Assembly (NCBI GenBank): GCA_017506865.1
Contig: JAFCMP010000064.1
Location: 290,607-354,606 of the forward strand
Origin: Tribonema minus
Taxonomy: Eukaryota > Sar > Xanthophyceae > Tribonematales > Tribonemataceae
Reading direction: 5' to 3'
Length of the DNA: 64,000 bases
The position numbers were made by a program, and so were the translations under genes. Shown here piece by piece: positions 1 through 64,000 of this stretch (the first letter of the stretch is position 1; each line of letters starts with the position of its first letter). The notes under the pieces are model-generated. The model did no database searches, was not told the DNA's origin, and saw only the letters and a list, made by a program, of their open reading frames with translations.

Positions 1-1007
1 GTCTCTCGCCAGACACATCTCCGCCTTGCTCCACCCATCCATGTACAACTTCTTGTGCCAATCCCGTTTACTGAAGACCTGCTATAAATCACAGGATGAT
101 GGTAGAACAGCAGCCATGTGTGAGGGAAACATGCAGGTGCAAACGTGCTGTGCTGGCTTGTGTAGCAATATCAAAAGCAATACAAGTACCTCTATGTGGG
201 AAGGGCGGTAAGATACACATATCCTCACCTTACACCCTCACCCTAACCTTGATTCTATCCACAAGTGTCAGTCAGTGGCTGCAAACCTCAGCAGAAATAA
301 AATCACAGGCAACTATGCATATATGAGTCGGAACAGCAGCAGCAGCGGCAGCAGCAGCAATGAAGCTGAGTTCTGGTGGCAAATACTCAGAATTGAATAG
401 GCATACCCACAATGCTTGTGGAAATGCAGTACAACCTGTCAAACATCACTAGCTGCAGTTGAAGTTAAAGTCAGCACATCTCGCGTGGTGACACTCCGGC
501 AGATAAGAGTGCAGAGTGAATTGAATAGGCATACTCACGAAAGGCAGCACAAACATCACTTGCTGAAGTTGAAGTCAACACATTCTCTGTGAGCACGTCT
601 GTGGCGTTCTACGTTCAAGCCTTGGTAGTACTGAAAATATGTACAGCCATGCAACTATTTTTGTGACACTTGGCAGACAAGAGTACAGCGTAATACACCT
701 TGAGGTGGTTATGCACCGTCTCAGTCGTTTCAGAGTTGCATGCGAATCAGAACTGATGTCGAATGGCAACTCGAAAGCAATGCCATGTCAGTGTTGGCCA
801 AGACCACAAACCACATCTTTAAACCCTCATGACAAGAATAATGTCATACACACGAGGGCTAGTTTCCCGTCAAAGCCGGTGCGCTGCCGCTCTGAGGTGC
901 GTCGTTTGCCACCTACTGATACATTCACCACACTGATACAACAACAAATGCACTACTAGCCATGCTTTAAAGGAATTGTGTGTGCGAAGAAGCAAAGTGC
1001 AGCTCAC
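1..1007. other. No gene recognised; short tandem duplication
   Basis: I found no convincing exon here, although the 3' exons of the Crinkler-like gene to the right (it reads leftward) should lie here or beyond the window edge. A duplicated segment is visible: the block starting near 392 (gaattgaataggcatac) recurs near 517, and both copies run on through a 'catcact..gctg.agttgaagt' stretch. The copies have diverged by small indels. Confidence 0.4.
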
Positions 1008-4000
1008 CTGATGCCTGTCTTCTTGGTTGGATGAGATCAGCAGCATCTTTGCCCCGCCCACACCCGGCAGAGCATAGTCATCGGGCTTGAGACCATCGAT
1101 GAGGTACCTGTCACACAACGCAACAAACCACAACACCGTGGAGCCGGCTCAGCTGCAACACAGCGACATGATGCATTAGAAACATGGTCGCGGTATCGCT
1201 ATGTAGCTCTGCAGAGGCAGCCAACTGGAGTAACATCGAGTCAAACATCTGAAGACGTTGCTGACTGAGACAAACAACACAAGCGCCAGCGGAGACGGCG
1301 TGAGCGCCACCAGCTGCCTCTATCGCAGGCGACGCCAGCCGCAGATCAAACATGCGTCGCTGCAGCGTGTGTGCTGGTGCCGCGCTGAGTTGAGCGCTGC
1401 TGCACACGCAGCATTGTGCACATATGCTACAACTGACAAACGCGTAGTTCCGCTGGCAGCACGTGCGTCAACGCAATGGCATAGCAACTGCAGCGCTGTC
1501 AGACACAGAGGCACCGCTGACTGAGATCGCTGGCGCCGTCAGCTGCCACATTACCAAGCATCCGCCATACAGTAGCATGTGCGCAGGCAGTGCGCTGAGT
1601 TGAGCACTGTGTACAGCGTGTGCAACTGCCAAATGTGCAACTGAAACGTCTGTACAGCGCAGCAGCTCGCATAGGCGATGCCAGCCAACAGGTGCGCGGT
1701 GAGCGCACTCTTAGGGTAAGGGGTTTAGGTTAGGCTTAGCGTCTGGGTTAGGGTTAACCATAGTCGCTGTGTTGTAGAGAATTGAAACACGCGGTATCCC
1801 ATCCCAGCACTTGCTCTCAATAAAGCTGTATAAGAGCTTCAACAGGATCTGCTGACGCACACCTACACTTACATGACATCAGGCCGAAGCAGCTCGTCTT
1901 CAAACTGGTCCTCAGTGAGCACGAAAGCACCCTCGGCGCAAAATAGGTGTGGCTGCTCTCGTTGCCAAGATTTTTTCCGCACAACAATCCGCTGAATTTG
2001 CTCGCCTTTGCTGATTCCACAAGCCCAGTGGTACAGCAGCAGATAGCCCCACATACTTTTCCCTATTCCTGCAGACAACACAAATGTATGCGAAACAGGT
2101 CATAGGTTGGGAATTGGCAGTGCACTGCATGCATACATGCATAGTAACGTATACTTCTATATATTGTGACCAATCGTGAGACTTCATCTGTTATTGGCAG
2201 ATCATGCACTCTGAATGATTGACTCGAAAGAGTGAAATGTCTTTCTGGGTGTAATGTTTAAGCCCATGCAGTCACTGCTGCTCAGCGTGCCCAAAATGGC
2301 ATGCAGTCTATGAATGTGTCCAAGGGCTTATTAAGTATACGTACAGTAGGACAAAGATAAGACCTGGCATCTGCACTCTCTGCTCAAGCTGTGATATGCT
2401 AAAGAGCCAGCTGCAGATTGACTCCACGGGGAGCAAGACTGAATTTTACCGCACCCCCTGCTCAAGCTGTGTTGTGTTAGTCGGCTGCAGGTTGACTCCA
2501 TGGGCAGCAACACTTTGAATTCTAGCTCACTAAGAAGACTTGGCAAGTGGTTGCAACGGCGGTAAAAGGTATCTGCAGTAAAAGAAACAACAGCAATGGT
2601 TGAACGCCGCAGCAGTGGCGGACATCCTGCAACCAGGAGCAAGTGATGAATGTAGCACTTTGCAACTGACAAGCGTACAGCGTTGGCAACTCCAGCTGTG
2701 CAGCAGCACTGTGGATACATTGGCCCTGACTTTGAGAGGGAGCACAGGCCCCACGGTGGGCCTGAATGAATTTCGCACTCAAAGCACTGAGGGGCCCATT
2801 ACTCTATGACTTGAATGTGTGAACATTGTCGATGCTGGTGTGCGGCATGTATGCATGAGGGGTGGGGGGGTGGGTGTGCGGGGGGTTAGAGCGGGTCAGC
2901 CAGGCTTTAGATGGGGGAGGGGAAGAAGGGGAGGAAGGGAAGGGGGACGGGGGAGGCGGGGTAGCCTGTTGACCAGCCTGAGGATGCGGCATCATAGCCT
3001 TCACTTGCTGCAAAGCCTGTAGCACCACATTGGGTTAGGGTTAGGCTTACCTAACCACATTGCACCTCAATCGCCTCAAAAAACACAAATCATAAAACTG
3101 CCTGTTTGTAGCAAGTACCTGCATCCCCAATGACGGCCAAGCCAATCCCACCCTTGGCAAAATAAAACCCGCATCGCTTCCTCCAAGGCTTGATACCAAA
3201 AACTGCGGATGAGAAGCTGCTGTGACAGCATGCTGTCTCCAAGAAAGAATGTGCCGCTGACTAAGCGTAGCACTTGACCGTTGTGCAGAAGCTCTGCACG
3301 AGGCAGTGCTTCCCAAAAGTCTTGCACTGATCGCCGTGCCGGACGCAGGGCTGGAGTGTCGCGCAACAAGAACAAGAAGCACAGCATGGCATTGGGCAAG
3401 GGCGTCATCAGCAAGGCTTATACCTAGTTGCTTGGCTGTCTGTTTCAAGCAATTCATGAAACCATTGTTTCAAGGTGAGTGTGATCAACGGTGAAGCATT
3501 TCGAGCATGGTGATGTGTGCATGCCACTAGTCTTGTATGTACATTGAGGGAAATGGACTTAAGAGGACGTGCAGGAGCTGTAAATTGGGCTGATCTAGGA
3601 TGGTGCAACGGCAAACATTCCAGAGGTGCAGAAGCCTTTGGCCACATGCTGTTCATCTGCACGAGAAAGATAACATCAGCATATGGCATCCCCATGCAAA
3701 GGGGAAAAAAAAAAAAGCATCAGCCACGCCAATGCCGCTGCTTGACTCATTAGGCTCTGCGCATTCACAGAAGGAACGGCAGCACACAGTCAAGCATACA
3801 TGACCACTTCAAAGATGATCGTGATGAGGGGCATACTGCTTCGACAACTCCTCAGCAACTGCCAGTACGCATTCGCACTTTTCACAGCTGCCAGTGCTCT
3901 GGCGCGTCCGCAGCTATACAGATGTGTTCAGCAGCCAATATTTGTATAACCATGTCAGGCGCAACTAGCCCTGAAGCACTGGAGAGAGGCGAGCGGCCAA

Positions 4001-6336
4001 TGAAGTGTCAATTTGTGGGCTCTCACTGGGCTACAGTAACCCTTGTCTAACCCTAAAAAGCGAACACACTGCAAACAGGGGACACTGGGCACCTCAACTC
4101 ACTTGACGAGACGGAGACTGCAAACTTCAAGTTGAGGGTCCGGCTCCAACTGTTTCGTACTGCACCTGCATCCTGGCTTGAAACCAGGTAGAAGCGAGGC
4201 AGTACTTTCGGCGATCCCACATGCCTCAGCGCCTGCAGTACCTCCTTCAAATCGTCTGTGTCCCGGAACTGAGCAACGATGCCCTCGTCTGGGTCCCTGT
4301 AAGCGACGCGGTGGCTGGCGGCAGAGGGCTTGTTGAGTGCCTGCTGCAAGTGGCTTTGCAACTGTCCAAGCGACCAGCCCTTGTCCAGGCGTTTGACTTT
4401 GGTTGGCGCCGGATCATCAAGGCCGTCGTAGAGCAAGGCCTCGTAGCGCTTGCTGCTGATCTCGCCAAAACGGTTCTGCTCACACACAGGAAGAAAAGGC
4501 ACACGGCGCACTGAGGTCACTTGCATTCCTGACGACATTCCGCAGTAAACGCATGCAAGTGCATGCCCCTTGCATTCACCGTTTTGAGCTGACCTGTGCC
4601 AGCGCCGCCCCTCTCGAGCTTTTATTGCCGCTGGTAACCGATTGTTTGCAATCGTCTTCACCCAGGTCCAAAGAGTCAATAGAAATCGTGTCTGCCGCCG
4701 ATTCGGCCTGGGAAGTGCCCAAATTGATGCTGCTACCATCGCAGGCCTCCGTGCGCTGTGTCGCTGCAGCACCTGGAACAGCGATGCGACAGCAGCAAGC
4801 GAAGTCGGCGAAAAGCTTTGAACAGCAGGGTTGCAAAATTGCGTTACGAATCGCAAGTGGAGCATGAGCGGGCTATTGCTGATTGCACCACCATCGCCTT
4901 TTCTTCGCGTTGACATCAATACATACCTGGAGTTTGAAAGCCAGCATAGTAGCGTGCCACAGCATGGTAGACAGCGCTGTATCCTTGCGGCAGATGGGAC
5001 TGAAACGCCCAGCCCAACGCGTAGGGAACAACAGGCAGCACCAGCAGCAGATCCCTCATCTTCTCAAGCGGGGAATAAATCGAAGTAGGGTCAACTGCAA
5101 TCATGAGGTTACTTGTGAATCAACAGGTAGTTAGAGCTTGCTGAGTGACCAATGGGAGCATGACCTGCCTTGACCGCACTTGAACAATGATCACTCTTGC
5201 ACGGGATCTAATGGTGAGGTGTCTCCTTGCTGGCAGTGGGCCTTTTCTGGGCTGCAAGGACCCTTGTTGACAACAGTATACTCACACAGTCACAAACTTT
5301 CAGAGTAATCAGAGCAGTGCTTCAGCCTCTACGACAGCCGCCTGCACGGTCACTCGCCAGGTAGCCGTATCCAGTTTAGGCTGTCACTGACAGCCTAGGC
5401 TGGGCCCGCATAGTTGCTGACAAGCGTCACACAGTTTCATACTTCTAGTTGCACAGGAACCATTGGGCTGAGATAGGCAGCCTTGCCAAGCCTGAGGCTG
5501 CCTTGCCCCAGCCCAATTTGAGAGGGCATTCTGCAACGTGAGCGTGCCACACCTGTCAATGACTGAATGTTGATGGCACCAGCATGGTCGCAGCTCTGCA
5601 GGGAGCTCACAGGGCCTTGCATTTGTGCAACGCAAGACATCAGGTCCCGCGACACTGCAAACGGAAGACCTCAGATGAACTACGGCGAGCATCACAGCGG
5701 CAGCGCTCAGTGTCCTGTGCGCATGCTCAACATTGCATGCGCGTAGCAGGCGTCGCGGATGGCAGTTAGCACAAACACATGTTGCTGCAGAATGCTGCTT
5801 CTCAACTACGTACACACGGCACGTGGCGTTAAGGAAGCATATTTGATTTTGCATTGGCAGGTTTCAGCCAATTGTTGAGCTTGTGCAAAGTGCAGAGCTC
5901 AGCGTGGCCCAACAGGCTGTCACAGTCAACACTAGCACAACTCTCTAATGGAGCATCAAAAGACAAAGGATATCATTTGACTCCTTACAAGTTGATTGCT
6001 AGAATCCTCAGTTTCAGCCTGCCTTGGGTGACCCATGCTGCTCTTGCCGTTTTAAGCCGCAAAGCACACAGTACTTCAAGGCACTCAATAATCTTTGTGG
6101 CAGCATCCTGATACATCAAGCATGCCTAGGCAGATAGCAGTGCCCTGACAAGCAGCTACAGCAGACAAGACGCACATGCCCAACACACAATGCATTGCAG
6201 TAGCAAACACTATACCTGACATTGGAAACCCTATCATGACATCTGTGCTGATTGAGATCCCACAGGCAATGCAAGCAAAAGCGGGTGCAGCAAACAGAGT
6301 AGATAACTGCATCAAGTCGTCATTCATGAACATGAT
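1008..6336 (-). CDS. Crinkler/RHS-type P-loop NTPase protein, multi-exon, one frameshift
   Basis: Eight minus-strand exons with GT donors and AG acceptors: 6336-6216, 5654-5553, 5094-4927, 4772-4594, 4475-4103, 3350-3119, 2068-1873 and 1107-1008. Codon phases match across every junction. The exon at 4475 encodes a PB1/ubiquitin-like stretch (AYRDPDEGIVAQFRDTDDL). The 3350 exon holds the pre-NTPase region (QDFWEALP, then FFLGD) typical of Crinkler and retrotransposon-hot-spot (RHS) proteins. The P-loop, GDAGIGKS, spans the next junction and is followed by FCAEGAFVLTEDQF. The 1107 exon holds YLIDGLKPDDY and MLLISSNQEDR, matching the family's Walker B-like 'YLVDG' and 'LLVSSP' blocks. Within the 3350 exon the frame must shift by one base near 3165-3175, in a G/T-rich run, to join the upstream part to the P-loop. 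This means a recent pseudogene or a sequence error. The first exon may lie upstream or begin at the ATG at 6333. The 3' end was not found. Family assignment is by motif order only. Confidence 0.62.
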
Positions 6337-6963
6337 CTGACGCACAGGCGGCTGTCAGCAGCCCGGCCTTGTGAAGGTATGTATGTATGCACCACTTTCG
6401 CATGTGGCCACGGCTCGACCCGACACGTCCAGATCATGCAGCGCAACAGAACACGCCGACATATGTACATGTGCTAGGCACGCCCTTATGTACATCCATG
6501 TATCTATATATGTGCACACCTGACGTCACAATGGCGCCCCTCTCGTGTGCTGCGAGGGGCTTCTGATGATGGTGTGTAGCAGAGGCGGGGTGGGCTCTCA
6601 ACCGTACCCTGCGTTTGTGTTACGAAACCCTGGGAGAACATACAAAGAAAACACAAGCGGCACCGCCACCGCTGCTGCCACCACTGCGGCAGCGGCTGCG
6701 GCGCCGCACGCGACCGCCGTGACTTGAGAAACGAGCACCACCAAGAGGTGCACGCGCGAGCGCGACAGCAGTTGAAGTAGCGTGTCCCACGCGGCACGTC
6801 ACCTTCAAGTTCAAGTGGGAACATCAGAGGGTGGGGGGCCTCCACCCCTAAACCCTACAAAAGCCCTGGCGTAAACCCCGCACAGAGGCGCGCACACGAT
6901 TGCGCGCCGCTCAAAGCCGTCACGAGAAGTAGCCATCAAACCCTAGTTGACGGGGAGGTAGGG

Positions 6964-7216
6964 TTAGCACATGCGCACACGCAGCAGGCGCGAAACGCCT
7001 CGCCTGCCCAGCGTCGTAAGATTGCGCAGCCCAGCCACCGCTGTGCCGGCCTCCTGCGCTCGCAGGTGCGCGATTTCCTTGGCAGCGGAGGGGGGGGCTG
7101 AGGGGGACGAAGTTGAAGTTGAAGTTGGATCGGGCGTCTTGGACTCCTCCACCATGTGCTGCAGCATATTCTCGACGTAGTCGCGCGCCTGATTCAGGAC
7201 TGTCTTCTCGATCCTC
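6964..7216 (-). CDS. Terminal exon of an unidentified minus-strand gene
   Basis: The acceptor 'tgtcttacag' precedes 7216, and one phase base plus 84 codons lead to a TAA at 6964-6966. The peptide begins RIEKTVLNQARDYVENML, a probable amphipathic helix. It continues into a Thr/Ser/Pro linker made by a GAAGTT repeat at about 7107-7127 (antisense of TSTSTSS) and then a Leu/Arg-rich tail ending LLRVRMC. I do not recognise the family and could not find the upstream exons, which should lie to the right. Overlapping frames are less protein-like and lack the splice site. Confidence 0.4.
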
Positions 7217-9500
7217 CTGTAAGACAGTCACACACGTATTGAGGTAACGCGTCAGCAGCTGTGGACAAGTAAAGTCTCTGATAGAGATGAAGATAGCATT
7301 CAGTGCGTGTGTCTGTCTGTGCTCCCAATCCACCACGGCCTGCAAATTCATGCCAAGAAACTTGCAGCATAGCGTGTGCCTATTAAACCGCTGCGTTTTA
7401 CCTGAACCCTGGCGGTTTATCTTACATCCTGATGCGAGACACACACAAGGCGCAATATGACTTTTTTTCTGCTTTACCAGCACTTCCTACTTGACAGCAG
7501 CAGATTGGCATCAGCCGACATAAATCTTTGCTCCAAGGTCTGCCAAGTGCTGCCTAACCCTAACCCTAAGTTACTCACCACAAACAACCCATTGCCACGG
7601 TGTGTAGGCTGCCGCCTGGTTACTTGCATGTGGCTAGGTACCTAGGGGTACTTCACAAGATGCAGGCATTCAACTCAACATGTGTACATTGGATGCTGTT
7701 GAGGGTGCCTCAATGGCCCCAACGGCTAAGTAAGCTGCAGTGCTCAGTGCTGCATACATAGCTACATACAGTGACACTTCTTCGAGCCGTCGACAAGTCT
7801 ATGTTGTACAAACTTTGCTGCTTACAGGAGGTGCTTTCATGACGATGAACTTGCTTCAAAAGGGACCAGGCTAAAAACTATCTGCAATTATTTGCTATGC
7901 TTCAGATTCTAGGGCACGAATCAGTGTTCAGTGCCGACTTCAGCTTGCAGCACGAGAAAGGCATGAGTCAGGTGATGCAGGCATCTTATTTCAAAAGCAG
8001 GGACCACACGTCACTGGCAACTGAGCTGCTGCAGCAAGACAAGCCATGACACAGAGCCTTCTTGCACAGAACCTAGATTCAGGAGCATCCTGATACTATT
8101 AGAGTTGAAGTCAGTTCCTGGGATGCGTACACTCTTGTGCATGCGCTTCCAAGGAAACTACTACCCTTTCGCTATGGCTGGATGAAAAGCGACCATGTGT
8201 ATGATGATACAAGGTCATACATACCTACATGCCTTCAAGAAAAAATATGCCTAGCCTAGTGGAAGAACCGCGTACATGAACTGACATCAAGTTGCACACG
8301 AACGCCTGCAGTGGTGCAACGCCCCCCACCTTACCCTGACTACACCCCTACCCCTGACCCTAACCCTAAGGCACCCCACCTCGCACGGCCACAAGGTCCA
8401 TGCCCTAACCCTAAGCACCTGCACGGCTTCAGGCTGAACAGGCAACCACAATGAAGCCATTCACCATTGACAACGATGATGTGTCTAGCCCGCACACATC
8501 ATCGGGTGAGCGAAAGAGGTGGCTATCCAACAATGTCAAAGTCAATGCTGCACCATCCGACAAAATGCAGTACCGTTATACTTTGTCTACCGCACCCTTC
8601 AGCGGCACGTGAACGTCCTGCACAAAGCGAAACCAAACTCCTCAGATCACCCAAATTGCCAAGAATGTACTCTACTGCTTTTGTTCATACCATAAATCAC
8701 TTACCCAGCAATTGGGGCAATGTGCCTGGGCACTCTTAGGTCCACATCAGCATCCACCCTCACACGGCAGCCTCCTGAGGGGTCTGCGCCTTGACAACAA
8801 TTGACAAGAAGCGAGGGGCAACACAGCGCTATGCTTGATCAGCGAGAGCCGTAACCAGCACAGAGCGGCAAAACTTAAGATAGTTTGTTTGTCGTTCAGA
8901 TGTTGCAGTGCTTAGAGGATTGGTCAGCGGCAGCAAGAGATTGATGATGTTCGTTGCATTGCCAACACTGAAAATATTACAGTATACGCAAGAGCGCAGT
9001 CACTCATACTGCTTTGACGCGATGGACCTTTCGCGATCTTCTTTTGAGCCAGTACTACAGTACCACCATCCCTACACTACTATTCGTGATGATGATCATT
9101 TGATGCTGACGAACCAGACGCGTTCAATGTATTGATTTATAACGAACGGCCATAGTATGTGAATACCAACCCCCCCCCCCGTTGCTGCTGCTTATTGCAT
9201 TTACATATACAGGCACATCTTGCATAAACGTTACGACACAAGCGGGCATACACCCCTTTCATGCAGAGGAAACGAAGGATTCTGAAGCCACTGGGCAGGA
9301 CAGGGGTGATGACAAGCACACCACACTGCATCTAGGCGAACCTTTGAACATACAACATATCAAAGGCTGCACGAAATGCGGCTTTGCATGCATTCTGCAG
9401 CCGCAAGTGTACGGCATTCGGGTCACAACAAGCACAACCGATAATCTTGCGTCTCTGCACGCAGCAACGCTCAACACCCACGTGCCACACCTGGAGAGAC
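7217..9500. other. Gene-poor stretch with short interstitial telomere-like repeats
   Basis: No convincing ORF or exon. Interstitial CCCTAA-type runs occur at about 7556-7572 and 8334-8412 (several separated blocks). A poly-C run lies near 9170-9180. A possible last exon of the secretory gene to the right begins after the acceptor 'ctgcccag' near 9295, but it encodes only about 19 residues and is not claimed. Confidence 0.4.
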
Positions 9501-10480
9501 CTGCCAGTGCGTTGTGATCAGCAGGCTGTTGACAGTAGGGATGCCCGTTGCAGTGTCGCTCTCCCTGTAGATCACCATCGTCATGTCCTGGTGCTGCGAT
9601 GGCTGGTTTGCAAGCAGCTCCTGTATCTTGGTGGTTTCCGTTGTGATCTGCCCCATCCAAGTCTTGAGGGAGGCTACGTAGCTCAGGTGCCGCCGCTGCA
9701 AGCTGTTCGCTTGCTCTGCATTAATATGTCAAGCAACAAGCACGGCGGAGCGCTGTGAGATGCTCTTGCAGCAATAGCACAGTGTAACATTATGGCGAGT
9801 TAGCCAACTGCCAAAAAAATTCACATGAGCATATGCCTGAGTCAGCTGTTCCACGACCAGCAACACATTGTTGCCAACCATATGAATGCGGTCGCTATAG
9901 TGGTGGCACAAAACAGCAAAGGTGTAAGCATGCTCTTCATTGGTTGCTGCCAACCATGGAGCCTCAACGCAGAGCAGCAAGGTCGCGGCTCCGTCATGTA
10001 CAGCTGCTTGCTGCTTACATACACTGCTGTTCTTTAGAAACTGACTGGTGTGATCAAAAGCTTAACACAAGCACATTTCATGTCAGCAAGGTTTTAGGCA
10101 TAAGTCTATCACTTCATGAGAAACACACACGCCCAACCCTGTGTGTCAGCACGAGCAGATTCAGTTACACATCTGGCAGCCTGGTTCTCTGGCTTCGAAC
10201 AGTGTCCACCATAGGCGTACCACTCACCATCGGACCACCACACCTCTCCCTGATCCTGCTGCTTGGCGTCCTTGTGCCCTATCCACGGCGACACCTGAAC
10301 ATCCTCCAAGTTCTGACTTTTTGTGAGGAAGTCCTTCTGTAAGTGTGGGCTCGACAAGTATCTCAGGAAGGACTTGGTATCCATCGGGAGCGTGGTGTCC
10401 ACCAGAAGGCTGGCATCTGAGAAGCCTGCCGCCGCCCAGAGGCCGGTGCACAGCAGCAGCAGAGAGCCTAAAGGCGCCAT
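9501..10480 (-). CDS. Predicted secretory-pathway protein, three exons seen, 3' end not found
   Basis: The start ATG at 10480 opens MAPLGSLLLLCTGLWAAAG, a typical N-terminal signal peptide (basic residues absent, long Leu-rich core, small residues at the likely cleavage site). Exons with matching phases are 10480-10228 (donor gtgagtgg), 10006-9825 (donor gtgaat) and 9695-9501 (donor gtctctcc), about 210 codons. The mature part contains a W-rich segment (VSPWIGH, then EVWWSD), then NEEHAYTFAVLCHHYSDRI, and a coiled-coil-like helix (TWMGQITTETTKIQELLANQ). The pattern loosely recalls StART-like VASt domains but is too weak to assign. The second exon could instead end at a GC donor near 9838. The next exon must be phase 0 and was not identified. 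The gene is divergent from the sorbitol dehydrogenase gene, with 274 bp between start codons. Confidence 0.5.
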
Positions 10481-10754
10481 GGTTCGGCAACAAAGAGAGG
10501 CTGCTCGTGAGCAGCGGAACCAAGCACGCGGCTAGCTGGGAGGTGCTGGTCGCTCGTAGCGCCTGATAACTGGTGACGGTGTCTGTCCAACGCCGGCAGT
10601 GAGGGCCGCTTGCTGCTGCTGGCGAGTAACACCAGCTTTTTTGAAAAGTGATGCGCCTGATCACGAGAGAGTCGGCACTGCAAGTTTGAACTTGGTTTTA
10701 TCAATAGTTTGAACTTCCGAGTCAGACAACTGTTTTTACTGTGTACTGAAAGCG
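10481..10754. promoter_or_regulatory. Bidirectional promoter region with paired GTTTGAACTT motifs
   Basis: The whole space between two divergent start codons is 274 bp. It contains two exact copies of GTTTGAACTT at 10684-10693 and 10707-10716, 23 bp apart and 40-70 bp upstream of the dehydrogenase ATG. Similar TTGAA(C/G)TT or AAGTTCAA words occur near other 5' ends in this window. A promoter role is inferred from position and repetition only. Confidence 0.4.
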
Positions 10755-11861
10755 ATGGCGGCAATGGCAGGGAAGGATAACATGGCAGCCTGGCTCTACG
10801 GAGTCGACGACCTTCGCGTACAGCCACACCATCAGCGACTCGATCAGCCCCTGCAAGCCAACGAGGTGCGCGTGCAGGTGGGTGCCCTGGGCATCTGCGG
10901 CAGCGATGTGCACTACCTGAAGCACATGCGCATAGGGGACTTCGTGGTCAATGAGCCCATGATCATTGGTCACGAGAGCGCGGGGATGATCACTGAAATC
11001 GGCCCTGGAGTCAAGCATCTCAAGGTGGGCGACAGAGTAGCCATGGAACCCGGGATTCCCTGCCGTTGCTGCCACCTCTGCAAGGAGGGCGTGTACAACC
11101 TTTGCGAAGAGATGGAGTTCTTCGCAACGCCTCCCGTGCACGGCTCTCTGGCCAACTTCGTCGTCCACCCCGCCGACTTCTGCTTCCCTCTGCCGGACGG
11201 CATGACTCTCGAAGAAGGCGCCATGTGCGAGCCCGTGTCGGTGGGCATACACGCGTGCAAGCGGTCTGGGGTGAGGCCAGGGACGCTGCTTGCAGTGCTC
11301 GGCGCGGGTCCCATAGGACTGGTCACCCTGCTCGTCGCCAAGGCCTTCGGCGCCACCAGCATCGTAATCACCGACATATCGGACGAGAGGCTGACTGTAG
11401 CTAAAGCCCTGGGTGCCACGGCGTGCATCAATGTCGCCAACCTCACCACGGAAGAGACCTGCAAGCGCATCACAGAGGCTCTCGGGGGGCGCAAACCTCA
11501 CGTCACGGCGGACTGCTGCGGCTTCACATCCAGCATGGCTGCGGCGCTGGCGGTTACGGCGAGCGGCGGCAAGGTGTGCCTCATAGGCATGGGGCACGGG
11601 GAAATGACGCTGCCGCTTACGGCGTCGGCGGCGCGGGAGGTGGACATTCTGGGGGTGTTCCGGTACCGCAACGCGTACCCGCTGGCGATCGATCTCATAT
11701 CCAAGCGGCACATAGACGTGCAGCCGCTGATCACCAACCGCTTCAACCTGGTGGGGGGGTTCTCGCAGGAGGTGATCAAGGAGGGGTTTGAGGTGTCGGC
11801 GAAGGGGCGCAACGCGATCAAGGTGATGTTTCACTTGGTTGACAATGCTGCTAGTGCGTAA
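10755..11861 (+). CDS. Sorbitol (L-iditol) dehydrogenase, zinc-dependent MDR family
   Basis: A single open frame of 368 codons covers a full-length medium-chain dehydrogenase that oxidises polyols such as sorbitol to ketoses with NAD+. Visible residues are the catalytic-zinc ligands Cys48, His73 and Glu74 in the GHE motif, and Glu159 in CEP. The structural-zinc cysteines Cys103, Cys106, Cys109 and Cys117 have the usual C-x2-C-x2-C-x7-C spacing. The Rossmann motif is GAGPIG (183-188), with an Asp at about 208 at the end of beta-2, indicating NAD rather than NADP. The start is chosen because it opens with MAAMAG and nothing in frame upstream is conserved. No targeting peptide is obvious, so it is likely cytosolic. 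It has no introns, while several neighbours have many. The closely related xylitol dehydrogenases cannot be excluded by sequence alone. Confidence 0.92.
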   Translation: MAAMAGKDNMAAWLYGVDDLRVQPHHQRLDQPLQANEVRVQVGALGICGSDVHYLKHMRIGDFVVNEPMIIGHESAGMITEIGPGVKHLKVGDRVAMEPGIPCRCCHLCKEGVYNLCEEMEFFATPPVHGSLANFVVHPADFCFPLPDGMTLEEGAMCEPVSVGIHACKRSGVRPGTLLAVLGAGPIGLVTLLVAKAFGATSIVITDISDERLTVAKALGATACINVANLTTEETCKRITEALGGRKPHVTADCCGFTSSMAAALAVTASGGKVCLIGMGHGEMTLPLTASAAREVDILGVFRYRNAYPLAIDLISKRHIDVQPLITNRFNLVGGFSQEVIKEGFEVSAKGRNAIKVMFHLVDNAASA

Positions 11862-13706
11862 TCACTGCTGTTGCGGCAGCAGTAGCAGCACGTAGAATGC
11901 CCAGGTACAAGTGGGTGACAACGTTACGGCCCTTCGACACGTAGCGCAGCTTACAGACAGGGGACTTGATGCAAGCTTGCCGTTTTGCTGCTGCCCACTC
12001 ATCATGTAGTTCTTGCATGTTAATATTGGAATTAAAGAAAATGGGACCGAGCATAGTTATTATATCGCCTGCTCGTTCAAGTGTTGTGTACATTTGCTTC
12101 TGCTTGTGCCATATTGTCTTGCAGAGGGTCGTGCCCTTTTCAGGTACATATCTGGGTTAGCCGTACTGCAACGGCGCCATTGAGATATTCTACAGGCGCA
12201 TGCTCGCGCATGCACTGTCTGCACTTGTATTGTGCAGAATCCCTGCGTCGCTTGTTAGGTTTAGGGTTCAGAGTCAGCTGACCCCCTAGATGCTCGCAAC
12301 TTGATGTAGATCGGATGTTTCTGCCACGGAGCGGTTTATGGACACTGTGTACGCAATGCGTGCTGAATTTGTACATATCCCTCAACTCTGTTCAGTGATG
12401 TGGACTGTCATGTTGATGTACTGCATCTTGTGATGAGACAACAACGTTCAGTGGGTTTTGATAGCAATCCTGCATTATTGAGGCCAGTGACCGGGACACT
12501 AACTGGAGCATGCATGGGAATCACTGCGCGCTGCATATGAACTTGGGTACCTACTTGATAAGAAAAAGGCATCAAACGTGCACAACCAGGCAAGTACTAC
12601 TTCAAGAAGTATCTGCTGGGCCAAACCTTGATTGATGAGTGCTGAAAGACACATGATTATGCTGAGTTTCTGCTTCAAGCTCTGCTTAGCACCGCAGTCA
12701 GCTTCCATGTCTGTCAAGTGTGCTGTATGCATGTATGAAACCAGCTAGTGGCAGTAACATGACCTCTGAACACTTCTCTAAGGCCAATCATGTTGGGGTT
12801 ACTTAAAATACCTGTATTACGCAGTGTAGGCGCCTCGAGTCTGTGCGTATGGCGCACCTGCTTGCGTGTTGTACCCAGATGCTAGCATCTGATAACAAAC
12901 TGGCGCCTATCCCAAAAATGGAGCTACTTCTTTAGAAGCCTAGAGCACTCCTTGCAAAGCCTTCATAGTGACGTGTACTTTGAAGCAATGCCCTGGGCAC
13001 AGTGAAGCCTTGATTGTCCAATGAGCTGCTGCCGGTTGCTGCTGTGTGCAGACCACATACACCTTCTGCAGCAAGCCTATCCTATGCATCAATTCGGAAC
13101 CTGAAAGCCGGCATTGTGGCGGTGACTGAACTGTCTCTCTCAGCAGCGACAAACAAGCTTGCAAAGGTGGCATGCTGAGCAGCATGTTCTACTGTATACT
13201 CAAGGTGGTTGACTACGAAACATTGACGACACATGCTGAGAAACGAAAAACTGTAGAAGACAAAAGGTACCTTTTGTGCTGTACTATCAACTTCCTGGCG
13301 CAGTATGACGTGCATCACGATGCACAACATAACCTAAGCGGTAAGTGGCATTGCTGCCTTAGATGTGGAAGTCTAACATATGCGTGAGGCAGGATGGCAG
13401 GCACTTGCAGATATCATGCTGTGCAGGTAACCAGGGTTAGCTGAAAGCCCGATGCAACAGAAGCCAGCAGCAGCAGCACCACCACAAGCATCAGCAGCAG
13501 CAGCAGCACTAGCCGAAGTAATCTGCCACCTACCAGCAGCCGCACAAGCATCGTCCGTGCAGCACATGCAATGTACAAGTGTCTGCTGATGCATCCATCG
13601 ATCAATGTTGCACTTGTGCTGTGTGTATTTTGTTCTGTTGCGCCCCTCCTCTAGCGTTTGGCAGGCTGACGCCGGCAAGTCTGCCTAACTGTGACACAAA
13701 TCAACG
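11862..13706. other. Non-coding stretch, nothing recognised
   Basis: No supported exon. The only features seen are a short interstitial telomere-like run near 12258-12270 (gttaggtttagggtt) and a CAG/CAC-rich microsatellite at about 13465-13515. Confidence 0.4.
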
Positions 13707-14894
13707 TCACTCAGCCCTCTGCGAACGGCGTGGCAACTGCTGCAGTATGTGTTCCCCACTGTCCTGAATGCTTTCGTTGTAGGGTAATTGTTGCATGGCG
13801 TTCACGACTGTGGCTTGGACACCGCAGTTGTGCAGCACAGTGCAAGACGTGACATGAGCAATTCTCTCTAGTGCCAGCAGCCCAGCCTCATTGACATCCT
13901 CATTGTCTGGGTGCGCATTCATCGCTGCCACTGTCGCTGCACAAGCTGAAGCTAAATCCACACGGCTGGCTTGCATTGATGCAACTAGAATACAGATTGC
14001 CTGGAGAGCGGTGAACTTCGGGTCGGGTCTGTCAAAGCAGGTGTTGAGCGCTGCCGTGACCAGCGCAAAGCTGCCCATGTCGACTAACTGCGCTGCGTAG
14101 GCATCGCTGCCCAATGCCAAATGAAGAATTGTTGATGTAGCAGTGCGCTGAATCATCGACTCTGCAGGAAATTCCCGCATTGCTCTGATGGCAGTTGCGC
14201 CAGCATCTGCAGTGATCAGCCTGACCCTTGCTTCATCTGATGAAACGAGCACCCCCAAAGCTGCAAGTCCTTGAATCTGTACTTGGCGACTGCTTGCGTG
14301 GGCATTCAGCAACTGCACCACGGCTTCGCAAGCTCCACTGGCGATAAGATCAGCTTCAAGCTGCACGCGTGTGGCTCCAGCAGTCAGTGATCCAGCAGCC
14401 ATGAGCGCCATAATCGCATATGTGGATCTTGCAGGTTGGCTTGAAGTACTGATACGACAAATCCGCTAGCACCCGCTGCCACTAGTCTCCTAACGTTGGC
14501 AGGCACAGCAGCCAGATACCCGATTGTACCCGCTGCGTAGACCTGCCAGGGGCCGTTTGGAGTGAATCTGCTCACTGCCATCATCAACGCTTCACAAGCT
14601 CCCCCTCGCCTAGTAGACGGCGATTGCGCTCATTTTGCCGGGCAAGCCAATACAAGGCTGTGGTGGCGTGCTCCTGCACTTCGGCGATATCAGCGAAGTT
14701 CTTCATTGCACCCACCATAACCCGGCAACCCCGCCCTGGACCAGCTTGACCTGGCATGCCTCCAGCTCTTCTCGTCCGATCACGGCAGCGTCCTGGAGCA
14801 GCCGCCACACCGCCTGCACACCCCATCGTGCGATCGTGGCGCTTTCCCTATGTGCTTGCATGCACGCCAGAATCTGAGCACAACTATCCCCCAT
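13707..14894 (-). pseudogene. Armadillo-repeat protein pseudogene, copy A of a tandem family
   Basis: Aligned with the intact copy at 16761-17972, this copy is collinear from the ATG at 14894 (MGDSCAQILACMQAH) to the TGA at 13707, but the frame breaks three times. One base is missing after KLVQGG (about 14728). One is missing in RLLGEGE (about 14607-14612, GA-GGG for GAAGAG). A third shift falls after NLQDPHMR (about 14415-14425). Repeats with the Arm-type Gly-Ala turn and Leu-rich helices are clear, for example GACEAVVQLLNAHA and MNAHPDNEDVNEAGLLALERIA. These alpha-solenoids usually bind protein partners. The upstream region also matches copy B, so the duplication included the 5' flank. Confidence 0.75.
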
Positions 14895-16760
14895 AGGCCT
14901 GCTTCTGCACGGTTGTTCGATCTTTTCCCCGTTCTTCAAGTTGAAGTGGGCGTGTCAGGCCAGTTTTGCGGCCAATTATTGAATTCAAGGCTTGGCTACG
15001 TTGAGTTCAGTTATTCTGATTGTGGCTCCATCAGGTACGGCCAGGAGCGTGCCATGCACAGCCGTACAAAGTGCAACGCGGTAGCATCAGTAGACTGATA
15101 CTGACGCTCCGGCACCGTGCTGGCGCTCCAGCACCGTGCCATCGCCCTGGACGGCGGTGGCTGCTCTGGGCTGCTGGCGCTCTGAACGGCGGCGGCTGCA
15201 GAGGCAGCACTGCCCAGCTCGATTTACGCTCATGTGCAAGAGTTTCACCAGACATAACAGTGGCAGAAGTGCACTTCCTGCTGTACTGCGTTCCAAAGCG
15301 CACATCTCGTAGTTTGCGGCTGCTGCTGCAGAAGCAGCACTGCCCTGCTCATTTGCGCTCACGTGTTCTGTTGACAGTACCCAATGGCACTGTAAAGCTG
15401 TACAGGGGTAGGGTTAGTGTCTCACATCGTGCGCACGGTGCACTGGCTTAAAAGCAATTGTGTTGCATCCAGATGTCGATGACCCAGTAATGCTCATGTT
15501 TGTATGTTCATACTGTATACTTTGAAGTATTTCAAAACAATATATTTCAGTGCAGAGAATATATTATTTACCAGTGACAGATTTCAATAGTATGATGATG
15601 ATCCTTGACAAATATGATGCCTTGGTCACAACTCGGTGTGAGGCCAGCTTCTGCCATTTGCCGGCATTTACTGAGAGCAATTGAAGTGGCATCTACCTCC
15701 TAGGAGTGTTACTACTGGGTATTGTTGTGTTCTTCAAATATGCGATGATGGCTGACATGGTTCTCTCAGCAGTTTAAAACGGTTTGCAGACCCGGTGTGC
15801 GGGCGCAGCGTTGTGCACTCAGGCTGCTTACATTGAAGTTCACACCTCAGACCAAACAAAATTGTGCATCATGCAACAGAGCCCAGCGACAACGCAGTAC
15901 GGAGCGACAGGCATAGTGTAGTCACGTGACACCAGCAAGACTGTGCATTGCAATCATGACAATGCCAGCAACAAGCACCAGGGTCTACAGACGCAGGTGC
16001 CACTGGCACCAGTGGTATACCGTGTGCTGTGACGTACAGCAATAGCCTGAGGTAGCTTGGGTGCATGCTATGATGGGTGCAACACTTCCAGGTCAAGAAC
16101 TTATCAGAATGCCTACGTGCGGCGCTCCATCAAGTCCATCAGTCGTTGATGACACAACACGCCAAGCACCGAAACCGCACACAATGACAGGTACTACCCA
16201 ACGGCTGTATTGGCGCATGCACAGAAAACTACATGGTGCTACGTGACAAAAACTCAATGCCCGACTGCCGTGGTCACTCGCACTATCATAATCTCCAATG
16301 TGGCATCGCAATTACCTATAAGCATGCCAGCGGCAGCCTCGGCATTCAACAAACAACGTGTGCGGTCAACTGATGCATGATGGAGACAGCACGAACTTGC
16401 AGTTGAAGTTTTGATGTCGTGGGAATGCCACCACGTTGATGAAGTGACATGACAATTGTGCGCAGGGCAGCTCAACATGTCAGAAGCCAGCAGCAGCAGC
16501 ACAGCAGCAACAGTACGTAGCACCAGCAGCAAGTGTATCACTCTGACACCCGCACGCATCAATCGTGCGGCGCATGCGCAGCCCACAATGCATTACCGGT
16601 TCGTTCTCTGACGCTGTGGCACATGCTCTGAGCGTGAACACATGATACTATTGGGCTCCACTCCAGCGTTTTGAACAACTGCACTGACAAGAACGTGTCC
16701 AGCGCGCAGGCCTGCGAAAGGCTGTGACACATTGGAAAGTCATCTGCAAAACAGCCTTTG
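14895..16760. other. Intergenic region with duplicated 5' flank of the armadillo genes
   Basis: At about 14930-15060 there is a block shared with 18115-18300: a 'cttcaagttgaagt' motif (14934-14947), then 'ttgagttcag', then 'ggctccatcaggta.gg.caggagcgtgcc'. It is probably a duplicated promoter and first exon. Two similar 'ctgctgctgcagaagcagcactgcc' blocks lie at about 15190-15215 and 15320-15350. Nothing recognisable follows from 15450 to 16760. Confidence 0.4.
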
Positions 16761-17972
16761 TCAATGACTCGCATCTGGCTGACGCAGCAGTCTGAGGACC
16801 TGTTCAGCAGAGGCCTGAATATCCTGATTTTGCGGAAAGCGTTGCATGGCCCTTGTGACTGCAGCCTGGGCACCGCAATCGTGCAGTGCGGTGGCATCTG
16901 CGGAAACAGCAAGCTCCCCAAGCGCCAGCAGCCCAGCCTCATTCATGACCTCGTGGTCTGGGTGCGCATTGATTGCCGCCACTGCTGCTGCACAACTTGA
17001 GGCTAAGTCTGATCCCGCATGACTCGCTGGTTTAACCAGAAGGCTGAGCGCCTCAAGAGCCATTGCTTTGTATTCCGGGCTGATCAAGCAAGTGTTGAGC
17101 GCTGCTGCGACCAGTTGGCAGCTAGGCATGTGCGCCAACTGCACCGCGCAGTCTTCACTGCCCACCGACAAGGCTGCGACTGTTGCCATGGCAGATAACT
17201 GGAGCATTGTGTCTGCAGGATACGCCTGCATTGCGCTGATGGCAATGGTGCCAGCTTTTTCAGCGCTGAGCTTGTCCATCGCTTCATCTACATCCGCCAA
17301 GAGCGAAGACAAAGCTGTAAAACCTTGACGCAGTATGCGGCTATTGCTGCTGTGGGCGGTTAGCACATGTACAGTGGCTTCGCACGCCCCGGCCGCAATC
17401 AGACTGACTGCGTGGTCTTGGGCCAGGCATGCAACAGCATTCAGTGCACCGCCCTCAGTGTGTGCATCTTGCAGGTTGTTTTGCAGTACCGATACAACGA
17501 ACCCGATAGCACCCCCTGCCACTAGTCTCTCAGCATTGTTGACCACAGTACCCAGGAAGGAGATTGCGTTTGACGCACAGCGCTGCCAGGTGAAATCTGT
17601 AGGGAATTTGAGCACTGCCGCCATCAACACTTCACAGGCTCCCTCTTCGCCTAGCAGACGGCAGTTGGCGCTATTGTGAACAAGATAGGACACTGCTGTG
17701 GTGGCGTACTTCTGCACTACGGCGATATCAGCAAAGTCCTTCATTGCACCCACCAGCATCCGGCAGGCCCCAGCCTCAGACAGCTTCTCTCGACAGGCCG
17801 CCAGCTCTGCTGATCCGCTCAAGGCAGCCTGCTGGAGCAGCCGGCACACCGCCTGCAGACCCCATCGTGCGATCGTGGGGCTTTCCCTGTGCGCCTGTAT
17901 GCACGCCAGAACCTGAGCGGAGCTGTGTTCACCTATGGTGTGTGCAACATAAGTGCACGTGCAGCAAAGCAT
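16761..17972 (-). CDS. Armadillo-repeat protein, intact copy B of a tandem family
   Basis: An uninterrupted frame of 403 codons runs from the ATG at 17972 (MLCCTCTYVAHTIGEH) to a TGA at 16761. The protein is a string of about 40-residue alpha-helical repeats with conserved Gly-Ala turns, such as EAGACRMLVGAMKDFADI, AAGACEATVHVLTAH and NEAGLLALGELAV. This fits an ARM/HEAT-like scaffold of the Vac8/ARMC type with no catalytic domain. The codon homologous to the start ATG of copies A and C is ATA here, so translation probably begins 12 codons upstream. An upstream exon ending at 'gaactcaac|gtaagc' (about 18240-18298) may supply a different N-terminus. Partner and function are unknown. Confidence 0.7.
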   Translation of the reverse strand: MLCCTCTYVAHTIGEHSSAQVLACIQAHRESPTIARWGLQAVCRLLQQAALSGSAELAACREKLSEAGACRMLVGAMKDFADIAVVQKYATTAVSYLVHNSANCRLLGEEGACEVLMAAVLKFPTDFTWQRCASNAISFLGTVVNNAERLVAGGAIGFVVSVLQNNLQDAHTEGGALNAVACLAQDHAVSLIAAGACEATVHVLTAHSSNSRILRQGFTALSSLLADVDEAMDKLSAEKAGTIAISAMQAYPADTMLQLSAMATVAALSVGSEDCAVQLAHMPSCQLVAAALNTCLISPEYKAMALEALSLLVKPASHAGSDLASSCAAAVAAINAHPDHEVMNEAGLLALGELAVSADATALHDCGAQAAVTRAMQRFPQNQDIQASAEQVLRLLRQPDASH

Positions 17973-18644
17973 ACTGCAGGATTGCTCGAAGAGCAAATAC
18001 CGATGATACATCAATGGTCTATCCTTCACGAATTCGCTCCTAGTGTCTTGAATTGTTTCTGCTTTCAATTTTATGATGCTGCGCAGTGCACAATAGTCTC
18101 CAAATCTCTCCCAGGATCTTGAAGTTCGCTCTTGAAGTGTGGCGTGTCCTCCTTCGGTGAGAACGATGCAAGATCTGCACACAGAGAGGAGATGAGCAAG
18201 ACTAGAAGTGCGGCAGGCAATCCAGTGCTTACGTTGAGTTCAGATGTCTTAACCGCCCCGGCTCCATCAGGTATGGTCAGGAGCGTGCCGTGCGCCACTT
18301 GTGCGCATCACTACGGTCACCTAACTTGCGCTTTGCGGTGCTGATCCTACTTGCTGGAGGACAACTAGTGCTCTTCAACTGCGGATGCTCTCCGCCGCTG
18401 CCGCAGCTGCTGGTGGTGCTGCCGCCGTTGCCACCGTCGCTGCACTGCCACTGCCTGCTCCCTTGCGCTCAAGGCAACACTTCGCAATAGCACTGCAAAG
18501 CCCTGGAGGGGGAAGAAGTGCACATGCTTCAGTACTGCACTTTAGATATGCACATGTTATAGTTTGCTCATGGCACGGTTGTGTGCTGAGCCACTGCTTG
18601 CACACTGGGCGGAGATCATTCCACAATTGCATTGCAGGTATGAC
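17973..18644 (-). promoter_or_regulatory. 5' region of armadillo gene B, duplicated in copy A
   Basis: It contains 'cttgaagttcgctcttgaagt' at 18119-18139. It also contains a conserved block at about 18235-18295 that encodes LLTIPDGAGAVKTSELN on the minus strand, followed by a GTAAGC donor. The same block upstream of copy A encodes a similar peptide but has lost the donor (gtagcc). It is either a first coding exon or a conserved 5' UTR. A GCN-rich stretch lies at 18390-18450. Confidence 0.35.
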
Positions 18645-19393
18645 CTTGTATTTATAAAGGCCCAAGGGAGGCCGGGTTGCCTATGCAATCGAAAAGCTTG
18701 CGTCAACGCAGCAGCCTAGTCTGCGCTGTGCCCTAGGAGCCTGGACACCGGCGCTGCAACACAGCCCAGCATTCGCGCTCCGCGTGTGTACGCCATGACG
18801 CGCTCCGCCAACTCCCGCGCCAGCGAAACGCTTAGCTCAATGAGGATCTGACGCTTAGCTAACCCGGCCTTGCGTAACACATCCGCCTTCCCCCCCCCTG
18901 AGCACAGTGCTGAATGCATTGCCAACTCCTTGACAAAACGTCTTGTCTGCTTGCCCAGCCGACCGTACGACTCCTGCACGAACGGCACAAAAGCCCAAGA
19001 TGACGTCAAGGTGCCGGTGTGGTGCTTGACCTTCGCGTCCTCCCCCACCCCAGCAGCATAGCCGTCCGTGTTCGAGGCATTTGTTTTGCCTGTCAGGTAC
19101 GAGCTCGCTGTGGGCGCGCGCACACTTGTGTCTAGCACTATTCCCTTGTTACGGTATGCACTGCTAAAGTGCAGACACCCTGGGTCAATGACTGTGTCCG
19201 CCCGATACCCCGGTACCTTGAAGACGCTAGCGTCCTCATTGCGGACAATAGAGACATGGTGCTGTCTCAAGATGCGCTGCAGGCACCGCTTTTGGGCAGT
19301 ATGTGTCGCGTTGTGCCCGCATATGTGCTGGCTGGGGCAGCTGATCGCATGCGTGGAGGTGGGGCTCACGTCACTGCATTGTATTGCACACAT
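18645..19393 (-). mobile_element. 3' part of a retroelement: endonuclease-like C-terminal domain plus 3' tail
   Basis: A minus-strand frame (19393-18716, 225 codons, truncated at the 5' end) contains YRADTVIDPG, then IVLDTSVRAP, then EDAKVKHHTG, then RLGKQTRRFVKELAMH. This 'RAD.. / DV.V..P / A...K..HY / ..G..RF...LA' pattern is the C-terminal region found after reverse transcriptases in algal retroelements, possibly PD-(D/E)XK-like. The 71 bp after the stop (18645-18715) recurs inverted at 33434-33504, which marks it as the element's 3' tail. No reverse-transcriptase motif was found upstream, so the copy is 5' truncated, as expected of target-primed insertion. A related but frameshifted domain lies at 34078-34526. 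Confidence 0.5.
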
Positions 19394-20852
19394 GCTTCTA
19401 GAGCAGATTCATGATAAAGCGGAGCGGAGATGCTCAACTCTGGCAGCGGGTGGTGCCCTCGGTGTGAGCCTGCTTTTCTGAGTACTCCATGAAGGCTTGC
19501 AGCCAGGGTGGCTCACGACCCCATAGTGGTAACCTCTCGGGCTTGCAGTGCGCCTAGTCTACGACACGTAGGGTCTGCCTCTTCTGTCAGAAAAATGGTG
19601 CCCAATTGCTACGCATGGAGGGAACCTCAGGCTGGAAACATCGCAGTGGCTGCAAGGTCATGATGGCCCATGAGACACCAGCACGTGCAATGTTGGCGCA
19701 GGTCCTGGGGGCGCTAGTGGGCACGTGCCGATGGCTGACGCTACCCTGACAGTGTGACGACCAGTCGACAGGCTGTCGCAGCGCTGCAGTGTTCAACATC
19801 TCGACTCGAAGGTGCTGCTGCAACAGTGGTTGCATGCCGCCGACCCATGAATAACCACATGCTGCAGCAAAATCCAATATGTTATTGATATATCTGCAGA
19901 GGGCAGCCACTCACGCGTCCTGCAATGGGCGTTGGCGAACGGTTCAGCGGCAGGTTCAACAGTTCTGTTACACTAGCGCCGCTGCAGCCAAGATTGGGCA
20001 TCTCAACGTGCCACGGAGTGAGTGACTGTGACCCAGTGCCACAGTGAGTGCCCGTGCCGCCCCGGCATAAGGACTGATGGTCACAACTGCCAGTGTCACA
20101 TAGTGCTGCGAACTGACGCACTGTGCCACGTGGAGGTGCTGCAGTGGGCACACGTCAGCGACTCGGAGTGTCAATGGAGGAGGTCCTGGAGACGTGCCAT
20201 TAGCAGCAGCAGCCTGAGACTTCGATCTTGGTGTCCTCAATTGTTTGGTTTCTCCAATATTGTGATGCCGCACGATAATGTGCAACTCACTAGTACTGCG
20301 GTACAGTGCTTGCTTTGTCCATCGCTAGTGCACACAGTCACACTGAAATCACTGGTAACGCACGCCACGCAGTGCATGCAAATGACAGGCACTTGATTTT
20401 TGGATTGATGCTGTGCAGGTGCTACCATTCAACCAGTGGCCACGCTAGTATGTGAATCATGCAGTGCAGCAAGCTTATTGTTATACCAACAGCGACAGTG
20501 CATCAGGGCAGCGACAGTAGCAAGCAGCAGCATCAGCGGCAGTAGCCACAGTATCATCTCTGTGCCAAAACAGCCGTAACGCAAGCATCCATTGTGCTGC
20601 GCATGCATACAACTCACAATGCATTCTGTCTGGTTTTGCATGCTTTGTGCCGTCGTCAGAGCTGTGCACTTGTTTTCTGTGCTTTGTATACACTGTACCG
20701 CTTCGCCCATTCTTGCTCCACTTAATTCTCCTGCATTATGGATGGCTTCAATGGCGGGAGTATGTCCATGAGGCCGCCCACTTGAGGGGTGCTGTCGAAG
20801 CCTCAGGCTTACCCTATCCAGCGGACCTGCTGCTTGCATACTGGTTTGCTCC
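19394..20852. other. Non-coding stretch between retroelement fragment and armadillo copy C
   Basis: Nothing recognised. The open frames seen are short and lack splice sites or similarity to the neighbouring elements. Confidence 0.35.
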
Positions 20853-22035
20853 TCAGCTCTCCCTGTGTGAGCCGTGAGGCAAGCGCAGCAAGGCCTGCTC
20901 ACCAAAGTCCTGAATCTCCTGGTTTTGCGGAAAGCGCTGCATGGCGCTCGTGACTGCCGCCTGGGCACCGCAATCATGCGATGCGGTGACATCAGCAAGG
21001 CTCATGAGTGCCAGCAGTCCTGAGTGATTGACACTCTCATTGTCTGGGTGCGCATTGATCGCTGCCACTGCCGCTGCACATGCTGAGCCTGTCTCTACAT
21101 AGCCATCTGGGGAGGTCGCGGCCACTACGGCCATTGCCCTAAGTGCACGGTCAATGTGTTTGGGGCTAGTCAGGCAGGTGTTGAGCGCAGCTGCAATAAG
21201 TTCGTAGCTGCCTATGTTTACCAGCTCTGCAGCGTAGTCATCACTGCTGATACACGCAGGTGCAATCACTGATATGGCACCGATTTGGACCTGCCCGTCT
21301 TCAGGAAATGCCTGCATTGCTCTGATGGCAACTGCGCCAGCGTCTGCCGTGCGAAGCTTGTCCTTGACCTCATCTAGAGCTGCGAGAATAGCTAACGCCG
21401 TAAGGCCTTCAGCCTGTATGCGGCAATGGCTTGTGTGGGTGTTCAGCACCTGCACCACCGCTTCAAAAGCTTACAAGCCCCTGAGCCACTGGCGCTGGGA
21501 TCAGCTACATGCTGTTGGGCTAGCGCCTGTACAGCACTCAGCACAGCGCACTCAATGCGTTCATTTTCAGGGTTGGATCGAAGCACATCTGCAACAATCT
21601 CGCTGGCACCTGCTGCCCCTAGTCTCTCTGCATTGACAGGGTCGGCACCCAGCTGTCCGATTGCGCTTGCAGCAAAGAGTTGCCAGGCGGAGTCTGGAGA
21701 GAATCGCACTGCCGCACTGCCGAGATAATCGCTTCAGCTGCCCCCCTCTCTCCTAGTAAACGGCGGTTGCGGTCATTGTCCATGGCGAGAAATAGCACTG
21801 CTTGAGTGCCCCAGCGCTGCACGTCAGCCTTGTCAGCATGATCGTTCATTGCACCCACCATCATTTGGCAAGCGCCGCCGTCAGCCAGCTTGATCTGGCA
21901 GGCCCTCAGCTCCTGTCGGCCGTTGAAAGCAGCCTCTGCAAGCAGCCGGCACACTGCCTGCGCGCCCCATCGCGCGACACCAGCACATGCCTTGTGAGCT
22001 TCCATGCAAGCCAGAACCTCGGCGCACTCCCCCAT
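20853..22035 (-). pseudogene. Armadillo-repeat protein pseudogene, copy C, broken by two 8-bp insertions
   Basis: It is collinear with copy B from the ATG at 22035 (MGECAEVLACMEAH) to the TGA at 20853. It is interrupted at two places. At 21706-21721 the octamer gcactgcc (minus strand GGCAGTGC) is perfectly tandem-duplicated; removing one unit restores AIISAVRFSPDSAW in frame. At about 21463-21478 eight extra bases interrupt SGACEAVVQVLN. Everything else reads as a good armadillo protein, so inactivation looks fairly recent. The family has one intact and two broken members within 8.3 kb. Confidence 0.75.
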
Positions 22036-22789
22036 GGTGTCAGCGCTGCTGGTGAGCGGCGGATTTAATTATGTGTCCGTTCTTCCGAAATGTCTACTTC
22101 TTTAGCCGAGCGTGAGACTGCCAGTGAGCCCTACACACGCTGAGGACAAAATGATGCTATATAAAAGTGGACATGAGGTGACGCGCCTACTTCTTTGAAA
22201 AATCCGCAAGTAGTTGGTTGAGGCATGCCCCTCCCATGCAATGCCTCCACTGGGTGCTGGGGTACCACATGCCACATTGTGCCACATTATGTTTATTTGC
22301 ATGAGGCGGCACTCATCGCCACTGCGTACTAAGAAAGGCAGCAGAGGGGGTTTGGAGGCATCGTACCACCAAGCAAGCGAACCCCCTACATGGGGGGTCA
22401 GTCTGGCGCAATTTGTGTGCGAGCCAGGCCAGCATAATGTCTGGCGACTGCTGCTATGCCGCCACACTGAAAGCAGTGCTGGCAAAAGCACAATAAATGC
22501 TACAGTGCCTGACGAATAGAGCATGCGTAGCTGCCATACGGTGCAATATCCTGCATGCACTCACGCCTGCGGATGATGCATCATATGTGATGGAGCTCAG
22601 ACACACGTCAGCAACTGTGTTTGGGCTCCACTTGTGTATAAAGCATGACTTTTGCGATTGCGTGACATACAATTTTTTCAGCTTGACAACGTGCACACTG
22701 TCGAATACGATCAGCCCAGAGGCAAGCGCAGCCCCTCTGGGGCCACTGCAACAAGATGTCCATATGGCATGCTTCAGCGCGCTTAAAGC
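22036..22789. other. Non-coding stretch upstream of armadillo copy C
   Basis: No supported gene. A TATA-like 'ctatataaaag' lies at about 22155 on the plus strand with no clear gene downstream. Part of the 3' region of the transposase remnant to the right may extend into this interval. Confidence 0.3.
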
Positions 22790-23460
22790 AGGTGCTTGTC
22801 CTGGCGATCCACGCCGCGCAAGTGTGCACCGCAGATGGGCTGGTACGCGTACGACGAAATGAATGTGCTGCGGCGCGCTGTCACCAGGGCAGGCTCTCCC
22901 GTCACGGTGGGAGGCGCGTGTAGTCCGCATGCGACGCTGCGTGATCGTCCCGACGTGGTGTGCCACCTGTAGCTCAACTCCAGCACACAACATGGGTGGC
23001 AGCTACATGCTTTGCTGCTGGCACTATGTCCAGGGACGCAGCGCTCTATGTGTAGTGGCAGCAGGGTGTGGCGCGTCTCGCTCTGTGCAGGCGCTGCGCA
23101 TTCTACATGTCCATTGCAACGGCTCCTTCGTTGGGCGATATACGTTCCAGAAAGTGCGGACACGTTGCGCTTTGGAGTGCTGACCCAATGCCCTAGCACC
23201 ATAGCCAAGTCCATCTACGGCTGGGAATGTGCATTTCACTTGCGGTGGGCTGGCATCAGCGTTCTGCTGTGAAGAGCGGCATGCGGCGCCGCAGTCAACT
23301 AGTGCAGCCAGTGCCCTTTGCGTTAACAGCCTTGATATATGGCATGTTTTGCCCCCCTGATGACGTCCACGGCGGGGTGTAGCAGATGACACTATCTACG
23401 AGGACGCGCCTGTGGCCATCTGTCCACTTGAAGTTCTTGTGCACGATGGTGTTTAAAATG
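22790..23460 (-). pseudogene. Decayed piggyBac-like transposase fragment
   Basis: Minus-strand translation gives short protein-like pieces in different frames. These are NTIVHKNFKWTDGHRRVLVD and ICYTPPWTSSGGQNMPYIKA (about 23455-23340), YGARALGQHSKAQRV and RTFWNVYR (about 23200-23130), and FISSYAYQPICGAHLRGVDR followed by QDKHLL (about 22862-22790). The last resembles the piggyBac hallmark 'Y...M.GVDR.D'. Stops and frame changes separate the pieces. No terminal repeats or TTAA duplication were identified. The family call rests mainly on the GVDRQDK block. Confidence 0.35.
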
Positions 23461-24409
23461 AACTCCAATGACAAGGGCTCTGTGAGCTTCTCTGACTCGT
23501 GCTTAGGCCCAAAAGTGATGTCGCAACTACGTGCGGCGCTGCCGCTGCAGCCCCGCCGTAGCAGCGGCAGCAGCAGCAGGTCGCCGCCGCGGTAGCAGCG
23601 GCAGCAGCAGCGGCGCCAGCGGCGGTGCGCGCCGTCGCGTCATGCCGGACCATCGCGAGCACGTCATTCACAAACGCGAGGTAGCGGACGAAGGACTGCT
23701 GCACGGCGGCGGCGGTGGGCGTCGTGCGCCGCATAGCGTTGGCACAGGGCGTGCGCAGCACTCGATTCAACATTGACCAATATCAGGCTGTCCAGTACGC
23801 GCAGAATCTGCGCGTGGGGGCGGAATTGTCAAGGGGGGGGGGGGGGAGGGGGGTGCTCGTAGGGTTAGGGCGCAGGGTGGGGGTTATTTGTGCCAGCGCT
23901 CACTGGCAGCAGCGTGTGTGGCCATGTGCGCAAGGTGCAGCGGGTTGGCGAGGGTACATTTAGCAAACTTTGAAGGCGCCAGACAGGGGAGAGTAGGCTT
24001 GGAATGAACAGGAGGGGGCCATGGCTGCAGAGTGGCTGTCGCAGGCGTTCGCCATCTGCTGAATATCGTGCTGCCCATGCGCGTGCAGATGTCACCAGAG
24101 TTCAACACCAGTTCACTACTTAAAACAAGCAAAGTTCAGTCACTTGAGTCTACTACTTCTGAAGTACTTCTATACGCCACAAAACACTCTGTGCATCTAC
24201 GCTGCACGTACCTGCAAAAAGGCAACAAGCTCTGAAACGACACGTGCTACACAGGTACTGTTTCACACTTCTGAACCTGCACTTGGCAATATGCAGACCT
24301 GTAGGTAGTCAACATCGTACAACTGAGAGTATAATAGGCGAAAGTACGGTACGGGCAAGGCCATGAGTACCCCCATGTGTGTGCAACAGGTTCACTGCTT
24401 GGAACGCAC

Positions 24410-24596
24410 CTGCTGACTGGCGATGCATGCCTCATGACCGCGATTCAAGCCCGCAAAGGCCATTTTGAGCTGCAGACCCTCCCTCGCGAACTGTCGCGCT
24501 GTGTCTTCCAACAGGTCCTGGACCTGCTGGGCCTCGTAAGAAGTGATTTCAAGTGCATCGCGGTAGTTTTCAGGTCTCATCCCGGTGCATTTCAGG
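24410..24596 (-). CDS. Candidate exon of an unidentified minus-strand gene
   Basis: The acceptor 'ctggacag' and donor 'cagcag|gtgcg' bound an open frame containing GMRPENYRDALEITSYEAQQ and then VQDLLEDTARQFAREG, a helical, charged segment. The duplicated copy at about 25355-25535 aligns (MRPDACDAL, QAQQAQEDTARQVAR) but has two in-frame stops, so this exon appears to be the one under constraint. Other possible exons of the same locus are at about 23640-23770 (RTTPTAAAVQQSFVRYLAF) and 26725-26945 (GRAVGKFVVLNGTDLLACV, donor gtgcgcag). The family is unknown. Confidence 0.35.
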
Positions 24597-25354
24597 CTGT
24601 CCAGTATGCGCAAAACTGCGCGTGGGGGCGGGATTGTTCAGGGAAGGGGGAGGTAGGGGGCACGTAGGGTTAGGGTTCAAGGTCAGGGGTACTTGCACCA
24701 GCGCTCAGCAGCGTATGTGGCCATGTGCACAGTTGGTGACGGTACGGTTAATGAGGTTGAAAGGCGCCAGACAAGGGAGAGTAGGCAGGGACAGAACGGG
24801 GGGGGGGGCACGGCTGCAGTGTGGCTGCCGCATTGGCCACTGGCAGCTGCTGAGCAGCTTCTGCCGATGCGCGTGCAGATGGTGACCATCAGACTTCAAC
24901 ACAAGTGCACTATGATACGAGCAAACTCCCGGGCACTTGAGTCTAATAGATCGCCGCAAGGTCACCACAATGGCGACCGGTGCCCATAAATCTCACAGAG
25001 ATGGCATACATACCCTCATGTGCAACTGCGCTGTACACACTTGCAACAAGGCAACGAGATATGACACGAATGCGCCACTGGGGTGTTTCTTGAGCTCAGC
25101 AGTAGGCCAACTTTATATGTCTGAGCTGCAAATGACAGTATGCAGACTCGTGGAATCGCATATTGTCAAGATCAGACACCGCAGAGTATGATAGTTGTGA
25201 GTACGCGTAAGGCCATGCGTATCCAACACGTTCACTGCCGGCTCTTTGGCGATGCACACCTCAAGACTGCACACCTCAAAGTGTGATAATCACGAGCATG
25301 CGGCATGAGTGCCCGTACGTGTGTCGAACAGGTTCACTGATCAAAACGCACCTG

Positions 25355-25535
25355 CTGCTTGGCGATGCATGCCCCATGGCAGCATTTGAAGTCCGCAAAG
25401 GCCGGTGTGAGCAGCAGACCCTACCTCGCGACCTGTCGCGCTGTGTCTTCCTGGGCCTGCTGGGCCTGGCAAGCAGTGAGTCAAAGGGCATCGCAGGCGT
25501 CTGGTCAGGTCTCATCCCGGTGTATGTTTTAGTGA
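25355..25535 (-). pseudogene. Pseudo-copy of the exon at 24410-24596
   Basis: The minus-strand frame MRPDACDAL aligns to the first copy through QAQQAQEDTARQVAR and ends ACIAKQQ before a conserved 'gtgcgtt' donor. In-frame TGA and TAG codons interrupt it. It lies in unit 2 of the tandem duplication. Confidence 0.45.
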
Positions 25536-26199
25536 CAATGCTTAGGGCCACCTGCATGCCCCTGTTGTGCGTTTCCGTCGCCGCCGCCGCCGCCGCGGCC
25601 GCCAGCACAGCCGCCATCATCTTACTGCGCGTGTCGCAATCAGCTCCCGCACGAGCGGCGCGCGCCAGTGTTACCGAGACAGGACAGGGGGACGCGCGGC
25701 GATGGTCATTCGCTCGTGTATGTGAACCTATCATCAAGATGTACTGCATTCAGGTGTGCCATGTACTTGCCTGTGTGCAAGGCCAGTGGACTGACTTCCT
25801 GGTTTTTGAGGAGGCAGCCACAACAGAGCAGCAGCTTCAGGAACAATGCTTGCTTGCGGCGGGTTTCACTGTTCAGCAGCAATGACCACTGCAGCAGTGT
25901 CAAAATGTTTTGCGTGCTGCACACAACCACTGTGGCAGAAGCTAGCTGTTGTGATCTTTGCTGCAATCGCCTGCCTACTCCGCGGTGTATGCAAGGCGCA
26001 CGCCAACAATGCACACATATTGGTCCACGGTATCATCGCACAACGCTTTGCCACACTGCTCAGCGGCAGGACACTCCGCCACAATTTTCAGCATCGCACG
26101 CGACGGCAAACAGAGCGACACGCACGCCAGCATGCATACACTATCGCACAACGCTTTTCCACACAGCAGCAGGACACTGCGCCACAATGCGTCCCACAC

Positions 26200-27969
26200 G
26201 GCGGCAAACAGGGTGAGACGCACCTCCGCTACGCTGAGCCCGCTGCCGCCGCCGCCGCCGCCGCCGCGGACGCCGCCGTCGTAGCCGGGTCCGCTGCTGG
26301 GGCGCCTGCTGCCAGTGTGCGTCTCGCTGGTGCTGTTGCCGGCTCCGGTGCTGGGGCGCCTGCGTCTCGCTGGTGCTGTTGCCGCCGCCGCTGTTGCCAC
26401 TGCTGCTGCCAGTGCAGAGGTACCTGTTGACGACGGCTGTGATCTGGCGCAGCAGCGCGGTGTAAAGGCGCGCGGGAATGCGCCGTGCTCGTACCTGCCG
26501 CACACGAGTGCTAAGCGAAGGTGCAGCGGCAGCAGGGTTAGGGGTTACGGGTTCCTGGCGACGAGAAGCAGGCTCAGATAGCGCGCGCTTGATGAACAAA
26601 GCGGGCGATGTCGGGTTGCCGCCCCAGTGTGCACTTCGAGAAAGTCAAGGCAACGATACAAAAACGCCTCTAGTGTGGCTTGTGCGGCTCAACAGCGGTA
26701 CAGTGCGCTAGCAGGGCTGCGCACCTCACTCATGGCGGGCGTGCTGGCGCCCATGCACCTGCCACTGGTGCTCGCCGCCGGCACCACCTTGCAGACGCAT
26801 GCTAGCAGGTCCGTGCCGTTGAGCACGACAAATTTGCCAACAGCGCGCCCCCGTGCATGCGCATCAGTGCCGCTGCCGCCGCCGCCGCCGCTCGGCATGG
26901 GCGTGCCATGGTGACTGGTGTTGAGCAGCGCCACCGTCAGCCTGAGGACGCTGCCACTGCCGCCTCTGCTGCTGCTGCTGCGCTCCTCCTTGCTGCTGCT
27001 GCGAGCGCCCCTTTACTCTTAGGTTCATGGCATTGCAGTACATGTTGGACGCCCTGCTGGTGGATCGGCGTTTTGTTGCGTGCGGCAGTGTGTGCCGTAT
27101 TGAAGTTATGGTCAGCCCAATGCTCCGCACAACTGACGGCCGGGGCTTTCTCAGGCATTTTCTAGGCATTTTCTTACTGCTTTTGCGTCAGTATGGCTGA
27201 CACCACTTCAATGCTGCCAGCAGGGCTCTATGCACTGCAATTTCAGCTTGCCGGTGCTTGGCGGCTAGAGCAAAGTGCCATATGCAGTGCACACCTACTG
27301 TAACACTAAGCAGATCGAGAGCTCCTGCACTGCGCGTAGGAAGGTTGGCTGAGCAGCTCGCTGTCTTGTACTTGAACAATCCTTGAAGGTTTGTATAGTT
27401 GCCGACTCATGGCCCTGGCACACACACACAATGAGAGGACGCACCTGTGCATGAGCTGGTCTGGTGCAATTGCCGGTTGTGGTCGTCATGTAACTGGCGT
27501 TGTCAATGGCAGGTACACATGCATTTTGCTGTGGAAGGGCTGTACATCCATCCAGCAGTGCAACACACTTCAAAAAGTACCGTGTATGTGGTCAGCTGTG
27601 TCTGTCACAACAATTGCGCATCACATGTGCAAGCTGGTCAAAGTGGCCGAGCCAAACCTGAATGCGTCACATCTCACCAAATGATCAAGGTGACGTCAAT
27701 CAGAGGTGAAAGTGCCAAACGCATGCATGTTCACATGATTGTCAGACCACATGTTTGGAATGAAAGGCAGCGACAACGGCCAGTGCATGATCTGATTGAC
27801 TCGCAAACAACTGCAGGAGCAAAGGGTGTGTTAGCGACACATACTGCCAGGCTGGTCATGTAATAAGTTTCCTGCATTGCCATTGACGTTGGTGTGTGTT
27901 GTGTCGCACAGCAGTGCTCACCATGACCTGACATCGGTGAAAGCACTAGCTGACGAGCACAGACCCCTG
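26200..27969. other. GCN microsatellite-rich, gene-poor region
   Basis: (GCC)n/(CGG)n runs occur at about 26240-26275 and 26870-26890, with mixed Ala/Gln/Arg-coding repeats through 26400-27010. Only the candidate exon at about 26725-26945 (minus) is protein-like outside repeats. From 27180 to 27969 nothing was recognised. Confidence 0.35.
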
Positions 27970-29097
27970 CTACTCATAGTCAGATCTAGCAGAGCGCTTC
28001 TTCTTCTTGCCCTCGCGCAGAGCGCCGGCACGATGACCTGAGCTATCGAGATCGGGCGGCGTCATGAGTGTCTCAAAGTACTGGCTGTCGCGGTGGCGCT
28101 TGATGTAGTTGGCCATGCGCACAATCATGAGGCGCTTGCGGTACCCCGTGAGACTGGGGTTACGCGCGATGGCCGTCCACATGTTGCAGAGCTCTGAGTA
28201 CTCCTCGTCCTCCGGCGTGACCGCTAGATCGGGGGGCATCTGCAGCTCGGCGACCAGTTCGTGGAGGGTGCGCGCACGCATGTACGGCAACCCCCCCTTC
28301 CCCGGCTTGGCCCAGACCTCAACCGTCTCTTCGTAATCATCCATCATGGCCAGAGCCTCCTGACTGTACTCGTCCTCACCCTCCTCCGCGTCCGGATCGG
28401 TTCCGGACGCCATCGCCTCATACGCCTTCTGCATCTCCATGTAGTCCTCCTCGTCACTGTCGACCTCCTCGCCGTCCTTTTTGGCATCCCCATCGCGGTC
28501 GTCGTCGCTGTCTCCCGCGTCGTTGTAGCCTGCTGCACGGCGGCGCCGGCGCGCAACGCCCTCATCGTCATCATCACTATCAAACTCTGCGCCATAGGCG
28601 GAAACACCGCCGTCGCGCCCCCCCCGTCCGCCGCGCCCGCCGCCGCCGCCGCCGCCGCCGCCGCGCCCGCCGCCGCCGCCCGCCTTTGCTGTTGTGCGCT
28701 GCATGGGGCCCCGCGAGACAGTGCCTGTTGATCGGCCACCGCGCTGCGCCCCCCGTGCAGCACCGCTGTCTCCGAAACCTGAGGCGCTGGATGGCTTACG
28801 CGGCGCTAGGCCGCGGGCAGGCGACCTCAGTTTGGTTTCGATGTCGTCCCCTTTCTGACTTACATAGCCTTCGAACGATCCAGTGCCTCGGCCTATCGCC
28901 GTCGGGCGCCCTTGCTGGTTGCGTCCACCTGTTGCATCGTCTGACAGGCCGCGAGACTGATGCTGCTGCTGCAGTGGCGATGGATCACGAGCGATCCCAG
29001 CAGCCTGCCTGTAGGCGGACAACACAGACCAGCCAGCTGATGAAGTTGTGCGGCTGGCCTGCCGCAGCACCGCCTGCCCTATGCCTGCTGCCTGCAT
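27970..29097 (-). CDS. Probable mitochondrion-targeted protein with Gly-rich and acidic middle
   Basis: The start is chosen at the ATG at 29097 because it opens MQAAGIGQAVLRQASRTTSS, an Arg/Ser/Ala-rich amphipathic presequence. The longer open frame beyond it is only antisense to the L11 gene. The protein has 375 residues: presequence; a basic disordered region; a pure Gly/Arg tract (about 165-190) encoded by CCGCCG repeats; an acidic DSDDDDEGVA / DEEDYMEMQ region; and a folded-looking C-terminal third (VEVWAKPGKGGLPYMRARTL, then LCNMWTAIARNP, then YIKRHRDSQYFETL). It ends in a Lys/Arg tail. I do not recognise the family. Pairing with mitochondrial L11 hints at a mitoribosome or mitochondrial RNA role, by inference only. 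No introns. Confidence 0.7.
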   Translation of the reverse strand: MQAAGIGQAVLRQASRTTSSAGWSVLSAYRQAAGIARDPSPLQQQHQSRGLSDDATGGRNQQGRPTAIGRGTGSFEGYVSQKGDDIETKLRSPARGLAPRKPSSASGFGDSGAARGAQRGGRSTGTVSRGPMQRTTAKAGGGGGRGGGGGGGGGRGGRGGRDGGVSAYGAEFDSDDDDEGVARRRRRAAGYNDAGDSDDDRDGDAKKDGEEVDSDEEDYMEMQKAYEAMASGTDPDAEEGEDEYSQEALAMMDDYEETVEVWAKPGKGGLPYMRARTLHELVAELQMPPDLAVTPEDEEYSELCNMWTAIARNPSLTGYRKRLMIVRMANYIKRHRDSQYFETLMTPPDLDSSGHRAGALREGKKKKRSARSDYE

Positions 29098-29212
29098 CAC
29101 GAAAGACGTCTCTGTAAACTCTGCGCAACATGCAAACTTCAACTCCTTTAGTTCAAGTACTTGAAGTACATCAGTTTTTGTTGCTGGTGTGTTGGCAGCA
29201 GAGACCCGCAGC
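29098..29212. promoter_or_regulatory. 115-bp bidirectional promoter with a 14-bp perfect palindrome
   Basis: This is the entire gap between two divergent ATGs. It contains 'aaacttcaac' at 29134-29143 and the perfect palindrome TTCAAGTACTTGAA at 29152-29165. These words resemble the TTGAA(C/G)TT motifs at other 5' ends in the window. A symmetric element midway between divergent mitochondrial genes suggests a shared regulatory site. Confidence 0.45.
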
Positions 29213-29695
29213 ATGTCGTTGGTTCGAACTGTGCGGATGCGTGTGCCTGCCGGTATGGCCAAACCTGGACCTGCCATTGGCCAGGCCTTGGGCCCACTGG
29301 GCATTAACATGATGGACTTCTGCAAGTCTTTCAATGCCAAGACACAGCACCTTCTGCCAGATACGCCCACACCAGTCGTCCTCTCCGCCTTCAGCAATCG
29401 TACATTCGAGTTCGTCATCAAGACGCCACCGACAAGCTGGCTGCTGAAGCGGTGTGCCAAGATCGATAAGGGCGCCAAGATGCCAGGACTGGAGATAGTA
29501 GGGTCTGTAGGCACAAAAGCAATCTACGAAATAGCGAAGATTAAAGCAAGGGATCAGCATTTGGACTGGCTACCGCTGGACGGAATCGCTAGGTCTGTGG
29601 CGTCTACGGCACTGAGCATGGGCTTGAAAATACGGGACGATATGAAGGCGGAGGACAGGGCCATTGCAAGGGAGCAAAAGGCAGGCAAGCAGTAG
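29213..29695 (+). CDS. MRPL11: Mitochondrial large-subunit ribosomal protein uL11m
   Basis: 160 codons from the ATG at 29213 (MSLVRTVRMRVPAGMAKPGP). It matches bacterial-type L11 along its whole length. The N-terminal domain has the PAGMAKPGPAIGQALGPLGI segment used at the GTPase-associated centre, then MMDFCKSFNAKTQ. The C-terminal rRNA-binding domain includes TPPTSWLLKRCAKIDKGA and ends in the alpha-helix IARSVASTALSMGL. Met/Phe-Cys-Lys in place of plastid-type residues, and an N-terminus that starts directly in the fold, favour the mitochondrial paralogue. An upstream in-frame extension begins at a non-ATG codon and is not used. A TGTAA lies about 185 bp downstream. Confidence 0.92.
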   Translation: MSLVRTVRMRVPAGMAKPGPAIGQALGPLGINMMDFCKSFNAKTQHLLPDTPTPVVLSAFSNRTFEFVIKTPPTSWLLKRCAKIDKGAKMPGLEIVGSVGTKAIYEIAKIKARDQHLDWLPLDGIARSVASTALSMGLKIRDDMKAEDRAIAREQKAGKQ

Positions 29696-31539
29696 CATAC
29701 TGTGAGTGAAGAATGTATATTGTTGTATACCATCAAATTGCTGCAGGCTGGTGGCTTTTTTTCTTGCTGTCACCTATACCACTGGTTCACGAGCGCATGT
29801 AGCGGTGCAAGCACAGCACTGCCGCATGCTGAGCATGCCGCAAGTTGACACTGGTGCTACGCATACTGTGTATGTTCAAATGTAAATTTCTTGCTGTGGT
29901 GACATTCAAGGCTTGTGAGTAGGTGAAGTCGGCTGCTGCTGGGACATGTCAGCTGCACTGTGTGTGTCGCTTGCTGCGGATGCTCTCGCCATCGCCGCGT
30001 TCAGTTGCTGCCTGACACCCTGGCTGCTGGTGGCATCGCTGTGCACATCGAGGCCGCTGCCCCCTCCTATAAGCTACACAAGTAACCCACACCAGTGTCT
30101 TTCGATAGATGGGGCAGCATACTTCAACAGAGGTCTATGTCTGCTTTTTTTGCGCCGGCTAGGGCTTAGTCAGATTCTTGTGTGTGTCGCACTAGACTCA
30201 GAGGAATGCCTTGCTGGCATGCATGAACTTGCTGGCACGTCTGAGGCTATATCAAGTGCTTGAGGTTAGTGTTCGCGTCTGACTCAGCTGCGGCAGTGCG
30301 TCAATATCTTGAATTCGACTGCCGGTCCCAGACTTCATTTATTTCAGTATTTGTCCTTCTACGTCTCAGCACAGTTTGCTCATCCAATCCTTGCGCCTCC
30401 GAGGTTCAAATGTGGGGATGCGATCCCTTGATGGTCATTGGCGGTCATTTCGCGTGCTGCACCACGGTCTTGACACGAATGACCTACTTCTACTTCATTT
30501 AGATGTATAAATTAGATTTCAGTTTGTGTTCGTGCTGGACGTGAAGTCTGGTGGTAGGCCACATGTGCCGGTACTTGCGCGGGAGTTGGTGCCTCCAGTT
30601 CATGATGCTTATGATCATATGTTACCGTACAGGTTGCCACGTTCCAGTCATAATCATCTACCACAGTTACGCCCAGCTTGGGCAGCGGCAGCCAGCAGAG
30701 TGTGACAGTATGAGCGCTGCCGGCAGGTCTCGCACGGTCCATCGCAGTTCATCACCTGCAGTTGTCGGTAGCACACAGCACAATCAGCATAAATGGCAGT
30801 AGTGATTGTAAAGTTGGTGGTTCAATACACTGGTTTGTGCCAGTTCAGCCCAGCTTCAAGATTGTGGTGGCAATGGCTGCATTCTGTAGGAGCATGAGCG
30901 CACTGCAGGCACGGTACCAGCTCATGGCCATTGCAGGCTGGCAGTTACAGCAGGTACGTGCTGCTGAGCTGGTGCCAGATTACTGTGGAATACACGCACT
31001 TCCAGCAGCACACAAGTTGAAGTCGTCCTTCTTTCTTGAGTCACCCTGAAACTCCCTGGTGCTGAAGCTTTTAGGCGTTGGACGCATGCATGCTGCGATC
31101 CCGGTTCCGGCGTGCGCGCCACCACAGCTGCGGCATCATATCAGCATGGTGTGCTGGTATCTAAGGCAATCAGTGCCCCTGCCTGCCATGCAAGCATGTG
31201 GATCTTGCTTAAATGCGCTTCTGGAGTTTGTATTGAGGTCTTGTGAAAAGCGCCAACGCTGGCGTGCGCACACAAGGGCGGAGTGAGGATTTTGACTTCA
31301 AATTAATTATCAGCAGCACAAATGCTCACTCTTCAAGTGTTCATGCGCATATACGCTGTCATCGCAACCTAACCCTTTAGAAAACCAACGACAAGCATAG
31401 CCCGTTCTCGGGCACCGAGAAGGGGAAGATGCGATGCCGATTCCTTTTTTAAAATCCACTTTTCGATGGCAGCACTGCAAGCCGCTCTACGCTCTGGGGA
31501 AGCGAACTGTCAGCGTCAAGACGCAGAGGGCCAGCCAGT
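29696..31539. other. Non-coding stretch
   Basis: A TGTAA signal for the L11 gene lies near 29880. Open frames at 29946-30263 and 30762-31049 have no splice context or recognisable domains. Short CCTAACCC occurs near 31366. Confidence 0.35.
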
Positions 31540-32367
31540 ATGGAACGAGATACATGGCTCAAGTCTGTGCCGGACGATCACTACCACCTCGCCAGTGATG
31601 GTAGCACTTTGTCCATCAGCACAGCAGGATTCACTGGGCCGCTGTCGTGCTCGACATGCGAGTCTCGCAGCCCGCATAAGGCCAAGGTCGTTCACTTCGC
31701 ATCCGCCGTCGACGTAAAGACGGTATACAGCGAATGGCAGGAGGCCATCATCAACAGCTTCAGGGTAGATGCAGGAAACGGGAAAGACGCTGAGGCCAGC
31801 GACATGCAGTTGTACGCCTTCGTGCAGGATCTCTACAAGGGTGTCGAGGTTACGATAAAGAAGGTGAGCGCTTGTTGAATGGCGGCCTGCTGCTTGTGCC
31901 GTCACACTGCAACCACTTTGCCATAACTCCTGCTGAACCGCTGTCCATGAACGTTTGCCGTGACGCAGGATTCCTGGCTGCCTCGAGCGGGCAAGCGCGG
32001 CATCCTGTTCTCTGAAGACGAAGGCCACTCACTGTCATGGCTGGAAACGGGGGGCTCTCTCAAGGTGCACCAAGTGCCTAGCCGGTATCTTGTGGATGTG
32101 GCGGAGGTGCCTCGCGAAGGCGGAGCGTTGCGACTGAGGTACCGTGCACGCAGCACCGGCACGCAGGAAAAGAGCGTCATCTTCGAGCATCCGAGAGTGG
32201 ACAGCTTCTCGCGCTTTAGGCGGGGTCTCTCAACGCTGGTGAACTTGCAGTCGGACTTTGCGCATGGCACCTGGGGCAAGCGTTGCACAGCTGGCTGCGG
32301 CAGTGAAGCGACGCTTCGCAGAAGCCGCTTGTCGCCACGGGCAGGGCACGCTCCCATGTCTGCCTAG
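31540..32367 (+). CDS. Two-exon gene, unidentified beta-rich protein
   Basis: Exon 1 is 31540-31863 (108 codons). A 105-bp intron follows, 31864-31968 (gtgagc...gacgcag). Exon 2 is 31969-32367, ending in TAG, for 240 residues in all. The intron length is a multiple of three, but retention would introduce the TGA just inside it. The protein opens MERDTWLKSVPDDHYHLASD and has alternating beta-like segments (ILFSEDEGHSLSWLETGGSL, VHQVPSRYLVDVAEVPREGG, ALRLRYRARSTG) and a helix (RFRRGLSTLVNLQSDF). This is the secondary-structure order of a PH-like domain: seven strands, then a capping helix. The PH-like call is an impression, not a motif match. The last 40 residues are basic and probably disordered. 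Confidence 0.55.
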
Positions 32368-33433
32368 CCGCAATGCGAGCTGGTCAGCGTCAACATGCTT
32401 CAGCTGCAGACTCATGAAACGTTGTATATACATGTGCAGCACTCTCACACGGCTAGGACGATCAGCACAGATAGTCTATTGCAGGCAGCAATCTGGAGAA
32501 GCGGGGCCTCTTGTCTAGACCTTGCGCCCGACGCTAACTAGATGCTCAGAGCCACAATCATAAGCTAGGATGATAGGTCATGGCCTCATGATAGACAGCA
32601 TCATACGCGTTGCCTGTTTGTCAGTCAGCGCATGCATTTTGGTATGGCAGGTAGCTCCATGGGCGCTGGCAGTCGAATGCAGGACAATGTCATGCAGCCG
32701 CGTGAAGCCCTGTTGAAGGGTGCAGTCTCGTGCGCAACATGCCTGCTCAGTGATGCTGTCGTAATAAACACGTCAACCTTGCCCAAGATACTTAAATCTC
32801 TGGATTGTTGTCAGTTCTTGCTATCTCAAAGCAACCTTGCATGTACAATGTGGGCACTGTTGCTGCCAATTCTGTCTGCACTTGTGCATGCTACCTTCAT
32901 ACCTGTGTACTGTTTGTCAGTCAGCAGAACATCGAGATTGCTGCAGTTGGACATAGCTGTAGTTGCAGTACGCCGTTGTGCACGCCATGACTGTAAAAGT
33001 TGATGCATGAATACTGGTCAAACTTGTGCATGTAATAGCTACACCATAGCGCCTCTCAGTTTGCTACCTTTGCCTGTTCAATGTTGCTTCACCCATGTTG
33101 ACTTCTCATGTGTTACCTCTGCCTTGTTAAAATAAAGCACTCAGGTGATCTTGTAAGAACCAGGGTGTGATAAAACAATGCAGCTCTGTCCTGAGGGTAC
33201 CGGTAGCAACCATGCGCCTGGCACCTGCATGTCAACAGCAAACATGTGCATGTGGTGCAGGCTAAACGATGTCGAGGCACAGCACTGTGTGGTTGATCGT
33301 GGCAGCCATATGTCGTAGCCTGCGTGTGTTCATCTTATACTGCATGTGCATGTATGAATACACAAGAGCAAGTGCTCCAAAGCAATATCATCAGTGCGAG
33401 AAGTTCATTGCAACCAATTGCGGCAAGTACCTG
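32368..33433. other. Non-coding stretch, nothing recognised
   Basis: No ORF with domain or splice support was found. Confidence 0.3.
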
Positions 33434-33504
33434 GCTGCTGCGTTGACGCAAGCTTTTCGATTGCATAGGCAACCCGGCCTCCCTTGGGCTTTGATAAATA
33501 CAAG
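33434..33504 (+). repeat. Solo copy of a retroelement 3' tail
   Basis: 71 bp (gctgctgcgttgacgcaagc ... gataaatacaag) is nearly identical, in inverse orientation, to 18645-18715 directly after the retroelement ORF there. The few differences include 'ggctttgataaat' against 'ggcctttataaat'. It is probably a severely 5'-truncated insertion or a SINE-like derivative. Confidence 0.6.
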
Positions 33505-34077
33505 TCCATACGTACCTGGCATGATCATCATGATCTTGCAGCACTATCATGATGCCGCAGTATGCGTATGGCGCTTGCCACTGCACTGCACCCTGAGCAA
33601 GGTAATGGTGTGGCAGGCCTCAGAGCACAGCCAGTACAAGCAGTGTGATGCTCTTTGTTGACAATGAGGGGGTGCTGCGAGCAAGCATTACTATAGTATA
33701 GGCTACAACCGCTGCGTGCTGTGGTTCATCTACATTGAGGTGTTTCAAAACCAATGAGTTGGAATGATGCCCAAACATGCTGCAGTAAGGCGCACTGTAT
33801 GATGGAAACTTCATTGATCTGAAAGCACCACCGCTGTTCAGTGGCAGTGCCAACGAGGACAAGTTACAGGGTGACTGAACCTGTGACTACATGTCTGCCA
33901 CCTGTGCACGCGTTTTAATTTTGGTGTACTGCACGCGGCGTATGCGTGGATGTATGTATGTATGTATGTGGTGACGGTGTGTATGCACACATCAGCAAAC
34001 CTGCACAGCTCGCAACTTGGCAATTTTACCATCGCACCAAACCTCCCACTGTGATGCTGCAACGCCTTGAAATTTTT

Positions 34078-34526
34078 GTTGCTGGTTGTTCTCCAGCGAG
34101 TCGCAGGATGGACATTGTGCTGCCTGCCGACGCCTTTCTGGTGACCGGCTACGACGACTCGACACATCAACTACCGCTCATGGTGGACGTCACCTGCTTT
34201 GAGGCACAGGTGGCGTCGTGGGCGCAGAAGACTGCAGCAGACCCCGAGCGTTGCTGCCGCAACCGAGAGGCCGCCAAAAGTACCCACTATTCTGGTCATT
34301 ATGATCAGAAATGCTACAAACTTGCTACTTTGGCAATCGGTCATTCGGCAGCATCGCGGAGCACGGGCGGAAGCTGCTGGAGGCTATGGCGACGGAGTAT
34401 GCCAGCAGGATGTCAGTGCCCGGAGGAGCGCGCTCTAAAGCTCTTAAGGGCATCGCCCTGGCGCGCTTACGCTCGGCACTGTCGGCAGCGCTCCACATGG
34501 CGTACTCTGCCATGGCCGTGTCATGA
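34078..34526 (+). pseudogene. Retroelement C-terminal domain remnant, frameshifted
   Basis: The plus-strand frame has SRRMDIVLPADAF, PLMVDVTCFEAQVASW, KSTHYSGHYDQKCYKLATL. Then, after a one-base shift near 34338, it has FGSIAEHGRKLLEAMATEYA. The order (RMD / MVDV / K..HY / G..G..LL..MA) matches the domain at 18716-19393, from a different subfamily. There are no 5' motifs, so only the C-terminal end survives. Confidence 0.5.
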
Positions 34527-35120
34527 CACACATGGCAGAATCCAGGGGGGGGGGGCACATGGAGGAGGACGTAGGGGAGGACCCCGAGATGCCATTTGGC
34601 GGCGGCGGCGTTTGAGTGGTTGTCGTTGCGACACTTTCAGACTGTCATACGACATGTAGATTCCTTACAGCTAGATGCCAATCATCTGGGCTTTTTCGCG
34701 CCCTGAGCGAGAATTAATAAAAAGTACATGCATCAACGCACTTGGAAGTCGTCACTCGGCATGATAGTGCTTTGCAGATCACACGCAGCGAGTACTAGCA
34801 ACTGTTGCAGTACCTGGTCAAGGGAAGGGTACATGCATGCGAAATGCATGATGCTTCAGCACATCAACATCACATTTGCTAGGCCTACAACAAGATCACA
34901 ATCGAATCTCACAGCCCACTGGCTGCTGTTGACACCCCATGCAATCGCTTCAACATGCAAAGTGATTGGCATTCATTCATCGGCTTCCAGTGTCATTTCA
35001 AATATAATGTGCTATTAAAACCGTCCAGCGTCGACATGTACGCGTGGCCAATCATGTCAATTACAAACTCGCACTGCTACACCGTACAAAAACTGCATGA
35101 GCGTATCGCCCCTCTGCGTG
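34527..35120. other. Intergenic space with a poly(A) signal candidate
   Basis: TGTAA on the minus strand (plus TTACA near 35061) lies about 55 bp past the carrier gene's stop codon and fits the chlorophyte poly(A) signal. Nothing else is seen. Confidence 0.35.
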
Positions 35121-36776
35121 CTACGGCTGCAGATGCGTGAGCAAAGCGGCGCTGCACGCATACGAGCAGCAAAACGACGGCGCATACTTCAGCGCCATCG
35201 CTGAAAACCCCCTACAGAACCCCCTCAAGCCTGACTGCCGGAGCACTGACATAAAGCTACTTACGACGCCGTGTCCATGCAACTCAGGGCACACCTGCAT
35301 CTTGCGCCGCAATGCATCAAAAGGATATGCAATTGACTGCGCCACTAGACCAGATGCGAGGCCACACCCCAGGGCCCACCGCGAGTTTGCCCGGTTCACG
35401 GCCCTCCACGCTTCTGCTTCGGCGCCATCGTCAGTCGCGTATGTGCCCTGAGGAGGGCCCTCTGGCTGGCGTGTATACAGCGGCTGCAGTGCTGCCATGG
35501 CAGTGTAACTAATGCCGAGATAACAGAATGACCACGCTACTGTGGGTACCGCCCCCCTAAACACCCCTGCTAACCCGCCCCTCAAAACTGCTGCCACTGT
35601 GCTTTTCAGGGATGCCAGACCCCTGTCTGCTGTATACCGCCCCCGCACAACCTCAAGGGGCGTCGTCAGCAGATTCGCCACCGCACCCGCCACGCCCCCC
35701 GCCACCAAGTGCTTGAGCTCAAGCGGTGCGCCGCTGCTGCCGTCAAACACCGGCGCAGGCGACTGACCAGCAGAGACAGCAGCAGGTGGTGGCGTTGACA
35801 ACGCCTCCACCGCAAATAGTGCTCCCGCGCCACCCTCGTATGGCCCCACACGTGCCTGCTCGTCGTGGCCATGCGCCCCTGCCGCCGCCGCTGATGCCGC
35901 AGCAGCAGCAGCAGCAGCAGCATGCGGCGCAGCAGAGCGCTGCCACTGCTCATCCCACAGCGCGCTGACTGGCGGCAGGAGGCACTGGTACACCCACGCC
36001 TGCAGCGCCAGCACGGGCACAATCCTCGCCACGTTGATGCCGTTGCCGCGCCAGAGGGCCCGCACTGCGCTGTCGCCGCCGCTGCCGCCGCCCGCGCGCC
36101 GCGCCTCCGCTGTCATTACAGACAGTACATGGCCGATGCCGCCGCTGCCGTACGCGCTGCTGGGCGGCTGCGTCTGCATCATGATCTTGACGCGCTCTAG
36201 CGGCGCCACCAGGCAGCGCCCCGCCGCCCCCGCCACGCTCGCCACCGCCACCGCCAGCCAAGGCGCCTGCTGCGCCGCCGCGGCCGCCGCTGCCGCCGCA
36301 AGCGCCGCCGCCGCCGCCGCGCCGCCGCCGTCGCTGCTCGCTCCCTGCACCTCCGCATTGCCCTCGCTGGCGTCAGCAGCTTGGGCACTCGTGTCAGTGC
36401 TCAGAGTGCTGGCTGCCGCTGGCGCCACGGCGCGGTGCTGCGCGTACAGCGTGGGGTTGAAGCTGAAGTTCGGAGGCGCGTGCCGCAGTGCTGCCGCCGG
36501 CTCCAGCGGCTCTGCCCAGTTGTCTCTGAAGTCGTGCGCGTGCTGGCGCAGCTGGCTCATGTACTGGCGTAGGGCTGGCGGCGCCTGAGCGCTGTTGACA
36601 GTGCGCAGCAGCTGCTCCGGCGTGCACCAGTCGTGCGCGCCAAACAGACTGGCCTCAAAGGCCTGGGCGCTGCGGCTGTCGTGAAGAGCGCTGCCGTCAG
36701 GTTGAGGTGTTGAAGTTGAAGATGTGAAGTTCCTGCCGCCGCAGGTTTTTGTGGCGTTGGTGATAATGGGTGCCAT
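35121..36776 (-). CDS. Mitochondrial carrier family (SLC25) transporter
   Basis: 551 residues from the ATG at 36776. The three family signatures are present, one per repeat: APLERVK at about residue 190, TPLEVVR at about 372 and YPFDALRRK at about 482, each preceded by a glycine-rich odd-numbered helix (SVAGAAGRCL, VAGGVAGAVA, GCGLASGLVA). Such carriers move metabolites across the inner mitochondrial membrane. The first signature resembles the CoA/ADP carriers of the SLC25A42 type, but the substrate cannot be set from this. About 175 N-terminal residues before the first repeat, and an Ala-rich insertion between repeats 1 and 2, make it about 1.8 times the usual 300 residues. These parts are encoded by GCN repeats. 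No introns. Confidence 0.88.
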   Translation of the reverse strand: MAPIITNATKTCGGRNFTSSTSTPQPDGSALHDSRSAQAFEASLFGAHDWCTPEQLLRTVNSAQAPPALRQYMSQLRQHAHDFRDNWAEPLEPAAALRHAPPNFSFNPTLYAQHRAVAPAAASTLSTDTSAQAADASEGNAEVQGASSDGGGAAAAAALAAAAAAAAAQQAPWLAVAVASVAGAAGRCLVAPLERVKIMMQTQPPSSAYGSGGIGHVLSVMTAEARRAGGGSGGDSAVRALWRGNGINVARIVPVLALQAWVYQCLLPPVSALWDEQWQRSAAPHAAAAAAAAASAAAAGAHGHDEQARVGPYEGGAGALFAVEALSTPPPAAVSAGQSPAPVFDGSSGAPLELKHLVAGGVAGAVANLLTTPLEVVRGRYTADRGLASLKSTVAAVLRGGLAGVFRGAVPTVAWSFCYLGISYTAMAALQPLYTRQPEGPPQGTYATDDGAEAEAWRAVNRANSRWALGCGLASGLVAQSIAYPFDALRRKMQVCPELHGHGVVSSFMSVLRQSGLRGFCRGFSAMALKYAPSFCCSYACSAALLTHLQP

Positions 36777-38702
36777 AGCCGCCCGCGGCACCCTGCCGTA
36801 GCCGCTGTCATAGCCGGCCAGGGCCAGCGCTAGTGCAACCTATTTGCATGCGCAATGAGGGAACGGTGCCAACTGTCATAATGATTTCAAGGCATTGAGC
36901 ATCACAGAAGCATGTTTGTTCAAACATGCTGCACTTGTGTGGTCATACATATGAAGTAGGTGCAAACCGCGGCTACATGGACGGACACTATACCCCATAA
37001 AATGACGCCTCCAGCAGGTACCACATGTAGAGAGTATGCCTTGATGAAAAGTAGACGCATTGCGGCACCTGCGGCCGCAACTGTTCTAAGCCATCTTGAA
37101 CGACACAGTGGGGTTGGGATTAGCGTCAGGGTTGATGTTTACAAAGAGCACTGAGAGATGTTGTGCGACGGGGCTGATGGAGGGACCGATGTAGTTCAAG
37201 CGATTGAAAAACATTACAGCTTGAATAGCAGTAGCACCATTAGTAATTACCACTTTGTACCTTCGAATGTGGTGCGGCGATGACGCGCTGTGCACGACAA
37301 GATTACTGCATATACGTGCTTTGATCTTCATTCTATTATACCACTTATTTCAGCACAGAAGGCATAGCTAAACCTGGAAGCATCGTGGCCTAATGCAGCA
37401 AGACATGATGCACCTTTGTGGCCTGATGTAGCAAGACATGAGGTATCTTAGACTGCAGTAACGGCATCAAATGGTTAACCTGATCAAACTGAGTCAGCTC
37501 TTGCATGTTGACGTCACATACTTTAAGTACCATAAATTTTGTTCTCGACATGTGTGCTACATGCGCCACCACAACTCACTACGGCAGTGTTGCGCGCACT
37601 GCGCAGCATCCTCAATTCAGAGCAGCAGGACTTCCAATATGTTTTGGTGCTGCAAATTGTGATGACACACGGCATTTCTGTTGGTGTGCTTTATGCAGCA
37701 CATGCATCCCACTGCAACCAAAAACCCGTTGAAAAAGCCTGTGCTCTGAGAAAGCGCACAATACACGATGCTTTGGGCTACGGCTAGACTGAACTTTGGT
37801 GTGCGAGAACGTGCTGATCAAATGTGCCCTTACAGTAGACCGCAACCAAGTATCCGCGCAGAAGTAAGGCATCAGACTTAACAACCAAGTATTCGGCGCA
37901 GAAGCAAGGCATCATACTTAATTAGGGCTTGCGCTGTACAAATGTGCCTTCACATGGCATTGAGCACGCAGCTACGTCATTGTAAGGTGCAGATAAGTCT
38001 TGATGCAACTGCAACACTACGCCCGCGCAACACCATTTCTAGCGCTGCTCTACGCCGACCATGTCAAATGACATTAATCAAGGACAAGAGTAATGCACTA
38101 TGCTGAGTGAGCAACAAAACATTGAATTCCTTTGTCAGATGCCTCAGGTTTCAATTTTTCAGTTTATGCCAGGGGTGCCCACATTGTTAGGACCCATACA
38201 TAGACCACAAATGACATGTGAGTCAAGGGTTGCTGAGCACTGACCAGAGCCCAAAGCATCCCTGTATCATTTCTGAGCTGATCACGGAGGTGTTACTGCT
38301 TCTGAGAGTTTGGTCTGGTGACCTGACATGATGCAACACGTAGGTCAGTGAGTGTTGAAATCGGGTTGGGGTGACCCTAGCCTTAGGGTTTAGGGGCTTG
38401 CATGAGGTGCAATACCGCTGACAGCACTGAAAAAGCTGACATAATGGCATGCCGTTGCAGTTGAAAACATGATGTGGTCAGGTGCACGTGCGTATGCACA
38501 GAACGACATAAATGTGCCGTCTGTCAGTGTCACCTGACCTCGAGTGAGGTCAGACAGTTCCAATGGTTTCGTTTGCCGAATAAACGGTTCAGACAGAGCC
38601 AAGCAGGCTTTGGCGCGTGCCCTGACACCATGTTGAGGAAGCACCACGCAACTGCGCTTCTGATACATGACTTTGCTTGTGCTATCACTTGATTACAAGA
38701 TT
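36777..38702. other. Intergenic stretch, one weak candidate exon
   Basis: A minus-strand segment at about 38535-38620 (acceptor gtgtcag, donor gag|gtcagg) reads ARAKACLALSEPFIRQTKPL and could be the next exon of the gene to the right. A short direct repeat occurs at 37825-37915 ('agaagtaaggcatcaga.ttaa' and 'agaagcaaggcatcatacttaa'). Telomere-like 'cttagggtttaggg' lies at about 38380-38395. Confidence 0.3.
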
Positions 38703-40463
38703 TTAACTCACCTCTGGTGCGGGCAACTGCAGCCACAGCAGCAGCTGCGCAAACCGCTCAAATGAAATGAGCCCCACTTGCCCCGCATCCACAGCTGCCA
38801 GTATCGCCTCCGCCGCCGGCTCCAGCTTTGTGTAGCTCTGCCCCCCAATGACCCCCTCGAACACCGGCTGCCGCGTTGCCACCAAAAAGTCCATGTGCGT
38901 CATCCACCGCTGCGACTCCCCCCCCACGCTCGCCCCCCTGTCGAACAGCGCCTTGATCACCGGTGATCCGCCGCTGCGCGCTGCTGCAGCCGCGTCCAGG
39001 GAAGCGCGAGGCAGGGCTGCAGTGACGCACTCGGCGGTGGCACACCTGACGGCGGCAGCGCAGGAGCGCGTGCGGTGCGCTGCTGCGACGTCCCCTATGC
39101 ACGCCCCCGGGAGCAGCAGCACCGGCTTCACCAGATGATTATGCAGGTCTGGTGACAACGATGCTTGCGGGGGTTGCTCTGTTGCCCTGGCGATGCCGCT
39201 CAGCAGCACGCGGATGTCACCGCATGCCTCGCCCTGCTTGACGATGAACTCCCTATGGCCGTGCTTCTCTGCTGGCTGAAATGCCTGCCGTAAGTGCGCA
39301 CGGCCACCTTTGTCCAGGCCTGAAAACAATGGGTGCCCATCAATGGCAGACTCCAGGACCGAGTCAGCAGCCGCGTGTGGCCAGAGCATCTGCAGAAGCT
39401 GTGCAATCTTGGTTTTGGGCTGCGCCAACTGGTCACGGCAGTCGCGTTGAGCGTCGCTTACGCTGCCGCTGGTGCCAGAGGGCTCTACAGCTGCTGCTGA
39501 TGCTGATGCTGTGACTGTGGGGCTGAGCGCTGCCGCCTCTGACACCAACTGCTGCTGCGGCTGCTGCTGCTGCTGATTTTCTGCACTGCCGCCGCCGCCG
39601 CCACGCACCCATATCTCTGGTGACAGCACCGCTCCTCGCCTCAGCTGCACCCTCTCCGCCTGCCGATCCGATGCAAAGTCGCTGGGCAGAAACTCATTGC
39701 TGGCGGGATAGAGGGGGTCTATCAGGAGCCCCAGTCTCTGGTAGAGCGCTGCCACCAGCTCACTGCAGAAGAGGCTGGTGTGATCGTGGCTGTTCTCCAG
39801 CAGAGAGCGCTCGCTCGCCAGCAGCTCTGCTCGCGCCTCCACCGCCGCAACCCGCAACCGCGCGTGCTCCTCCCTCAGCAGCTGCTCGCAGAGAGGGGAC
39901 AGGCGACAGGTGGCGAGCTCTGATTCGACAAACGTTGCGTCCTCCTCGAGCCGCCGCATGCTGCGGTGCAGGTCGCGGCGTCGGCGTTTGGCGGGGTACT
40001 GGCTGACTGCGACCCTGACGAGTTGAGCGTAGCTGGCTTTGTAAGGGCGCTGCTCGATTTCTGCCACGTATTGGCGAGCCGATTCCCGCATGGCATCGTT
40101 CCTCTCAGTGTACAGCCGGCGCACAGCTATCATGTACGCGCTGCTCCGCTGCAGTCGAGCGTGGAGGTCGTAGTGCTTGACCCCACTGAAAGCTGCCTCC
40201 CAGATCCTGTTGGTGCCATCTTTGTCCTTCACGACCACACCGATGTGGTCCCACGGCGTTGCGTGAACCGTTTTGGTGCCAAGGCACAGGATGCAGCCCA
40301 ACACACCCATGCGCTGACATGGCCTCGAGAACAGCACAATGTCGCCTGTGTCCAGCGAGTCTGCCAGATCTGCCACATCGGCGGCTGACAAGGTTTGAAG
40401 CTGTTGCTGAACAAGCTCTGGTGATGGTGATGCTCGCTCACTGGGATCATCGGGCTCTGGCAT
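38703..40463 (-). CDS. Permuted papain-fold (YiiX/NlpC-like) and cyclic-nucleotide-binding domain protein
   Basis: The start is chosen at the ATG at 40463 (MPEPDDPSERASPSPELVQQ); the upstream frame lacks conserved sequence. Residues about 40-270 form a permuted papain-like hydrolase domain: GDIVLFSRP, then WDHIGVVVKDK with the catalytic-type His (about 73), then TSLFCSELVAALYQ with the Cys (about 232). These are the hallmarks of YiiX/C92 amidase-like proteins. A helical insert and a Gln-rich linker follow. Residues about 425-545 form a cyclic-nucleotide-binding beta-roll: FIVKQGEACGDIRVLLSG, later PGACIGDVAAAHRTRSCAAA. The final GLISFERFAQLLLWLQLPAP precedes 'ccagag|gtgagt', a strong donor at 38712, so the TAA at 38703 may be intronic. 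It is probably a hydrolase gated by cAMP/cGMP. Confidence 0.72.
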   Translation of the reverse strand: MPEPDDPSERASPSPELVQQQLQTLSAADVADLADSLDTGDIVLFSRPCQRMGVLGCILCLGTKTVHATPWDHIGVVVKDKDGTNRIWEAAFSGVKHYDLHARLQRSSAYMIAVRRLYTERNDAMRESARQYVAEIEQRPYKASYAQLVRVAVSQYPAKRRRRDLHRSMRRLEEDATFVESELATCRLSPLCEQLLREEHARLRVAAVEARAELLASERSLLENSHDHTSLFCSELVAALYQRLGLLIDPLYPASNEFLPSDFASDRQAERVQLRRGAVLSPEIWVRGGGGGSAENQQQQQPQQQLVSEAAALSPTVTASASAAAVEPSGTSGSVSDAQRDCRDQLAQPKTKIAQLLQMLWPHAAADSVLESAIDGHPLFSGLDKGGRAHLRQAFQPAEKHGHREFIVKQGEACGDIRVLLSGIARATEQPPQASLSPDLHNHLVKPVLLLPGACIGDVAAAHRTRSCAAAVRCATAECVTAALPRASLDAAAAARSGGSPVIKALFDRGASVGGESQRWMTHMDFLVATRQPVFEGVIGGQSYTKLEPAAEAILAAVDAGQVGLISFERFAQLLLWLQLPAPEVS

Positions 40464-41566
40464 GGTGGTATGCGCGGAGGATCGCAAGTTCAAGTTCCGT
40501 TTGAAGTTCAGCTTGAAGTTGAACTGCTTTAAAAACAGAAGAGAGCTGTAGGTACTTGCCATGTAATTCACATGCTTGCTGGGCACAGGTTGTGCGGCTT
40601 GAGCTTTGACGGCACAAGAGAGCATACCGCTGCGGAGCGCGAAAGGATCCTGGGGGCAAAGGCGGCAGGCAACCACAGCATGCATCAGGCCAATAAAAGC
40701 GCGGCAACAAGCCTGATCATCAGGTATCATGGATGGCGTTACATCTGGTTTATCAAAGCATGCGAACAGGCTATTACAGACAAAGGGCTCACTCGTTTTC
40801 GGAGGCTGACGCTAGAAATTTGATTCAAATTGAGAAGTGTGACGTTGAAGGAGGAGAGCAAGGGAGAAAGCAGTTGGTGTGGCTGCTGGTGCTGCTCAGC
40901 CATCAACGAGGACATGGCCAGGGCAAGGAGCTCCCTCTTGGGATCTTTTACACTCTATGCGCATTGTTTACATCGCCAAATTGAGGCAGCTTTAGAAACC
41001 AGTTTTGCGGCCACTCTGCCGCTCTGAACAGGAGCGGTATGTTGAGTGTCCCTGTGGATGCCTGTACCATGCAGCCCGGCATCTTGCATCATTCAGCCGT
41101 CAGAGAAACCATGATTCTGTCAGCCGCATTGGTGTCGAACGAATGCAGTGTGGCAAGGTGATCGCGTGCGGTGAGTTGTGCAATGTGTGCAGCTTGCAGT
41201 CACTTGAAGTGTGGCAGGCGCAAGAATTGTTTCTTGTCGTCTTCGGCTTTTGTAGCATTTGCTGTACATGGGTGCAGCCACTGCCGTGAGGCACAGTGTG
41301 GAGCCGATGCATGTCCTTTTGTGCTGCCCGCTATGAGGTGTTCAGGATTGTCAGCCTGTTGGCCTGCCATATGCATATTGCGTCAGACTATGTGGTCATA
41401 ATATGTGGGTCGATAGCTGCAGCTGCTTCTCATGTGCTGCTGAAAACCTCTCTGTTCTCTCTGACAATATTGGTGGCAACCTAACGAGAGGATTTCACCG
41501 CCCCCTTCTCCCCCCCCTCCCCTTCTTCCCCGGGGCCCCCTCCCTGTCTATGCGCCTGGTGGGTGC
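40464..41566. other. Upstream region with TTGAAGTT cluster, then non-coding
   Basis: Within 60 bp upstream of the start lie 'aagttcaagtt' (40486-40496) and 'ttgaagttcagcttgaagttgaac' (40501-40524), the densest cluster of this motif in the window. The rest shows only a pyrimidine/C-rich run near 41500-41550. Confidence 0.35.
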
Positions 41567-41889
41567 GTGATGCAGATGTTGCACCGTCATCACCAGCTAC
41601 CATACCTCCTGCAGACCGCACCGCGTGGTTTCAGCGATCGCGTGCAGGATGGCCTAGAGCACACCAGCAATGCCTATGGCATCGCCTCCCATTTGCTCTT
41701 TGTTAGCATCAGCAGAGTGGCAGAACCGGACGCGGCCTCGAATGCGGCAGCGGCCCGGGAAGCCCTGAACTGGCTGTGGTGAATTCTCAGCCAAAACAAC
41801 ACAACAGCATTTGGGATGCGTGTCGCCGGTCAACCTGCAGACATTGGCCAAGCGCAGCAGCTGCTGCAGGGAGTTGCGCATGTGCAGGT
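41567..41889 (+). pseudogene. Candidate exon with one in-frame TGA
   Basis: A plus-strand frame reads RVAEPDAASNAAAAREALNW and LW, then TGA at 41780-41782. It resumes in the same frame as ILSQNNTTAFGMRVAGQPAD and IGQAQQLLQGVAHVQ before a gtgagcg donor at about 41890. Both sides look protein-like. The family is unknown. It is most simply a decayed exon, perhaps of the same locus as 43016-43288 and 44055-44186. Confidence 0.3.
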
Positions 41890-42552
41890 GAGCGCGAGTG
41901 AGTATGAGCCACAGGTGTTTGGATGGATCATACCGTCACCATTCTGCTAGCAGATGTGAGGCTGGTCCTTGAGCGCAGTGACGCAAGTAAGTGCGCCTCT
42001 GCAACCACGGACCCCCCTCTGATCATGACGTATGACTGCACCACGCGGCGCTGCTCGCGTAGGCGTTCTCTACGCACCGTTAGCAATTTCACAAATTGAG
42101 ATCACAGTGCGAGTGCACACGCAGAGGCGCACAAGCATGTGGACGTCGTCGAGCATGACGAACAGGCATATGGAGGCTGCAAGTGGTTGATGGAAAGGCC
42201 ATCATGTACCACACTTCACACGACGTGGCGTAGTGTTGCATCTCCGTGGCGGCTGGTCAACTCCCAGGCGGTTGCAAGCGCCCTCTATGCCATTACGCAG
42301 TCGCTGCAGCACTGTGGCATAGGTTGTAGATGGGTCGGTTTATGCTTTGTGGTGGGCATGCCCGTAACGGGAGAGACGGCATCGGGCTTATTCCAACTTT
42401 AACTCTTCCGCTGGCAGCGCTAAGCCTTGTTGACGTGAGTTGCATGGCTCCTGCCCCGCTACAGGCCACTGTGGCACTATCACCAGCATGTCAACTGAAT
42501 GAGGTCCTTTGCGTGCATCACGATGCTGGTCTTCACCGTACAGGGACGGCTA

Positions 42553-42978
42553 CGATATAAGAGCGCTCGATATAAGAGCGGTCACGGTATAAGAGCGGTC
42601 TGACGGCTGAACACGGATCTGGTCGATATAAGAGCGGTTTGGTGCTGCTCGGAGTTGACCGCTCTTATATCGTGTCCACCTACCACTAGCCGCCTCACGA
42701 ACAATGCTTGAACAGCGGATTTTGCGTGAAACTCAACAACGCTCAAGCGCGTATCAATCAGTCACAGCGTATAGCGCACGGTGCGGTTGCTTTCCGGCTT
42801 AATTCGAAGCCAACTTCAGCTGTTGGCACACTAACTCTACTTAAATACTTCAAACCCTAGGTCTAGGGCTAGGGTTTGCCTAGGGCTAGCCCTAACCCTA
42901 GTTAAGCCCCAGGACGATATAAGAGCGATCACGGTATAAGAGCGGTGAGGCTGGCGGGACGGACCCGCTCTTATATCG
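42553..42978. mobile_element. Cluster of eight CGATATAAGAGCG repeats ending in inverted copies (MITE-like)
   Basis: The 13-mer C-G-(A/G)-TATAAGAGCG occurs direct at 42553, 42568, 42585 and 42624, then inverted (CGCTCTTATATCG) at 42660-42672. It is direct again at 42915 and 42932, then inverted at 42966-42978. Each cluster therefore starts with direct copies and ends with an inverted one. The outer copies make a terminal inverted repeat for a 426-bp unit. Between the clusters lies a palindromic telomere-like stretch (42850-42905). It is consistent with a non-autonomous DNA transposon with subterminal repeats or a nested pair. No transposase was found. Confidence 0.5.
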
Positions 42979-43015
42979 TGACCCCCCCTGTAACCCTCAT
43001 TCTTCGTTGCGACAG

Positions 43016-43288
43016 GCACACCTTGCGGTAATTCAAGCCGACATGCCTGCTGACGTGCAGCGGCTGATGGACCTGTGGTACATCGCCAGCTTCAGACAGG
43101 CTCTATCGCGCCAGTACCTGACGGCAGCGCGCCACCATGTCGTCGGCTCCAACTTTGACATGCGCGCCGTCTGGAGGTGCGCATGTGGCACGCGCGGCAA
43201 GTCGACAAAGGCGCCACCGCCTTCAAGACCTTGTCGCGGATGGTGGCGGCGGATGGGGTTGCTGCCTACGGGGCTGCCACTGCGCTCG
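43016..43288 (+). CDS. Candidate exon(s), unidentified, with a frame change
   Basis: The acceptor 'gttgcgacag' precedes 43016. The first part reads AHLAVIQADMPADVQRLMDL, then YIASFRQALSRQYLTAARHH. From about 43177, in a frame shifted by one, VRMWHARQVDKGATAFKTLS and RMVAADGVAAYGAATAL run to a gtgagc donor at 43289. It is either two exons whose junction I cannot place, or a frameshifted relic. Helical, basic; family unknown. Confidence 0.33.
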
Positions 43289-44054
43289 GTGAGCATGAGG
43301 CGAATAATAAAATCTTTACATAGCCACGGCTCTCTACTACATTGTATGCATAAGACCTGTCATTCGTGGGGTCGTTCTGCATGCGATGGCCCTGGTGCCT
43401 TGCGCCAAGGGGAATGCTGGGTGTGGTGGCTACATCTGCAATGTACATGTGCCGCTCGGCCTACTCGAGTGCCAAAGAATAGCACTGAGAGGCATTGTGT
43501 CCTATTGGCCTCGGCTCCGGGACCCCTGGAACTGCGAGATCTGCATGAGCAGGCATGACCTCCTGCGTAGACGCTAGGTTTGACATGATGCTGCAGTGTG
43601 CATCATCTTTTCTGCAGTGCGAAGAGGATCGAGTCTTATTGCGTTGAGCGCAATATCATGCGTGCGGGATTGTGCTGCTACACCTAAACCTGTTGATGAG
43701 TTCAATTCCCCCCCACTGATCCTTCCCCCCCTCCCCCCCCCTCCCCCCCCCTCACCCGCTCATGCGGTAAACCACTCAGGTTCTTAGCACTTGGTTGAAA
43801 CTTTTGAACCCCAGCTTCCCTTATACATGTATGCACTCAGGTAGACGTCTTGTTCACGACACTTCATCTAGGCGCTGTGCAATTGCCAGTTTGCTGCAGT
43901 CTGGTGATGCCTCCACCGCTCTGGTTCACATACTGCTGGTGCTTTGAAGTGGCCGAGGGACGGACGGATGCACGATCATCAAGAGACAGACAAAGTCTGA
44001 AATGTGTGTGCACGTTGTATATGCCCGCTGTCATACTTGTGGCATTTGCTTGCA

Positions 44055-44186
44055 GTACAGCAGTCCACAGAAGTGCAGGAACACGGCTGGTTCCACACCA
44101 TCATCACTGCTGATGTGCCGCGGGCGCAAGCAGGGCCCGAGCAGCTGATGCCCGCTGAGAAGGCGACATGGAGGCGCCATGTTAAA
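44055..44186 (+). CDS. Candidate exon, unidentified
   Basis: The frame after a 'ttgcttgcag' acceptor reads QQSTEVQEHGWFHTIITADV, PRAQAGPEQLMPAEKATWRR and HVKA, before a gtgggtg donor. It lies in the same orientation as the candidates at 41567 and 43016 and may belong to one locus. No family recognised. Confidence 0.3.
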
Positions 44187-45079
44187 GCGGTGGGTGCATT
44201 ATGAGTAGTTGTGAGCAGCATCTTCAGAACACGAAGCTGTGACTTGGCAAGGATGACATATGATGACACGCTGCTGTAACGAACGGCTGGCACTGCGACA
44301 GAGCTGTTCGACTCTGGCTGTAGGTGCAGTCGCACCATGTGTCAGCTGCCTTGCATAGCGGTGTTTTTGATGATATTGCTAGCATGCCTTCCGTACGCCA
44401 GAAACAAGGATGCTTTTCAAATATAAAATATATGAAAAAACAGCATTGAACTCTAAATCTTGTGGTGCATCTGGCTAACGCATCATCAGGTTAAGGCAAC
44501 CCTAGCCCTTGCAATGTTGGACGACGAACATGACTGGCAAGCATCACTGAGAAATGTCACGTGCATCCGCCAGTCTGAGACTGAGTGAGTGAGGAGCAAG
44601 GCATCATTTGGGCAGTGTGCACATGCAACGACGGCGGTTGTCTGCCCTCTGCTTGCTGCCGTAGTACCATTGAGGGTCTGGTTGCTGTAGCCATGACCCC
44701 CAGTCACACAACTTCGCTCAGACGCTTCAGCATCGGGCTTGCTGCAAACACCAGCTGGTGATACATTCCGTGACTGCAACACGTACACACACGCACATGA
44801 AATTTTTCAAAGGCGGCTCTCAGACTGTCATAACTTCAGGTTGCAGAGTGGCTGAATGTATTGTCGCCTGAACATGTTGAGCTCGTACGCTGTCGCACCC
44901 ATTGTGTTGCAGCCAATGTGCAGGTGCAATATAATGATTGCCCAACCCCTTCCTCCCTCCGCCACCCATCAAAACCCCAAAGCCTCCATGCATCAAGCTA
45001 CTGTGACAAACCTTGAACCCCCCTCCCCCGCATGCAAATTCCCAACGCATGTGCAAACGTCCTCCCCATGTGGCTGTGG

Positions 45080-46760
45080 TCCTGCAGGCTCAGGCTGCCA
45101 ACTTGAACATTCGGGCATTGACGTTGCAACAAGTGGCACAGTCAGGGACTCAGGTGCCGCAGGCACAGTTTACACTGTTGCCGGCGGCCGCGCTGTGCTC
45201 GGCCTCTTTGAAGCTGGATGAAAACAGCACGCCCGTACTCTCAGGCAGATCTTGGACCACTATATGATAACCAAGAACGCCCTTAACAGGCGTGTCAGCA
45301 GCACGCATGTGCGTTGCAGAGTGGACCTGACGGAGGTGCGGCCGTTGTTTGCTTACATCACCGGCGCTGCACCGTGAGTTGCCGACACGTACGCTGGCGG
45401 AGAGTGACACACTCAAAATCAGCGCCAGCAACTCAAAGGTTTTCATCGCGGCTGGCGCCCAGCAGCGCGCCGAGCGCAAGGTCTTGAAGGCAGCGCTGAA
45501 GGAGGGCCAGTAGCCTAAGGCCGATGCCTGGTGGGGCGGCATCTTCGACTTCCACTGAAGGCGGCGGCGGCGGGGCCGAAGGTTCGCGCGGCGGCGTCAT
45601 CGTCGGCAACCTCCAAAGCGGCTGCGGAACCACCGCACGCACAGGCCCAAGGGGCTGCAGCATTGCAAACCTCTACGGCCCAAGGGGGCAAGGCGATTGG
45701 AGGACTGCCACTGCCGTGGGGACTCTACTGGGTGCTAAACCCCGCAGCAAGGTCGCGGCAGCGGCAGCGGCGCAGACACAGGAGGGGTGTCTCCAGAGCC
45801 TGTGGTTTGCCAATGACATCATGACGGACAGCCTCAAGGTAAGCTAGGGGCATATCACGGTGGAGGGCTGAATGTTGTGTATGCTCTCCATATGGTACGC
45901 TTGCCGAGACCATTCAATATGGCCGATCTTCTGAGGCTGAATGGTCTTTGAAAGCGTACTGTGGACAGCATACACAACATGCAGCCGTCCACCATAGCGT
46001 GCCCCTTGCTTACCTTGACGCCGTCCGTCATAATGTGATTGACGAACCACACAGGACGCCTGCGTCTGCGCCATTGCTGCTGCCGCCTTGCTGCGGGATC
46101 AGAGTCCAGTCCAGCCCCATAGCAGTGGCAGCCCTCCCATTGCCTTGCCTCCGTTTGGTCGCAGAGGCTTGCGGCACTGCCGTCCCCTGGGCCCGTGCCT
46201 GCGGCGGTATCGCAGCCGCTTTGGTCGCCGATGGGTCGCTAGTGACGTGCGACCCCGCTTTCGCTGCCTCGAGTGAAAGTCGAAGATGCCGCCCACCAGG
46301 CATTATCGGACTTTTCCTTCCTTCAGCGCTGCCTGAAGCTTGGCGTGCTGCAGGGCGCCAGCCGTGATGAAGGCCTTGAGCTGCTGGCGCTGATCTAGGC
46401 TGATGGTGTCGGCGGCGTAACGCCAGCATGTCGGCGAACCACATTCAAGTTGCAGCGCCGGTGATGTTGGCAAACAGCGGCTGCACTATCGCTAGGTCTT
46501 CTCTGCACTGCAGATGCATGCTGCTAACTCTGCTGTTGAGGGCGTTCTTGGTCATGGATATAGTTAACGATCGTTTTAGCATCCGACCCATGAGGGCGAG
46601 CGTGCTTCAAGTTGTATGGTCCAGCTTCGGGGAGCCCGGGCGCAGCTCCATCACCGCCGCAGCAGTACGAACCGCTCCTTGTGGCACCAGCATCCCCATC
46701 TGCGGCACCAGCATTCCGATCTGTGCCACCTGCTAAATGCCAGCGACCGCATCGGTGGCC
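45080..46760. repeat. Long imperfect inverted duplication, arms about 0.8 kb, tail to tail
   Basis: The plus-strand arm (about 45080-45920) and minus-strand arm (about 46760-45945) encode the same peptides in the same order. Examples are QVAQSGTQVPQ / QVAQIGMLVPQ, MITKNALNRRVSS / MTKNALNSRVSS, PLFAYITGAAP / PLFANITGAAT, and KVFIAAGAQQRAE / KAFITAGALQHAK followed by AALKEG. Both arms end in a GTAAGC-type donor facing the centre. The centre (45895-45965) is itself palindromic ('gaccattca' ... 'tgaatggtc'). Both arms carry stops and frameshifts. Transcription through it would make a long hairpin RNA. Confidence 0.65.
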
Positions 46761-47894
46761 TGCAGGAACCATCTGCATATGGGGAGGACGATTGCACTTG
46801 CGTTTGAAGTCTGCATGTGTGGGGTTGAGGTACCTACACTTCAATAAATGCAGCGACGCAGTCAAGACAACACAGCTGACCGTACTGTGCTATGTGTTTT
46901 TCCGGGCTGCTGCTCTTGACTGAACCAACAACCAAAATATTGTGTCACAATCTGTAACAGTCAAGTGCACGCCACAACATCCAGTGTCACCATGATCACC
47001 GTGACCCCCCCCCGAATTGTGAGGGTACTGCAAATTCCCCCTGGGAAGCCTGTGCCAACTGCACGTTAGCAACATGACTTGCAAGCCGATGCTACACATC
47101 GTGATGATGCCTGTACACACGCAGTCAATGTGCAAGGCATGCCACACAAGACGCCTCTCACACGCCAGGGTCTCTACCACGCACATGAACTGCTTACGCC
47201 ATGAAAAAATTCCAACAGGGCTTGTGTGCCAATTCGGAATCTAGATCTTGCTGAGCGCACGTTGTACGATGCAGGGTTTGAACACCTAAAACAACTTGCG
47301 AGCTAGGTATGTGTGCACGCTCTGTGTGCATGTCCCTGCCAAGGCAATGCCCATGAGCCCTTCCTCATGTCATGATTGCAAGCAAGGTGCTCTTCGCTGC
47401 TCGGCTCCATGAACTTGAAAACAGTCACATGCTGCACTCTGCAAATCCTTGCCATCTGTAACCGCTGCCGAAGGTGGCTTCCAACCAGCCATAAGCTGCA
47501 GCTGCAGCAGGTGGCTGGAGTAAGATCTTTGCCAAGGGTACAAGCCTGATTGTGTGCCCGTGTCACATGAAATCAGGACGCAGCCAACAGCTTGAACCTT
47601 CCCAGCGCATCTGCGACGTAGCTGATGCTTGACAGCATGCCAACGAGTGCTTGAGTCTGCCGCTGAGGTGTTGCGACAGGCAATGGCTACACTCAGAAAA
47701 GTCCGGGTACTCCTTGAGGACAGACAGAAGGGGAGCCCTCGTGCAACTGCTCCAAAAGTCGACTTTGACCCCCCCCCCCCCCCCCCTGCTGGTACTTCGA
47801 AGTATTATTTTTCCAGCCAATGACATTCTAAGCACACGCATACATCCGCCCAATGCAGCCTGAGTGAGCCAAGTAGTGCAACTTACCCGCTCAG
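46761..47894. other. Non-coding stretch
   Basis: No supported exon. A C-run of about 19 bases lies at 47769-47787. Confidence 0.3.
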
Positions 47895-48806
47895 GTGCAT
47901 TTGCAAGCCTGCGGTCGATGAGAGAAGCCCGCAGGCAATGTCTCCAGCAGCTGCAGCTGCCGCATATTGCCAAGGCTGCAATACCATGTCCGCTTGATGA
48001 CAGTGTTGTGATTGGCGTAAGCACGGGTGGCGACGTAAGATGCGTAACGACGTAAGTATGCAGACTTCTGGGTAAGATGGCTAATGACGGCAAAATCTAG
48101 TTGCTGCAATATCCTAAATCTAGCCCTCACCTTGACTAAGGGGTAGGGTTGCTATGTGCTCCAGGGCACATACATGACAGAGCATGCTGAATACCATCAG
48201 GAAATGCTGCATGGCTGCCATGCTCAGGTCCATGCATGCAAATATGACAAATGTGTGGGTTACACAGTGTCATGAATTCATGTACGCACTGCCACGCAGT
48301 TGTCAGTTGCAAGCATATTGCAAAAACACGCTGAGGCAGTAGCGGCACTCCCAGCGAGCCCGACCGCCAGCAGCAGCAGCACTTGTTGTGCACAGCGTCC
48401 ACAAGTGATCCTATCCACTGTCCTGGGCGTGATGCCTCTCGCCACACTGCGATACAGCAGCCACGCACTGCACACAAACCCCACCCTTGCCGTGTACCCT
48501 TGGCAGAACGATTTGGGCCCGAACGGGGCCCAATTTCCTCAAGTTTCATCAAGCCCTAAACCCCCTAACCCTACTTGTGCCATGCCCCAACCCCCCTGCC
48601 CAAGTCAAACCCTAAGCCGTCATTGCTGTAAGTATGTACGATCCGGGCTTATGAGGTTAGGGTTTACCCCGCGTACGTACGTAGTACCGCAGGACACGTC
48701 ATTAACAACCAAGCTTGATGCCATCAGTGAGACACATATTGCTGAGAGGCTGTCACTCTGGGCCAGCCTACACATGCTCCCCACCGCTCTTTGCCGAGCC
48801 TGCTAA
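47895..48806 (+). CDS. Candidate multi-exon gene, unidentified
   Basis: Three plus-strand exon candidates are seen. The first, 47895-48051, has acceptor gctcag and donor gtaagt, and reads FASLRSMREARRQCLQQLQL then DDSVVIGVSTGGDVRCVTT. The second, about 48300-48530, reads SVASILQKHAEAVAALPASP then STVLGVMPLATLRYSSHALH. The third, a terminal exon from about 48693 to 48806, has acceptor taccgcag and reads DTSLTTKLDAISETHIAERL and SLWASLHMLPTALCRAC, ending in TAA. The phase between the first two does not match directly, so an exon may be missing. Family unknown. Confidence 0.38.
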
Positions 48807-49229
48807 TACAAACTGCGGGACTCATGGCAGCTGTTGAAGAGCTTCAGCTTGAAGTTGCTGCAGCGTGCTGCCTTGCAAGGCCTTGGGCAATTGCTTAAGC
48901 ACCTCCAAGTCACCAGTTGGTGCATTTTGAGGTTGATGATGTAGGGACATGGCGATTCATCATGATCGCAGCTGGCTGAGATACAGTCGCATGACATGTA
49001 TTCACCTACAGGCAGCACATGTCCTTCGCCGCAGGCCGATACCGAAGCGCCAGTGCCATCGCAGGCTGCATTTCTTGGCGTCTTTTCATTGCGAGGAGGT
49101 TCCGGACGTCGACAGAGCTGTTGCGTCCTCACACCGCGTTGAGTGCTGCCAGCTGACTAGCAAGTTTGAACTCGGACACCTGAAGCCACACTGACAACGC
49201 TGTCCCCCGTCCTTCTTATGTGCTGACCA

Positions 49230-49547
49230 CAGATGCAAACAGGGTTGCCATCAGGGCTGTCATGCGGGCATGGCATGCACACTTCTTTGTTGTGCTCGGT
49301 GTCATGACGCTAGAAGCAGTAACAACTCACTTCACGTCAATGTCCGCGGTAACGATTGCGTTGGTGCTACTGGGTTATCCCTGCCCGTGGCCCATGCCAT
49401 GGGCGTGTGCTGACAGTGTAGGAAAGACCTAATGCTGCACTGCTGGCAGCGGCGGCAGCCGCTGTGAACACGGCGCGCAGGCTGCAGCATACTCAGCACA
49501 ACGAGGAGCTGTTCGGTGGCCCGAGCACGCAGCGCCAAGACTTTTGA
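49230..49547 (+). CDS. Candidate terminal exons, unidentified
   Basis: An exon after 'ctgaccacag' reads MQTGLPSG in one frame and DANRVAIRAVMRAWHAHFFV in another. The clearer one is terminal: acceptor 'gacagtgtag' near 49420, then ERPNAALLAAAAAAVNTARR and LQHTQHNEELFGGPSTQRQD, ending in a TGA at about 49547. Ala-rich and helical. No family recognised. Confidence 0.28.
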
Positions 49548-51120
49548 GTATACGCATGTTGCATTTCAGCTCACATTTCCATCCAACAGCAGTCATATGT
49601 CATCCGCCTTCCTGATCTCCCCCTGTAAAATGGACGGTAGCTGAAAGTGGCATTATCGTTTCCGCCAGCGCCAAAGATCACATATGCTTCAAGCCTAATC
49701 ATGACATAAGCTGTAAAGCGCTGCCCATGGCACGTGCGCCTGTTTGCTGAGTTGTGCAACAAAGTGGGAGTTCCATCAGTTCAGCGTGATGCATGTGCGT
49801 GCCCAGGTGTTGTCGATACAATGTCTCAGTACCTAAAAAACACATAAATCTGGAGGCTGCCCATGGGATCATGATGCGCCAGTTGCCGGATTTGTGTGTG
49901 TGTGTGGTGCAAGCTGTTGTCATGACACCTTGCCATGCCAGTGGTTGCAAGCTTGAGCTCCTACCTCGACATAGCGAGCTAACGAAACATTACATGCCAC
50001 AGTGTGTAAAATCATTGTGAATAAGCACATGATGCGGCAGCACTAACTGAGCACTGCCACCTACCCAAGCATGATGCAGCAGCAACAGCTGTGCACTTCC
50101 ATCCACCTTGAGGCAACTTCAAAATGTGGCAAGATACGGGTTCAACTCTCCAATTGAGCTAGCCATTGCCACCCCAAAAGGTGCTACCTCCAATACTGCA
50201 AAATAACTTCTATCCTGATGCACTCTGAGATGCCACTTCGCGACTGTTACACACATATTGGCAATGCTGGCAGTCAGGTGCCACCATACTATACTTGCGG
50301 TCCGTGCTTCTTAGCTTTCAGCAGTTAACTTAATTACTTGTTATCGGCTGTTACTCTACTTAGAACTGTAGTTCTGTGGCCTGTCAGTATCCGTGCATAC
50401 ACATTGCCCTTGTCTGGAACATGAACCACTTGCTCGTGTCTAATTTCCTTTTTTTCACAAATTGTGAGGATCTCAGGCACTGCGCCTTCTTACAGACACT
50501 GGCACTATGTTCAGATCGCTTAACGCTCCAGCAAGGGCCAGTGCAACTTGAATCCTCAGGGTTGCGGTAACAAAAGTGGCTGCCGCAGTTCATAGGCGTT
50601 GACTACCACCAAATGAGTTAGGTAAGGCCGCGGGTTAACGATCAAATAACATGTATATTTGACGTGTCAACTGAAGGTTAGTAAGGTACCCTACCTTCTC
50701 AGAAGGTACTGGTAACTATCTTAAAGTAATCACAAGGTGCACACTTTCACAGAGTGCGTGAAAACCCACGTGGGGCTCTTGTGCTGCCTATCCGGTAGTA
50801 CCTGCATGACTGCCTGGCACAGCTCACGGGGTGAAGCGGCATTGCAGCGCATTGTCAGGGCTGTCGATCTCCAAGGGCAGCCACACAATGGCATTCAAAC
50901 ACGATGATTGTCATCACTGTCCAAAGTAGTAGTTATTAAATGTTATCGATCATACCACCATGGTGCACTGACACTCAGCTGCAAGGTTGCACATTCCGCC
51001 GGCACTGCAACGGTTACCGCCACTACCACAGTGACCAATCAACAAGCTGAACAAAGCCAGTTGCTAGTGTTACGAATGAAACTCACAAAGAGTGATAGAA
51101 TGGGCCCCTTTCGAGTACTA
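49548..51120. other. Non-coding stretch, nothing recognised
   Basis: No exon or repeat that I can support. Confidence 0.3.
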
Positions 51121-51381
51121 CTAGTAGGCTGAGGCTGTCTCACTTGGAGCTAAGCGGTTGAGTTGCTGGTGGGCTGCCAGTGGTCTTCGAGGGCCTGTCG
51201 GCACGCCTTGCCAGTAGGTGTTTCGTAGCGCACGTGCCTGGCACAGGTTCACCTCATCCTGAAGGTCGTGCTGCAGTCGGCGCCACTCCGCAGAGTGCGC
51301 CCGAGTACCCTTGCTGACAAGTGCAGCACAGGGAGCAAGCGGGGGCTGGACGGAAGTAGGAGCCGCCAAGTCCTGGAGCGC
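51121..51381 (-). CDS. Terminal exon of an unidentified gene, next to the retrotransposon insertion
   Basis: A pyrimidine-rich acceptor ('ccaaagctcag') precedes 51381, and 86 codons in phase 0 lead to a stop at 51121. The peptide includes ALQDLAAPTSVQPPLAPCAA, then AHSAEWRRLQHDLQDEVNLC, then ALRNTYWQGVPTGPRRPLAA. Its upstream exons should lie to the right, where the 12-kb retrotransposon begins only 42 bp away. The element therefore sits in this gene's intron and, with the telomere following, has removed the rest of the gene from this chromosome end. Family unknown. Confidence 0.42.
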   Translation of the reverse strand, partial: ALQDLAAPTSVQPPLAPCAALVSKGTRAHSAEWRRLQHDLQDEVNLCQARALRNTYWQGVPTGPRRPLAAHQQLNRLAPSETASAY

Positions 51382-51422
51382 CTGAGCTTTGGATATAACA
51401 AGTGCCCCAAGGAAGGGGGATC

Positions 51423-51835
51423 TGATACGGCTTGGGGGTGTATTCAGACAGTTACAGGCAGTTACACCTCACAGGTTGGCACAGGTCTCAGTAGACCTGT
51501 GTAGTCGGTGTAGACCTTGACATGTGATTGAGAGCTGGCCTGACCTTAGTTGAAGGCAGGTGCAACTAGTTGGGTCACATGCCAAAGGGCACATCAAAGT
51601 AGTATGCACAGCATCAGAACCTCCCCTGCAAGCAGCAAGCCCGAACCTTGCTGTGCCAGCCATCGTCCAGCCCCAAGCCTTCCGTCTCTCAGCAGCAGAA
51701 TAAAATATCCGGTAAGCGCATCGCGTTTCCTTTCGCATAACATTTCATTTGAGTTCTCTGAAGCGTGTCTACTTGTTTTGCTCTTCCAGCTTGCTTGTTT
51801 GCATTCATGACAGCATCACAAGGTAAGCCGCTTCA
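51423..51835 (+). repeat. 5' LTR
   Basis: It starts TGATACGG and ends ...CTTCA, 413 bp. The end is set by the primer-binding site that follows, since the 3' LTR is incomplete. It contains a perfect hairpin (CACAGGTCT/AGACCTGTG, 51480-51488 and 51493-51501) and AATAAA near 51699 as a likely R-region poly(A) signal. Confidence 0.8.
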
Positions 51836-51838
51836 ATT

Positions 51839-51854
51839 TGGCACCCGAAGACAG
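51839..51854 (+). promoter_or_regulatory. Primer-binding site
   Basis: TGGCACCCGAAGACAG begins three bases after the LTR. It starts with TGG, the complement of the tRNA CCA end, as expected for a tRNA-primed element. The tRNA was not assigned. Confidence 0.6.
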
Positions 51855-52821
51855 TCCTTACCTCGTGCTAACCCCGCTCGCAAGGGCAGCAGCGTGGTGA
51901 TCGCTGTTCAATGTATCACTGCTCGAATCGTGTCAAAGCCTTTCGAGGACCCAGATTACGTAAAGCAATACGTAAAGAACAGCCGTGGGAAGCGAGTTAA
52001 ACGTTAATCACGCTAGGTTCCTGCACTAGAATGCTTATGACGGGGCGGCGTAGTGGTGCACCGCTACGTCGTGACCCGCCCCCTTGATGTCAACGACGCA
52101 GTGCGTGCTGCACGGGTCTGAGCAGCAATGAACATGCAACTTCATTTAGCTGGCCTTATTCTGCGGCTCATCTGTGGTTGATGAACGTGGTCACGTGGAC
52201 CCATATAGGGCATCGAGGGTAGACCCGTGCGGTAGCGCGCTGTGTACACCAGCTTGCGCGCCGTACACTATCACGTCACGAACGCACCAGAGTCTCCCGG
52301 GAGAACGCGCGGAGATCCTTTAGGGGGGACACGTGATAGCTTGTGTATCAGAAGTCACAGAAACGGTAGTGACTTGTCATAGACAGTGTTAAGTGGTTGC
52401 ACTCGAGAAGTCTCGAGAAAAAGCGCACAAAGGGGCATGCGCTGCCACTTTTCTGGCTGTAACGGTTGCCTATGACTAGAATAAAAACCCTACCGCATGC
52501 TCTTCCTTAGTAATTTGCTCTAAAGCTGATATGACTAGCTTTTTGCAAAGAAGGGGGAGAGGAGTCTAGCTTAAGAGCAAAGCGATGCAATTTTGCTTCA
52601 TGATTGTACGGCCGCAATTGTGTTGCAGAATTGACAACGCGGTCGATCTGTACAACTGCTATGTCAAACTGGCTGGCTTGCAGTTCAGAGTGCCCTAGTA
52701 GCATCAGACCTCGTGCAGAGGCGTGCGGGGCATAGACGGCTCGTGCGCTGACAATTTAAATCATGGTTTTGTCGTCGCACTCAGCTTCATGCGCGTGAAT
52801 CGTGTGCAGGATACACCATAA
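51855..52821 (+). other. Retrotransposon leader
   Basis: About 970 bp between the primer-binding site and gag. A short plus-strand frame runs to 52007 (ending GKRVKR), without recognisable function. The packaging signal is expected here but cannot be identified by eye. Confidence 0.45.
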
Positions 52822-55800
52822 ATGGTCAAGACTGACCATGGCTCCAAGAAGCCAACGAGTGGGTCAAGCCGCAGCGGAGGTGTTAGTGGCGGTGCTAGGC
52901 CTGCTGGCAGCACTGCTGCTAAGAGCAACAAGGGCGGTCAGCGCTCCGCTACGCGCCCCGCGCCAAGCTCGGGTGACAAGCCGTCGAGCCCCCCTCCCCG
53001 GCCCGCGGCAGCGTCCGCAAGACCCAGCCAGGTCGGTGCCAGCGCGCCCGACACGTCTGCCTCGGTACGGTCCACAGAATCAGTAGTCACTGGTGCCGCA
53101 CCTCCTTTTATACGTAATTTCGCTGAGTCCAGCGACGAGCCCGGCGGTGGCGGCTCAGAAGCCGAAGCCATAGTGGCAAGGCAGTTACGTTTGAGGCAGA
53201 AAAGAGAACAGCTTGCAGCAATGAGCATTATGCTTAGCGAAGCCCAGGTAGCAGAAGGCGAGGAAGCTTTTGCACGTGCAGCTGTTGAGAAAAAACTCGC
53301 ACCAACGAAAAGCCCACGCAAGACACCGCGTGCAGCTGCAACAACCGCGCCAGTTGTGCCGGTAGCCGCGCCAGTTGTGCCGGCAGCGCCCGCGAAGTCT
53401 GCGGCGCCAGCACCTGCGAAGTCCACAGTGCCAGTTGCAGCACTAGTTGCGCCCGCGGTGGCCCCACCTAAGGTCGCGCGCAGTCAGCCGGCCAAGACGT
53501 CGGTTACGCGCGGTGCACGGGCCCCAGTTGCGGCGCCTGAAGTAGCACCGGCGGCTCCGACGCCTCAGAGCTCCAAGCCGTCAGCTAGGCTAGTGGCTCC
53601 CACATACTATACTGCACCAGCGAGGGCCCCTGAAGCCTCAGATAAATCGCCTGTGACGCAGCCGCGTCGGGGTGCAAGTGGTAAGGCGCGGCGTGTGCCA
53701 GTTGTGCCACGTAGCGTGCCAGTCGTGCAAAGTGCGCCAGTTGTGCCACGTAGCGCGCCCGTCATACCGCAAAAGCCAGTTGAGCAACAAGCGGCAGAGC
53801 GACGGAGGGCAGTTAGGCAACTGCTTGAGTCTTCTGAGTCATCTGGTGATGAGGGTGGTGTGCCCTTTGATCCTGAGGGCACAGATGAGGCTTATGACCA
53901 GTGGCGTGAGGGCATCGAAGCTCGCGTCGAGGCACATAAGCGAGCTGCCAAGGCCGCCAAAACGGCTGCAACGTTCGCCGAAGTTCACGAGCGTGCCCTT
54001 TACGAACGCCTTGGCGAGCTCCAGCTTCGCGTCACCAGAGCTCCCAGTGAGAGCAAGAACATGGTGAAGAACTCACTGCTGCCGATGGCGCGGACGTTCG
54101 CTGCGGAGCAGGCCGAAGAGGTGCGCAAGCATAATGTTGCACTTCTGGAAAAACGTGGTCATGACTTCAAAGCTAGCCAGTTCGGCGAACTGCTGACCAT
54201 AGGTGAACACCGTAAGCGGTCCAATAGTTGGCATCGCTTCGCCTTCGGCACAGGCAACGGTGAGGAGGCGGAACTCTGGCGAATGCTAAGGGAGTTCGAG
54301 AACACGCCTCTGGTCACCGAGGAGGCGCGCCTAGCTGCGGACACTTACCCGCGCAACTTGGTGACGCACCCGTTCCTCAACACTGACGGGCACTCCGACA
54401 CGTCGGACGACGACGCAGCCGGCGCAGCTGCGAGTCCGCGTGAAGATGGCGCAGTGGCCGGCGTAGCCACCAGCGCATCGGCTCTAGGTGAGAGCATTAG
54501 GACTGCGGGGGCAGTAGAACCCTCGTACTCCTCAGTTGCCATGACGGCGCGGAAACCCAAAGTTGACTTGAGGGGTTTCGGCGGCACTGGCGTCGTCATT
54601 GTAACGCAAGTAGGCAGGCTTGAAGCTTCCATTAGAGCTTTTGAGCGTAGCTGCGACACGCGTGGCGTGCCCAAGTCGGCCTACTCAGAAGCGCTGTTGC
54701 AGAGTCTGACCAAGAGTCAGTACGCTGATCTGACCAGCGCAGTCACCAATGAGCGCACGGGAATGCTAGAAACTCGTGCGTTTAGTGATTTGTCTTATGA
54801 GCAGATGGTGCAATGCCTTACGGCAGCGTACGATAGCACATCTGCCAGGCAAATAGCACTTCAAAAGTATCATGAACTCACGCGTACCTCCGGTACCAGC
54901 CCCGAAGTGTGGGGCAGGGAGGTAGTTGCAGCCGCGCACGACGCCGGCTGCGCGGACAACCAGCAAATTGTTCGTATGAAGTTCGTTCATGAACTGCCAT
55001 TATGCTGCCGTCAAGAAGTAAACGGCATGTATGAGACCTGGGATCTAAAGAACACCGCTTTTCCCAAGGTCGTGGCAACTGCCCAGCAAAAGTGGCAGGC
55101 AGCGCCTATTGACGAGCGCGAGACTCGAAATGTTGTGTCTGCAATGGCCGCGGCACACATCTCAACCCCCCCCTACTCTGACACAGGCAAGCGCCCTGCC
55201 AAGGATGGGTGGAGCGTGGTCAGTAACGACCATCGCTATAAAAAGAAGAATAAGCTTTCGGCTGTTCGCGCTGTGTTGGCGGGGCTGAGCGCTAACGAGC
55301 GTCGCCAGCTTGGAGTCAGCGACCGCGCGCCGCAGGGCAAGGCTAGCTCCGCAGGCGATAACGGCGGCGGCGGAGCCAAGCCCCAGAGCAACTTCAAGTG
55401 TCTTGGCTGCAGAGTGAACCAGGGAGACTGGGACACACTTATGCGGCACAAGACTACCTGCCCTCAGTGCATTGCGCACCGAAAGAGGATGGCAGAAAAG
55501 CACCGCCAAGGTGAATCACACTTGCAGTTGTCTGCTGCCTTGGTAGGAAGTGACTTGCCTGCTGCAAGTTCAGCATCAGCAATCAGTGAATTGCCTGGTG
55601 TAGTTAGAGCAGATGCATGTTCGGCACAGGTAGCTGAGCATGCCACTGACGCTGTTTACGATGTCTCTTTGCGCGCGCAGATGGCGGCAATTGAGGGTGG
55701 GCCAGAGCCACCACCCAGAGTTATCAAACACGCGTCTATCTGCTGTAGGGCGCTAGGAGGCGCCATAGCTGGGGGTAAGTTGACCTCTAGAGCAGGTTTT

Positions 55801-58800
55801 GTAACACGCACAGTGCTTGCAGTTGACAAGAATGTCAAGGCAATTGAGGCTCTGCATAAAGTTCATCCAGAAGTGCCCACAATGACTGCATGCATGACTG
55901 ATGCGAAGGTTGTTGCACGTCTTCTTGACGAGAAACCTGACATCACCACCATCTCCCCGCCCTGCACAGATTTTTCGGCAGAGGGCAAGAAGGTCGAGGG
56001 CGAAGCTGCCGAGTGCACGGTTCATGCCGCACGGCTCATCGTGCGAGCCAAGCTTCAAGTGGTGTTGTACGAGAATGTGCCCGGAGTGCTAGTGTCACGC
56101 GCGTTTGCACGCGCAGTGCGCATTCTTAAGGCTGCTGGTTACATGCTGTACATTGCCAAGTTAAAGGCTTCTGAGTTTGAAGTACCTTGCAGGAGGCAGA
56201 GAGTGTACATTGTCATAGTACCAGCAGGGGTGGCCTCACGTGAGGCACTCCAGAGGTTCGGTGCGGTAATAAATACCAAGCGTTTACACAGCAGACCCAC
56301 ATCTGTTCGCTCTCGCTTGCGCTGCCCCGAACGCACATTCTTCTTGCAACCACGCAGTGCTCAGCACCCTGGTGTTTTGGATGCTGATGGCTTGTTGCCT
56401 AGCCCAGTGCGCAGACTGCCTGGTAGGCCCACTGCGAGTTATGTTGCACATGCAAAGGACGCTGGCCCAGTGGCATCTGCCCGCTTGCTGTCGCTTGCGG
56501 AAATGGCGGTGCTCATGACGTATTATCATGAATTACCAGCGAGTGCATGCAGTAGTGATGTACGGCGTTACATTGCAGACTTGTTCATCCCAGAGATGGC
56601 ATTTCACTTGTTCGTGGCAATTGAGGCCTCAGGCCTGTGCACACTGCCAGAGCAACAGGTACGTTTGCCGCGTAGGTCAGACTCTACGTTGAGGCATTCA
56701 GTTGACTGCCCGCCCCCATCTTGGTTGGCTGGTCAGAGTGGTTCGCTGGTGCAGGCCGCTACCGCGGTACACGCAGCGCCCTCGTCAAGTGCACACTGCT
56801 CAGCAGCAGTGGCGCGTAGCATACATGCAAAGGCGCATGATGCAGGGTATGCAGAGGTACCCATAATTCCGATGCGCAGTGCATGGGAAGAGCCAGAGGT
56901 AGACTTGGCTGTGGTGCAGCCCGGCATGGCTGACATCGTGGAAGTCGATGACTCTGACTCAGGGTCTGACTCTGAGTGGGACTCACAGTCAGTTATGAGC
57001 GTTTGCAGTAGCGCAGACGACATGGACATTGACACAGAAATCAGTGCTCCACCCATTGCGGCCGCAGCGGCACGCAAGAAGCTCGGCGGCGGTACAGACC
57101 CGCGCCTTGCCCCAGGTGAGTTGAAGGCAGCGCTCAGGCGCGCTGGCCTTGATGCTCAGTCTCTAGGCATATTAGACCATGTGCCAGGTGTCAGCAAGTT
57201 AGACACAGCCCCACCAGTGAGTGTGGCAGAGACAATTAAGAATCTCACAGAAGAGATCACAAAACCGAAGGAACCAGTCAAGTTACCTCATGTAGGCCTT
57301 GCAGTAGGGTCCCCTGAGCCTAGCTCGGTAGAGCGCTCCAAGTCGGAGGCTCCAGTGGAGTACATACGCCCAGTAGCCGGTGTTGTACCTCCAGGGCAGA
57401 TGTTTGTGTCCGCGTCGTTACGCGTACAAAGCAACTCTCAGACGCCCAAAGAACTCTATGTGCGCGCCATGGTAGACTGCGGTGCGACCGTAACCATCAT
57501 GGGCAAGCGCATTGCAGACAAGCTCCCCAACAGCTATGTATGTACACCTCAGCAAGGTGACTACACTGAGATCCTCTTGGCAGACGGCAAGACGTCGCTG
57601 CAGATCAGTGGTGTGGTCAATGCATGGCTGCGGTTTAAGAACAAGATGTTCTTGCACAAGTTCTATGTGGTGAACGCACCCATGGACGTGCTCTTAGGTA
57701 CGGATTTCTTTGCCCCGCATGGCTCAGTCATCTCGTATCACGGCGGTAGCCCAGCCTTCTTCCCAGGGGGACTAAAAGGTGTGGCCATACGCCCCATGCA
57801 CGACAAGAATCGCGCAGACAACGCGAACGCGCATGCGGCAGCACTAGCCAGTTGCAAGGGCAATGGCAGCGCTGAGAGCACTGAGGCACCAGACAAGCCT
57901 CAGCAGTGCTCAGCTAGGATGGCATATAACACTGTACTGGCACCATCGTTGGAGACGATTGTGGATTTCACGCTGCTACCAAAGCCAAAGCGCGTGCAGC
58001 CCTATGAGGCATTGCTCATACCAGAAGAGACAGTGACTACAGAAATGATGAGAGGCAAAGGTGTTAAGGCAAATATCACCGCTCTCACCGTAAATGCCAG
58101 CGGCACGATATACGCTACATTGAGCAACACTTCAATGTACCCGGTTTACGTGCGCCGCAACACGTATTGGGGAAAAGTGACTCCAATTAAGGCTGATGAT
58201 CTGCTAGAAGTGCAGACAGCTACTCAGCAGGCTCTAGAAGCCAAACTGCTAGTGATAGCAGCCAAAAGGCACTCTGAAAATGCTAAGTTAGTGGCAGAAT
58301 TAGCTGCTAGCATAGGCAAGACTGCCAAAGAGGTTGCACAAGAAGTGCAACGGCTGGCAGACCTTAGCCAGCGCCACAATGACCAGCTAGAAAACTGCAC
58401 GGATGCAGAGCTGGAGGAAATCCTTGTGAAAGATGGCAGGCTTGCGCCTCATTTGCAAGGAAGGGGGAAAGATGGGGTACTTTTAAAAACAAAAGCACTT
58501 GACATGCTAATAAAGCACAGGAATGTCTTTGCTAAGGACCCTAAAAACCCTCGAGTCACTCAGCATTTTGAGATTGATGTTGACACTCAGACGGCCAAGC
58601 CGGTGGCGGACAAGGCACGCCATTGGGCTTTCAAAGAAGCCGAGTACATCATGAAACAGATTCAGATGATGGCAAAGCGCCAACAGATTGAGCCATCAGC
58701 TAGTGCGTGGGCAAGCAACCCAGTACTAGTGGTTCAAGGCGACAAGATCCGCTTCTGCATAGACTTCAGGAAGTTGAATGCGGTCACGAAGCGTGATAGT

Positions 58801-61800
58801 CATGGCTTAGGCAACATGGATGACATGATGCGGGCTGTGCAAGGTGCCAGGATTTTATCTTCGTTAGATCTGGCAGCGGGTTACCATCAGATCCCGCTGG
58901 CGAAGAATGCGGTCACGAAGCGTGATAGTCATGGCCTAGGCAACATGGATGACATGATGCGGGCTGTGCAAGGTGCCAGGATTTTATCTTCGTTAGATCT
59001 GGCAGCGGGTTACCATCAGATCCCGCTGGCGAAGACGGCTAAGGCCAAGACGGCCTTCAGAGCCCCAGACGGCTCGTTGTGGCACTACAAGGTGGCGCCA
59101 TTCGGGCTGGTGAACTTGCCAGCGCAGTTCACGAGATTGATGCACCAAGTGCTGGGAGATGCCTTAGGCTCCCACGCGCTAGTGTACATAGATGACGTGT
59201 TGGTGTATGGCACGGACATCGAGGAGCACATCGAGCAGTTAGATGATGTTCTTGGCCGCATAGGCGCGGCGGGCATGAGTGTATCTCGCCCAAAGTGTCA
59301 GCTGTTTCAAGCTGAAGTCAAGTTCCTAGGCCATATAGTTGGCGCCGCTGGAACAAGACCAGACCCTGACAAGGTCAAGGCCATGCTTGACATGAGCCCC
59401 CCACTGAAAGGCGGGGTACCAGACAAGCAGTTGGTACAAGTGGTTATGGGAGTGTTTAACTATTACAGGCGATATGTACCCAACTTTGGGGCGATATCAG
59501 AGCCTATAGTAGCCCTGACCAAGAACAAAGCAGTCATGCTTTGGGGGTCTGCGCAAGAGCGGGCTTTCAAGCGGCTGAAGAGTGCCATGTGCGACAGTCG
59601 CATAGTGATGCACCCAGATTTCAGTTTGCCTTTCGTATTGTACACCGACGCCTCCAAGACGGCGACGGCAGGTGTGCTTACACAGTTCAGACCTGTGAGT
59701 GAGGTCGAAAGGGCAACAGCGGGACAGCCATATGCTCACACGGGCAGGCGCCGCATAGCTGAAGGCGAGGAGGTCAGAGAAGTAGTCGTTGGCTACTTCA
59801 GCAAGCTGAACTCTGAACCCGACGCGAAGTTAGGAGCGACGGCAGTAGAGTGTCTGGCAGTAGTGCTGGCGCTCAACCACTTCAGGCCTTACATTTGGGG
59901 TAACCCCGTTACAGTGGTCACAGATGCCGCTGCGCTCAGGTGGCTGTTGACGTTACAAGACTACAACGGCAAGCTACTAAGATGGGCCATGCGCATACAG
60001 GAGTATGACGTTACCATTCAGCACAGGCCTGGCAAAAGGAATGCCAATGCTGATGCCCCATCCAGGCTGCCACAGCAGGCAGAGTTAGATGCTGAGCGCT
60101 CTACGGAGCCAGCAGACGAACAGTGGCCAGACGCAGTCCCGAGCATGGACGCACCGCCGTCAGGTGTGCGCTTTGCGGACGAGGCCACGAGAACGCACAA
60201 GGTGGCCGACGTGAACAGCTGTCGTGGGTACACGGCGGACGCACGTTACGGGCCAGCGTTCAAGTTCAACGAGGCCGTCGCCATATCAGGCGCGGTGGCC
60301 GCTAGGTTAGCCGCTCTGACAGCTGTGGAGCTAGCGCAGTTGTTGGACAGAAGGCTAGATGACTCCACGGTGGAGGAAGCTGAGGTTGATGAAGTTGAGA
60401 TCAACACAGCGTATGCAGAGCCAGTCAATAAGTACACCGGCTCGTGGGAGCATTCCCAAGCGCAGCGACTCTTAAGGCAGATCGCATGCGACAGGCGACG
60501 CAGCATCAGCTCAAAGAGGGCCAAGTGCAGCGTCACCACGGCTCAGCCGGCGGCAGACTCATTGGAAGAAGGAGAGATTCCAGAGGTAGAAGCTGCTGCT
60601 GATGCAGATGAGGCAGACGAGCCACCGGATGGCGAAGCTGTTTTAGGCAAGCGCAAGAAGACGCTGCCAAGGCCAGAAGTAGTGCAGTTGCTGAAACGGG
60701 TGGCCGAGGGAGACTCGCCTGCCACGCCAGCAATGCTCAGCAGAGCCGCATTTCTTGAAGTTCAGAAAGCGGACGGTTTCTGTCAAGCAGTGAGCAAGAT
60801 GCTCATTGAGGGTGACATACCCGAAGGCGCGGAGCTAGCCGCTCACGTCTTAGCACAGAGAGAGCAGTATACCATCGAGGAAGATGGCCTCTTAGTGCAC
60901 AGTTCAACGAGCCACCCCAAGAGAGGTATGGTGTTGTTGCAGTGGGTCGTGCCAGTGGTGCTACGAACCCTAGTCATGCGTCTAGGGCATGATGACGCGA
61001 GCGCTATGCATTGCGGCATAGGCGCTACGCACACGCGTATATTCGAGAGGTATTTCTGGCCTGGTATGGGCGCGGACATACGAACGTACGTGCAGAGCTG
61101 CATGACATGCCTCGAGCGCAAACGCGCCAGCTCCACTCAGTACAGACAGTGGTTAGCTGAGCCCGTGCGTATGTGGCAGCGGCTCAACATAGACATCACA
61201 GAGCCTGGTATACAGTCCACGGCAGGGCACAGATATGTCCTGACCATAGTGGAAGCAAGGTCCGGCTTCGTGTGGCTCTCGGCCATGCACGGCCAGGGAA
61301 CGCGCGATGTTACCCCGCACCTCATGACAGTGTTCCTTGAGGTTGGAGCATTAGTGGAGGAACTATGCTCAGACAAGGGCAAAGTCTTCCTTGGCAATGT
61401 GGTCAGTGACCTTTGCAGAGCGTTTAAAGTTAAACGCATAGAGACCAGTGCATACCACCCACAGACCAATGGTGTGGCAGAACATGCAAATGGTCGTGCT
61501 AAGAAGGCACTAGCATCTTGGGTCAGCGCTCAGCAGACAAACTGGCACGAAGGCTTAGAGCTCGTACAGTTTGTGTTGAGGACAACTCCCCGAGATGAAA
61601 CAGGTTTAACACGCTTTTTCTGTGTGTACGGTCGGGAAGCTTCACTGCCACATGATGCATTTATGCACGAGGATGGCAGCAGGAAGTTGGACCTACACGA
61701 AGAGATTGAGCACAAGTTAGATATGCTTGAGCTTGCAGACAAGGTGGTGTCAAAGGCGCTGCAAGTACGCGCCCAGAAGATCACCAAGCGCAATGAAGCT

Positions 61801-62952
61801 ATTAAGCGCGCGGTGAAGTTCGCCGTCGGTGACTATGTCATGATACGGCTACCCAGGCAAAGAGACAGGTCGGCTGCTCTTGATGCCAGGTATGTGGGGC
61901 CTTGGCAGATCGAGGCTCGCACAGGCGAATCAGGCCTCTCATTCATCTGCAGGATGATGGGCAGAAGAGTTAGACACACCACAGCTCATGTTGAGAACAT
62001 GAAGCCCTTCCACATGAGGCCTAGTGCCATGTTGGAGCCAGGTGTGCACGCCATGCTGAGCCCCCGACAAGTGGAGGAGCTAGCAGATGGTGAGAAGTTA
62101 TACGGAGTTCTGGACCGCCAAGCGGGCCCCAATGGCTCGTGGCAGTACAAATGGCAGTCCATAGATGGCAAGTCACATGCGTGGGTGTCAGAGGATGACA
62201 TGCTGCAAGAAGTGACGCCATGGACCTTAGACGCTTTTCACGCGCTCTATGAGCTGCGCAACGAAGGAAGGTTGCCGGCATATGCCATCAGGCCCACACC
62301 TAAGGAGGATGCTGGCATGCGCCGAGAGAGCGCGCTGCAACTCTATCCCATCGGCACGGCGCTGGTCAGGGAGCACAGAACGGTAGTGGGCGGCCCGATC
62401 ACTTACGTGTGGGGGGCCGTTAAGAACTTTGTGTCACCATACTGGAGGATCAGATATGAGGATGGTGAGTGGGAACAGATGACCCGTACACAGGTCAAGT
62501 CTGCCATACAGTTGGCAGAGGCAGTGCGTGACAAAGTCAAGAAGTTGCAGGCGCAAAGCGCGCCGGACAGCGCGAGTAGTGCAAGTCCCAACTCTCAGGT
62601 CACGCGAGGTCTGCCATCTTCCCAAACTAGTTCTGAGGCAAGCTCAGCCCAAGATTCTGCTCAGCCGCAGATCTCGCTGGTAAGGCTGCCCAAACTGCCA
62701 TCTGATTTCGGATCAGACTTTGAGGGTGAAGTGATCTGGTGTCACTTTCCAACAGGCTGGAGCCGCGGCGTCCTGGGTGAGTTTTACCCCGCCAGGTCGC
62801 AGTTCACGTTTGATGTACTATTCGACGGTGAGAAGACTGTCAGGCGTATGCGCTTACGTCCGGGTGACTACCGCACGCCAAAAGACAGCCCATACTCATC
62901 ATGGAACGTGCTCGCCGCTCGCAGTATATCCTCAGAGGAGAGTGCGAAGTAG
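52822..62952 (+). CDS. Gag-DNMT-Pol polyprotein (3376 aa) with C-terminal Tudor-like modules
   Basis: One frame from the ATG at 52822. Residues 1-330 are Pro/Ala-rich; about 585-765 are capsid-like. Cys/His fingers follow (C860, C863, H876, C880, C883, H886). Residues about 973-1272 are a C5-cytosine methyltransferase: motif I region ICCRALGGAIAGG, motif IV SPPCTDF (Cys1048), motif VI ENV (1084-1086), motif VIII QRVYIV (1126), motif IX-like RLLSLAEMAVLM (1221), motif X-like DLFIPEMAFHL (1253). Protease: VDCGAT (Asp1552) and LLGTDFF. Reverse transcriptase from about 1926, with SSLDLAAGYHQIPL twice (Asp2016, Asp2059) and YIDD (2122-2125). RNase H: YTDAS (Asp2276). Integrase: HHCC finger from about 2723 and D2791, D2851, E2887 (D-D-35-E). 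Tudor/Agenet-like folds: about 3174-3235 and 3301-3365. The 43-residue repeat probably disables reverse transcription in this copy. Confidence 0.95.
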   Translation: MVKTDHGSKKPTSGSSRSGGVSGGARPAGSTAAKSNKGGQRSATRPAPSSGDKPSSPPPRPAAASARPSQVGASAPDTSASVRSTESVVTGAAPPFIRNFAESSDEPGGGGSEAEAIVARQLRLRQKREQLAAMSIMLSEAQVAEGEEAFARAAVEKKLAPTKSPRKTPRAAATTAPVVPVAAPVVPAAPAKSAAPAPAKSTVPVAALVAPAVAPPKVARSQPAKTSVTRGARAPVAAPEVAPAAPTPQSSKPSARLVAPTYYTAPARAPEASDKSPVTQPRRGASGKARRVPVVPRSVPVVQSAPVVPRSAPVIPQKPVEQQAAERRRAVRQLLESSESSGDEGGVPFDPEGTDEAYDQWREGIEARVEAHKRAAKAAKTAATFAEVHERALYERLGELQLRVTRAPSESKNMVKNSLLPMARTFAAEQAEEVRKHNVALLEKRGHDFKASQFGELLTIGEHRKRSNSWHRFAFGTGNGEEAELWRMLREFENTPLVTEEARLAADTYPRNLVTHPFLNTDGHSDTSDDDAAGAAASPREDGAVAGVATSASALGESIRTAGAVEPSYSSVAMTARKPKVDLRGFGGTGVVIVTQVGRLEASIRAFERSCDTRGVPKSAYSEALLQSLTKSQYADLTSAVTNERTGMLETRAFSDLSYEQMVQCLTAAYDSTSARQIALQKYHELTRTSGTSPEVWGREVVAAAHDAGCADNQQIVRMKFVHELPLCCRQEVNGMYETWDLKNTAFPKVVATAQQKWQAAPIDERETRNVVSAMAAAHISTPPYSDTGKRPAKDGWSVVSNDHRYKKKNKLSAVRAVLAGLSANERRQLGVSDRAPQGKASSAGDNGGGGAKPQSNFKCLGCRVNQGDWDTLMRHKTTCPQCIAHRKRMAEKHRQGESHLQLSAALVGSDLPAASSASAISELPGVVRADACSAQVAEHATDAVYDVSLRAQMAAIEGGPEPPPRVIKHASICCRALGGAIAGGKLTSRAGFVTRTVLAVDKNVKAIEALHKVHPEVPTMTACMTDAKVVARLLDEKPDITTISPPCTDFSAEGKKVEGEAAECTVHAARLIVRAKLQVVLYENVPGVLVSRAFARAVRILKAAGYMLYIAKLKASEFEVPCRRQRVYIVIVPAGVASREALQRFGAVINTKRLHSRPTSVRSRLRCPERTFFLQPRSAQHPGVLDADGLLPSPVRRLPGRPTASYVAHAKDAGPVASARLLSLAEMAVLMTYYHELPASACSSDVRRYIADLFIPEMAFHLFVAIEASGLCTLPEQQVRLPRRSDSTLRHSVDCPPPSWLAGQSGSLVQAATAVHAAPSSSAHCSAAVARSIHAKAHDAGYAEVPIIPMRSAWEEPEVDLAVVQPGMADIVEVDDSDSGSDSEWDSQSVMSVCSSADDMDIDTEISAPPIAAAAARKKLGGGTDPRLAPGELKAALRRAGLDAQSLGILDHVPGVSKLDTAPPVSVAETIKNLTEEITKPKEPVKLPHVGLAVGSPEPSSVERSKSEAPVEYIRPVAGVVPPGQMFVSASLRVQSNSQTPKELYVRAMVDCGATVTIMGKRIADKLPNSYVCTPQQGDYTEILLADGKTSLQISGVVNAWLRFKNKMFLHKFYVVNAPMDVLLGTDFFAPHGSVISYHGGSPAFFPGGLKGVAIRPMHDKNRADNANAHAAALASCKGNGSAESTEAPDKPQQCSARMAYNTVLAPSLETIVDFTLLPKPKRVQPYEALLIPEETVTTEMMRGKGVKANITALTVNASGTIYATLSNTSMYPVYVRRNTYWGKVTPIKADDLLEVQTATQQALEAKLLVIAAKRHSENAKLVAELAASIGKTAKEVAQEVQRLADLSQRHNDQLENCTDAELEEILVKDGRLAPHLQGRGKDGVLLKTKALDMLIKHRNVFAKDPKNPRVTQHFEIDVDTQTAKPVADKARHWAFKEAEYIMKQIQMMAKRQQIEPSASAWASNPVLVVQGDKIRFCIDFRKLNAVTKRDSHGLGNMDDMMRAVQGARILSSLDLAAGYHQIPLAKNAVTKRDSHGLGNMDDMMRAVQGARILSSLDLAAGYHQIPLAKTAKAKTAFRAPDGSLWHYKVAPFGLVNLPAQFTRLMHQVLGDALGSHALVYIDDVLVYGTDIEEHIEQLDDVLGRIGAAGMSVSRPKCQLFQAEVKFLGHIVGAAGTRPDPDKVKAMLDMSPPLKGGVPDKQLVQVVMGVFNYYRRYVPNFGAISEPIVALTKNKAVMLWGSAQERAFKRLKSAMCDSRIVMHPDFSLPFVLYTDASKTATAGVLTQFRPVSEVERATAGQPYAHTGRRRIAEGEEVREVVVGYFSKLNSEPDAKLGATAVECLAVVLALNHFRPYIWGNPVTVVTDAAALRWLLTLQDYNGKLLRWAMRIQEYDVTIQHRPGKRNANADAPSRLPQQAELDAERSTEPADEQWPDAVPSMDAPPSGVRFADEATRTHKVADVNSCRGYTADARYGPAFKFNEAVAISGAVAARLAALTAVELAQLLDRRLDDSTVEEAEVDEVEINTAYAEPVNKYTGSWEHSQAQRLLRQIACDRRRSISSKRAKCSVTTAQPAADSLEEGEIPEVEAAADADEADEPPDGEAVLGKRKKTLPRPEVVQLLKRVAEGDSPATPAMLSRAAFLEVQKADGFCQAVSKMLIEGDIPEGAELAAHVLAQREQYTIEEDGLLVHSSTSHPKRGMVLLQWVVPVVLRTLVMRLGHDDASAMHCGIGATHTRIFERYFWPGMGADIRTYVQSCMTCLERKRASSTQYRQWLAEPVRMWQRLNIDITEPGIQSTAGHRYVLTIVEARSGFVWLSAMHGQGTRDVTPHLMTVFLEVGALVEELCSDKGKVFLGNVVSDLCRAFKVKRIETSAYHPQTNGVAEHANGRAKKALASWVSAQQTNWHEGLELVQFVLRTTPRDETGLTRFFCVYGREASLPHDAFMHEDGSRKLDLHEEIEHKLDMLELADKVVSKALQVRAQKITKRNEAIKRAVKFAVGDYVMIRLPRQRDRSAALDARYVGPWQIEARTGESGLSFICRMMGRRVRHTTAHVENMKPFHMRPSAMLEPGVHAMLSPRQVEELADGEKLYGVLDRQAGPNGSWQYKWQSIDGKSHAWVSEDDMLQEVTPWTLDAFHALYELRNEGRLPAYAIRPTPKEDAGMRRESALQLYPIGTALVREHRTVVGGPITYVWGAVKNFVSPYWRIRYEDGEWEQMTRTQVKSAIQLAEAVRDKVKKLQAQSAPDSASSASPNSQVTRGLPSSQTSSEASSAQDSAQPQISLVRLPKLPSDFGSDFEGEVIWCHFPTGWSRGVLGEFYPARSQFTFDVLFDGEKTVRRMRLRPGDYRTPKDSPYSSWNVLAARSISSEESAK
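55738..56640 (+). other. C5-cytosine DNA methyltransferase domain within the polyprotein
   Basis: About 300 residues between the gag zinc fingers and the protease. The catalytic Cys (nt 55963-55965) sits in PPC, with Glu of ENV at 56071 and QRVYIV at 56197; the spacing matches bacterial Dcm and eukaryotic DNMT catalytic domains. The motif I glycines are present but diverged (ALGG for GxGG). The target-recognition region between motifs VIII and IX is about 95 residues, short. No chromatin-reader domain is attached. It is in frame, without stops, and its key residues are conserved, so the domain itself looks functional. Confidence 0.88.
58777..59034 (+). repeat. 129-bp in-frame tandem duplication in the reverse transcriptase
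   Basis: 58777-58905 and 58906-59034 differ at one base (ggcttaggc against ggcctaggc). Each encodes NAVTKRDSHGLGNMDDMMRA through HQIPLAK, 43 residues including motif A and its catalytic Asp. Confidence 0.95.
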
Positions 62953-63180
62953 TTGTGGGGACTCAAGTTGAGTCAAAGCTGAGGCCGGCGACTCCCTTTT
63001 CCTGCAGAGAGGATTTCCCTGACTAGCAGGTTTGCCTCCCAGGTTTTTAATGGGGTTTCCAACCAGTTCTATATTGGCCTCCATGCTTAGTAGTGCACTT
63101 AGTGCGAGCATGCTGCAACTACACTAGGGACCGCGATCTGCTGCTTCGAGTTCAAGTCCGCATCGAGGGCGATGCTCAGC
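62953..63180 (+). other. Retrotransposon 3' untranslated region
   Basis: Lies between the polyprotein stop and the polypurine tract. No ORF. Contains 'cttcgagttcaagt' near 63146. Confidence 0.5.
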
Positions 63181-63192
63181 AAAGAAGGGGGA
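63181..63192 (+). promoter_or_regulatory. Polypurine tract
   Basis: AAAGAAGGGGGA, two bases before the 3' LTR. It is the expected plus-strand primer. Confidence 0.75.
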
Positions 63193-63194
63193 TC

Positions 63195-63505
63195 TGATAC
63201 GGCTTGGGGGTGTATTCAGACAGTTACAGGCAGTTACACCTCACAGGTTGGCACAGGTCTCAGTAGACCTGTGTAGTCGGTGTAGACCTTGACATGTGAT
63301 TGAGAGCTGGCCTGACCTTAGTTGAAGGCAGGTGCAACTAGTTGGGTCACATGCCAAAGGGCACATCAAAGTAGTATGCACAGCATCAGAACCTCCCCTG
63401 CAAGCAGCAAGCCCGAACCTTGCTGTGCCAGCCATCGTCCAGCCCCAAGCCTTCCGTCTCTCAGCAGCAGAATAAAATATCCGGTAAGCGCATCGCGTTT
63501 CCTTT
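63195..63505 (+). repeat. 3' LTR, truncated by telomere
   Basis: 311 bp, apparently identical to 51423-51733. The match ends at 'gtttccttt', where the 5' LTR continues 'cgcata' and this copy continues 'ggggtaggg'. 102 bp of LTR are missing. Confidence 0.9.
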
Positions 63506-63610
63506 GGGGTAGGGTTAGGGTTAGGGTTAGGGTTAGGGTTAGGGTTAGGGTTAGGGTTAGGGTTAGGGTTAGGGTTAGGGTTAGGGTTAGGGTTAGGGTT
63601 AGGGTTAGGG

Positions 63611-63651
<41 letters not shown>

Positions 63652-64000
63652 GGTTAGGGTTAGGGTTAGGGTTAGGGTTAGGGTTAGGGTTAGGGTTAGG
63701 GTTAGGGTTAGGGTTAGGGTTAGGGTTAGGGTTAGGGTTAGGGTTAGGGTTAGGGTTAGGGTTAGGGTTAGGGTTAGGGTTAGGGTTAGGGTTAGGGTTA
63801 GGGTTAGGGTTAGGGTTAGGGTTAGGGTTAGGGTTAGGGTTAGGGTTAGGGTTAGGGTTAGGGTTAGGGTTAGGGTTAGGGTTAGGGTTAGGGTTAGGGT
63901 TAGGGTTAGGGTTAGGGTTAGGGTTAGGGTTAGGGTTAGGGTTAGGGTTAGGGTTAGGGTTAGGGTTAGGGTTAGGGTTAGGGTTAGGGTTAGGGTTAGG
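63506..64000 (+). repeat. Telomere, TTAGGG repeats
   Basis: A continuous array to the window edge, G-rich strand running towards the end as expected for a right telomere. After the irregular start 'ggggtaggg' the units are regular TTAGGG, with one TTTAGGG at about 63629. Confidence 0.97.

Follow-up and report, generated by a model that had tools for sequence, protein, structure and literature searches.

The window analysed here, meaning the whole stretch of 64,000 nucleotides, contains a Ty3/Gypsy LTR retrotransposon that carries its own C5-cytosine DNA methyltransferase (DNMT). The family to which this element belongs is young, recently mobile and large, and its copies and substitution pattern show that the methyltransferase has been kept by purifying selection through many rounds of transposition.

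The element and its chromosomal setting

A single open frame on the plus strand (52822-62952) encodes a Gag-Pol polyprotein of 3376 aa that includes the methyltransferase and has no internal stop, and Pfam matches follow along it in the order DNA_methylase, aspartyl protease, RVT_1, RNase H, H2C2 and rve (Table 1). The uninterrupted frame with otherwise recognisable retroelement enzymes described in a first-pass annotation was thereby borne out, the protease and the integrase core matching below their curated cut-offs. That annotation had also placed a complete methyltransferase between gag and protease. The position holds, as do motifs IV (PPC), VI (ENV) and VIII (arginines), an IX/X-like half that aligns with relatives, and a PF00145 DNA_methylase match above cut-off (residues 991-1131, E 1.6e-16); motif I, on the other hand, is altered, and the first ~950 aa are called gag by position only, as no Pfam gag domain matched the ORF at E 0.1. 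Among the features typical of Ty3/Gypsy, the element has the order protease, reverse transcriptase (RT), RNase H, integrase, direct TG...CA LTRs, a primer-binding-site-like sequence and a polypurine tract.

The LTRs, an addition to the earlier annotation, were delimited using window positions 51300-51900 as a genome query: across the 40 matches scored, window included, 5' LTR copies start at query positions 121-125 (one at 109) and 3' LTR copies stop at 536-539. The 11 nt directly preceding the 5' LTR (51412-51422) are the same as the end of the polypurine tract, possibly reflecting imprecise plus-strand priming. The zinc-finger pattern of the gag-like part was found in 4 of the 13 sources scanned (the window, its own copy L009, L026 and L006), several of the others beginning too far downstream.

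Table 1. Features of the element, in window coordinates
Feature	Position	Strand	Remarks
5' LTR	51423..51835	+	413 bp, TG...CA; bounds from 40 genomic matches including the window
Primer-binding-site-like TGGCACCCGAAG	51839..51850	+	3 nt past the LTR; named by position and TGG start only
Atypical zinc finger C-x2-C-x12-H-x3-C-x2-C	55399..55470	+	pattern match from residue 860; gag-like part, 5' of methyltransferase
C5-cytosine methyltransferase domain	55711..56601	+	residues 964-1260, custom profile; motif I altered in window copy
Aspartyl protease	57460..57711	+	residues 1547-1630; PF13975/PF13650 below curated cut-off; VDCGAT active-site-like motif
129-bp in-frame tandem duplication in RT	58776..59033 (58776-58904 + 58905-59033)	+	copies 99% identical
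Reverse transcriptase	58945..59340	+	residues 2042-2173, PF00078 E 1.5e-29
RNase H	59542..60006	+	residues 2241-2395, PF17919/PF17917
Integrase zinc-binding domain (H2C2)	60949..61125	+	residues 2710-2768, PF17921
Integrase core (rve)	61177..61461	+	residues 2786-2880, PF00665 below curated cut-off
Polypurine tract	63181..63194	+	from sequence; just 5' of the 3' LTR
3' LTR	63195..63505	+	first 311 of 413 bp, 311/311 identical to 5' LTR; last 102 bp missing
Telomere repeat array (TTAGGG)n	63506..64000	+	directly abuts truncated 3' LTR; reaches window end

The window copy itself is probably defective, because it combines a duplication in its RT, an altered SAM-binding motif and a 3' LTR without its last 102 bp. 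The family as a whole is not defective. The duplication (43 aa), which could be an assembly error, lengthens the spacing between DNMT and RT, and the spacing bin at 3600 holds no other close copy. At motif I, the other 28 of the 29 copies examined have the usual family form, which exceeds that of most other rows of our motif table by one residue. Family copies free of the window copy's faults exist. Since (TTAGGG)n arrays also open contigs C2 and C3, among the places listed, the window copy is probably located at the end of a chromosome, with a telomere added inside its LTR. The junction from 3' LTR to telomere repeats (63195-64000) resembles chromosome healing within a retrotransposon, and three short interstitial pairs of telomere repeats lie on the minus strand of the window at 7558-8414 (7558, 8358 and 8403).

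The methyltransferase within the family and in other Gypsy clades

The DNMT domain has at least 128 matches in the genome (158 Mb), listed as 59 rows (56 places) at 77-100% identity, 53 rows at 47-54% and 16 rows at 38-41%; at least 123 PF00145 matches were scored, and the RT has at least 138 matches. These counts of both domain searches and the Pfam E-value rule out a chance motif match as the source of the DNMT call. Among the matches listed, a DNMT lies upstream on the same strand in 44 of the 51 RT matches of at least 90% identity (window included), 43 of these being 3.0-3.6 kb away, and a DNMT is found within 12 kb upstream of 12/19 RT matches at 69-74%, 36/45 at 62-67% and 19/23 at 58-59%. 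Overall, 111 of the 138 listed RT matches could be paired with a DNMT, 107 of them at a spacing of 2.8-3.7 kb; the four pairs that lie 6-11 kb apart may be unrelated, some unpaired RT matches fall within ~3.3 kb of a contig start, and unpaired RT matches may have a DNMT beyond those listed. The pairing drew on all 138 RT rows, on 125 of the 128 domain rows (three copies are split, and their second fragments were omitted) and on 78 of the 123 PF00145 rows, omitting those at places already covered by domain rows. Because the pairing recurs across RT matches, the DNMT is a property of the lineage rather than of the window copy.

The first-pass annotation had itself proposed looking for the domain in other copies, and its presence upstream of 44/51 listed close RT matches rejects a one-off chimaera for the family. 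More broadly, that this architecture is a one-off chimaera or an assembly artefact has next to no probability: the window copy does contain a tandem duplication and adjoin a telomere array, but the same order recurs at those close RT matches and in the metagenome relatives P0002 and P0004.

We consider the family young because the two LTRs are identical over 311/311 positions, nine further LTR copies in the genome agree with that of the window at 100% (rounded) over 478-480 bp (LTR plus leader), and long frames are open: counting the window, seven of the listed matches with ≥95% identity belong to frames of more than 3000 aa and are themselves stop-free. In a set of 30 copies, reduced to 29 by dropping L038, which a stop splits, the DNMT has a pN/pS of 0.249 (406 pairs), with motif IV intact in 29/29 copies, VI in 27/29 and VIII in 28/29. 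When subfamilies A, B, C and E of type I (the type of the window) are compared, DNMT dN/dS is 0.13-0.30; it is 0.075-0.23 in type II, 0.23 for the type IV pair and 0.147 for the type V pair (L164/L165), these ratios being rough because dS exceeds 1 in many pairs. Constraint is not visible in the L006 group of type I, where two pairs (96% and 87% aa identity) give 0.76 and 0.66; the nearly identical L071/L065 give 0.32, and two pairs lack any synonymous change. The RT is more constrained, with a dN/dS of 0.03-0.04 in the two pairs, out of six, in which dS is unsaturated. At C311:3904-4800, one DNMT match falls within an uninterrupted frame of 6208 aa, which is roughly double the normal polyprotein length and may represent an in-frame fusion of two elements.

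Position within the polyprotein varies between types. In type I, the DNMT precedes the protease in the window, and L039, L040 and L041 show DNMT, RT and RNase H at similar spacing, with no protease called by Pfam in these slices. In type II, L042 has its DNMT behind a protease (below cut-off) and ahead of RT, RNase H, integrase and chromodomain (below cut-off), and a chromodomain above cut-off is present in L043, which continues an element whose DNMT lies in L008. In type III (L161, L162), RT, RNase H and DNMT share one frame and the integrase occupies the next; in both elements a single in-frame stop parts the two (L161 2733-2735, L162 5343-5345), which may point to readthrough or be a coincidence of decay. 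In type IV (L163), the DNMT lies upstream of a decayed RT and integrase, judged to be one element by strand and distance. Type V is represented by three places examined among the RNase H matches listed (L164, L165, L166), of which L165 and L166, 99% identical, were counted as one family; in both, PF00145 begins ~870 residues ahead of the RT.

We distinguish three DNMT positions rather than five, because the protease is not placeable in types IV and V. The RT tree recovers type I (86/92), II (100/100), III (100/100) and IV+V (99/99), with long branches between them. Judging from position within the polyprotein and from the trees, Gypsy polyproteins probably took up the same DNMT stock in at least three places, whether elements exchanged it among themselves or acquired it from related donors; alternatively, one capture with later shifts inside the polyprotein may account for the several positions.

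The type V element L164 (C214:51600-56900), ~65% identical to L165/L166, carries the same domain minus the catalytic loop and with ENA in place of ENV, its frame being 3455 aa long; its domain was found by our custom profile, Pfam giving no match at 0.01. Two other RNase H matches share this frame length. An open frame of that size despite the lost loop, together with the dN/dS of the remaining domain against L165, would fit a domain that has become a structural or nucleic-acid-binding component of the particle, for which catalysis is no longer needed. We consider this unlikely for the family, as all but one of the 22 retrotransposon rows in the motif table, and 29/29 copies of the window family, keep the catalytic cysteine, and the L164/L165 constraint may sit on the L165 branch.

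Affinities of the enzyme and its host

The DNMT tree recovers the same groups as the RT tree, with type I at 98/91 (57 rows) or 93/83 (54 rows). All retrotransposon DNMTs are joined at 84/93 with 57 rows, the long viral row L072 falling inside, and at 98/95 in the 54-row tree, which leaves out vir_L072, vir_L075, vir_L110, DNMT3A and L164; viral-contig rows derive from 83 loci, of which 80 had a usable ORF; dereplication left 40, and 26 were used. The retrotransposon DNMTs thus appear as a single group, separate from host DNMT2, from DNMT1 and from the enzymes of bacteria or phages, in trees whose rows hold no DNMT4, DNMT5, DNMT6 or published retrotransposon DNMT. Of the comparisons suggested in the first-pass annotation, these trees cover DNMT1 and bacterial enzymes. 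The deep order of the types is uncertain: monophyly of types I-IV is not rejected (p-AU 0.494), nor are I+II alone (0.203) or I+III+IV with DNMT1 (0.115).

For types I and II, profile searches against PDB ruled out descent from DNMT3. With the type I profile, DNMT2 scores best (1.3e-12), followed by M.HhaI (1e-9) and DNMT1 (6e-6), and no DNMT3 or DRM chain appears among its 52 matches at E ≤ 10, with 44 such sequences in the library; the type II profile matches DNMT2 (6.2e-14), then 3g7u, which we take to be an E. coli enzyme, and DNMT1, with no DNMT3 chain at E ≤ 1e-3. Chain 7r76, presumably Dnmt5, matches A1 only weakly (E 0.042).

Because the nearest solved structures are DNMT2 tRNA methyltransferases, an RNA enzyme is conceivable, acting on element RNA or on the tRNA primer as DNMT2 acts on tRNA. 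DNMT2 chains (PDB 4h0n, 6fdf, 1g55) are the top matches of both profiles and share motifs I, IV, VI and VIII, but they do not form one clade with type I: DNMT2 as its sister is rejected (joint clade p-AU 0.0097), the significant part of the type I alignment to DNMT2 stops near motif VIII, and the high score may simply mirror the slow change of DNMT2. Taken together, we regard an RNA substrate as possible, if unlikely. Host DNMT2 is a separate gene (exon L004).

Querying with polyprotein residues 950-1260 returned no homolog among 2714 candidates, and a viral scan with the type I profile gave three weak loci among 39 candidate stretches. Virus-like DNMTs occur on C223 (2.1 Mb; L001, L002) and other contigs, and of the ten NCLDV capsid matches (PF04451) in the genome two are on C223; a frame beside L001 looks, by eye, like a dNMP kinase, and an endogenous giant virus is possible.

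Searched against 5.8 billion proteins (best 8000 candidates scored for each profile), type I has three strong metagenome proteins (P0002, P0003, P0004) and type II has seven (P0007-P0013) before scores drop, a metagenomic origin that we take from the sources shown. P0004 combines a type I DNMT with the linker that follows the DNMT in the window element, and P0013 has a protease-like stretch (by eye) fused ahead of a type II DNMT, so that pieces of both architectures exist outside this genome.

Two contigs that hold DNMT elements, C334 and C112, also contain fragments of the RuBisCO large subunit, each interrupted by a stop. The longer fragment is red-type: among PDB chains, nine score 109-113 bits against it, two score 92 and the others listed ≤73.5; we assume that the top entries are diatom or red algal and that the two 92-bit chains come from red-type bacteria. 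The fragments are probably plastid DNA in the nucleus of an alga of the red-plastid lineage, although another source is conceivable, and since they are red-type the host would be neither a dinoflagellate nor a charophyte. The earlier proposal of a further lineage or separate capture gains from this host and from the lack of DNMT3 affinity, and stays partial in that the published Symbiodinium and Klebsormidium sequences lie outside our trees.

Possible roles and comparison with known systems

As a whole, we hold with moderate confidence that a young family captured the methyltransferase between gag and protease and kept it, and that the enzyme marks the element's own cDNA. After capture and retention under purifying selection, and with the same DNMT group apparently placed elsewhere in the polyproteins of other Gypsy clades through capture or inter-element exchange, the enzyme would be made within Gag-Pol and packaged in the particle. 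There it would methylate cytosines of the element cDNA before or at integration, and new copies would arrive already marked; in a CpG-methylated genome, such marking could allow the cDNA to be spared or reduce what it costs the host.

Traces in the elements are consistent, and no more, with CpG methylation in the past of the copies. When the window is taken in 8-kb pieces, its observed/expected ratio of CpG is 0.65-0.84; the LTR has 0.46 and seven other element pieces have 0.73-1.0, with 1.0 in the type II element L042. Across 30 family loci, C/T differences at CpG reach 1.65x background, and private C>T changes affect 39 of ~500 CpG vs 82 of ~1704 other C (Fisher p 0.014), the site totals being approximate because they were counted on one copy rather than on gap-free columns. 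This signal is weak, comes from non-independent pairs and from elements only, and does not indicate which enzyme did the writing.

An enzyme directed at the host genome, or at competing elements or viruses, instead of its own cDNA could be suspected from the many DNMT copies per genome, from the ten NCLDV capsid matches and from the antiviral role proposed in the part of PMC6338049 considered here. A domain fused in Gag-Pol would however be expected to stay mostly confined to particles, and we consider such targets decidedly improbable.

In a wider scenario, one ancient capture would have founded a retrotransposon-borne DNMT group that domain exchange then carried into most large Gypsy lineages of this genome, and mobile enzymes, rather than host DNMT1 or DNMT3, would write much of the genomic methylation. 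The two related families of L164, L165 and L166 widen the set of DNMT-bearing Gypsy elements; queries of the genome gave nothing above 39.2 bits with human DNMT1 (88/88 candidates scored) and nothing with DNMT3A (2/2 scored), both run with no positive control in a kindred genome. We judge this scenario quite improbable. Clustered weak DNMT1-query matches (~26-39 bits) in short frames at C346:899771-902753 and C223:828691-831793 are perhaps tandem methyltransferase genes or exons.

Among the closest published systems, as far as the sections of PMC5890265 (de Mendoza et al. 2018) used here describe it, is KnitGypsy-Dnmt3 of Klebsormidium nitens, likewise a Gypsy polyprotein with a C5-methyltransferase under purifying selection (Ka/Ks < 0.2). 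Unlike that element, which has a DNMT3 enzyme and, according to a legend, DIRS-like repeats, type I here has no DNMT3/DRM match at E ≤ 10 and has ordinary direct LTRs, the host is a non-charophyte by RuBisCO type, and the genome offers several insertion points and a chromodomain-bearing type. In the same sections, SymbioDIRS-Dnmt3 is also a retrotransposon DNMT, but of the DIRS class with a tyrosine recombinase and a DNMT3, where our element has an rve integrase and LTRs; SymbioLINE-Dnmt resembles ours as an orphan, non-DNMT3 enzyme of a retrotransposon, but belongs to a LINE and has its DNMT in the frame upstream of the RT, a comparison made by description only. The first-pass annotation had cited such captures as methylating CG de novo, which those sections support for SymbioDIRS-Dnmt3, active on CG in yeast, and not for the KnitGypsy and SymbioLINE enzymes, which showed no activity in yeast, a result the authors call inconclusive.

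DIRS elements with a Dam-like N6-adenine methyltransferase (cited in PMC5890265 and PMC6338049) are likewise DNA-modifying retroelements, but differ in class and in the unrelated structure of the enzyme. In the portions considered, PMC6338049 reports DAM- and DCM-encoding retrotransposons, undivided, from stramenopiles, red algae, green algae and charophytes; the element groups given in PMC12344493 are LTR Copia and DIRS. Within the literature covered, which includes PMC9998398 and PMC12477816, lies outside preprints and most subscription papers and was seen in part, with DAM and DCM lumped in PMC6338049, no Gypsy C5-methyltransferase is described outside charophytes.

Retrotransposon cytosine methyltransferases have, in the parts of the literature covered, so far been described from two host groups, and the family reported here would add a third host lineage with a non-DNMT3 enzyme. 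Such a system would make it possible to test whether elements benefit from marking their own DNA, and whether mobile enzymes shape or replace the methylome of their host.
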